This document shows positions 1-40,347 of a DNA stretch of 40,347 nucleotides, piece after piece. The notes under the pieces were generated by a model, which was not told the DNA's origin, made no database searches, and saw nothing but the letters and a program-made list of their open reading frames with translations. The position numbers were made by a program, and so were the translations under genes. The stretch is from Candidatus Peregrinibacteria bacterium CG10_big_fil_rev_8_21_14_0_10_49_10 (GTDB taxonomy: Bacteria > Patescibacteriota > Gracilibacteria > Peribacterales > Peribacteraceae): assembly GCA_002772545.1 (NCBI GenBank), contig PFDR01000063.1:5171-45517 (forward strand), written 5' to 3'. Within the stretch, counting starts at the first letter, position 1; every line of letters begins with the position of its first letter.

Positions 1-438
1 ACTGGCTGTTTGAGCCGTCCATGAAAGCTGACCGGCGCTGTTTGTGGCCAGCACTTTTCCGGAAGCAGAACCATCGGCTCCGGGGAATGTGTATGCCACA
101 CCACCAACAGTAAGGGTGGATCCGAACACCGCAGCACCGTCCACGGTAATGCTTCCGCTTGCAGTGAGGTTTCCTTCTACGTGGACGTCATCCGTAAACT
201 GGAAACGGGCATTGGTTACATCCCACCGCAATATTTCATTGGCACTGTCACCAAATCGCAACTCTATATTTGTGGATCCGTCTCCATCGTCAATTATCTG
301 GAATGCCTCTGTATTCACCAGAAGTGTAGGACCCCAGGAACTTGCCTCTGCTACAGACGGTAAAAGACTGGCGAGCAATACACCCACCGCAAGAGTGGCT
401 ATACGCTTTTGAATGTTATGGAATAGATGAGGTGACAT
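1..438 (-). CDS. Secreted fibre/stalk-like surface protein, 3' end outside window (partial)
   Basis: Not in the ORF track because it is open at the window edge. Minus-strand ATG at 438 reads MSPHLFHNIQKRIATLAVGVLLASLLPSVAEASSWGPTLLVNTEAFQIIDDGDGSTNIELRFGDSANEILRWDVTNARFQFTDDVHVEGNLTASGSI..., a signal peptide followed by a fibre-like repeat shared with the next gene. Confidence 0.85.
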   Translation of the reverse strand, partial: MSPHLFHNIQKRIATLAVGVLLASLLPSVAEASSWGPTLLVNTEAFQIIDDGDGSTNIELRFGDSANEILRWDVTNARFQFTDDVHVEGNLTASGSITVDGAAVFGSTLTVGGVAYTFPGADGSASGKVLATNSAGQLSWTAQTAS

Positions 439-628
439 GATGTCTTTTTTTATATGTGTGACCGATTCTTTCCATTCGATCGAACCATTATACCTCTTTT
501 TCTCTCTCTCGGTAAGGAATGACAACTTGACATATATATAAAAGATGTTTGCCGATTTATGAATACACGCCACCCTTGATATAGGACCATTCATCTCCTA
601 TGGAGAAAATACGACAGATCCTCATCGA

Positions 629-2206
629 CTACGGACTCTGCAGTAACTCAACATGCTTCATTTTCAACGCACCCAAGTGCATCTGAAAATCATCTTTCGC
701 ATACAACTTAAACTTGATAAGGAAGTCCTGTTCAGGGGTCCAAGTGGGAGTTCCCTCAAAAGCAATGTTTGAAGTTGTCCAACTGGTATTCGCCAGCTCA
801 GTAGTGGAACCTGAAAGAGTCACGGGTGATCCGTTCGTATCAAAAACAGAAATATCCATCTTGTTGTTTGTGGTATCTGCTGAGGTAGAGCGGTACGTAA
901 TGCTCAGGGGATTTCTTGCCCAGCGAATATAGTCCACAGGAACTGCAATACGTACGATCACATCGTAATCCTGCAGAGACGTAATAGAGCTCGTCCAGAG
1001 GTAGTAGTTATTTTTGGAGGTGTTGTCATGCTCGGCATAGAGTTGCCCCACATTGTTCGTGGCATCTCCCTGGAAGGTGGTATTTGCATACTCCGGTTGG
1101 AAGACCTGCTGTACAGCATGCTCTCTGTCATCGCTGCTTAGCACCCGAAGATCCGCAACACTGGTTATGGAACCACCCGTTGCTGTAACCGAAGCCAGGG
1201 GAATAAAGCTCTTATCCGTTGGGAATGCACTGCCGATTGTGAGTCCGGTAGAGGTAAAGAAGAGATAGTTGGTCGCCTGGTCTGAAAGATTCACGCTTCC
1301 GCTGCCGTCATAGTTCGTTATGGCACTATTGACCCGGTAACTACCGCCCGCAATGCTTACAGTCAGACCCGCTCCGCTGGAGACCTTGAGCTGTGTGCCA
1401 GCTGCCTCTGTAAGTGAGGTAATGTCCACGCCGTTAATGAGTCCTGTCACAGTGAGGTTTCCCTGAATGCGTGCATCGTCGTTAAAGTTGAATCGACCGT
1501 TTGTGATATCGTAGGTAATCTTTTTGGAAAGAGACGTTCCAAACTGCAACGCTATGCTGTCACCGGCGGAGTCATCGGCATCCAGCACAAACTCGTTGCG
1601 ATTCGTTCCCGAAGGAATGAGCCCTTCTCCCAAGAGTCCCCCGGAGCCCAGTACAGGAATGGAGCCGCTGCTGGTACCGGTGTCCCGCTGATCCAGAAGA
1701 TCTGCGTTTAGAGCAAAAGGAACGACATCTATGGGTGAGCGGTCGACTGTATCGTCAGTTGAATTTTGATCCAGAAGCTCATATGCCGTATTGGCATCAC
1801 CGGAAGATTTTACTTCCACCTGTAAGAAGAGGCTGCCAAGTTGGGCGGTAGTATAGGAGCTGAGATCGGGCAGTGCAGTCCCGCTTCCAAGTTCCACAGT
1901 AAAGTAGCCGTTACTATCCGGTGTAACGGTATGCACCTCCTGCCAACTGGCATACTCTGCGGCACCAACATCAATGGATCCTGTGGCAGTAACGTCACCA
2001 TCCACAAAGTCTGCACTCGTCCACCAGCTGAAGCGCACAGAGTGAGCTGTGGTAACAGCATTGTCACTGCTATCCAGCAGATGTGCATCATAAATGATTT
2101 TTTGCGGTCCTGTGGTAGCAGCACCGGCACTTATCACAGGCAGAAGCAGGAGCACGGCAGTACATGCTAGCAGTGCGGAGCCGATGCGGATGAATGTGCG
2201 CATCAT
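629..2206 (-). CDS. Large secreted fibre-like surface protein (525 aa)
   Basis: N-terminal signal peptide; motif LQFGTSLSKKITYDITNGRFNFNDDARIQGNLTVTGLI matches the 1..438 protein. Confidence 0.88.
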   Translation of the reverse strand: MMRTFIRIGSALLACTAVLLLLPVISAGAATTGPQKIIYDAHLLDSSDNAVTTAHSVRFSWWTSADFVDGDVTATGSIDVGAAEYASWQEVHTVTPDSNGYFTVELGSGTALPDLSSYTTAQLGSLFLQVEVKSSGDANTAYELLDQNSTDDTVDRSPIDVVPFALNADLLDQRDTGTSSGSIPVLGSGGLLGEGLIPSGTNRNEFVLDADDSAGDSIALQFGTSLSKKITYDITNGRFNFNDDARIQGNLTVTGLINGVDITSLTEAAGTQLKVSSGAGLTVSIAGGSYRVNSAITNYDGSGSVNLSDQATNYLFFTSTGLTIGSAFPTDKSFIPLASVTATGGSITSVADLRVLSSDDREHAVQQVFQPEYANTTFQGDATNNVGQLYAEHDNTSKNNYYLWTSSITSLQDYDVIVRIAVPVDYIRWARNPLSITYRSTSADTTNNKMDISVFDTNGSPVTLSGSTTELANTSWTTSNIAFEGTPTWTPEQDFLIKFKLYAKDDFQMHLGALKMKHVELLQSP

Positions 2207-3222
2207 GAATGTTTTGTTTTTATGAGTAATTTGCGTTTCACCGTCTTTGGATACAGCAGGTGATGCTTAAAGTTCGTTTTTGGTTTTGGGGTTCTGATAC
2301 TAAAAGTTAAGAGAGGCAAAGTACTCAAAGCCTGAGGAATAGCAATCAGCTGTTTGACTCCTTTCAATGCAAAATGTTTCACAATGTGAGATGCAACAGC
2401 AAGAGTGCTTCCTATAACAAACAGACTGAATAGTACTATGCCGTATCCTTTCAGCCCCATATGCGACTGCTGCACGAGCACGTTCCACATGCGTTGTCTT
2501 TCTGGTGCTGCACTTCTGAGTACTTCATCCCATGAACTAGAAGATGAGTAGTCCTCTGGATAGTGCACGTCATAAATACGAGAAACAGTATCGAACACTG
2601 AAGGAATAGGCTGATCTAACTCCAGATCGATTCCATGAGTGAAGATATCCGGGATGGGAGCCTGAGATTGCTCCTGGGAGACAGTGGCCTGCCCTGCTTC
2701 CGATGTTGTTTCGGATGCGAGTTCCGGTGTTCTTTCTGCTGCAGGCTCCTCCTTCACTTGTTCATCTACAGACTCAGGTGGCTTTTTAACGCCCTCTTCT
2801 GGAGCAGCCGGCTTGGTCCCCTCTTCTGCCGTGGATGGCTTCTGTACACCCGGCACAGTCACAGAGGGTAATGTTCTGCGACCACCTCCACCGCTACTGC
2901 CACCTCCGGTATTAGAAGATGGACTACCGCCGGAAGAAGAACCTCCACCGGAAGAAGACTGTACCTGTACTGCAGGTGGTGCAGACACTATTTGGAAACT
3001 GGTACTTGCTAGCGGCACACTCTTCCATGTCATTCCCCCTTCATTCAGACTAAAGGAGCCAGATGTCTTGGCACCTCCATCTGCAGTACCTGGGAACTCT
3101 GTATAGAGGCGGAATGAGGTACTTTCTGCCGCAATGGCAAATTCACAGCTGAATGCGAAGGATGCAGCAACTACGAGGAGTGTAAAGATGCGCATGCCAG
3201 TGGAGATGTATGTGGTACGCAT
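2203..3222 (-). CDS. Secreted/membrane protein with Gly/Ser- and Pro/Glu-rich linker and C-terminal TM helix
   Basis: 339 aa; signal peptide (start may be the internal MRIFTLLVV), low-complexity SSGGGSSSGG linker, TM segment GYGIVLFSLFVIGSTLAVA; overlaps the downstream start by 4 nt. Confidence 0.82.
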   Translation of the reverse strand: MRTTYISTGMRIFTLLVVAASFAFSCEFAIAAESTSFRLYTEFPGTADGGAKTSGSFSLNEGGMTWKSVPLASTSFQIVSAPPAVQVQSSSGGGSSSGGSPSSNTGGGSSGGGGRRTLPSVTVPGVQKPSTAEEGTKPAAPEEGVKKPPESVDEQVKEEPAAERTPELASETTSEAGQATVSQEQSQAPIPDIFTHGIDLELDQPIPSVFDTVSRIYDVHYPEDYSSSSSWDEVLRSAAPERQRMWNVLVQQSHMGLKGYGIVLFSLFVIGSTLAVASHIVKHFALKGVKQLIAIPQALSTLPLLTFSIRTPKPKTNFKHHLLYPKTVKRKLLIKTKHS

Positions 3223-3224
3223 GG

Positions 3225-3818
3225 CTAGCTGCTGAATGTGGGAGAAATACCAAAGACCTCACCAACCGTTTCCGGAGGTATGGGATCTTCTGCTTGCTGT
3301 TTTTCATGTACGAAACTTGATTGTCTCTGTCTCTCCGCAGCCTCCTTTCGCTTTCGACGATGTGCAGGAGTCTCTGCAAAGAAGAATCCCTGTCTCGCAA
3401 TAACGCGACCAACCGTGGCACTGGATATGCGAACGCCATGATCTCTCTGCAATGACTCAGAAATCTTGTCTTTAGATATGAGCGGCTCTGCGACTCTGCA
3501 CTGCCTGATGAGCGTGACCACATGAAGAGGTGTCTCCGGCTCGCGCACATTCTTGGGCCGACGGGATTCCTCCTCCAGGGTAGAAAGATCAGATGCACGA
3601 AACCGCTGCGCCCAACGCAAAAATGTACTGCGTGCTATGCCGTAGTACCGACAGGTCAAACTCACATTTGTGTTGTGCGTGAGGTAGTACTCAAACCAGC
3701 GCAACCTCTTGCGAGCGTCTACCGAAAGTTCCAAGCGGGTCGCGCGTCGCTGCAAACTCCGCACCTCCTTGAGGTTCCAACGAAATGCCTTGTGCTTTCT
3801 TGTGTATTTTGAAGCCAC
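3225..3818 (-). CDS. Helix-turn-helix protein related to the N-terminal DNA-binding part of IS481/IS3-type transposases; no DDE/rve core
   Basis: 197 aa; two HTH-like segments (SLTCRYYGIARSTFLRWAQRFRASDLSTLEEESRRPKN and ISKDKISESLQRDHGVRISSATVGRVIARQGF); ends before an integrase core would begin. Confidence 0.75.
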   Translation of the reverse strand: MASKYTRKHKAFRWNLKEVRSLQRRATRLELSVDARKRLRWFEYYLTHNTNVSLTCRYYGIARSTFLRWAQRFRASDLSTLEEESRRPKNVREPETPLHVVTLIRQCRVAEPLISKDKISESLQRDHGVRISSATVGRVIARQGFFFAETPAHRRKRKEAAERQRQSSFVHEKQQAEDPIPPETVGEVFGISPTFSS

Positions 3819-3893
3819 TCCTGTTTGTGTGATTTTGTGATGAAAACCATGTCTAGTATAGCATTGTTAAGTTCTCTTGTCCAACATCATTTT

Positions 3894-4820
3894 GATCTTT
3901 TAACACTATTTTCAATAAAGATTTTGATGTTTTAGATATTTTGATGTAACAGATGCATCTGATATTTCCGCTGAACAGAGATCTGCGCTTCATTTTAAAA
4001 TGATCAGATACAAGTGGCTGATGTCTCTGTATCTGATCTTCTCTTTTTCTCTGGGGCTCAAAGAAAATTATACAGACTAGAACATTCGTTCTCTGTTGTT
4101 TTTGATCCTTTAGCAGCTTGAAATCACTGTTTTAAATTACAATAACACATGTATTTTCCTCTTTCTTTCTGATCTTCCTGTGAACGTAAACCTACAGAAA
4201 CAATTACTATACTATAATTTTTGCTCAAATCAACAATTCCACCCCGCACACCATTCTTCCTTCCATACAAAATACGGAGCAGCTCCATAGGAAGAATGTA
4301 GCTGTTGTTATTGATCTTCTCTCATGCATATAAGAAAATATCTACTTACTCCATCTTGGAAATCCCATTATCTCCAAATCTGTCTGATCATTTCCCATGC
4401 AAAGCAAAAGAAAGAACAGAATACTAGCGAAGTCAGATCTATGGTCTGTAGTAGTACATTTGTTCATGATGAATTTGATAGGAATCACTGTGATCTTTTC
4501 TTTTAAAATGGGGCTGAATGATATTTTATCTCTACAATATTTTTGAGGGTGCACCAATGTGTTTGATCTTTTACCATGCGTATTATAATTACAATATATA
4601 TTGTAATTTTGTAAAAATTTCCTTTCTATCTGATCATTCATACAGAGACAGTAACTATTGCTCATTCGGAAGACTAAACATCTGAACAATGAAACTGAAG
4701 AAAGCGGTTTTTGTTACAGTCATCAGTGGCATAGAACAGTTTTGAACCTTCTCAGAGACTTTTATTTAAGGCTTGTAGGCAGGAGATCCCTTTGCTACTC
4801 TTTTATTGTTTTCGTGATCT
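3894..4820. repeat. Degenerate TGATC-centred direct-repeat array in AT-rich non-coding DNA
   Basis: GATC at 3894, 3980, 4002, 4035, 4104, 4171, 4313, 4386, 4436, 4492, 4565, 4632, 4785, 4816, mostly as (T/C)TGATC(T/A)T(T/C). Three copies share TGATC-N6-CATGC (4312, 4385, 4564). Many intervals are ~67-73 bp or twice that. Confidence 0.55.
4587..4608. repeat. 22-bp perfect palindrome AATTACAATATATATTGTAATT
   Basis: Read directly; sequence equals its own reverse complement; lies in the intergenic region upstream of the SLH protein. Confidence 0.85.
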
Positions 4821-4834
4821 TCCTCACTACTTCC

Positions 4835-5896
4835 ATGCACTCACACAGTTCAGTCATCACAGTAAGGCAGAAGACACTGTGTACCCATTCTGTCTCCGGA
4901 GCACTCCTGAGCTTGCTTCTTCTACTCACACCTACTCTTGTATCTGCTCAGCAATCCTTCAGTGACCTGCCGGAAGATCATTACGCCTTTTCCGCTGTAG
5001 AGTTCCTGAAAGAGAATGGCATCATATCCGGATACAGTGACGGTACATTTAAACCCGAAAAGAAAGTAAACCGAGCAGAAGCGCTCAAAATTTTGCTTGG
5101 GAGTTTGGTTACGCAGGAACAACTCAGTCTCGCAACCGGTACAGACTTTACAGATGTTCCTGCAGGCAGTTGGTTCCTCCCGTACGTTGAAATTGCAAAA
5201 GTGAACGGCATTGTGGACGGTCCGCCTAAAAAGACAGCCTTTCAGGGAGAAAAGCCTGTCATCAAAGTTGAATTCATTAAAATGCTTCTTCTTGCAAATA
5301 AGATAGATCCGAATTCGTACAGTGAAATACGCCTCCCTCTTTCCTCCGATGTAAACAACGTAGAGGAGTGGTACTACCCCTACCTACGGTATGCGTTTAC
5401 CTCTTCCATGATCATGATTGGCCAGGATGGTCTTTTAAAACCAGGAGAAGAACTTACCAGAGGACAAACAGCAGTTCTCCTCCACCGGTTCCTTATGTAC
5501 AAGGGTAATCGTCGGACCCAGGCACTCCTCTCCGAAACAGAGAATGAAATACTCGTGATACTTGCCATGTTAGAAGCCAACAACGTTGAACAAGCTGAAT
5601 TTGCATCTGCCAGAGCTCTTCTTGCCGCACGCGGTGCGCATACCAGCAAACCCAATGAGCCCATCGTCATCGGAGCTCTGAAGACGGCAGAAGCTTTTCG
5701 TGCATTGGTACGTGGGTATCGCAGCGGATTAAATAAGGATTACACACAAGTTGAAAAACTTGCAAAGGACGCATGGCATCTCGGTGAGCAGGCCAAAGAT
5801 GCTTCCACCGATCTCGGCACTCTCGCAGACCAGGTACAGAAGATCTCACAGAATATGGCAGAGAGTGCGCGTGCAGAGATGTCCAAAACAGAGTAA
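4835..5896 (+). CDS. S-layer homology (SLH) domain surface protein
   Basis: ORF track starts at 4658, but ATG 4835 precedes a signal peptide (GALLSLLLLLTPTLVSAQQ). SLH motifs FSDLPEDHYAFSAVEFLKENGIISGYSDGTFKPEKKVNRAEALKILL and FTDVPAGSWFLPYVEIAKVNGIVDG. Confidence 0.88.
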   Translation: MHSHSSVITVRQKTLCTHSVSGALLSLLLLLTPTLVSAQQSFSDLPEDHYAFSAVEFLKENGIISGYSDGTFKPEKKVNRAEALKILLGSLVTQEQLSLATGTDFTDVPAGSWFLPYVEIAKVNGIVDGPPKKTAFQGEKPVIKVEFIKMLLLANKIDPNSYSEIRLPLSSDVNNVEEWYYPYLRYAFTSSMIMIGQDGLLKPGEELTRGQTAVLLHRFLMYKGNRRTQALLSETENEILVILAMLEANNVEQAEFASARALLAARGAHTSKPNEPIVIGALKTAEAFRALVRGYRSGLNKDYTQVEKLAKDAWHLGEQAKDASTDLGTLADQVQKISQNMAESARAEMSKTE

Positions 5897-5908
5897 TCTG
5901 CAGGAAAT

Positions 5909-6298
5909 ATGCCCCTACAGAAACCCCTCCGTTTCAGCGCCTCGGCCATCTCCGGCGCAGGTCGGGGGCGTGAATACGGTATACCTACTATCAACGTGAA
6001 TCTTGCCGCTGTTCCGGAAGAAATGGAAGAGGGCATTTATGCGTGTTTAGTGGAACTGGGAGATGATCCTAAGCGTTATATGGGTGCCATGCACTTCGGC
6101 CCGCGTCCTGTGTTTCAGGATTCTCGAGCGTGCGAAGTACATGTACTGGATACGGACATAGAGACCCCACCCGCGGAGGTGACCATTACAGTTGTGGCGT
6201 ACCTGCGTTCGATTCAAAACTTTGGTTCCGTGGAGGAGTTAAAAGAGCAAATACTGGAGGATATAGAGCAATGTCGTGCTATTCTTGGTGCGTCATGA
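5909..6298 (+). CDS. Stand-alone riboflavin kinase-like domain (RibF C-terminal half)
   Basis: 129 aa; SGAGRGREYGIPTINVNLAAVPEEMEEGIYACLVELGDDPKRYMGAMHFGPRPVF resembles the flavokinase signature; no FAD synthetase domain. Confidence 0.75.
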   Translation: MPLQKPLRFSASAISGAGRGREYGIPTINVNLAAVPEEMEEGIYACLVELGDDPKRYMGAMHFGPRPVFQDSRACEVHVLDTDIETPPAEVTITVVAYLRSIQNFGSVEELKEQILEDIEQCRAILGAS

Positions 6299-7632
6299 AA
6301 GAGCAACTCAGGGCATTGGTCTCCCACAGAAACCCTCTTCGGTTGGGCTGGCACTACGCAAGGGCATGGGCCGCAGCACTCCTCTGTGGGTTTCCGGCTC
6401 GTTCACTCACTGTCATAGGCATTACAGGTACAGACGGGAAAACAACCACAGTAAGCATGGTGACGCACATCCTGCTTGTAGCAGGAAAAAGAGTGGGTTC
6501 AGCGTCCACCACATTTTTTCAGGTAGGAGAAAAACGTGAAGAGAATGCAACACATCAAACCTCCATGCAGCCCATGGTGCTCCAGAAGTTTTTACGTCGT
6601 CTTGTCCACGAGAAGTGTGAATTTGCAGTTATTGAAATGTCCTCACACGGTTTGGTCCAGGGGCGCGTGCATCATACATTTCCCTCCGTTTCCGCTATCA
6701 CCAATACGTCGCGTGAACATTTGGACTACCACGGAAATATGCAGCAGTACAGAAAAGATAAGGGGAACATCTTTAGAATGCTGAAGGGAAAAGGTACAAA
6801 AGTACTCAATGCGTCTGATGAAAGTTTTGCTCTCTACAAAATTATTCCTTCTCAACGAACTATCACATACGGCTCCCCCGGGACAGATATGTGGCTTTCT
6901 GACATATCCTTAAGGGAAACAGAATCCTCTGCTACCCTGCACACAGGGAAAGGGGGAAATGTACAACTCACTTTACCTGTAGCAGGATCATTCAATTTGG
7001 AAAACGCTCTCTGTGCCATATCCTGTGCCCAGACTGTCGGTATTCCACTAGAGATGTGCGTACAGGCACTCCGCAGCTTCCGGAGTCCTCCGGGGCGCCT
7101 GGAGTGCATAGACGAGGGTCAGGGTTTTAGCGTTTTCGTGGATTTTACTGTTTCACCTCAGGCCTATGCAAAAATTCTCACTACTCTCCAATCCCTCGTA
7201 AAAGAAAGCGGGAGAGTGCTAGTTCTCTGCGGAAGCTGTGGCAACAGAATGAAGGAGAAACGCCCGGAAGTCGGACGCATAGTAAGTGAACATGCAGATG
7301 TCGTTGTGGTTACCGAAGATGAAACCTACGGCGAAGATCCTCATGCCATACTGGAAGAAGTCTGGGCAGGCATAACACAAGAGTCGTGTCAGGCACACAA
7401 GATCTTTGACCGTCGTAAAGCCATAGAATGGATCCTGCGAGAAGCAAAGCCCGGAGATGCCGTTGCCCTCTGCGGTATGGGACCCTATACCAGTTTTACA
7501 AAGCTGGAAGGTTCTATTCCCTGGAATGAGGCGAAAATTGCCCGCAGCGTCTTACGCAGTTTGAACCACGAGAGTGAAAAGATTCTGTCTGATATTCTCC
7601 AAGAAACTCTGACCATACATCATTCAGAATGA
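6295..7632 (+). CDS. Mur ligase family protein, MurE-like, lacking most of the N-terminal UDP-binding domain
   Basis: ATG 6295 overlaps the previous TGA (ATGA). Contains GITGTDGKTTT, EMSSHGL, TNTSREHLDYHG, GRLECIDEGQ. Confidence 0.88.
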   Translation: MKEQLRALVSHRNPLRLGWHYARAWAAALLCGFPARSLTVIGITGTDGKTTTVSMVTHILLVAGKRVGSASTTFFQVGEKREENATHQTSMQPMVLQKFLRRLVHEKCEFAVIEMSSHGLVQGRVHHTFPSVSAITNTSREHLDYHGNMQQYRKDKGNIFRMLKGKGTKVLNASDESFALYKIIPSQRTITYGSPGTDMWLSDISLRETESSATLHTGKGGNVQLTLPVAGSFNLENALCAISCAQTVGIPLEMCVQALRSFRSPPGRLECIDEGQGFSVFVDFTVSPQAYAKILTTLQSLVKESGRVLVLCGSCGNRMKEKRPEVGRIVSEHADVVVVTEDETYGEDPHAILEEVWAGITQESCQAHKIFDRRKAIEWILREAKPGDAVALCGMGPYTSFTKLEGSIPWNEAKIARSVLRSLNHESEKILSDILQETLTIHHSE

Positions 7633-7636
7633 CTCT

Positions 7637-8335
7637 ATGTCCCACAGCACACCAGCTGTCATTGTGGGCATAGACGAAGCGGGCCGTGGAGCACTTGCAG
7701 GACCCGTGGTTGCCGCTGCATGTGTAGAAATACCAGAACTCTCTGCGCAGGCATGTATTCGCGACAGCAAACAACTACAGCCTCAAAAGCGGGAAAATGC
7801 CTATGCATGGATTGCAGAGCACTGTCTGTGGGGAATCGGCAGTGTAGACGCAGCAATCATCGATGAAAAAGGCATTCTGAGTGCAACGGAGCAGGCCATG
7901 CAGACGGCAGTGGCAGACCTGGAAAAATCGGTTACCCCGACGTATCTTCTTATTGATGGCAGAGACAAATTCTGGTTTAACTACCCGCATAGCTCCATTG
8001 TTCGGGGTGATACCTCAGAACGGTGCATCGCTGCGGCATCCATACTTGCAAAAGTAACACGAGACCGGCTGATGGTAGAGTATGGCAGAAGACTGCCGTA
8101 CGGATTTGAAATCCATAAGGGCTATGGTACAAAATCCCATTTCGCAGCCATACAGAAGCATGGCCTCTCCATTCTTCATCGAAGAACGTTCCTAAAAAAT
8201 AGAACAACCCACAGTGCTCCTACGCGCAACGGGTTAGAGTGGAACCCGTACCAAAACGATGCGCTGCCCTCCAGAGAATCACCCCCGCTACAAACACCGG
8301 AATTGTCAGTACCTGTCCCCGCGTCAGTTCCATGA
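7637..8335 (+). CDS. rnhB: Ribonuclease HII
   Basis: VGIDEAGRGALAGPVVAAACV, DSKQL, YLLIDGRD, ASILAKVTRDRLM, GYGTKSHFAAIQKHGLS..HRRTF. Confidence 0.93.
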   Translation: MSHSTPAVIVGIDEAGRGALAGPVVAAACVEIPELSAQACIRDSKQLQPQKRENAYAWIAEHCLWGIGSVDAAIIDEKGILSATEQAMQTAVADLEKSVTPTYLLIDGRDKFWFNYPHSSIVRGDTSERCIAAASILAKVTRDRLMVEYGRRLPYGFEIHKGYGTKSHFAAIQKHGLSILHRRTFLKNRTTHSAPTRNGLEWNPYQNDALPSRESPPLQTPELSVPVPASVP

Positions 8336-9026
8336 CTCCAATATCTACAAGCGGATAGTCCTGTACCCGAATGAATTCGATGAGAAATCTTAGCATTCCA
8401 TACAGCATAAGAAACAGAGCACAGGTTTTTCCGTAGTGCTGCGTCTTGAGAGGCACAAGATGGCGATAGCAAAGGGTTGCAATGCATAGATCCTTTGCCA
8501 CCGCATACAGCTGTGTAGGATGCCGCAGCCCCTCTACTCCGGGTATACGAATGCCCCAGGGAAGATGCGTCACTGAACCATACAACTCCAGATTAATAAA
8601 GTTACCCACACGTCCCAATGCCAAACCTAGTGCCACCGGCACAACCAGAACGTCTGCAAACTGCACCAGCGGAATGGATCGTGAACGCACAAAGAACAAC
8701 GTGCACAGAAGCACTCCTATAAATCCTCCATGGGAAGACATCCCTCCGTGCCATACTTTCACGATCTCCAGAGGATTATCTGCAAGAAGATGCGGTGCAT
8801 AGAAGAGCACGTATCCAAGACGCCCACCAACCAATACTCCCATCACCGCCCAGGAAAGGTACGCAGACCAGTCTTCCTGTGTGAGTCGAAAACCTCTGTA
8901 CTTCTGCAATCTCGGCAATAGCTTATAAGCCATAAGAAAAGACACCAGGTAGAGCAAACCGTACCAGTAGATGGAAAAACCAAAAACCTCCAGTGCGACC
9001 CTGCGGGTGGGAAAGAAATGAATCAT
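8220..9026 (-). CDS. lgt: Prolipoprotein diacylglyceryl transferase
   Basis: SIYWYGLLY, GGRLGYVLFYAP, VWHGGMSSHGGFIGVLL, GRVGNFINLELYG, HPTQLY. Confidence 0.94.
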   Translation of the reverse strand: MIHFFPTRRVALEVFGFSIYWYGLLYLVSFLMAYKLLPRLQKYRGFRLTQEDWSAYLSWAVMGVLVGGRLGYVLFYAPHLLADNPLEIVKVWHGGMSSHGGFIGVLLCTLFFVRSRSIPLVQFADVLVVPVALGLALGRVGNFINLELYGSVTHLPWGIRIPGVEGLRHPTQLYAVAKDLCIATLCYRHLVPLKTQHYGKTCALFLMLYGMLRFLIEFIRVQDYPLVDIGVMELTRGQVLTIPVFVAGVILWRAAHRFGTGSTLTRCA

Positions 9027-9027
9027 A

Positions 9028-10479
9028 TTAGGTGCAGGTTACTTCCAGTAACGGGTAGCCACTCAGTTGGCGAAAGCATGGGTCCTGAAGGAACGTCTCT
9101 GCAGCATCTCCGTAAAAGTCAAAAAAGAGAGGCGTGATAAGAAAGTATACGGGCCCCCGCGCAATCCTTGTGATTTCTTTGAGCAAATGCACACGCTCTT
9201 CATGCGAACCATAAATAACCTCAACCCATTTATCATAGTCGAGCCATTTCATACCAAAGATCCCGGGACCCATAACACGGTAATCCGTAAGCCACCCGCG
9301 CAACCAGGTAGTAGACTTATTCTCCAGAGTCATCACAAGTGCATGTTCGGGGAGCTGAACGTGGGAAACACTTCGTACAATCTGAAAAGTCTCGGCATCA
9401 ATATCTACCGTACGCATAGCAAACACCTGGAGTGAAAGGTATGCCTGCAGAATGAAAAGCAGTACCAGAAAGGCATGCCATAGAATATGTGTATTTTTCT
9501 TCCACACATCCACAACACCATATGCGGCAAAAGGAAGCAGAAAGAAATCCAAAAGGAGGAAGAACCGTAAGTAGAAGTAGAGCCTAAAACACACAAACGC
9601 GGCAGACCACAAAACGGCAAGAGACCAGAGAGAAAGATGACGATCACGGAGCAGAATACGTACGAAACCGTACGCTCCACAGAACAGTACAACGGCATTC
9701 ATCCGGAGGTAGAACACAGGTGAGGGGAACGATCCCGAAGGGGCATCGTCTCCCCGCAGAGTAAGAATTTTTTTAAGATGCGGAACAATAGCCTCCTGCC
9801 AAACAGGCAGATACACAATTGCTGCAACCAAAACGAGAAGTAGCCCTATTCCCGTTGCTCTTTGCCAACGAGGATCCCGCCAGTGCTGAAGCATACGGAG
9901 AAACCACCATGTTCCAGTAACAAGGGCAAACAAGAGACCCGTCTGATTATGTGTTACCAGACAAAGAATTGCAGGGAGAAGCGCCCACCAGGATCTCCGT
10001 TGTAAAAAATGGAAAGCCAGAATCATAAAGAACAATGCAAGGTACGTCTTCCAGTACATGGCGCTAAAACCATCGTAGTAGGGAGCAGAAAGTGCACCCA
10101 TCAAAAGCACACAGGCTCCTACAGCACGACCCTCCCGTTTTGCCGTTACAACGGAAAGGGCACATAAGAGTACTATGGTCATTGCATTCCATATCCAACC
10201 GATGAGCCAATCGGCCGGCACGCCCAGACGCATCAGAATACTGGAGAAGAAGAAGAGCCCGAGAGGATGTGCGTACGCCCAACTATCCATTGGGGCCAGT
10301 ACGAATGGAGGGAACCCCAGAGCATGACGAACAAACAGGTATCGGTAGATGCCGGGGTCGTATCCGAGAGGCAGATCAAAGAGTACAAGGGGCGCAAGAA
10401 ACTTTGCAGCAACCAGGAGCAGAAAGAAGACCGTGAGGCAGGTCGTAGGCGCGAGCTTTCGCAGGAGAGCAGGCATCAT
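9028..10479 (-). CDS. Polytopic membrane protein, probable GT-C-type glycosyltransferase
   Basis: Multiple TM helices; FDLPLGYDPGIYRYLF near the N-terminus. ATG 10479 overlaps the upstream gene stop (ATGA), so this start is preferred over 10569. Confidence 0.75.
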   Translation of the reverse strand: MMPALLRKLAPTTCLTVFFLLLVAAKFLAPLVLFDLPLGYDPGIYRYLFVRHALGFPPFVLAPMDSWAYAHPLGLFFFSSILMRLGVPADWLIGWIWNAMTIVLLCALSVVTAKREGRAVGACVLLMGALSAPYYDGFSAMYWKTYLALFFMILAFHFLQRRSWWALLPAILCLVTHNQTGLLFALVTGTWWFLRMLQHWRDPRWQRATGIGLLLVLVAAIVYLPVWQEAIVPHLKKILTLRGDDAPSGSFPSPVFYLRMNAVVLFCGAYGFVRILLRDRHLSLWSLAVLWSAAFVCFRLYFYLRFFLLLDFFLLPFAAYGVVDVWKKNTHILWHAFLVLLFILQAYLSLQVFAMRTVDIDAETFQIVRSVSHVQLPEHALVMTLENKSTTWLRGWLTDYRVMGPGIFGMKWLDYDKWVEVIYGSHEERVHLLKEITRIARGPVYFLITPLFFDFYGDAAETFLQDPCFRQLSGYPLLEVTCT

Positions 10480-11579
10480 TGCGCAGAGTATACTTGCTTC
10501 AGGCATTCCTGTAACGCCCGAATGGAATGGTCGTAGGCAAAACGTGTGCAGACCTCCGCTCGAGCACACAAAGCAATATCTTTTCCCTTCTCTGTATCAG
10601 CCAGATACTCCTGTATTGCCTGTACCCAAGCACTTTGATTTCCCGGCTCTATCAAAACACCAGTACGGGCATCCGTCATCAGTGAACGGAGGCCATCTGT
10701 ATCACTCGCAAGCACAAGTGTTTCACTCGCCATTGCTTCCGTAGCTGTAAGACCAAATCCCTCGAGAAAAGACGGGCACAGAAGCATTCGTGCACTCTGC
10801 ACAAGGGCAATAAGTTCGTTTTGCGGAAGAGAAGGAATTCTTTGCACAGATAATTTCTTACGTAGAATCAGCCGATCAATTTTTGCTGCCTGTATTCCAT
10901 CACCCACCAGTATCAGCGTTGCCTGCGGAGCTTGTACCTGTACGCGTTCCCAGACGCGCAGAAGGAATAACACTCCCTTACGCTGCTCCAGACGGGCTAT
11001 ACAGACACACAGGTTTTTGTCTTTTACGGTTTTTGTGGGCACCCACGGTTGCAGAGGAATAAGCTGTGGAAGCAGCGTCACACGACGTTCATCCAAATGG
11101 TAAGTACGAAGCAACACCTGTCGCGTATCCTCTGCATAACAAAGAATATGATCCGCTTTGCGCAGCGTCAGACGCTCCAGGGAAACAAAGAGTCTTTTCC
11201 ACCACTGCCCCGGCACAAGGCGACACTGCTGAGCGTACGTGTGGTATACAACTGCAACAACTTTGCAGCCCTTAGGTTTTCGCAACAGGAAGATACCGCC
11301 GGGACCGCAGGGAAAAAGAAGCAGATGACGTGCAGTGCGGTTTATCCAACGCTGGAGAGAAAAAAGAAGAACAGCAGAAAAAGCGATGTGACCTCCAAAA
11401 CGTCTTGTCCAAGTTGCACTGTTATGGGTACCACCTGTGGAAGAGAGAACACTCACGGTAGTTGGAGAAGATGCCACAAGTGCCGCTTGCATTTGTTGGA
11501 ACGCACGGCCAAGACCTCCTTTTGGCGGACGATAATCCCAGGTGACCATGCCGATATTAGAGAGTGGAGAAGAGTTCAT
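10476..11579 (-). CDS. Glycosyltransferase family 4 (GT-B) protein
   Basis: LCVCIARLEQRKGVLFLLRVWERV and PSFLEGFGLTATEAMASETLVLASDTDGL; start MNSSPLSNIGMVTWDYRPPKGGLGRA preferred. Confidence 0.87.
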   Translation of the reverse strand: MNSSPLSNIGMVTWDYRPPKGGLGRAFQQMQAALVASSPTTVSVLSSTGGTHNSATWTRRFGGHIAFSAVLLFSLQRWINRTARHLLLFPCGPGGIFLLRKPKGCKVVAVVYHTYAQQCRLVPGQWWKRLFVSLERLTLRKADHILCYAEDTRQVLLRTYHLDERRVTLLPQLIPLQPWVPTKTVKDKNLCVCIARLEQRKGVLFLLRVWERVQVQAPQATLILVGDGIQAAKIDRLILRKKLSVQRIPSLPQNELIALVQSARMLLCPSFLEGFGLTATEAMASETLVLASDTDGLRSLMTDARTGVLIEPGNQSAWVQAIQEYLADTEKGKDIALCARAEVCTRFAYDHSIRALQECLKQVYSAQ

Positions 11580-12597
11580 GATGGTAACGTTGGATGAGCA
11601 TATCCCAGTCGTAGTGCTCATATGTTGTGCGAATAACGGATGCTCGCCCAAAAGGATGCCGAAGGAGTACATGCACAGCTCGCAGACAATCCTCAGGATC
11701 TTCCGGCCGGAAGAATAGCCCCGTCTGGCCTTCTAAAATGGCATCCTGCAGACCCTCGATCCGAGAGGCAATTACCGGCAATCCCCTACTCGTCGCCTCT
11801 ATACATACAATACCAAATCCTTCCATATCTCCTTGTATGGGAATATTCGGAACAACAAGCACATCTGAGGTAAGAAGCAGTTGATTTCTCTCAGCATCAG
11901 ATAGGTTTTCTTTCAGAAAAACAGCTGTATCTAGGCCTTTATTATGAACTAATTTTTTGATCAATCTTTCCATTTTTCCTGTGCCTACAACTGTGTATGT
12001 AAGGGCAGGATACTCCTCTAAAAGAGTGGGGAGTACAGCGGTAAGAAACCAGACTATGCCCTTGCGCGGAATCAGTCTACCTATACTTAGGAGATGCGGT
12101 CCATTTTTGACACTCGCACTTGGCTGCAGAGAAGATTTTTCTTCTGCCTTAATGCCACAAGGAATAACAACCAAATGTGTAGCTGGCACTCCCCTTTCCT
12201 GCAAAGCAACGGCAGTCGCATTGCTAATGCATGCAATGCGATCCAGCGCAGGAGCAGAGTGCCTAAGGAGCCACTGGTACCAGCTCTTTGGATACACCAC
12301 ATCCAATCCGAATGCAGTAGCTGTGATCCTGGCATTGGGCACTAGCCAACGAATAAGACGGGCAAGCGGGCTCAACCCCATATCACCTATATGTATGATT
12401 CCGCCCTTTCGTGCTACGAAAATACTTTGTAAAACAGCCAGAATGGGGAACAGAAGAAAACCACTCCGTGTTCGCGGACCAAGCAACTTGGCATCACTTC
12501 CATAGAGTAGCTGCAAAGAAACCCACAGATCCTGTGTGTATTGCTGCATCCCACCCCTACCGCGTCGTTTCCGTGTGAGAAAGAGTACCTGGCGCAT
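11557..12597 (-). CDS. Glycosyltransferase family 4 (GT-B) protein
   Basis: LLSIGRLIPRKGIVWFL and VPNIPIQGDMEGFGIVCIEATSRGLPVIASRIEGLQDAI; start MRQVLFLTRKRRGRGGMQQY. Confidence 0.88.
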   Translation of the reverse strand: MRQVLFLTRKRRGRGGMQQYTQDLWVSLQLLYGSDAKLLGPRTRSGFLLFPILAVLQSIFVARKGGIIHIGDMGLSPLARLIRWLVPNARITATAFGLDVVYPKSWYQWLLRHSAPALDRIACISNATAVALQERGVPATHLVVIPCGIKAEEKSSLQPSASVKNGPHLLSIGRLIPRKGIVWFLTAVLPTLLEEYPALTYTVVGTGKMERLIKKLVHNKGLDTAVFLKENLSDAERNQLLLTSDVLVVPNIPIQGDMEGFGIVCIEATSRGLPVIASRIEGLQDAILEGQTGLFFRPEDPEDCLRAVHVLLRHPFGRASVIRTTYEHYDWDMLIQRYHHELFSTL

Positions 12598-12631
12598 CCC
12601 AGGGATCATACGCGGAAACTGCCACCAATGA

Positions 12632-13429
12632 CTAGGAACTGCCCGTAAAAGCAGCCGTGACAACCATACGGTCCTTCGTTGTCCCTATGGGGAAGCAGGT
12701 CAAGATTTTCAGAAGCGTCTCAGTATCCTGCTGCAGAAGAATTTCCGTTGCAGAAGGAGATACCACTTCTGTACTCCGCACAGTGTAGGTAAATGTTTTG
12801 CCGCCCGCACGCAGAAAGATATCATCACCCGGTTTTAAATCAGGAAGATTCTTAAATAAATGCCCATACTCATTCTGTGCAGCAAAACCGTTCGGAGGGC
12901 TGCTGTGTCCCGCAAGGAAAAGCGTACCTCGTGCACCGGGCTCTACAGAATGGGGATACACGACAGCACCTTCCGCTAAACCTACCTGCATCTGCTTTTC
13001 CAAAAGTTCCCATGCCCGTAGCTTCCAGTACTTGAGAGAGGGGAGAAAAACAGGCGCCTGGATGCCTAAGGCCGGAATGGAAAGCGCATACTCCTCATGC
13101 ATTTCCCATTTTTCAAGATCTGTCTCCTCATTCGCTGTTCTCGAAAATGGAACGTTAAATGCAGGCTCTTCCGTGACTTCAGATAGGTCCTCAGATACTT
13201 CCTCTACCACAGAAGCAGCAAAGTGAACGGTGTTGTCTACTGTTTGTGCTATTTCCTGAACTACATAACCAGCTGAGGTAAGAAGTCCGTTCCATACCGA
13301 TGGGGCACGCTGAAATTCATAGCGCTCCAGGTCACGATGCGCCAATACGGCAGTCCAGAAGGCAAAGGAGAACAGCAGGAATCCAAGAGCAAATCCGCAA
13401 GCGAGACTTCGTTTTTGTGTCTGTTTCAT
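12632..13429 (-). CDS. Sortase family transpeptidase
   Basis: N-terminal TM anchor; LFLAGHSSPP (catalytic His) and LKILTCFPIGTTKDRMVVTA (catalytic Cys and Arg). Confidence 0.9.
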   Translation of the reverse strand: MKQTQKRSLACGFALGFLLFSFAFWTAVLAHRDLERYEFQRAPSVWNGLLTSAGYVVQEIAQTVDNTVHFAASVVEEVSEDLSEVTEEPAFNVPFSRTANEETDLEKWEMHEEYALSIPALGIQAPVFLPSLKYWKLRAWELLEKQMQVGLAEGAVVYPHSVEPGARGTLFLAGHSSPPNGFAAQNEYGHLFKNLPDLKPGDDIFLRAGGKTFTYTVRSTEVVSPSATEILLQQDTETLLKILTCFPIGTTKDRMVVTAAFTGSS

Positions 13430-13514
13430 TAGTTATATTATAACATATTTATGTATTAAATGCAACTATTCGGCTTCTACTGCATCTGTCTGACGGTTTC
13501 TGTAGAATGAACGC

Positions 13515-14546
13515 ATGAAGATTTTGGCATTTGAAACATCCTGCGATGAAACGGCCGCATCTGTGGTATTCAATGGAACACAGGTACAAAGTGACGTATT
13601 TGCCACATCCAGTGCATGCTTTACGAGCACAGGAGGCGTTGTGCCAGAAGAGGCTGCCCGTAAACAGCTTGAATGCATTGTGCCTGTATTACATCAGGCA
13701 CTTGAAAAGGCACAAACAGACCCAAGTTCTATAGACGCCATAGCAGTCACAAAAGGGCCCGGTCTTTCTGGGTCTCTCCTTGTCGGAACCACTGCAGCAC
13801 GCGCACTGGCATCACTCTGGCAAAAGCCGCTTGTTGGAGTGCATCATACTCTCGGACATCTTACCTCTCCCTGGTTGGAATGTGCGGAAACACCGAAGTT
13901 CCCTGTACTCTCGCTCTCTGTTTCCGGAGGTCACAGTGATCTGTGGTACAGAACAAGTCACACCCATGGAAAACTGCTGGGACGTACAAGGGATGATGCA
14001 GCCGGTGAAGCATTCGATAAGGGAGCATCACTATTAGGGCTGCCCTATCCGGGTGGGCCTGCCATACAGAAAGCCGCAGAACAAGGAAGATGCGATGCCT
14101 TTCTCTTTCCAAACCCTTTACATGAAAAGGACACGTTGGATTTCAGTTTTTCCGGTCTTAAAACATCGCTGAAGTACACCATTCGTGATCTGCCGGAAGG
14201 AGAATTGGCAACTGTACGTTCAGATCTTGCTGCATCCTACGAATCTGCCATTTGCAAACATCTGCTGCATCGTCTGCAAAAGGCTGCAACCATGTACCCG
14301 GACATAAAAGAAATCCATATTGTGGGTGGTGTCTCTGCAAATACAAGACTGCGAACAGTGGCAAGCGATACCTTCAGGACGTGTACGGTACGTTTCCCCT
14401 GTAAAATTTCCTACTGCACAGACAATGCCGCCATGATTGGTGCTGCAGCATTCTTTCTGCACAGAGAACTGGGAGATGCATCGTATTTGCCCTTTCAAAC
14501 AAAAGCCTCACTTGGACTGGAGGAATTGGTAGAAACCACTGTATGA
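13515..14546 (+). CDS. tsaD: tRNA N6-adenosine threonylcarbamoyltransferase
   Basis: MKILAFETSCDETAASVV, GVHHTLGHL, SVSGGHSDL, GGVSANTRLR. Confidence 0.95.
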   Translation: MKILAFETSCDETAASVVFNGTQVQSDVFATSSACFTSTGGVVPEEAARKQLECIVPVLHQALEKAQTDPSSIDAIAVTKGPGLSGSLLVGTTAARALASLWQKPLVGVHHTLGHLTSPWLECAETPKFPVLSLSVSGGHSDLWYRTSHTHGKLLGRTRDDAAGEAFDKGASLLGLPYPGGPAIQKAAEQGRCDAFLFPNPLHEKDTLDFSFSGLKTSLKYTIRDLPEGELATVRSDLAASYESAICKHLLHRLQKAATMYPDIKEIHIVGGVSANTRLRTVASDTFRTCTVRFPCKISYCTDNAAMIGAAAFFLHRELGDASYLPFQTKASLGLEELVETTV

Positions 14547-14587
14547 CAGCAATGAAAAAATCTTCTCCGTACAGAGGGATACTATCG

Positions 14588-14677
14588 TCACAGAGCACTG
14601 AATACCGGCAATAGTGCTGCAAAAACAATAGCGAGAACGCCAAGGAGTGCGATGATGCGTACGGTCTTCTTTTTCAT
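14588..14677 (-). CDS. 29-aa hydrophobic single-pass microprotein (not in ORF track)
   Basis: Minus ATG 14677, 1 nt after the PKD gene stop: MKKKTVRIIALLGVLAIVFAALLPVFSAL*. Basic N-terminus followed by a TM helix. Confidence 0.5.
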   Translation of the reverse strand: MKKKTVRIIALLGVLAIVFAALLPVFSAL

Positions 14678-14678
14678 A

Positions 14679-16655
14679 CTAGGGGTTGGCAGTAAGAACG
14701 AGTACTTCGCGGCTTACACTCCCTGCAGTATCCTGTAGCTCCAGTATGACACTGTACGCTCCGGGCCGTTCAAACACATGAATAGGATTCCGCTCATCGG
14801 TCTCGGTACCATCACCAAACTGCCACTTAATTTTCGTTGGATTCCCCGTAGAACAGGACATATCAAAGCTCACTCCCAGTGGGGCCTTACCGGAGGTACG
14901 GCTTGTGGTGTAGCAAGCATCCAGTACGGGAGAACGAATGACGATGGTCCGGTCTGCTTCAAACCTTTCTCCACTGGTCGTAAAAGCAGCCAGGGTCACT
15001 GTGTAGGTACCTGGCGTATTGAAAAGATACTCCACCTGCGCTCCCCCCTGGCGCGGTGCTGCATTTTGGGAATCGCCAAATGTCCACTCAAAACCCGTAA
15101 TCTCTTTGCCGGGAATCACCGTCTCAGACGCATCAAAACGCACCAGAAGCGGAGCTACTCCTCCATCCGGCTTCATACGTATGCGCACCACAGAACTGGG
15201 CTCTTTTACCTCAAGCGAAAGCGGTTTACGCATCACACTCCCCGAAGGGTCATTCCCGATGAGAGTAATAATGTAGTTGCCGGGACGACGATAAATAGCA
15301 CGGAGTGTATTTTCAGTGGATTCCACTACCGTTGCCTTGGGTGCTTCCCAAAAAAACTCGATGAGCGGCTGGCTTGTGCGCGGAGTCAAATCCACAGTTA
15401 CAGGAACTTCGGCAGAAAGCTTATCTGACTTAACTTCCGGAAAACCATCAAACTGTAAATCCGGAAGACGCAACACTTCCACCACTTTGACTGTTTCGGA
15501 GAGCTTAGCGATTTTGCCGTCGAGTGAGCGCACATCAGCTGTAACCCTGTAGACACCCTTCGAACGGAACGTATGCCCCACCCGGTCACCAATAGCATCT
15601 TTTCCGTCATCAAAATTCCACAGAACATCGTTGTGCGGCACATCCGTAACAATGGAAAAAATAACGCCAAACGGAGGAGGGCTTATGAGATACTCCGGCT
15701 CTGTGACTATCGCTACCGGGAAGGGAAGAGGCTCCGGTTCATAAATGGTCACCTCCCGTTCCATACGTGTCTGACTCTGGTTGCTGAAGAGAATTTCTGC
15801 AATAACCTTTTCCTGTCCAGTACGCAGGTACGTATGTACAGCAGATACTTCTGTGGAGGTTTCATCAACCTGGCCGTCACCGTCAAAATCCCAACGTACT
15901 TCTTTAATAGGATTGGCATCTGTTTGCAAGTGACTAACGCTAAAACGAACAGGTTGATCCACAACCGGCTTGGCAGGCGAGGTGGAGAAAACAGCTGTAG
16001 GAATAGAGAGCGGATACACCACACGACGCTTGGATTTATCGGAAAGCGTCAGAATGGCACTAACCTGAAAAAGACCTTTCTTCTCGTACAGAGCAGACAC
16101 CATGGGGTCCAGTGTTTCCTCGTTGATTTGCCCGTCACCATCAAAATCCCACTCATACTTTGCAATATTTAAACTACGCAACGCTAACATATCTTTTGCT
16201 TTCTCCAAACTGAGTGTCACGGTAACAGGTGCTATCATCTCATCCTTGGTACGGGGTTTGACAACTTCTATGAAAATTTTCGGCTCTTTTGAAATGGTCA
16301 GAGGCACCATAGCGCTCAGTACAAGACCAGGGAGCAGTATACCGGCAATCTTCGCTGCACTGAGAATACGGGATTTGGATGAAACGCCCTGTGCACCGAG
16401 TACACGTTTGACCAGCAATCCACCGAGCAAAAAAAGCATGACCCCAAAAATTGCAGCACTGACAGAACCGACAGAAATGAGTTCCTGGTACTTTCCCTGC
16501 GGATTTGGCAGCACAGAAAGAAGAAAAACACACCAGAGGACATAAGCAACATAGGGGGTGAGCAGGACCATCATCAGAACCAGCTTCATACTGCTGGCAC
16601 TGGACTTTGGTTGTCCTTCAGGAGCTATGCCGTCTACGGAGTCTGGTGGGGTCAT
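14679..16655 (-). CDS. Membrane-anchored protein with about six tandem PKD-type domains
   Basis: Two N-terminal TM segments, then repeats of E(W/V)xWDFDGDGQ...xHTY; IKWQFGDGTETDERNPIHVFERPGAYSVILELQD. Confidence 0.9.
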   Translation of the reverse strand: MTPPDSVDGIAPEGQPKSSASSMKLVLMMVLLTPYVAYVLWCVFLLSVLPNPQGKYQELISVGSVSAAIFGVMLFLLGGLLVKRVLGAQGVSSKSRILSAAKIAGILLPGLVLSAMVPLTISKEPKIFIEVVKPRTKDEMIAPVTVTLSLEKAKDMLALRSLNIAKYEWDFDGDGQINEETLDPMVSALYEKKGLFQVSAILTLSDKSKRRVVYPLSIPTAVFSTSPAKPVVDQPVRFSVSHLQTDANPIKEVRWDFDGDGQVDETSTEVSAVHTYLRTGQEKVIAEILFSNQSQTRMEREVTIYEPEPLPFPVAIVTEPEYLISPPPFGVIFSIVTDVPHNDVLWNFDDGKDAIGDRVGHTFRSKGVYRVTADVRSLDGKIAKLSETVKVVEVLRLPDLQFDGFPEVKSDKLSAEVPVTVDLTPRTSQPLIEFFWEAPKATVVESTENTLRAIYRRPGNYIITLIGNDPSGSVMRKPLSLEVKEPSSVVRIRMKPDGGVAPLLVRFDASETVIPGKEITGFEWTFGDSQNAAPRQGGAQVEYLFNTPGTYTVTLAAFTTSGERFEADRTIVIRSPVLDACYTTSRTSGKAPLGVSFDMSCSTGNPTKIKWQFGDGTETDERNPIHVFERPGAYSVILELQDTAGSVSREVLVLTANP

Positions 16656-16680
16656 AGGGGGTTTAGTACAGGATACTCTC

Positions 16681-17637
16681 CTACTGTTCGGGAACTATAG
16701 TATCCGACATATCCTCGGAAACCGGTAACATACTATCGCTCTCCTCGGCAGCACGAGGTGCATTCAGGAATAAAAAGGGTGTAAATTCCTTTGCATCTGT
16801 AGGGAGCTCAATCGGCTCCACCCTATCATGATCAAAGAAATCCACAGAGAAACTCGCCGTGACATCATGCACCCTTGCCAGGGAAGCAGCAGAAAGATGC
16901 CACAACAGACGTTGCACAACATAGGTCTCCGCATCTATCCATATTTCTCCTTCTCCCTTCAAATCTCCAAGAGATGTACTCACTGCGTCTTCATCAAGCA
17001 CTTCCCCTTTCTGCTCTGCACCTGCCTTCAGGTAGGCGAAGAGCTTCTCTCGGTCAAGAAGAATGTCATAGCGATACACCTGCCTGTCGTGGATGGTCGT
17101 GAGTCCACGATCCCGCACTACGCGCACAACCTGTGCCTGCGCATTCAGCAAACGCGGATCAGGAGTCATGGAAAGCGACGTAGACTGCTCCTTCTTGGAG
17201 GGTATGCGCCACCATGTACCAGTAAACTGATGTGCACGCTCAGCACTAAACAGCGGACTTGGTCCTTCCGAGACAAAAGAATTCAATCGTAAAAACACAT
17301 CCTGCAGAGCACCGACAATGAGTTCTACATCTGCAGAAAGAATCTCGTCCCCCTGTTCGTGACCTGTGCGTATGCCAAGAATGGCATGAAAACTCAGTTG
17401 CTCTCCTGCATTCAGCAGAACACCATTGAGTGTGATCTTCCCTGTGGTTCTTGAAGCATCCACATTCTGGTACACAACATCTCCACTCAGTTCATATCGT
17501 GCAGACTGCAAAGCGATACTTGCATCTGCAGCCTTGCGTAAGACTTCCTCAGGCGGAGGAGAGGAAACCTGGTGCTTGGCAGAAGAACAGCCAGCAAAAG
17601 CGAGAAGAACCGTACAGGTGAGAACAAGACGCCTCAT
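16681..17637 (-). CDS. Lipoprotein, possibly LppX/LolA-like fold
   Basis: Lipobox LLAFAGCSS; 318 aa with SARYELSGDVVY..GKITLNGVLL pattern. Confidence 0.78.
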   Translation of the reverse strand: MRRLVLTCTVLLAFAGCSSAKHQVSSPPPEEVLRKAADASIALQSARYELSGDVVYQNVDASRTTGKITLNGVLLNAGEQLSFHAILGIRTGHEQGDEILSADVELIVGALQDVFLRLNSFVSEGPSPLFSAERAHQFTGTWWRIPSKKEQSTSLSMTPDPRLLNAQAQVVRVVRDRGLTTIHDRQVYRYDILLDREKLFAYLKAGAEQKGEVLDEDAVSTSLGDLKGEGEIWIDAETYVVQRLLWHLSAASLARVHDVTASFSVDFFDHDRVEPIELPTDAKEFTPFLFLNAPRAAEESDSMLPVSEDMSDTIVPEQ

Positions 17638-17714
17638 CAGGTAAACAAGGAAAAGTGGTTACAGTCTGCCACTTCTCGGGCCGAATGGAAAATGGGAAAT
17701 GTGCAGCAGGGAGA

Positions 17715-18653
17715 TTAGCGCAGGCTGGCCTTTTCTGATTCCACGTCGCTTGGCTCTTCTATGAGCAAATTGATGGTGTGACTGCGACTTGCCCGTACAT
17801 CAGCCTTGAGCTCCAGGAGTCTGGTCTGGTTTTTTTGGAGCAGTAAAGGAGGATCCAAAATGAAACGTATGCTGTCACCGCTCAGTTTTTGTTCTACTCT
17901 ACTTACCTGTCTGTTTCTACCAGCCTGTAAAAACAGGTTTTGCAGATCAGCATTCCGTGCGGATCCTCTATTGGTAAAAGTTATGCTGTGAATGAGATGG
18001 TCTTCCTTGCCATCTGCCTGCAACTGCAGGCGCTGCAGCGTTCTCTGTGTTCCGTAACGTACGGGCGTACGTACGGTCAGATAGGAGACAGCAATGTTCC
18101 CCCGCACAGGACCAACAGCTCTGGTAGGTACTGAAGAAGAACTTTTGCGTACCAGAGCGACATGGACTGTGCCGGCATCTATGTCTTCCGCACGTTCTAC
18201 GGTCATGGAATGCTCACCTGCTATGGCAGCATCCGGAGAAAAATCTGCAGAAACGTCAATGAATGTTGTGCCACACGGGGGCACAACAACACCCCGGAAC
18301 CGGAGAGTCGTGTACCCTTCACGTGAGAGGTGAGTCCCCTGCGTAAGACGCTGATTTCCCTCCAGGGCATACACAGAGAGGATATCCTCACTTGAGCCAA
18401 GACCTTTGCGACGCACACGTACTGAGCGAATTTCTGCATCACCGGAGCAGGAGGCGGTAAAACGCAGTGAAAGCATGGGAACGCGTTGCGCTCCGGGCTG
18501 AAGTGAACGAATGGGAGACTGCTCAAGTACAACGGTAAGCTGACCACGCGTTAGAGATTCTTCCGCCGTAGGAAGAACTGTGGAAGGCAGCAGGAATTGA
18601 TAGAAGAAGTAGGAAAGCAGCGTAGGAGTAAGCATGAAACAAGTATACAGCAT
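17715..18653 (-). CDS. Secreted protein of unknown function (start may be internal, 18635)
   Basis: 312 aa; hydrophobic N-terminus; beta-rich extracellular-like composition. Confidence 0.7.
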   Translation of the reverse strand: MLYTCFMLTPTLLSYFFYQFLLPSTVLPTAEESLTRGQLTVVLEQSPIRSLQPGAQRVPMLSLRFTASCSGDAEIRSVRVRRKGLGSSEDILSVYALEGNQRLTQGTHLSREGYTTLRFRGVVVPPCGTTFIDVSADFSPDAAIAGEHSMTVERAEDIDAGTVHVALVRKSSSSVPTRAVGPVRGNIAVSYLTVRTPVRYGTQRTLQRLQLQADGKEDHLIHSITFTNRGSARNADLQNLFLQAGRNRQVSRVEQKLSGDSIRFILDPPLLLQKNQTRLLELKADVRASRSHTINLLIEEPSDVESEKASLR

Positions 18654-18677
18654 GCATTGGCATAATGGACCTGAGCC

Positions 18678-19436
18678 GTGTTTACTGTGTCTATAGCTTC
18701 AGCAATTCCCCCATCGGCCAGTATCATCATCCCCGCACGAAACGAACAGGGGCACATCGAGAGGATATTTGGAGAGATGCCACACTTCTGTCCGGATATG
18801 GAATTGATTTTTGTAGAAGGAAACTCAACCGATGCCACCTGGAAAGAACTCCGGAAATGCGCCAGGAGACACGAGAAATCATGGCCAAAACTCAAACTAC
18901 TGCAACAGGAAGGCAAGGGGAAAGCCGATGCTGTCTGGAAGGGCATTGCCGCATCCAGTGGCCAGGTTATTTTCATTCTGGATGCTGACCTTACGGTGCC
19001 CCCTGAGTCCTTGGAGGAACTCTACAAACCCTTCTGTGACGGATCAGCAACCTTTACATACGGCTCACGGTACCTGCATCCTATGGAAAAAGGAGCCATG
19101 CGATTCTGGAATAATGCAGCTAACAGAGCATTTGCAGTCATCTGGCGTCCATTTTTTGCAGAGAAGATGACCGATGCACTCTGCGGTACCAAAGTGTTCT
19201 TACGAAAAGACTACAATGCAGTGCGTGCACTCTATCCGCACATTTTTGCCGCCGATTACTACGGAGATTTTGCCCTGTTGTTTATTGCTCCCGTCATGCG
19301 GTGCACTGCAAAAGAAATCGCCGTACACTACAGGGCAAGAAAGTACGGCACATCCAATATTCCCCGCTGGCAGGGTGGTATGAGGCTGCTACGCGTGTAT
19401 GTCTTATGTCTGTGGGCTTTGGTTCGAATGCGGTAG
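18678..19436 (+). CDS. Glycosyltransferase family 2
   Basis: ASIIIPARNEQGHIERIF, LIFVEGNSTDATW, VIFILDADLTVPPESLEEL. Confidence 0.9.
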   Translation: MFTVSIASAIPPSASIIIPARNEQGHIERIFGEMPHFCPDMELIFVEGNSTDATWKELRKCARRHEKSWPKLKLLQQEGKGKADAVWKGIAASSGQVIFILDADLTVPPESLEELYKPFCDGSATFTYGSRYLHPMEKGAMRFWNNAANRAFAVIWRPFFAEKMTDALCGTKVFLRKDYNAVRALYPHIFAADYYGDFALLFIAPVMRCTAKEIAVHYRARKYGTSNIPRWQGGMRLLRVYVLCLWALVRMR

Positions 19437-19952
19437 CAGAAAACGATAGGGTACGTTCTTCCACTCCTTCGCATAGTCTATGCCAATGCGGGGAAGCTGT
19501 TGTATAGATGATGACGGCACAGCCGTACCGCGATCTTCTACCCACAGTCCCGAAGAAGGCTGAATCCGTTTTGCATTGAATGTTTCATCTATACCCCATG
19601 CCTTGGTCAACTTTCCGGGTCCATTCCATTGCCCTACGCTTCGAACAAGGACAGCAGCAGGGTACCCTTCGCTGTCCGTTACGGCATTCAGCATCTGATA
19701 CATGCCATAGACGAGGTATACATACCAGTGGCCTGCAGGACCAAACATCGGCGCTGTACGCTGTGTGCGACCAAACCGCCCATGACATGCCTTATCTTCC
19801 GGCCCATCGTATGCTTCCACTTCGGTAATCATGCCTTCCCCACTCTCTGAAACGAGGTATTTCCCGAGAAGATCTTGCGCAACATGAAGAACGGGTCGGG
19901 CGAAGAAGTCCTGCGGCACGATCGTACTCTTTGTATGGAGCAGTCTATTCAC
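19404..19952 (-). CDS. DNA-3-methyladenine glycosylase (AAG/MPG family)
   Basis: ARPVLHVAQDLLGKYLV, ITEVEAYDGPEDKACH, MFGPAGHWYVYLVYGMYQMLNAVT; GTG start overlaps the upstream TGA. Confidence 0.92.
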   Translation of the reverse strand: MNRLLHTKSTIVPQDFFARPVLHVAQDLLGKYLVSESGEGMITEVEAYDGPEDKACHGRFGRTQRTAPMFGPAGHWYVYLVYGMYQMLNAVTDSEGYPAAVLVRSVGQWNGPGKLTKAWGIDETFNAKRIQPSSGLWVEDRGTAVPSSSIQQLPRIGIDYAKEWKNVPYRFLLPHSNQSPQT

Positions 19953-20542
19953 TCAGCCATCCTAGCGCCTTTCGTACGCTGAGAAAGTTCTCTTTTGTAC
20001 TTTCTTGAACAGGCATTGGGCGTGCGTACTGCTATGGAATTGTGGTATCGCACATTCAACTCATAGGCAATGTAGGAAAAACACGGTTTTCCATTGTGCC
20101 ATCCGCCTGTGTAGGCGTATTTCTTACCTGAAGCCATTGCAATCAAATCCTCTTTTTCTTCCGGTGACCAGGCAACTTTTTTCACTACGCTGGGCTCAAG
20201 CTCTGCATTGCTTTGCTCAAAAGGATGACAGGCAAGACCCCCTCTCTTCACGGCAATCTGCCTGTTACGTTCGCGAATTTTCTCTACTTCATCTTTTGAA
20301 AATACCTTACGTGCAGCTCTTGCTACAGCCATTTGTGCCAGATTCGGACACTGGGTATATGTCTCAGGAAGCAACACACGGGCAATATCCTGAAATGTTT
20401 TACTCTGTTCAGAGAGAATACGTACGGTCTCCCCATGAAGAGTTTCGGCAAGACGGGATGCATGGGCAAAGAATGATACTGGACACTGACCGGCACCACT
20501 TTTTTCAGGAAATACCGTTTTTGCAACTGCCATTTTTTTCAT
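19949..20542 (-). CDS. Putative Myb/SANT-like DNA-binding protein
   Basis: 197 aa; WSPEEKEDLIAMASGKKYAYTGGWHNGKPCFSYIAYELNVRYHNSIAVRTPNACSRKYKREL resembles a Myb-type tri-helical domain. Confidence 0.6.
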   Translation of the reverse strand: MKKMAVAKTVFPEKSGAGQCPVSFFAHASRLAETLHGETVRILSEQSKTFQDIARVLLPETYTQCPNLAQMAVARAARKVFSKDEVEKIRERNRQIAVKRGGLACHPFEQSNAELEPSVVKKVAWSPEEKEDLIAMASGKKYAYTGGWHNGKPCFSYIAYELNVRYHNSIAVRTPNACSRKYKRELSQRTKGARMAE

Positions 20543-20784
20543 TCATACAGTCTAAAATATATGAGAAAGATAGCACGTTTTTTCTCTTCTAAATGCGGAA
20601 AACAAACTGGCACTTGCATTATCGCCATAAAACCTACTCTGGTAGGATATGAAAACCCTCCTTTCTCAGTCTCTGATGAAGGTCTCATGTATAATGCGAA
20701 GCCGTATGAAAAACAGAAAGAACCCCCGGGATCCTGATCGCTATGAAGTAGCAATGACCAAAACTTGCGATATACTGCCCGCCA

Positions 20785-20861
20785 CGGGGTGTAGCTCAGT
20801 TGGCTAGAGTACATGATTCGGGTTCATGAGGTCGTGGGTTCGAGTCCCACCACCCCGACCA
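20785..20861 (+). tRNA. tRNA-Pro(CGG), CCA encoded
   Basis: Cloverleaf: acceptor CGGGGTG/CACCCCG, anticodon arm CATGA-TTCGGGT-TCATG, T arm GTGGG-TTCGAGT-CCCAC, ACCA 3' end. Confidence 0.95.
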
Positions 20862-20905
20862 CTGGAAATATTCACACATAACCGGGAAAAGAGAGGAATA
20901 CGAAC

Positions 20906-20987
20906 GTGGTGGGCGAGAAGTTTATCCTGAGCGAGGAGTGCGCCAAAGGCGAACGACGAGTCGAAGGGAGTCCCACCACCCCGACCA
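20906..20987 (+). repeat. REP-like palindromic element plus exact duplicate of tRNA-Pro 3' end
   Basis: GAGTCCCACCACCCCGACCA at 20842-20861 recurs exactly at 20968-20987; GTGGTGGG (20906-20913) pairs with CCCACCAC (20972-20979) around TTTATCCTGAGCGAGGAGTGCGCCAAAGGCGAACGACGAGTCGAAGG. Confidence 0.8.
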
Positions 20988-21054
20988 AGTTGCATGCGAG
21001 ACGAACATCAAATAATTTGACTTTCCACAAAAAAGCACTAACCTATGCGTAGCA

Positions 21055-21114
21055 ATGATGTATCAGTCCATAATTAGCAGCATTATTATTCTTGCGCTCG
21101 GCGTGAGGAGGTAG
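21055..21114 (+). CDS. Putative attenuator leader peptide MMYQSIISSIIILALGVRR
   Basis: 19 codons with 5 Ile, 2 Leu and 1 Val (ATA ATT ... ATT ATT ATT CTT GCG CTC GGC GTG), followed by a terminator before leuA. Confidence 0.65.
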   Translation: MMYQSIISSIIILALGVRR

Positions 21115-21170
21115 CTGCTGATACGTTTTAAGCCACTTCACCCCGGGCACGTAGCCGGGGGTTTTTGTTT
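21096..21170 (+). promoter_or_regulatory. Transcription attenuator: antiterminator GCTCGGCGTG (21096-21105) : CACCCCGGGC (21139-21148) versus terminator CCCCGG..CCGGGG (21141-21160) + T-tract
   Basis: Mutually exclusive pairings visible; TTTTTGTTTT tract follows the stem. A further hairpin GTATCAG (21060-21066) : CTGATAC (21118-21124). Possible -35 TTGACT at 21017. Confidence 0.65.
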
Positions 21171-21190
21171 TATTTTGATTTTTTTGGACT

Positions 21191-22915
21191 ATGAAACTGC
21201 TCGATACAACTCTCCGCGATGGCAACCAGGCAATACGGAAAGGTTTGGGGCAAAAACTAGACAGCCAGATTGATCTCTTTCGGCAGTATGCACTTGCAGC
21301 AAGTGAGTTCGGCATGCAGTACATAGAGGCGGGCATTCCTATTTCAGGCCCCAGAGCACAGCGCATAGTAGGTTCCATTGCTTTTGATCATAGGGAACGA
21401 GCCGAGACCTGTATTCTGGGTTTTGCACGGGCTAAACAGCAGGATATTGATCTCACAGCAAAAACAGTAGAACCTGCAGCACGAAAAGGGATCGCTCTTC
21501 TTACATCCGTAAGCGATTTGCAGCTCAAGAAATTTGGCATAGTCGCAGGAAAAGAGACACCGGGAAAGCGATCTGCCATGCTTGAACAATTCCGCAAATC
21601 TGTAGCATATGCAAGTGCACAGAACATAGACGAACTTCTCGTGTATCTCGAAGACTCCACACGTGCAGATATCCGGTATCTTATGGATCTGAGTGCGGCA
21701 TTTATAGAAGCAGGAGCCACCATTATTTCCGTACCGGACACGGTTGGTCACATCAATGATCCCGAAGCCTATGCGGAGTTCCTCCAGGAACTCAAAGAAG
21801 GAACTCCCGGACATGAAACGGTGCAGTGGAGCGCGCATCTGCACAATGACCGTGGCATTGCAGTGGCAAACGCTCTTATTGCTGCAAAGCGAAAACTGAT
21901 GGACATTGTGGAAGGCACCATAAACGGAGAGGGCGAACGTGCCGGAAACTTGGCACTGCTTACCTACCTGCTCTGCACGGAAGTCGAGGGCTATTCCAGC
22001 TATCCTGAGCATGCACGTATGGAAGGCATGACGCCGGAACGCCTTAAGAATGCTGAAAAAGTATCGGCATTGGGCAGTTGGGCACTCAATATAGAACGTT
22101 CACCCTACCAACCGGGTGTGGGCGAGTATGTACACCGTACGGCTGCAGGCATGCACCAGGACGGCATACTAAAGGAACCACGTATGTTTGCATCCTATGA
22201 TCCCAATGTCATTGGCGTAGATATACGCACTCCGTTTGTCTTCAGTGACCAGTCAGGGCACAAAGGTCTGCGTGCCATACTGGAAGCAAAGGGGATCACT
22301 CTCTCCGATGAGAAACTCCGGAAAACCTATCTCGACGCTTACCAAATGTCTCTACTCCTGGGGGGCAGTGTTACAGATTCTCTTCTTGAAGCAACGGCCT
22401 GGGAAGCGCAACGTAACGGGAATCCTGCGGTACTGGAAGTAAAGTATGACGAGTTAAGTATTACATACGCCAAACGTGAAGATAGGCATATTGCTCCTTA
22501 CGTAGAGATCATAGGCACATTACAGGTACATGGAAATGATCACCCGTTTAGCGGAAGAGGAGATGGACCCACTTCTGCTTTCGTTGAAGGCATTGGCCAT
22601 GTTCTACGAGATGATTTCGGCATATACATTGATGTGCGAGAATGGATTGAAAAAGCAGTAACGCATGACACAATTGGTCGTGGCGAGGAGGAAGGTGATA
22701 CTGAAGAAAAAGAAAAGTTAGGACGCGAAGCACCGGTATGGGGCATTGTACGTATGAATGTAGGTGATGAGCAGGTAGACGGATACGGTCACGATCCAAA
22801 TGCAACATATGCGAGCTTTAAAGCCTGTCTTCAGGCACTCAATCGCTGGTGCACCACAAAGCAGGCATGCCTCACTTCTCCGTTAGATTCCGGAGATGCC
22901 ACTACAGCGCTATAA
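21191..22915 (+). CDS. leuA: 2-isopropylmalate synthase-like (LeuA family, dimerisation-type C-terminus)
   Basis: MKLLDTTLRDGNQ, SAHLHNDRGIAVANALIAAKRKLMDIVEGTINGEGERAGN, AAGMHQDGILK, C-terminal GHDPNATYASFKACLQALNR. Confidence 0.85.
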   Translation: MKLLDTTLRDGNQAIRKGLGQKLDSQIDLFRQYALAASEFGMQYIEAGIPISGPRAQRIVGSIAFDHRERAETCILGFARAKQQDIDLTAKTVEPAARKGIALLTSVSDLQLKKFGIVAGKETPGKRSAMLEQFRKSVAYASAQNIDELLVYLEDSTRADIRYLMDLSAAFIEAGATIISVPDTVGHINDPEAYAEFLQELKEGTPGHETVQWSAHLHNDRGIAVANALIAAKRKLMDIVEGTINGEGERAGNLALLTYLLCTEVEGYSSYPEHARMEGMTPERLKNAEKVSALGSWALNIERSPYQPGVGEYVHRTAAGMHQDGILKEPRMFASYDPNVIGVDIRTPFVFSDQSGHKGLRAILEAKGITLSDEKLRKTYLDAYQMSLLLGGSVTDSLLEATAWEAQRNGNPAVLEVKYDELSITYAKREDRHIAPYVEIIGTLQVHGNDHPFSGRGDGPTSAFVEGIGHVLRDDFGIYIDVREWIEKAVTHDTIGRGEEEGDTEEKEKLGREAPVWGIVRMNVGDEQVDGYGHDPNATYASFKACLQALNRWCTTKQACLTSPLDSGDATTAL

Positions 22916-23082
22916 GGCACATTTGCTCTTTTGAAAGCCATTGCATTATTATAAAAGGACATATTTCCTTATTTTTTGAACAAATTTTTTATACAATATG
23001 AATTTTTGAAAGATTATATGTCATAAAGAGCTCTGGAGCCCTAGTAGTAGACCTAAATAGGCTATAGTGACCAGGTATTTTC

Positions 23083-23280
23083 TTGAATACAAAAATGATC
23101 CAATTAGTACTGGACAATAAGACTGGGGTCCGTAAACTGCGTCCCTTCCTTTTCAGACGTACTATGGTATACGTGAAACAGTTCACACACCGCGTTTCAT
23201 CCCCCGTCGTGCTCATGCACGCAACGCTCATCACCATCTTCATTCTGAGTATGATGCTGAGCCTCCCCACCCTCGGCTAA
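23083..23280 (+). CDS. Possible small membrane protein (65 aa)
   Basis: C-terminal hydrophobic segment VVLMHATLITIFILSMMLSL; no homology recognised. Confidence 0.3.
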   Translation: MNTKMIQLVLDNKTGVRKLRPFLFRRTMVYVKQFTHRVSSPVVLMHATLITIFILSMMLSLPTLG

Positions 23281-23313
23281 GAGGAAAGGGATAGGATGAA
23301 GTACCGGAAAGCC

Positions 23314-23616
23314 CACTCACTACTCAATCTCCCACAACCTCCGTCTTGTGAGTGAACAGCGCCTCTCTCCATACTGTGTAGTAAGAGGCTGGGAAATTCC
23401 TGAACCTAAAATTAGCGTACTAACTGCACGCTAAGTCATGATTTTTATAAACCTCTTGATCATACTTCGACCATGGAGTATGTTCACACTGTGAACGGTG
23501 CTTACGTCCTCAACTGCTCCCCCTGTTCCTCCTGGTGTTCCGGGTAGGGGCGCACCTGTTACAGCATCGCTGAAGAATTCATTCCAAAGACGCCCCTGTA
23601 TACAGAGGCATTTTTT
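23314..23616 (+). ncRNA. Candidate structured RNA or riboregulatory leader ending in a Rho-independent terminator
   Basis: Successive perfect stems CACTCAC/GTGAGTG, GCCTCT/AGAGGC, TTAGCGT/ACGCTAA, CATACT/AGTATG, GTTCACA/TGTGAAC, AGGGGCG/CGCCCCT, then GCCCCTGTATACAGAGGC-A-TTTTTT. Confidence 0.4.
23592..23616 (+). terminator. Rho-independent terminator
   Basis: GCCcCTG TATA CAGaGGC followed by ATTTTTT. Confidence 0.65.
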
Positions 23617-23642
23617 GTATATCCATTCATTCTTCTACTCCT

Positions 23643-23978
23643 ATGCGTACACCAGAGATTCTTCTACCGCACCAGAAACCTTCCGTGGTACAAATGACAA
23701 TTTTCCATGATTACAATGCATTCTTCTATTGGGCATATGCGCAAATTTTGTTTTCCGATGGTTCAATACGGGAAGAGATTGTGCTACCCCGCACTCCGCT
23801 GGCACCCCTCACCGAAGATGAAAGACTGCAGATAGTTGAGCAATGCTGCAAGTCTGTTAGCGCTTCGTTACCTTCAGCAGACCCTCTGCTACCACGTCGC
23901 CCGGAGCAGGATCTCCGTCATCCTTCTCCCACGTTACACGAACCTGTAGATACGAACGCAGATCTTGCACTTGCCTGA
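23643..23978 (+). CDS. Hypothetical protein (111 aa), 3' end overlapping the convergent lipoprotein gene
   Basis: MTIFHDYNAFFYWAYAQILFSDGSIREEIVLPRTPLAPLTEDERLQIVEQ looks globular; overlap 23857-23978. Confidence 0.45.
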   Translation: MRTPEILLPHQKPSVVQMTIFHDYNAFFYWAYAQILFSDGSIREEIVLPRTPLAPLTEDERLQIVEQCCKSVSASLPSADPLLPRRPEQDLRHPSPTLHEPVDTNADLALA

Positions 23979-24378
23979 ACTGTACGGCATGACGTGCATC
24001 ACCAAAATGGCTCTGAAGGTGCCCAAGGCTCACCCAGCTCTCTCCATCCACAAGCCAACCCTCGTAAAAAAAGCCGTTCTCCGGACGTTCTATGTTGACC
24101 TTGAGATTTTGCAGGTACGAGCCATCCTCAAAGTAGTGTGCCTGCGCAACACCATTTGCAGGCAAATCTCCTGAATTTGCCACAGCTCCTATGGCAAACC
24201 AGACTTCCGCACCGTGCTGCTCATCTACCACCTTGTCCGCCTTGGGCATGGCAACTTCTACCTTTTCAGTCCAGTTATCCGGATTGGTGCCTACTGCAGA
24301 GTCTTTAGGAAGACTGTTGCAGGAAACCAGAGAAATGAGGCCAATGCAGAGAAGAAGTAAAAAACGCATGTGTACCAA
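23857..24378 (-). CDS. Lipoprotein of unknown function
   Basis: Signal peptide with lipobox LISLVSCNS; 173 aa. Confidence 0.8.
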   Translation of the reverse strand: MVHMRFLLLLCIGLISLVSCNSLPKDSAVGTNPDNWTEKVEVAMPKADKVVDEQHGAEVWFAIGAVANSGDLPANGVAQAHYFEDGSYLQNLKVNIERPENGFFYEGWLVDGESWVSLGHLQSHFGDARHAVQFRQVQDLRSYLQVRVTWEKDDGDPAPGDVVAEGLLKVTKR

Positions 24379-24412
24379 CTGTAAAAGAAACCAAACGGAA
24401 GCGCAAAAATCC

Positions 24413-26401
24413 TTACCATAAAAAGCCCGGCGGCCTCGCTGCGGTTCGCTCGCGCTCTACAGTGGCATTATGGTCTGCCCGTGCAGCCAGGACTTCATAC
24501 AACGGTGCATTTTCCGGGAACAGTTGCGCAAATCGCTCGGCAATTTGCACAAAGGCCTCAACATTTGGAGAAAGCGCTATAAAGTGGGTGTTCAGTACTA
24601 TGGCATTTCCAAAACGCCGCAGAATGTTTTCAAATTCCGGCTGACGAACATGTAACTCCTCGTAGTTATTTTGAATCAGCATGGTACGCAGCAGGCCAAG
24701 AGTAATACCTACATCATTAAAACGCCCTTGATCGTAGGCCTGTCTGTACGCGTCGTAAGCGTCATCATAGTTTCCTCTTGCAAACTCTATATCTCCCAAC
24801 AATTTCCATGCACGAGCATCCTGTCTGTTTTGCACAAAATAGTCCTGTACTGCAGAGGCTGCTTCTGCATTTTTGTTTTCTTTCAGGAGCAGTGTCGCAC
24901 GGCTCAGATGCAGGTCACGACTGAACCACTCCCCTTTGGAACGCTCGTACCACTGTAGCGCTGTTTGGGTCTCTCCTGCCGCCTCGGCATGCCGGCCAAG
25001 AGAGGAAAGAACAAGATATCCACCCTCTAGAACCGCAGTAATGAGGAGTAGGATCACCAGAGTGCATTCAACCGCTCTTGCTAAACGATACTCGACCATT
25101 TTTCCCTGAAACGCTATGCGACCTGCCAACAGTCCAAGAAAAAGCCAAAAAACAAGAGCAATACCTACAAACTGAAGATTGTAGTCCATGAGGTTATGTG
25201 CAAGTGCCCCTGTGAGTGCAACAAGAAACACCAATTCAAGCGAGGAATGTTCTGTCCTCACTCTCCTACGACTCAAAAGTTCAGTCTTTACAGCGCGTAG
25301 GAGAATTGAACCGACAATGATTGCGAACAGAAGCATGGCAGGAATTCCACGCTCAGCAGCAAGCTTCAAAAAGACATTGTGCGGATGATCCGATGTAGCC
25401 AGTACTTCCGTTTGCATGCGCGGTTGCACAAAACGGAAACTGTAAGGGCCCCACCCGAAAAACGGATGTTGCTCTGTAAGGTGCGCTGCCTGTGCCCAGA
25501 ACTGGACGCGTTCCGTAATGGAAGAAGCGCCTTCTGCAGAGGTAAGCGTCACTTTCTGCGTAACCGACTGCAGTGAAAAAAGATCGTTCCGTAAACTATT
25601 TGCCGCACCAAAGACTAAAGATGCTATTACTCCTATAACCACAACAAGCAATGTAATTTTTTTGCGGGGGAACTGGTCCCGGGCAGAGAGATAGTACAGC
25701 AAAAACCAGAGGAAGAGCTGCGCACAGAATACAATAGTGCCTCCACGGGAGTAACTCAGGAAAAGGCACCCCACCACCAAACCAACCGGAAAAGAGCGAC
25801 ACAGAACCTCCACCAGCGTCAGCGTGTTCAACTGACGAAAAACCCACGACCGGAAACACCAGTAATACACGATGGGCCAGGTAAGCAGAAGATACTCTGC
25901 CCAGGCATTCGGCCAGTAGTCTGTGTGAAAGCGGTGGTCAAAAATTGTTCCTACAAAACGGTCCACGGGCTGAAAGATGTACACAAGCAAACCAATGCCA
26001 CATGCCGTAAGTGTAACCGCCCCCACCAGACGAATCAGCTGATCCGTTATCTGGTTGCGTTCCCGCAGATCAAAACGCAGAACCCAGAGGAACAGCAATC
26101 CCAGTGCTGCAGTACGCAGCACTTCATCCAGTCCGTAATTTTGTGTGGTCGTATGCAGATAACTTGCAATAGTCCAGAGGATAAAAAGAATAACACTGGA
26201 CCACAGAAGCATTGGAACATCCTGACGTGCCGTTCGTACCTTTGGATGAGCAAAAAGCGTTATGCAGGCCGCAGTGCCAAGTAAGAGCCACGTCGACTCC
26301 AGGCTCTTCCCCCCCTTCCAAAGCACGGTAAAAGCCAGAAGCCCGTACACCAAAGAACGAGCAAGAGACTGTGGATCTATGCGACGCAGGAATTGCATCA
26401 T
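24413..26401 (-). CDS. O-antigen ligase/polymerase (WaaL/Wzy-like) membrane protein with C-terminal TPR-like region
   Basis: ATG 26401 (MMQFLRRIDPQSLARSLVYG) preferred; the tracked start at 26548 reads through the repeat array. FFGWGPYSFRFVQPRM..SDHPHNVFLKLAAERGIPAMLLF is O-antigen-ligase-like. Confidence 0.85.
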   Translation of the reverse strand: MMQFLRRIDPQSLARSLVYGLLAFTVLWKGGKSLESTWLLLGTAACITLFAHPKVRTARQDVPMLLWSSVILFILWTIASYLHTTTQNYGLDEVLRTAALGLLFLWVLRFDLRERNQITDQLIRLVGAVTLTACGIGLLVYIFQPVDRFVGTIFDHRFHTDYWPNAWAEYLLLTWPIVYYWCFRSWVFRQLNTLTLVEVLCRSFPVGLVVGCLFLSYSRGGTIVFCAQLFLWFLLYYLSARDQFPRKKITLLVVVIGVIASLVFGAANSLRNDLFSLQSVTQKVTLTSAEGASSITERVQFWAQAAHLTEQHPFFGWGPYSFRFVQPRMQTEVLATSDHPHNVFLKLAAERGIPAMLLFAIIVGSILLRAVKTELLSRRRVRTEHSSLELVFLVALTGALAHNLMDYNLQFVGIALVFWLFLGLLAGRIAFQGKMVEYRLARAVECTLVILLLITAVLEGGYLVLSSLGRHAEAAGETQTALQWYERSKGEWFSRDLHLSRATLLLKENKNAEAASAVQDYFVQNRQDARAWKLLGDIEFARGNYDDAYDAYRQAYDQGRFNDVGITLGLLRTMLIQNNYEELHVRQPEFENILRRFGNAIVLNTHFIALSPNVEAFVQIAERFAQLFPENAPLYEVLAARADHNATVERERTAARPPGFLW

Positions 26402-26491
26402 GGATAGAAGGATACCAAATTTTTGTGTATATCTCACCCCCAATTCTTTCAGGGGAGAATGGCCGGAGTAGTCCTCTGCAGGCGGGCAACG

Positions 26492-26680
26492 ACCATGAGC
26501 GAGTCCCGCGTATGCGGGACGAGTTGATTTGAAATCGTGGTTTACCATGAGCGAGTCCGCCGGAGGCGGACGAGTCGATTAAAATCGTGGTTTACCATGA
26601 GCGAGTCCGCCGGAGGCGGACGAGTCGATTTAAAATCGTGGTTTACCATGAGCGAGTCCGCCGGAGGCGGACGAGTCGAA
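26492..26680. repeat. Tandem array of ~50-52 bp palindromic units abutting tRNA-Leu
   Basis: Unit ACCATGAGCGAGTCCGCCGGAGGCGGACGAGTCGATTTAAAATCGTGGTTT at 26492-26543 (variant stem), 26544-26593, 26594-26644, partial 26645-26680. Confidence 0.93.
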
Positions 26681-26767
26681 TGGTGCCGATGGTGAGACTC
26701 GAACTCACACAGGATTGCTCCCACACGCTCCTGAAGCGTGCGCGTCTACCAATTCCGCCACATCGGC
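26681..26767 (-). tRNA. tRNA-Leu(CAG), CCA encoded
   Basis: GCCGATGTGGCGGAATTGGTAGACGCGCACGCTTCAGGAGCGTGTGGGAGCAATCCTGTGTGAGTTCGAGTCTCACCATCGGCACCA; class II with long variable arm. Confidence 0.95.
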
Positions 26768-26917
26768 AATACAGAAAATGCTGAAGAGAAAGATCAATGA
26801 AAAGTTATTCACCCGTCCGGAGTCTAGGAGACGTAGACGGGCCGCCACACCGGCATATGTAGCAGGAGTATACGCAGACCTATAGTAGGCGCAATCATTC
26901 CGAGACGATGATTTTTC

Positions 26918-28339
26918 TTATGCTACCAGCCTCTGTTTTGCGAGCCTCGTTCTCTGCATATTCTGTACAAGTGCAAAAGAAAGGAAATCAGCAATGTTCC
27001 CTCTCTCAAAAAAGAAAGCATTACGTACTATCGGAGTAGCAGGTACAGAGGATCTTGCGGACTGCTCTACGCTTGAGCTCCCAGAAGATGTCTGTACAGT
27101 GTACAAAGGATTTGCTTCTCTACGAACTGCAATCTCTCTTGCACCATGCGTTTTTGTATGGCGTTTTGCCTGGTACGTAGGTGCATATTGATTCACCTCT
27201 TTGGGCATCGCTGTATGCCGTACATGGGCCTGAGATTCCTCTGCCAGTCTCCCCGCTCCGGCTGTCGGGGTATCTTCTCTGTGTGCTTCAGGCGCATCCG
27301 GCAAAACTCCGCGCCGAGAGCTCTCCGGCTCCTGGGCAGAAGCCTCTTCCCTATCCAAAACCTCTTCTCCAGAAATTTTCTGAAGTGAGGGGTGTGTAGC
27401 AACTGACTGCTTGGAGGAATTTTCCTGCACTGGCAGTCGGTTATTTTCAGAAGTTTTTTCTGAAGAAGCCATACAGAAAGAACGTTCATCTGTGTGGGTG
27501 TGCGCTGCAGGTGACCCAAACTGGGTAGATACAGTCTGTGATGCCTGCACACCAGAATGGGAAGATGCGACACTCCCCTCTTTCTGCATCTGTGTAGTAT
27601 TACGATCGCTCTGTTCCTCTTTCTGCTTGCGGCGTCTAAGCAAAAGCAATGCAAAAGAAAACATCCGGGTATGCCGACTCTTCGTTTCGTTCCCGGCAGA
27701 CTGCTTCCTCTGATTTCGTATGGTTTGCGTCCGGATAATGTCACGATCCTGTTTTCTGCGTGTACGAAATGAAAATGCATGATGCAGGGCAGTGAGCCGT
27801 AAAAGAGATGCATTTTGCTGGCTGTTAGAGCGTGAAGACGAAGAAGATTGGCGCTCAGCAGCGCGCTCATCTTTTTTTGCATTGGTATCCGTCACCTTCT
27901 TCCGGAATGCCTTTCTCACGCTGCGCAAAGTCTTTGAAATAAACTGTGCACTCTTTTGCAAAAGACTCTTTACAAACCTTGCGGTCTCTCTTAAGAGAGA
28001 CCGCAGCAAACGTCCCAGACGTACAAACATCTGCCTGACGAAAGCAGAAAAACCGCGAAACACAGGTTCCAGTTCATCTGAGGAGAGTACTCTCCACAAA
28101 CCATAGAGCAGTGCACCTATGGCAACTACGCCCAGTACCACACCTGCAACAGCCAAAAGCATAGGAACCACAAATACCAGAGCCAGACCCAGAAGAATGG
28201 CCAGTGGTATGGCAAGTACGAGCACAAGCAGATTTCCTCCTGCTTCACCGGAATCATCGAGCCCTGCTTTGGTGAATATGGCCCAAATAGCCGTTATTCC
28301 TCCAAGCCCGGTCGCTATTAGCGTAAAGCTCACCTGCAT
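26918..28339 (-). CDS. Membrane protein with long basic/disordered Gln-Ser-Arg-rich tail
   Basis: 473 aa; three N-terminal TM helices, amphipathic basic segment, low-complexity C-terminal 300 aa. Confidence 0.75.
   Translation of the reverse strand: MQVSFTLIATGLGGITAIWAIFTKAGLDDSGEAGGNLLVLVLAIPLAILLGLALVFVVPMLLAVAGVVLGVVAIGALLYGLWRVLSSDELEPVFRGFSAFVRQMFVRLGRLLRSLLRETARFVKSLLQKSAQFISKTLRSVRKAFRKKVTDTNAKKDERAAERQSSSSSRSNSQQNASLLRLTALHHAFSFRTRRKQDRDIIRTQTIRNQRKQSAGNETKSRHTRMFSFALLLLRRRKQKEEQSDRNTTQMQKEGSVASSHSGVQASQTVSTQFGSPAAHTHTDERSFCMASSEKTSENNRLPVQENSSKQSVATHPSLQKISGEEVLDREEASAQEPESSRRGVLPDAPEAHREDTPTAGAGRLAEESQAHVRHTAMPKEVNQYAPTYQAKRHTKTHGAREIAVRREANPLYTVQTSSGSSSVEQSARSSVPATPIVRNAFFFERGNIADFLSFALVQNMQRTRLAKQRLVA
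27980..28005. repeat. 26-bp perfect palindrome inside coding sequence
   Basis: TGCGGTCTCTCTTAAGAGAGACCGCA equals its reverse complement. Confidence 0.9.
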
Positions 28340-28397
28340 AAGAGTGTATATTTTACTATATTATTTTAATAAATCAAGTATCGTTTAACTACTAAAT

Positions 28398-28625
28398 GGA
28401 GGTCCGGAGTCCTGGACCCTCTTTTGAGACGCAGGCATCGCGCCTGCCTACCGCAGGCAGATGCCCTATTTCTGGTACATGGGTGAAGCTCCGCCAGCTT
28501 ACGCAGGCGGTATCTTCCACTACGCCTGCGGCGTCGCTCGCGAAACCCGGCGAAGCAGTATCGCATGTTGACTAAGCGCATTCATCCCCCAGCTTACCTG
28601 CCTGCCGGCAGGCAGGCGCAGGGGG
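28398..28625. repeat. Cluster of GC-rich palindromic (REP-like) elements
   Basis: GGTCC/GGACC; CTGCCT/AGGCAG within GGCAT/ATGCC; CCGCC/GGCGG; CGCAGGCG/CGCCTGCG; perfect 20-bp palindrome CCTGCCTGCCGGCAGGCAGG (28597-28616) inside CCCCC...GGGGG. Confidence 0.85.
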
Positions 28626-28649
28626 CATTCTGCGAAGTCGGGTAAATAC

Positions 28650-28991
28650 CTATTGTAGGGACTTTTTTGCTAAGTGTTTTTGTGCACACAGCATCTGAAT
28701 GTACTGCGAAAGCAAGACTACAAACGGAGGCACGCTGATGTAGAACAGATACTCCTCAAGAGGCAGTCCAAAAAACCAAATACCAAGTGCACGCTCCGTC
28801 CCGAAGGTCCATACGCCGTACCACGTAAAAAAAATATCAATGGGAATCGCTAGGCAGCCAAACAGAACAGTGGCAAGCACCAGCGGCACCGGAGAAAATT
28901 TCTTGTAAAATCTCAGTAAGCAAATGAGTACTGCATCCAGTGCAAAAAAGAAAAGTATGGTACTCAGGTACAACATAGATACATACACCAT
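28650..28991 (-). CDS. Single lycopene cyclase-type domain membrane protein (CarR/CrtYc-d-like)
   Basis: IPIDIFFTWYGVWTFGTERALGIWFFGLPLEEYLFYISVPPFVVLL matches the remembered family pattern (D..W...GVW.F......GI...GLP.EE.LF); start MVYVSMLYL preferred over 29024. Confidence 0.75.
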   Translation of the reverse strand: MVYVSMLYLSTILFFFALDAVLICLLRFYKKFSPVPLVLATVLFGCLAIPIDIFFTWYGVWTFGTERALGIWFFGLPLEEYLFYISVPPFVVLLSQYIQMLCAQKHLAKKSLQ

Positions 28992-29036
28992 ACGAATATT
29001 GTGCTGCAGGAACAAGGTAGACATGCTGCACTCTCG

Positions 29037-30695
29037 CTAGAGTTCAAGTTTCCCGACGAGTTCCTGTACCTCTTCGTCCCCCGGTGTCATCTCCAGAGCG
29101 CGCCTGAGAGATGCGAGCGCTTCCTCTCTCTTTCCTAATTTTCCATAGGCTACACCCAGGTTGTAGTACAAGGCAGAAAGTGAGTCATCTATTTCTTTTG
29201 CCCGTAAAAGGTGATGAATAGCGCTCTGATACTCTCCTGTTCCTATTTCCATAGCGGCAAAGTTCAAGAGAGTCTTCACATCCATTGGCCGGTAAATCAA
29301 GGCTTGCCGGTAAGCCTCCCGTGCTTTCTCCGTTTCGTGAACTTCCGTAAAGTACTGACCGAGATTGTAGTACGCCATGCCGTTAGGGCGTATGGCAAGC
29401 GACTTTCTGTAGTATTCCAGAGCCTCCTCTCTCTCCCCTGCTCGGTAGCGCAAGCTCCCCAGATTATTGTAGGCGACGTGGGAATTTGGATAGTACGCAA
29501 GAACATGAGTGAAGAGTAACTCGGAATTTTTCCAAACCAGAGACTGTGCATGCGCCTGAAACGCAAAAAGTACAATCGTAGCCGCAACCAAACCCTGTAC
29601 CAGTTTTGGACGGATAGAGAGCAGATGATGGAAGAGAAGAGCAGCAAGAAAGAGCAAACCCACACTCGGCATATACGCATACCGGTCCGAAGCAAAATAG
29701 ATGTCACTTGGCGTATCTAACCCTTTTGCAAAATTGCTGAAGCTAGGCAGAACAGTGAAGAGAAAGAAGAGCCAGCCAAAGAGAATGTTTCTGTTCTTTG
29801 TGCGCAGTCGCCATGCAAGCAGAGAAAGAATCATCACTACAAGGAACGGAATGAGAAGATGAATATTGTGTAAAGAAATAGGCTCTGTAAAGGGATACAA
29901 CACCGAAAGTCCCGTAGGGAAAAGAAGTTTTTGCAGGTAGAACACTATCGCCTTGGAACCAATGAGTACCTTGGCAAAAAGCAAATGGTCGTTCCCGCTC
30001 TTTCCACCCAGTGCAACAACACCGAAGATGAAAGACAGAAAAAAGAAGGGCACCTTCTCCAGCAGCGCCTCTCTATCTATCTTCCTGCCTTCACGCCAGT
30101 CAAGCAGAAGAAGCACCAGTGGCGTGGCTATGGCAGAAACTTTGGAAAGCAGACTCAATAGGAGCATCAGTACACTGCACCTGTACCACACTCTGTGTTT
30201 GGTACAACGAAACACAAGGTAGGCATTGAGTGTGAGAAGAAAGAAAAAGAGAGAAAGTACATCTTTGCGTGCACTCGCCCACGCCACCGCCTCGGTGTGC
30301 AGTGGGTGCACAGCAAAGAGAAGTGACGTGACTGCGGCTATCCATTGCTTTCCTGTAAGCAAATACGCGAACCAGGCAACGAGCGCAGCGTTCAGAATGT
30401 GGAGAAGTAGATTGCCTAAATGAAAGAGGAAGGGATCCATACCGGCAATCAAATCTGTCAGTTGGTAACTCACCAGGGTAAGCGGTATGTAGAGCTCGGG
30501 ATCGTACGTCGTAAATGCTTCCTTCACGGACGCAAACGAAAATTCATGGACGATGGGGTTCTCCACTATCAGCAGACCGTCATCCCAGTCTACAAAACCA
30601 TTGGAAAGAGATGCTCCGTAGATAAAGAGCAACAGCAGACCCAGGAGGCCTGCAACACGCAGAACCTTCCTGGGTGAGGGAACATACTCTGTCAT
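29037..30695 (-). CDS. TMTC-like/ArnT-like membrane glycosyltransferase with C-terminal TPRs
   Basis: SNGFVDWDDGLLIVENPIV, FAVHPLHTEAVAWASARKDVLSLFFFLL; C-terminal TPRs (AYNNLGSLRYRAGEREEALEYYRKSLAIRP...). Confidence 0.88.
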   Translation of the reverse strand: MTEYVPSPRKVLRVAGLLGLLLLFIYGASLSNGFVDWDDGLLIVENPIVHEFSFASVKEAFTTYDPELYIPLTLVSYQLTDLIAGMDPFLFHLGNLLLHILNAALVAWFAYLLTGKQWIAAVTSLLFAVHPLHTEAVAWASARKDVLSLFFFLLTLNAYLVFRCTKHRVWYRCSVLMLLLSLLSKVSAIATPLVLLLLDWREGRKIDREALLEKVPFFFLSFIFGVVALGGKSGNDHLLFAKVLIGSKAIVFYLQKLLFPTGLSVLYPFTEPISLHNIHLLIPFLVVMILSLLAWRLRTKNRNILFGWLFFLFTVLPSFSNFAKGLDTPSDIYFASDRYAYMPSVGLLFLAALLFHHLLSIRPKLVQGLVAATIVLFAFQAHAQSLVWKNSELLFTHVLAYYPNSHVAYNNLGSLRYRAGEREEALEYYRKSLAIRPNGMAYYNLGQYFTEVHETEKAREAYRQALIYRPMDVKTLLNFAAMEIGTGEYQSAIHHLLRAKEIDDSLSALYYNLGVAYGKLGKREEALASLRRALEMTPGDEEVQELVGKLEL

Positions 30696-30699
30696 AGGA

Positions 30700-32142
30700 C
30701 TAATAAATCATGAGCGAAGCGCTGCTGGGAGAAGCAAGTGTCGCCTTGGTAGGACTCGAGAGTGTAAGAGTGACCGATTCGCCTCCGTCGGAGACAAGAT
30801 CTGTAAGCACTTTTACACGGAAGTACTTGGTTGTCTCTCCCGCACGGAATGTAAGTGTGCCACTGGACTCTTCGTAATCTGAGCCTTTATGTGCACTACC
30901 ATCACTCGTTTTGTACTGAACCGTGGCCTGCCCCAAAGAGCCACCCTGACGCAGAACAGGAATATCTATATACCCATCCGACTCCAGTACGTCATAATCA
31001 TTTTCCGTAAAACGGAACGAACCCGAACCAAAAGAACCAACCTCGTTATCAAAAATAGTCAGTGTAGATTTCATATATTTCTCGTCCAATACAGCTCCTC
31101 CTGTGGGACTGCTCAGGGTAAGATTCACAGTTTTATTGCCTCCTATATCAGTGTTATCCAGTACACCGAGCGTAAAACTCTTTGTTGTTTCTCCATCCCC
31201 AAACGTCAACGTACCACTGGTTTTTGTATAGTTGACTCCGTTCTTTCCCGTTCCATCTGTCATGCTGTACTGCACGGAAACCTCCCCCTTGGTCCCACCC
31301 AACCGTTCAACAGTAATGGTACTGTTGCCCTGGTTCTCATTTGCTGTAAACATGGTTGCAGCATACTGCAGCGTGCCCTGCGCAGGACCTTCCTGCGCCG
31401 CGGCACTGCTGGAGCTTGCAGTTTCATCGTCCACTATGGTCAGTGTGGCAGCATCGGGATCAATAATTTCTGCGCCGCCGGTCACATTACTCAGTTGGAT
31501 GGTGGCCGTTTCATCCCCTTCACTCTCCGTATCGTTCAGAATAGTAAGAGAGAATGATTTACTCGTATCATTGTCATCAAAAACCAGTGTACCTTCCTGC
31601 TTCTCAAAGTCCGAGTCTCCTTTGGCTGTCCCATCCACCACTTTGTAATCCACCGACGCCATTCCGGTATTCCCTCCGGTTCGTACAATACTGATTGTAA
31701 TGGACTCCTCATCTTCATCGACGCTGTATGCATTGGTTGTAAAGCGGAATTTACCGTGCTCATTCACTGCTGGCGCAGAAAAACTGCTGCTGCTCGTACT
31801 TGCAGAAGACGCAGAAGAGCTTCTGCGGGACCGCGAAGAGCTACTGCTTGCACTACTGCTACTTGGCTCTATACCCAGCACCTCGTTGCGCAGGCGCTGC
31901 ATCATTACAGCAGCCTGGCCGCGCGTAAGACCGTCGTTCGGCCGAAACGAGCCATCCCCAAATCCGGTAATAATACCGAGTCCGTACATTTCACCGACCG
32001 CAGCATCGTAGTAAGACCCTACGGGAACATCGGGAAACACGGAAGAACCGGCACGGGAAGCACTCAGTGCGGTACCCACCACTCCAAGAGTAAGGCCGAC
32101 TGCAAAGGAGCCCACCGAAAACGAGCGAAGGAACTTCTTCAT
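30700..32142 (-). CDS. SLH-domain protein with Ser-rich linker and three Calx-beta repeats
   Basis: Start MKKFLRSFSVGSFAVGLTLGVVG; FPDVPVGSYYDAAVGEMYGLGIITGFGDGSFRPNDGLTRGQAAVMM; three repeats ending ...VDYKVVDGTAKGDSDFEKQEGTLVFDDNDTSKSFSLTILND.... Confidence 0.9.
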   Translation of the reverse strand: MKKFLRSFSVGSFAVGLTLGVVGTALSASRAGSSVFPDVPVGSYYDAAVGEMYGLGIITGFGDGSFRPNDGLTRGQAAVMMQRLRNEVLGIEPSSSSASSSSSRSRRSSSASSASTSSSSFSAPAVNEHGKFRFTTNAYSVDEDEESITISIVRTGGNTGMASVDYKVVDGTAKGDSDFEKQEGTLVFDDNDTSKSFSLTILNDTESEGDETATIQLSNVTGGAEIIDPDAATLTIVDDETASSSSAAAQEGPAQGTLQYAATMFTANENQGNSTITVERLGGTKGEVSVQYSMTDGTGKNGVNYTKTSGTLTFGDGETTKSFTLGVLDNTDIGGNKTVNLTLSSPTGGAVLDEKYMKSTLTIFDNEVGSFGSGSFRFTENDYDVLESDGYIDIPVLRQGGSLGQATVQYKTSDGSAHKGSDYEESSGTLTFRAGETTKYFRVKVLTDLVSDGGESVTLTLSSPTKATLASPSSASLMIY

Positions 32143-32249
32143 AAGAGCAAAGGGGAAATAGTTGCGCACAGTATAGGAAGGAACCCTATCAGACAGCAAG
32201 AGATCATTATTGGTGTGTCTGCTACTGAAAAAACATCATAACAAATCTC

Positions 32250-32277
32250 TTGACGACAACATGTAGCACTCTATACT
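32250..32277 (+). promoter_or_regulatory. Sigma70-type promoter of groESL
   Basis: TTGACG - 16 bp - TATACT. Confidence 0.7.
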
Positions 32278-32286
32278 TTCGACTGC

Positions 32287-32313
32287 TTAGCACTCTCTAA
32301 AGGAGACTGCTAA
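32287..32313 (+). promoter_or_regulatory. CIRCE (HrcA-binding) element
   Basis: TTAGCACTC-N9-GACTGCTAA; one mismatch to TTAGCACTC-N9-GAGTGCTAA, upstream of groS. Confidence 0.88.
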
Positions 32314-32361
32314 CACCTCTTTGTCAACACATCCTGTTTTTATCCTTTTCTTCTAGAACGT

Positions 32362-32691
32362 ATGGCAGATATCCCAAAACTCGCCGTAACCATAGACCCC
32401 CTTGGGGACCGTGTGGTTGTGGTTCCAATGGAAAAAGAACAAGTCACGGCATCGGGCATTGTGATTCCCGATACTGCAGATGGTGAAAAACCCTCCGAAG
32501 GTGTCGTGATAGCAATGGGATCCGGTGGTGTAGGTGAAGACTGTGCCAACCCTAAAGATTTCCTGAAAGTGGGTGATAAAGTCCTCTTTGGCAAGTACGC
32601 CGGAGATGATGTAAAGCTCAAAGACAAAACAGGCAAAGACGTGGAAGTAAAAATTCTCCGTCTGGAATCCGTTCTAGGCAAAGTGAACTAG
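32362..32691 (+). CDS. groS: Co-chaperonin GroES
   Basis: PLGDRVVVVPMEKEQVTASGIVIPDTADGEKPSEGVV, VLFGKYAGDDVKL. Confidence 0.96.
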   Translation: MADIPKLAVTIDPLGDRVVVVPMEKEQVTASGIVIPDTADGEKPSEGVVIAMGSGGVGEDCANPKDFLKVGDKVLFGKYAGDDVKLKDKTGKDVEVKILRLESVLGKVN

Positions 32692-32727
32692 CCGTTTTAT
32701 TCGCATTTTCTTTTCTCATTTCACACT

Positions 32728-34371
32728 ATGGCAAAACAACTCCTCTTTAGTAACGAAGCACGTACCAAAGTTCTCTCCGGTGTCAGCAAGCTTGCGGCCG
32801 CCGTGCGCGCCACCATGGGTCCAAAAGGACGAAATGTCCTCATAGAAAAGAGTTATGGCGCACCCACCGTGACCAAAGACGGTGTATCCGTCGCCAAAGA
32901 AATAGAACTGGAAGATAAGTTCGAAAACATGGGAGCGCAGCTGGTAAAGGAAGCTGCCACTAAAACGAATGACGCCGCAGGAGACGGAACAACCACCGCT
33001 ACAGTTCTTGCACATGCAATGATGGTTGCAGGACTCAAGCACCTCTCCAGTGGCTCCAATGCCATTTCCATAAAGCGGGGTATAGATAAAGCAGTAGAAA
33101 CGGTCATAGATGAACTCGAAAAGATGAAGAAAGACATCTCTTCCAAAGCCGAATACAAGGCTGTCGCCAACATTTCTGCCCAGGACGAAGAGGTAGGTAC
33201 CATCATTGCCGAAGTCATTGACGAAGCAGGCAAAGACGGCGTCGTCACCGTAGAGTCCGGCCAAACGCTCGGATTAGAGAAGGAATACGTAGAAGGCATG
33301 CAGTTCGATAATGGTTACATTTCACCGTACTTCGTTACAGATACCTCCCGCATGGAGGCCGTATTCGAGAATGCCTATATTCTGATTACAGATAAGAAGA
33401 TCGGTTCCATACAGGAAATTTTGCCTCTCCTGGAAGGTCTGGCACAAAAGGGAAAGAAGGAGATTGTCATCATTGCAGAAAACATAGAAGGAGAAGCGCT
33501 CGCTACACTTGTAGTGAACAAACTGCGTGGCACCTTTAGCGCACTGGCCGTAAAGGCACCGGCCTTCGGCGACAGGCGTAAGGAGATTTTGCGCGATATT
33601 GCCGCCCTCACCGGTGGTCGCGTCATTTCCGAAGAAGTCGGTCTCAAGCTGGAAAACACAACCGTGGAAGATCTGGGCAGAGCAAAAAAGATTATTGCCA
33701 CCAAGGACTCCACCACCGTTGTGGGAGGTTCCGGTGAAAAGAGTGAGATAGAAGCACGGGTGAACCAGATTAAAACCGCCATAGAGAATTCCACTTCTGA
33801 CTTCGACAAAGAAAAGCTTGCAGAGCGCCTGGCTAAACTCACCGGCGGTGTCGCCGTTATTCGGGTGGGAGCCGCAACAGAAGTAGAGCAGAAGGAACGT
33901 CAGCACCGTGTGGAAGACGCGCTCTCTGCTACACGCGCAGCAGCAGAGGAAGGAATCCTTCCCGGAGGAGGAACAGCTTACATCCGCTCACTCAAAGCAC
34001 TGGATGCCCTCAAGTTAAAGAATGAAGATGAACAGATTGGAGTAGAAATAGTGAAGGAAGCGCTCGTCGCTCCCCTTTCGAATATTGCCGCAAACGCCGG
34101 AGCTGCGGAAGATGTGGTCGTAGATAAAGTCCGGCAGATGAAAGGCAACGAAGGTTACAATGCGCTAACAGGTGAGTACGAGGACATGGTCAAAGCCATG
34201 ATTATAGACCCCAAGAAGGTCACACGTTCCGCTCTGCAAAATGCCGCTTCGGTCGCCTCTATGTTCCTTACACTGGAAGCAGCCATTTCAGAAATCCCCA
34301 AGGACCCGGACCCCGCTGAGGCAGCTGCAGCTGCAGCGGCTATGGGTGGAGGAATGGGAGGAATGATGTAG
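32728..34371 (+). CDS. groL: Chaperonin GroEL
   Basis: [50 protein letters not shown]-terminal GGMGGMM. Confidence 0.98.
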
Positions 34372-34393
34372 AAGACAAAGTATATCGTATCTC

Positions 34394-34433
34394 GTATGTG
34401 GTATGTAGGTCACCTGCGTACCACATACTTTGT
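34394..34433 (+). terminator. Rho-independent terminator after groEL
   Basis: GTATGTGGTA/TACCACATAC 10-bp stem with inner GTAGGT/ACCTGC, then CTTTGTTGTT. Confidence 0.65.
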
Positions 34434-34448
34434 TGTTGCTCATTCCTT

Positions 34449-34475
34449 ATCCGGCACAAACTTCAATGCGGCTGC
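34449..34475 (-). pseudogene. 27-bp exact relic of the msrB 3' end
   Basis: ATCCGGCACAAACTTCAATGCGGCTGC identical to 34631-34657; minus frame reads MAAALKFVPDKE* versus MNAAALKFVPDEG*. Confidence 0.75.
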
Positions 34476-34498
34476 CATTGATATAATCCGTCCTCATG

Positions 34499-34572
34499 GA
34501 GCCACACCCACGAAGGGGTGCGGCTCTATTCTTTCAATTATCACCGCAGCTGCACCCCTCCGTGGGTGCAGC
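34499..34572. repeat. Pair of inverted REP-like hairpins
   Basis: GAGCCaCACCCACGAAGGGGTGcGGCTC (34499-34526) and GCTGCACCCCTCCGTGGGTGCAGC (34549-34572); cores GCACCCCT(T/C)CGTGGGTG are inverted copies. Confidence 0.8.
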
Positions 34573-34621
34573 ATAGGTGCGCAAATCAAGGATGTGTGCG
34601 ACGAAGGGCTTAGGTAAGGAA

Positions 34622-35125
34622 TTACCCCTCATCCGGCACAAACTTCAATGCGGCTGCATTCATACAGTACCGCAGTCCCGTAGGTTCCGGACCATCCGTA
34701 AATACATGACCCAGGTGGTGCCCATACGTACTTGAGAGTATTTCGGTACGCGGATATCCCAGTTTAAAATCAGTGCGTTCTATGAGGGCATCGGGGCTTA
34801 TGGGCTTGGTAAAACTGGGCCAACCGGTACCGGAATCAAACTCATCTTCGGTACGAAAGAGTGCCTGTTCCCCTGTGACGTCATAAAACGTTCCAGGTTG
34901 TGTACGGAACATGTACGTGTACGCATCATTGCTGTGTGGAGGTTCTGTTCCGGCTTTCCGTGTAATGCGGTACTCCTCGGGAGTAAGCATCTCCTTCCAC
35001 TCTTCATCTGTATGGGACAATGCAGACGCTATGGGATGGGGGGAACGTGCCCAAATCATAAACACTACAATGGCAAGCACAAGGCCTATGGTGAAAATGA
35101 GAGAAATCATTGCAGCGTTTTTCAT
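34622..35125 (-). CDS. msrB: Membrane-anchored peptide methionine (R)-S-oxide reductase
   Basis: TM anchor, EEYRITRKAGTEPPHSN, DEFDSGTGWPSF, YGHHLGHVFTDGPEPTGLRYCMNAAALKF. Confidence 0.93.
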   Translation of the reverse strand: MKNAAMISLIFTIGLVLAIVVFMIWARSPHPIASALSHTDEEWKEMLTPEEYRITRKAGTEPPHSNDAYTYMFRTQPGTFYDVTGEQALFRTEDEFDSGTGWPSFTKPISPDALIERTDFKLGYPRTEILSSTYGHHLGHVFTDGPEPTGLRYCMNAAALKFVPDEG

Positions 35126-35147
35126 ACACCTATTGTAAACTAGCTGT

Positions 35148-36041
35148 ATGAAAACGGGAATCAGTATTACCGCATGGTACAAATTTACTCCTCTGGAGGA
35201 GGGCACACTTTCTTCGCTTCAAAAGGAATTGCAGACATTTGGCAAAGCCAAAAGAATGCGTGGCCTGGTGTTGCTTGCAGAAGAAGGGGTAAACGGCACA
35301 GTCTGCGGTCTGGCATCTGCCATACAGGAATGGAAGCAGCTTATGCAGAAACACTTTGGAGAGATTGTTTTTAAAGATAGTTTTGCGGAAGAATATGTGT
35401 TTCCGCGCTGGTTCGTAAAGGTGAGACCCGAAGTAGTTGCTCTCAAAAATACGGACATACGTCCCAGTGAGGAACATCATCATCTTTCACCGGAAGAATG
35501 GCATGACGCACTGGAGGAAGATGTGGTGGTGCTGGATACGCGTAACGACTACGAAACGGAAATTGGTATGTTCGCAAAGGCGGTAGACCTGGAAATGCAG
35601 AGCTTTAAAGACTTTCCTTGGGCTGTGCAAAAAGCAGAAATCCCCAAAGACAAAAAAGTTCTTCTGTACTGTACCGGTGGCATCCGCTGTGAAAAGGCTC
35701 TTTTGGAAATGGAAAAACAGGGCTATACCAATGTCTACCAGTTACAGGGAGGCATACTCGCCTACCTCCGGAAGTTTCCGCATCAAAAATTCGATGGTGA
35801 ATGCTTTGTGTTCGACCATCGCGTTTCCGTGGACCAGGAACTCAGACCTTCGCAAAAGTACAAACTCTGCCCCCATTGCGGAGACCCCGGGAACTGTGCG
35901 GTTTCCTGCCTGCGCTGCGGGCGGGATCGCATCATCTGTACAGAGTGTCACAAGAAGACACACTTGCAAACATGCTCCAAAGATTGCACATACCACCTCC
36001 AACGCAGGAGTGATGCAAACTTTTCCATACAGAAGCATTGA
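35148..36041 (+). CDS. trhO: tRNA uridine(34) hydroxylase / rhodanese-like protein
   Basis: LLAEEGVNGTVCG, VVVLDTRNDYETEIGMF, YCTGGIRCEKALLEM, C-terminal Cys-rich region. Confidence 0.92.
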   Translation: MKTGISITAWYKFTPLEEGTLSSLQKELQTFGKAKRMRGLVLLAEEGVNGTVCGLASAIQEWKQLMQKHFGEIVFKDSFAEEYVFPRWFVKVRPEVVALKNTDIRPSEEHHHLSPEEWHDALEEDVVVLDTRNDYETEIGMFAKAVDLEMQSFKDFPWAVQKAEIPKDKKVLLYCTGGIRCEKALLEMEKQGYTNVYQLQGGILAYLRKFPHQKFDGECFVFDHRVSVDQELRPSQKYKLCPHCGDPGNCAVSCLRCGRDRIICTECHKKTHLQTCSKDCTYHLQRRSDANFSIQKH

Positions 36042-36086
36042 CCTGTGCAGTAGGTATGAAACAATGTCTCTACAAGGATTTCTTGT

Positions 36087-36153
36087 GTTGAGCAGTACTG
36101 ATCAGGCGAAGGAATTGCTCAACGGGGGCTTCTCGTGAAGCTCCCAATTTTTT
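36087..36153 (+). ncRNA. Candidate small RNA or 3' UTR unit: stem GTTGAGCA/TGCTCAAC followed by terminator
   Basis: 36087-36094 pairs with 36116-36123; terminator stem GGGGGCTTC-TCGT-GAAGCTCCC (36124-36145) then TTTTTT. Confidence 0.45.
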
Positions 36154-36200
36154 AGTACGACAATCTCATTGACCCGTAGAAATGGAGTGAGAGAATGCTC

Positions 36201-36270
36201 ATGGTAGTACGTTGGTTGCTCTGGGGGTACGTCAACCTACTGCCATCAGGGGGAGCACTGTGTTCCCCCT
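36201..36270. ncRNA. Candidate structured RNA element
   Basis: ATGGTAGTA/TACTGCCAT enclosing GGTTG/CAACC, followed by AGGGGGA/TCCCCCT hairpin. Confidence 0.35.
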
Positions 36271-36346
36271 ATATTTATAGTTGCTCAAATAATTGACTCA
36301 ATTTTAAAAGAGAGCATAGTGGTCTTCTGCTTAGTCTTTGTGAGGT

Positions 36347-36433
36347 TTCGGTCTCCCGAAGAGTAAGCAGCTCGTCTGCTTACTGAAGGGCCCACCGATC
36401 CACCGCCTCTCCGGACGGTGTGGCCCATTTTTT
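36347..36433 (+). ncRNA. Candidate structured RNA ending in a strong terminator
   Basis: TTCGG/CCGAA, AGTAAGCAG-CTCGT-CTGCTTACT, GGGCCCACCG/CGGTG(T)GGCCC, then TTTTTT (36428-36433). Confidence 0.45.
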
Positions 36434-36569
36434 AGGAAACCTTGTGCAAGGCTAGGGTCTATGAAAATAGAGATGACATCTTTTACCCATTGAAAGACAC
36501 TCGTATCGTTCTGCGATTTTGTAGATGGCGCTCTATTCATTCAGGGGAAACATATGCTGCACCACCTCC

Positions 36570-37031
36570 CTACATCAAGGATTTTCCTTCTTCAGTTGCT
36601 TCAACCTTACTCTTAAATGCACATACAAATTTCTCAATAATTGAAGCAATAGAAACATCCGTTCCAATAGGAACATCACAAGATGGGAACGTGTCTGTTT
36701 TATCCGGATCAAAGAAATCGGGTCCAGTAAAAGAAGCCATAATCCGCATCATGTCATTCTCAAGTGGCATCAAGCTGCAATCTGGCAGATCTTCCTTTCC
36801 AAGCGCTCGGCGCAGAGCACTATCTATCTTCCGTCGTTGTTCATCATTCAATTTAGAAAAAAGGTTGTGGGGAGCGAAATGTACAGTCTCGGGACAATCA
36901 CAACAACATACCGGAGGTGGTTCTTTGGGTTCATTAGAATCTCCTCTAGCTTTCGATACATTCAAGCCTGAATAGCAGCCGCTAAAAGGAGATTGGCTCA
37001 CAATACTTACGTTCTTAGGCAAGTGATCCAT
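36570..37031 (-). CDS. Hypothetical protein with CCCDC motif
   Basis: 153 aa open frame; no family recognised. Confidence 0.6.
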   Translation of the reverse strand: MDHLPKNVSIVSQSPFSGCYSGLNVSKARGDSNEPKEPPPVCCCDCPETVHFAPHNLFSKLNDEQRRKIDSALRRALGKEDLPDCSLMPLENDMMRIMASFTGPDFFDPDKTDTFPSCDVPIGTDVSIASIIEKFVCAFKSKVEATEEGKSLM

Positions 37032-37102
37032 GGTGAAGAGAATAATATATTATTATCATATAATTTTTTTGTATTATGTCAAATATTCCCCGAGCTTCAT
37101 TC

Positions 37103-37591
37103 TTACACAGAAACAGGTTCAAAACTCACAGTGAAAGAATCCTTATCAGGATGAAAGACAACATCTAAGCGGAGAGCGGTATACAAGTTGTTCCATCTGG
37201 AAACACGCTGCCACCAATCGGCATCTACTTTGTCCAAAGCGGCGATGCGTTCTCTGCATCTCTGTACAATATTACTCACTGATATCTCTTCTGTCGGTTG
37301 TAGAGGAACAGTGAGTAGATGCTCAGGTGCCTGATCATCGTAGATGCGTCGGAGGTCTATTTGACCCATGCCAGAAAAGCTCCCGGCTCCCTCAACCCAT
37401 CCTGATTCCTTTAAGGCTCTGGAAACATACAGCATTTCAGAAACACCATCGGGTGTACTGCACACAGTACACGCAAACACATGTTCTCTATACTCCGCAT
37501 TCAGCAGAGCAAGAACTGTCTCTATGGCTTCACCGTGCTTCTCATGAGAGTAAGACGGTGTGGCAGCAGTACAATGTTCTTGCAGAGTCAT
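37103..37591 (-). CDS. Hypothetical protein
   Basis: Tracked start 37873 would overlap the next gene; MTLQEHCTAATPSYSHEKHGEAIETVLALLNAEYREHVFACTVC preferred. Confidence 0.6.
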   Translation of the reverse strand: MTLQEHCTAATPSYSHEKHGEAIETVLALLNAEYREHVFACTVCSTPDGVSEMLYVSRALKESGWVEGAGSFSGMGQIDLRRIYDDQAPEHLLTVPLQPTEEISVSNIVQRCRERIAALDKVDADWWQRVSRWNNLYTALRLDVVFHPDKDSFTVSFEPVSV

Positions 37592-37655
37592 GTAAGCAAA
37601 GACTGGTAGAAGAATGAAAGAAATGCAATTGTACGTTACAAGGATTTCAATCTGA

Positions 37656-37982
37656 TTACTCTCCGTACTTGCGGTCAGGGCGTATGACTTCCGCAGCAAA
37701 TTCCCGGTAGGTATACTCAAACATACTCTGTGGTATGCGTCCGTACCGCCTGCCTTCGGCACTACGGTAGTACGGATGCAGCATATGAGTGGTAGTGCGG
37801 TACGTAGCTGCATAGTACCGCTGAATATCGTCATATGCCCACACAAGTTTGTTCGAGCGATGACTCCCCTCATGAGTCATACGTTCAGGCATATCATAGG
37901 GATGCACCTCCGCAGCACTCACCCCGGAAAAAGGAAGAGCAAGTGCGAGCACAAAGAATGCGACGGTAAGAATGTGCTTCAT
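37656..37982 (-). CDS. Small secreted protein
   Basis: MKHILTVAFFVLALALPFSGVSAAEVHPYD signal peptide. Confidence 0.65.
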   Translation of the reverse strand: MKHILTVAFFVLALALPFSGVSAAEVHPYDMPERMTHEGSHRSNKLVWAYDDIQRYYAATYRTTTHMLHPYYRSAEGRRYGRIPQSMFEYTYREFAAEVIRPDRKYGE

Positions 37983-38243
37983 AGATGAGATACAGAGTAG
38001 ACAAGAAAGATGTAATGTCAATTTTACTAAACATATTCTTATTATGAAAATATTTGACTTTATTTTCAAATAGTTTCTAATTGGAATTATTTTTTACAAT
38101 AAAACACATCTTTTTCATTTATTGTTCAAAATATGTATTCGTATTTTTTAGCATTATACTGCTATATATTCATAAATAGAGTAAAAAAATACTTGAAGGG
38201 GCTCCAATCTGCTAGACTCTGTCGGCTGTATTCCGAAAATTCC

Positions 38244-40347
38244 ATGAAGCTTCGTAGCACCACTGCAAGCCTCTTGCTCTGTTCACTGGCTACCACACTC
38301 CTACCCTCTGCGGCTTTCGGGTTTTCGGATGTGCGTCCGGGATACACGCCCTACGCGCAGGCTATAGAATCCCTCAAAGAAAAAGGAATAGTAGAAGGAT
38401 ACAAGGATGGTTCCTTTAAACCCACATCGCACATTAACCGTGCAGAATTTTTAAAAATCATTTTAGAGAGCAGAGGTGTGGATGCAAATGCAGAAACACA
38501 GGAGTGTTTTCCGGATGTGCACGATGAGTGGTTTGCACCCTATGTGTGTAGGGCCAAGCAGGAAGATATTATAGAGGGGTATCCCGACGGTTCGTTTAAA
38601 CCCGAGAAACCCATCACCTTTGCAGAAGCCTCCAAAATTCTTTCACGTGCCTACGAACAGAACATAGATGCCTACTCACCGGACTGGTACGAACCGTTTG
38701 TACGGGCACTGGAAGACTCCGGTGCTATTCCGCTCTCCATCGAACGCCTGGAGCAGGAAGTCAATAGAGGAGAAATGGCGGAAATGATGTGGCGTCTCAC
38801 AGAGGGGAAAGGGGAAGAACCGAGCAAGGGATACCTCAATGTAAAGTACCCCGGCGTCATGGTAAACATGGCATCCGAAGAACCACAACGCGCCTCTTCC
38901 TGCTCAGACCTCAAGGCATTTACAGAAGAAGCCAACCGTGGAGGGTATGCAAAATACGGTGATGCCATACTTATGGATCGTTCTCCTGTGGCTAGCATGG
39001 CAGGAGCCAGAGCAAGCAAAATGCAGGCACCGGACTTTTCCCAAACCAATGTGCAGGTCAACGGCGTGGACGAAGCAGATATTGTAAAAACAGATGGCAC
39101 GTACGTGTATGCCGCATTGGAAGGAACTATTCGCATTGTGCATGCGTACCCTGCCAATAGCGTAGAACTTGTAAGCACCATTGATCTGCACAATGAATCT
39201 TTTCAGCCTACAGAACTGTACATAGATGGAACCAAGCTCGTTGTACTCGGAAACAGCTGGCAAACCTTTAACCGTCCTGCAGCAGCAGGTATAACCAAGA
39301 TGATTGCACCACCGTTTTATGGAGGAAACCGTACAGAAGTACGCATCTATGATGTAGCGGACCACGCTCATCCGTTGTTACTCCGCACCCTCTCATTCGA
39401 CGGAAATCTGGTATCCAGTCGCATGATCGGAAAGAAGCTCACAGTAGTCTTACAGGAGAGTATGCGCTGGCGTGTCCCCTCTCCGGGTCCCCTGCCACTG
39501 GAAAATGAACTTGTGCCCAGCATGCGCGATTCCTCTTCTGGCAATACCGAAGAACCCGTGAGCCGATGCAGTGACGTGGTTATTTTGCCTCGTGTGCCGC
39601 ATCCGCAATATTTGATTGCCGCAGTCATACACACGGACGATCCCGCTGCAAAGGTACAGAAAGAAGTGGTACTGGGTAGTGCGGAAAACATGTATTCCTC
39701 CCTGGAAAATCTCTACGTTACGGCAACGCAGCAGGAGTATCACTGGCGCGGCCCACTGGGTTTGGGTGAAGAAAACACAAGCATCTACCGCTTTGCCTAT
39801 ACAGACGACGGCATGGAGCTGAAGGCCCACGGCACTGTTGCCGGCCATTTGCTCAACCAGTTTTCCATGGACGAGCACAATGGTACGTTCCGCATAGCCA
39901 CTACAAACGGGCAGGTATGGGACCAGGAGTACCCTTCCAAAAGCAGTGTCTTCATTCTGAATACCAATCTGGAACCTATGGGAAGCATAGAAGATATTGC
40001 TCCAGGTGAAACCATCTACTCCGCACGGTTTCTGGGCGACCGCGCTTATCTCGTAACGTTCAAAAAAGTGGATCCGCTTTTCGTACTGGATCTCTCCAGT
40101 CCTACGGAGCCACAGATTCTGGGAAAGCTCAAGATTCCAGGTTATAGCGACTACCTCCACCCCTACGACGAGAATCACATTCTAGGTTTTGGGAAGGAAG
40201 CAGAGGAAGCAAAAGATCCTTCCACAGGCCAATCTGCAGACTTCGCCTGGTATCAGGGAATGAAGATGGCCCTGTTTGATGTCACCGATCCGGAACACCC
40301 GGTGGAAATGGATACCTTTGCCATAGGTGACAGAGGAACAGAGAGTC
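38244..40347 (+). CDS. SLH-domain secreted beta-propeller protein, runs off window (partial)
   Basis: Missed by ORF track because it is open-ended. MKLRSTTASLLLCSLATTLLPSAAFGFSDVRPGYTPYAQAIESLKEKGIVEGYKDGSFKPTSHINRAEF...; second SLH; then TNVQVNGVDEADIVKTDGTYVYAALEGTIRIV. Confidence 0.9.
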   Translation, partial: MKLRSTTASLLLCSLATTLLPSAAFGFSDVRPGYTPYAQAIESLKEKGIVEGYKDGSFKPTSHINRAEFLKIILESRGVDANAETQECFPDVHDEWFAPYVCRAKQEDIIEGYPDGSFKPEKPITFAEASKILSRAYEQNIDAYSPDWYEPFVRALEDSGAIPLSIERLEQEVNRGEMAEMMWRLTEGKGEEPSKGYLNVKYPGVMVNMASEEPQRASSCSDLKAFTEEANRGGYAKYGDAILMDRSPVASMAGARASKMQAPDFSQTNVQVNGVDEADIVKTDGTYVYAALEGTIRIVHAYPANSVELVSTIDLHNESFQPTELYIDGTKLVVLGNSWQTFNRPAAAGITKMIAPPFYGGNRTEVRIYDVADHAHPLLLRTLSFDGNLVSSRMIGKKLTVVLQESMRWRVPSPGPLPLENELVPSMRDSSSGNTEEPVSRCSDVVILPRVPHPQYLIAAVIHTDDPAAKVQKEVVLGSAENMYSSLENLYVTATQQEYHWRGPLGLGEENTSIYRFAYTDDGMELKAHGTVAGHLLNQFSMDEHNGTFRIATTNGQVWDQEYPSKSSVFILNTNLEPMGSIEDIAPGETIYSARFLGDRAYLVTFKKVDPLFVLDLSSPTEPQILGKLKIPGYSDYLHPYDENHILGFGKEAEEAKDPSTGQSADFAWYQGMKMALFDVTDPEHPVEMDTFAIGDRGTES

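Follow-up and report, generated by a model that had tools for sequence, protein, structure and literature searches.

A predicted near-leaderless isoleucine attenuator upstream of an orphan LeuA-like gene in Candidatus Peribacteria

Introduction

The leu, ilv, trp and phe attenuators of Escherichia coli combine control codons with a logic of protector, antiterminator and terminator hairpins. In Gram-positive bacteria, genes for branched-chain amino acids (BCAA) are often controlled by T-boxes. Ribosome-mediated attenuation of the E. coli type is outlined in PMC11857589. The authors of a 2010 study knew of leader-peptide systems only from Proteobacteria and Actinobacteria, to which they added Firmicutes (PMC2965389). 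Leaderless BCAA leader peptides have been described in Actinobacteria (PMC8079986, PMC11857589), so the kind of mechanism that we propose here is already known.

We analysed a window of 40,347 nucleotides (contig PFDR01000063.1, positions 5,171 to 45,517, assembly GCA_002772545.1) from an ultrasmall, uncultured Candidatus Peribacteria/Peregrinibacteria bacterium, a member of the CPR, a case that the initial annotation of the sequence had raised as a condition. Its putative attenuator resembles those of Actinobacteria (Streptomyces lividans leuL1-leuA and ilvL, Corynebacterium glutamicum ilvBNC) in having a short leader ORF rich in BCAA codons, a leader that starts at or next to the 5' end of the transcript (probably so in our case), alternative hairpins and BCAA genes downstream (PMC8079986, PMC11857589). 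It belongs to another phylum, differs in sequence, and precedes an orphan LeuA-like gene, whereas the Actinobacterial targets are true BCAA pathway genes. A typical terminator is absent from S. lividans leuL1, but the window attenuator has a strong one. Control codons and the protector/antiterminator/terminator logic are shared with the E. coli leu, ilv, trp and phe systems; unlike these, the window leader is probably near-leaderless and contains the antiterminator arm in its final codons, the single target gene is an orphan, and the window has no matching Rfam family. With the T-box leaders of leuA and ilv genes in Firmicutes it has in common the class of target gene and control by an intrinsic terminator, but the window has no Rfam T-box match and sensing would proceed through a translated ORF.

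Gene regulation in the Patescibacteria is almost unknown. The literature covered by our search, which had most subscription papers and preprints outside its reach, contained no account of leader-peptide attenuation in CPR, and such an attenuator in this group, acting on an orphan enzyme, looks undescribed so far.

Results

The features of the locus, with their basis in brackets, are the following.

21017..21044, + strand: sigma-70-like promoter TTGACT-N16-TAACCT (sequence; geometry shared by relatives)
21017-21022, + strand: -35 box TTGACT (sequence)
21039-21044, + strand: -10 box TAACCT, ending 10 nt 5' of the leader ATG
21055..21114, + strand: leader ORF MMYQSIISSIIILALGVRR, 19 codons, probably leaderless (translation; Ile-rich leader in about 30 relatives)
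21112-21114, + strand: leader stop codon TAG (sequence)
21070..21090, + strand: control codons, Ile 6 and 7 (ATA ATT) and Ile 10-12 (ATT ATT ATT), with two Ser codons among them (sequence)
21060..21124, + strand: protector (1:2) hairpin GTATCAG/CTGATAC with inner GCAGC/GCTGC (MFE folds; cognate-arm test)
21096..21112, + strand: antiterminator 5' arm GCTCGGCGTGAGGAGGT (constrained folds; consensus helix in the Ile and Leu alignments)
21132..21148, + strand: antiterminator 3' arm GCCACTTCACCCCGGGC, overlapping the terminator 5' arm (folds)
21140..21171, + strand: intrinsic terminator ACCCC.GGGC-loop-GCC.GGGGGT, then TTTTTGTTTT (folds)
21191..22915, + strand: divergent 2-isopropylmalate synthase-like enzyme, 574 aa (domain matches, core motifs)

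Every element named in the initial annotation is present: the TTGACT box, the 19-codon ORF, the GTATCAG/CTGATAC hairpin, the antiterminator, the terminator and the LeuA-like ATG at 21191. The antiterminator does overlap the 5' arm of the terminator, but it had been drawn too short: it extends over 21096-21112/21132-21148 (-22.9 kcal/mol in constrained folding), and its 5' arm lies inside the final leader codons and reaches the first base of the stop codon. The leader has Ile in 5 of its 19 codons, including an III run, and the protector, whose outer arms pair 21060-21066 with 21118-21124, overlaps these Ile codons. The terminator stem (21140-21162, about -16 kcal/mol) is followed on its 3' side by a U-tract. 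Elsewhere in the window, a dispersed repeat (20905-20998) follows a tRNA-Pro gene and terminates with a duplicate of the 3' end of tRNA-Pro (GTCCCACCACCCCGACCA). The repeat has two partial copies at other places in the host genome. A protein with a lycopene cyclase domain (NCBIfam CarR_dom_SF) is encoded at 28650-29024 on the minus strand.

Taken alone, the fold of the window sequence is moderately unusual (z = -2.1). The host genome is about 90% complete, and about 95% of it was read for genome-wide counts. Among its 17,099 short ORFs (14-30 codons, all frames), 11 starts open an ORF with at least five Ile and an III run; only two of the loci concerned have a T5 run shortly 3' of the Ile-rich ORF as well, and of these the window locus alone has a suitably placed promoter. 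A scan of named genomes for the pattern returned five Peribacteria/Peregrinibacteria records and three unrelated matches (Desulfobulbaceae, Lentisphaerales, Yersinia), the latter probably due to chance.

What decides in favour of the predicted attenuator is that relatives keep the leader, the stems and the geometry of the promoter. The initial annotation had recognised the logic of amino-acid attenuators, and had named loss of the leader codons and alternative stems from orthologous upstream regions as what would speak against it; both are kept. The nearest LeuA-like ortholog (same genus, 63% identity to the window enzyme) is preceded by TTGACA, the leader MRLRSTIISSIIIPALGVRR (leaders are given up to their stop codon), a GCTCGGCGTGAGGAGGTAGCTGATAC segment in common with the window, equivalent stems and a terminator. 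Further LeuA-like genes of the host family have the leaders MASHQIISSIIITPLRKA, MTHRSIIISIIIASRPRR, MKRSIIIRSIIITRAPRR and others. A covariance model of this Ile form matches 33 of 74 host-family genomes. A class-wide search of 292 genomes (E<=0.001) yields 28 with a match, every one of them from the host family; of seven with a match phylum-wide, one is from outside it. Ile codons predominate in all Ile-type leaders, in agreement with the annotated Ile sensing: in 30 leaders the share of Ile is 27% of residues when read in frame 0 and about 1% out of frame, ATT and ATC swap among leaders, and position 3 of the codons is the most variable (the same codon-position test was uninformative for Leu leaders).

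A sister form with the leader MHQRxLLLGLxLLLLTAEGRLRA is matched by its own covariance model in 58 of 74 host-family genomes; class-wide (E<=0.001), 43 of the 45 matching genomes belong to the host family. Several of these Leu leader ORFs (L107, L108, L114, L118, L121, L125, L148) have in-frame insertions; in those that were read there is a ...CCCTGAGC...GTCGAAGGG-like sequence similar to the dispersed repeat beside the attenuator of the window. Val leaders, MRRSVVVSVLLTVAP and MQSVRVVVSLVLVAVPRIGA, occur at two loci that match the Ile model weakly. The two Val-rich leaders, which have the architecture of the Ile form, lie at L130 (about position 868) and L132 (reverse strand, about 782), both followed by a small uncharacterised ORF and then a UvrD-like helicase gene. 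The Leu model also has a weak match in the host genome, with a Phe/Tyr-rich leader 5' of genes for prephenate dehydratase and a DAHP synthase. This locus (L267, contig C53, about 13,893, minus strand), with the leader (M)IQQTFSYGFYFSPFSAGKEPMRLM, a promoter and a terminator, is a candidate pheA-type attenuator. More short candidate leader-like ORFs with promoter and terminator occur in the host genome at L269 11536 (+), L236 19502 (+) and L240 1407 (-), with Met/His-rich, Cys-containing and Lys/Thr/Met-rich compositions.

The predicted antiterminator, which excludes the terminator, is backed by covariation that is strong in the Leu form and modest in the Ile form, as counted on alignments fitted to the covariance models. 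Among 37 distinct Leu sequences, double changes affect 17 of 23 model pairs, against 7.1 in shuffles (0 of 500 reaching the observed value); sliding the arms against each other lowers the covariation score, and in the antiterminator, the long helix of the model, 94% of cells are paired. The result for this helix is the same in a MAFFT alignment of eight Leu forms that was not fitted to the model. The covariation score of the 29 Ile sequences is 0.270, against 0.207 when shuffled (0/500), with double changes in only two pairs, a number equalled by 118 of 500 shuffles. Pairing energies of cognate arms are better than those of swapped arms for both 2:3 and 3:4 in Ile and Leu forms. For the 1:2 protector, cognate arms beat non-cognate ones in the Ile set (0/5000 permutations); among Leu leaders the test gave a negative result (p 0.27), so support for the protector is limited to the Ile form.

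In folds computed under a ribosome mask on the control codons, the mean probability of the terminator is 0.40 in Ile and 0.37 in Leu forms, and with the ribosome at the stop codon it rises to 0.98 and 0.92. Ribosome position predicts the hairpin in 29 of 30 Ile and 24 of 25 Leu attenuators; the window copy favours the terminator in all states. Its terminator fold has a probability of about 1 at equilibrium under a stalled ribosome, and with the ribosome at codon 10 reaches -25.4 kcal/mol against -22.9 kcal/mol for the antiterminator. Because the terminator wins at equilibrium in every state, the window antiterminator would have to win kinetically, by forming first.

A promoter whose -10 box ends 6-12 nt (mode 10) 5' of the leader start was found at 67 of 75 attenuators, against 2.3% of random ATGs. 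The promoter is not part of the covariance models, so its geometry is independent evidence; and since a sigma-70-like promoter ends this close to the start codon, the leader is probably leaderless or nearly so. The window promoter was missed by a sigma-70 scan because its -10 box is weak, and was recognised by comparison with relatives.

The window attenuator precedes a single gene, of the HMGL-like/LeuA type. Its product has HMGL-like and HCS_D2 domains, a weak LeuA_dimer match and the core motifs, and scores 217 bits against the curated NCBIfam LeuA cutoff of 532 bits; we therefore regard it as a divergent LeuA-like enzyme of putative substrate. A LeuA paralog in the host genome passes NF002086 (556 vs 532) and bears a Leu leader. 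The families of LeuC, LeuB-type Iso_dh, IlvD and IlvE-type enzymes were not found in the host genome as assembled, IlvC gave only a weak sub-cutoff match, and two genus mates had no match above cutoff for those pathway families that were searched in them. The set of downstream pathway partners that goes with a LeuA equivalog (LeuB and LeuC, with IlvC and IlvD) was thus not found in the searched host genome. The gene had been annotated as a lone leuA-like gene; with these families not found, "lone" is correct, while the enzyme itself is LeuA-like and divergent. A LeuA serving leucine synthesis in the host bacterium had been considered, and was dropped after the pathway searches.

Across the family, the 37 genes behind Ile leaders comprise 14 LeuA-like, 9 IlvA-like and 14 matching neither, and the 48 behind Leu leaders comprise 12 LeuA-like and 36 matching neither query (some loci are counted twice). 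The IlvA-like genes encode threonine ammonia-lyase, the entry enzyme of the Ile pathway, and fit the sensing of Ile; what stands behind Leu leaders is a different LeuA subfamily or a small protein. In a protein tree, the leader amino acid tracks the LeuA-like subfamily, with two changes for the Ile group against a mean of 13.8 in shuffles.

Discussion

Our results suggest that the window element very probably controls transcription by ribosome-mediated attenuation, in response to the supply of charged tRNA-Ile. We infer the position of the transcription start, the stalling of the ribosome, the kinetic competition between hairpins and the direction of regulation. The transcript would probably begin a few nucleotides 5' of the leader ATG, and the ribosome would load straight onto the near-leaderless start. 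When Ile-tRNA is plentiful, the ribosome would reach the stop codon and mask the 5' arm of the antiterminator (codons 14-19), so that the terminator forms and transcription ends before the LeuA-like gene. When Ile-tRNA is scarce, it would stall at Ile codons 6-7 or 10-12, and the antiterminator would form first, take the 5' arm of the terminator and allow the LeuA-like gene to be transcribed.

The terminator might instead merely end transcription of the tRNA-Pro gene, with leader and stems coincidental and the LeuA-like gene using its own promoter. The tRNA gene lies directly upstream, and the modest z of the single-sequence fold would fit this account, but leader, stems, terminator and promoter recur before different genes in dozens of genomes, which makes it extremely unlikely. 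We give as little credence to a T-box or another riboswitch that senses tRNA or a metabolite directly next to an incidental ORF. The frequent T-box control of such genes in Gram-positives would favour it, but an Rfam search of the window at gathering and relaxed thresholds gave tRNAs as the only significant matches and neither a T-box nor another riboswitch, Ile or Leu enrichment is confined to frame 0, and the control amino acid swaps between Ile, Leu and Val while the architecture stays constant.

A real attenuator could also respond to a general slowdown of translation, or to several amino acids, rather than to Ile specifically. Two Ser codons lie within the Ile block, and many targets are uncharacterised small proteins; yet the leader amino acid tracks the enzyme subfamily and IlvA-like genes stand behind Ile leaders, and we find this broader sensing unlikely. 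That the leader peptide is a functional small protein, with the RNA stems secondary, is suggested by the conserved C-terminal residues of the leaders (TAEGRLRA, ALGVRR). Still, the codons concerned form the covarying antiterminator arm, so this conservation is explained at the RNA level and a functional peptide becomes very unlikely.

Simple pathway feedback does not describe the target logic, because many attenuators of the family precede uncharacterised small ORFs. The LeuA-like enzyme may carry out an orphan reaction that is induced by starvation, with exchange of its product or substrate between the bacterium and a host cell. More tentatively, and with slightly less than even confidence, we propose a lineage-wide modular attenuator regulon in Peribacteria: a cassette of near-leaderless leader and terminator, re-coded for Ile, Leu or Val, would stand before orphan LeuA-like genes, IlvA and small proteins in bacteria in which key BCAA enzymes were not found, and would serve to read the amino-acid supply from a host or the environment instead of controlling the cell's own synthesis.

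The family provides sequence-level evidence for amino-acid-responsive control in Patescibacteria, together with a list of candidate loci and covariance models that detect further members. It also offers a handle on the role of orphan LeuA-like enzymes where the pathway was not found, and on that of the small proteins behind Ile and Leu switches. Six of the latter, all behind Leu leaders (L138, L140, L141, L145, L148, L150), have a common motif like EAGRYGPDERDRMRxxGIRVExP; the one scanned of this set, that of L145, had no Pfam match. At another locus (L017, genome G045, contig C6), a Leu leader is followed by a short ORF with the LeuA-like motif AFCHEAGIHQ and then by a full LeuA gene.
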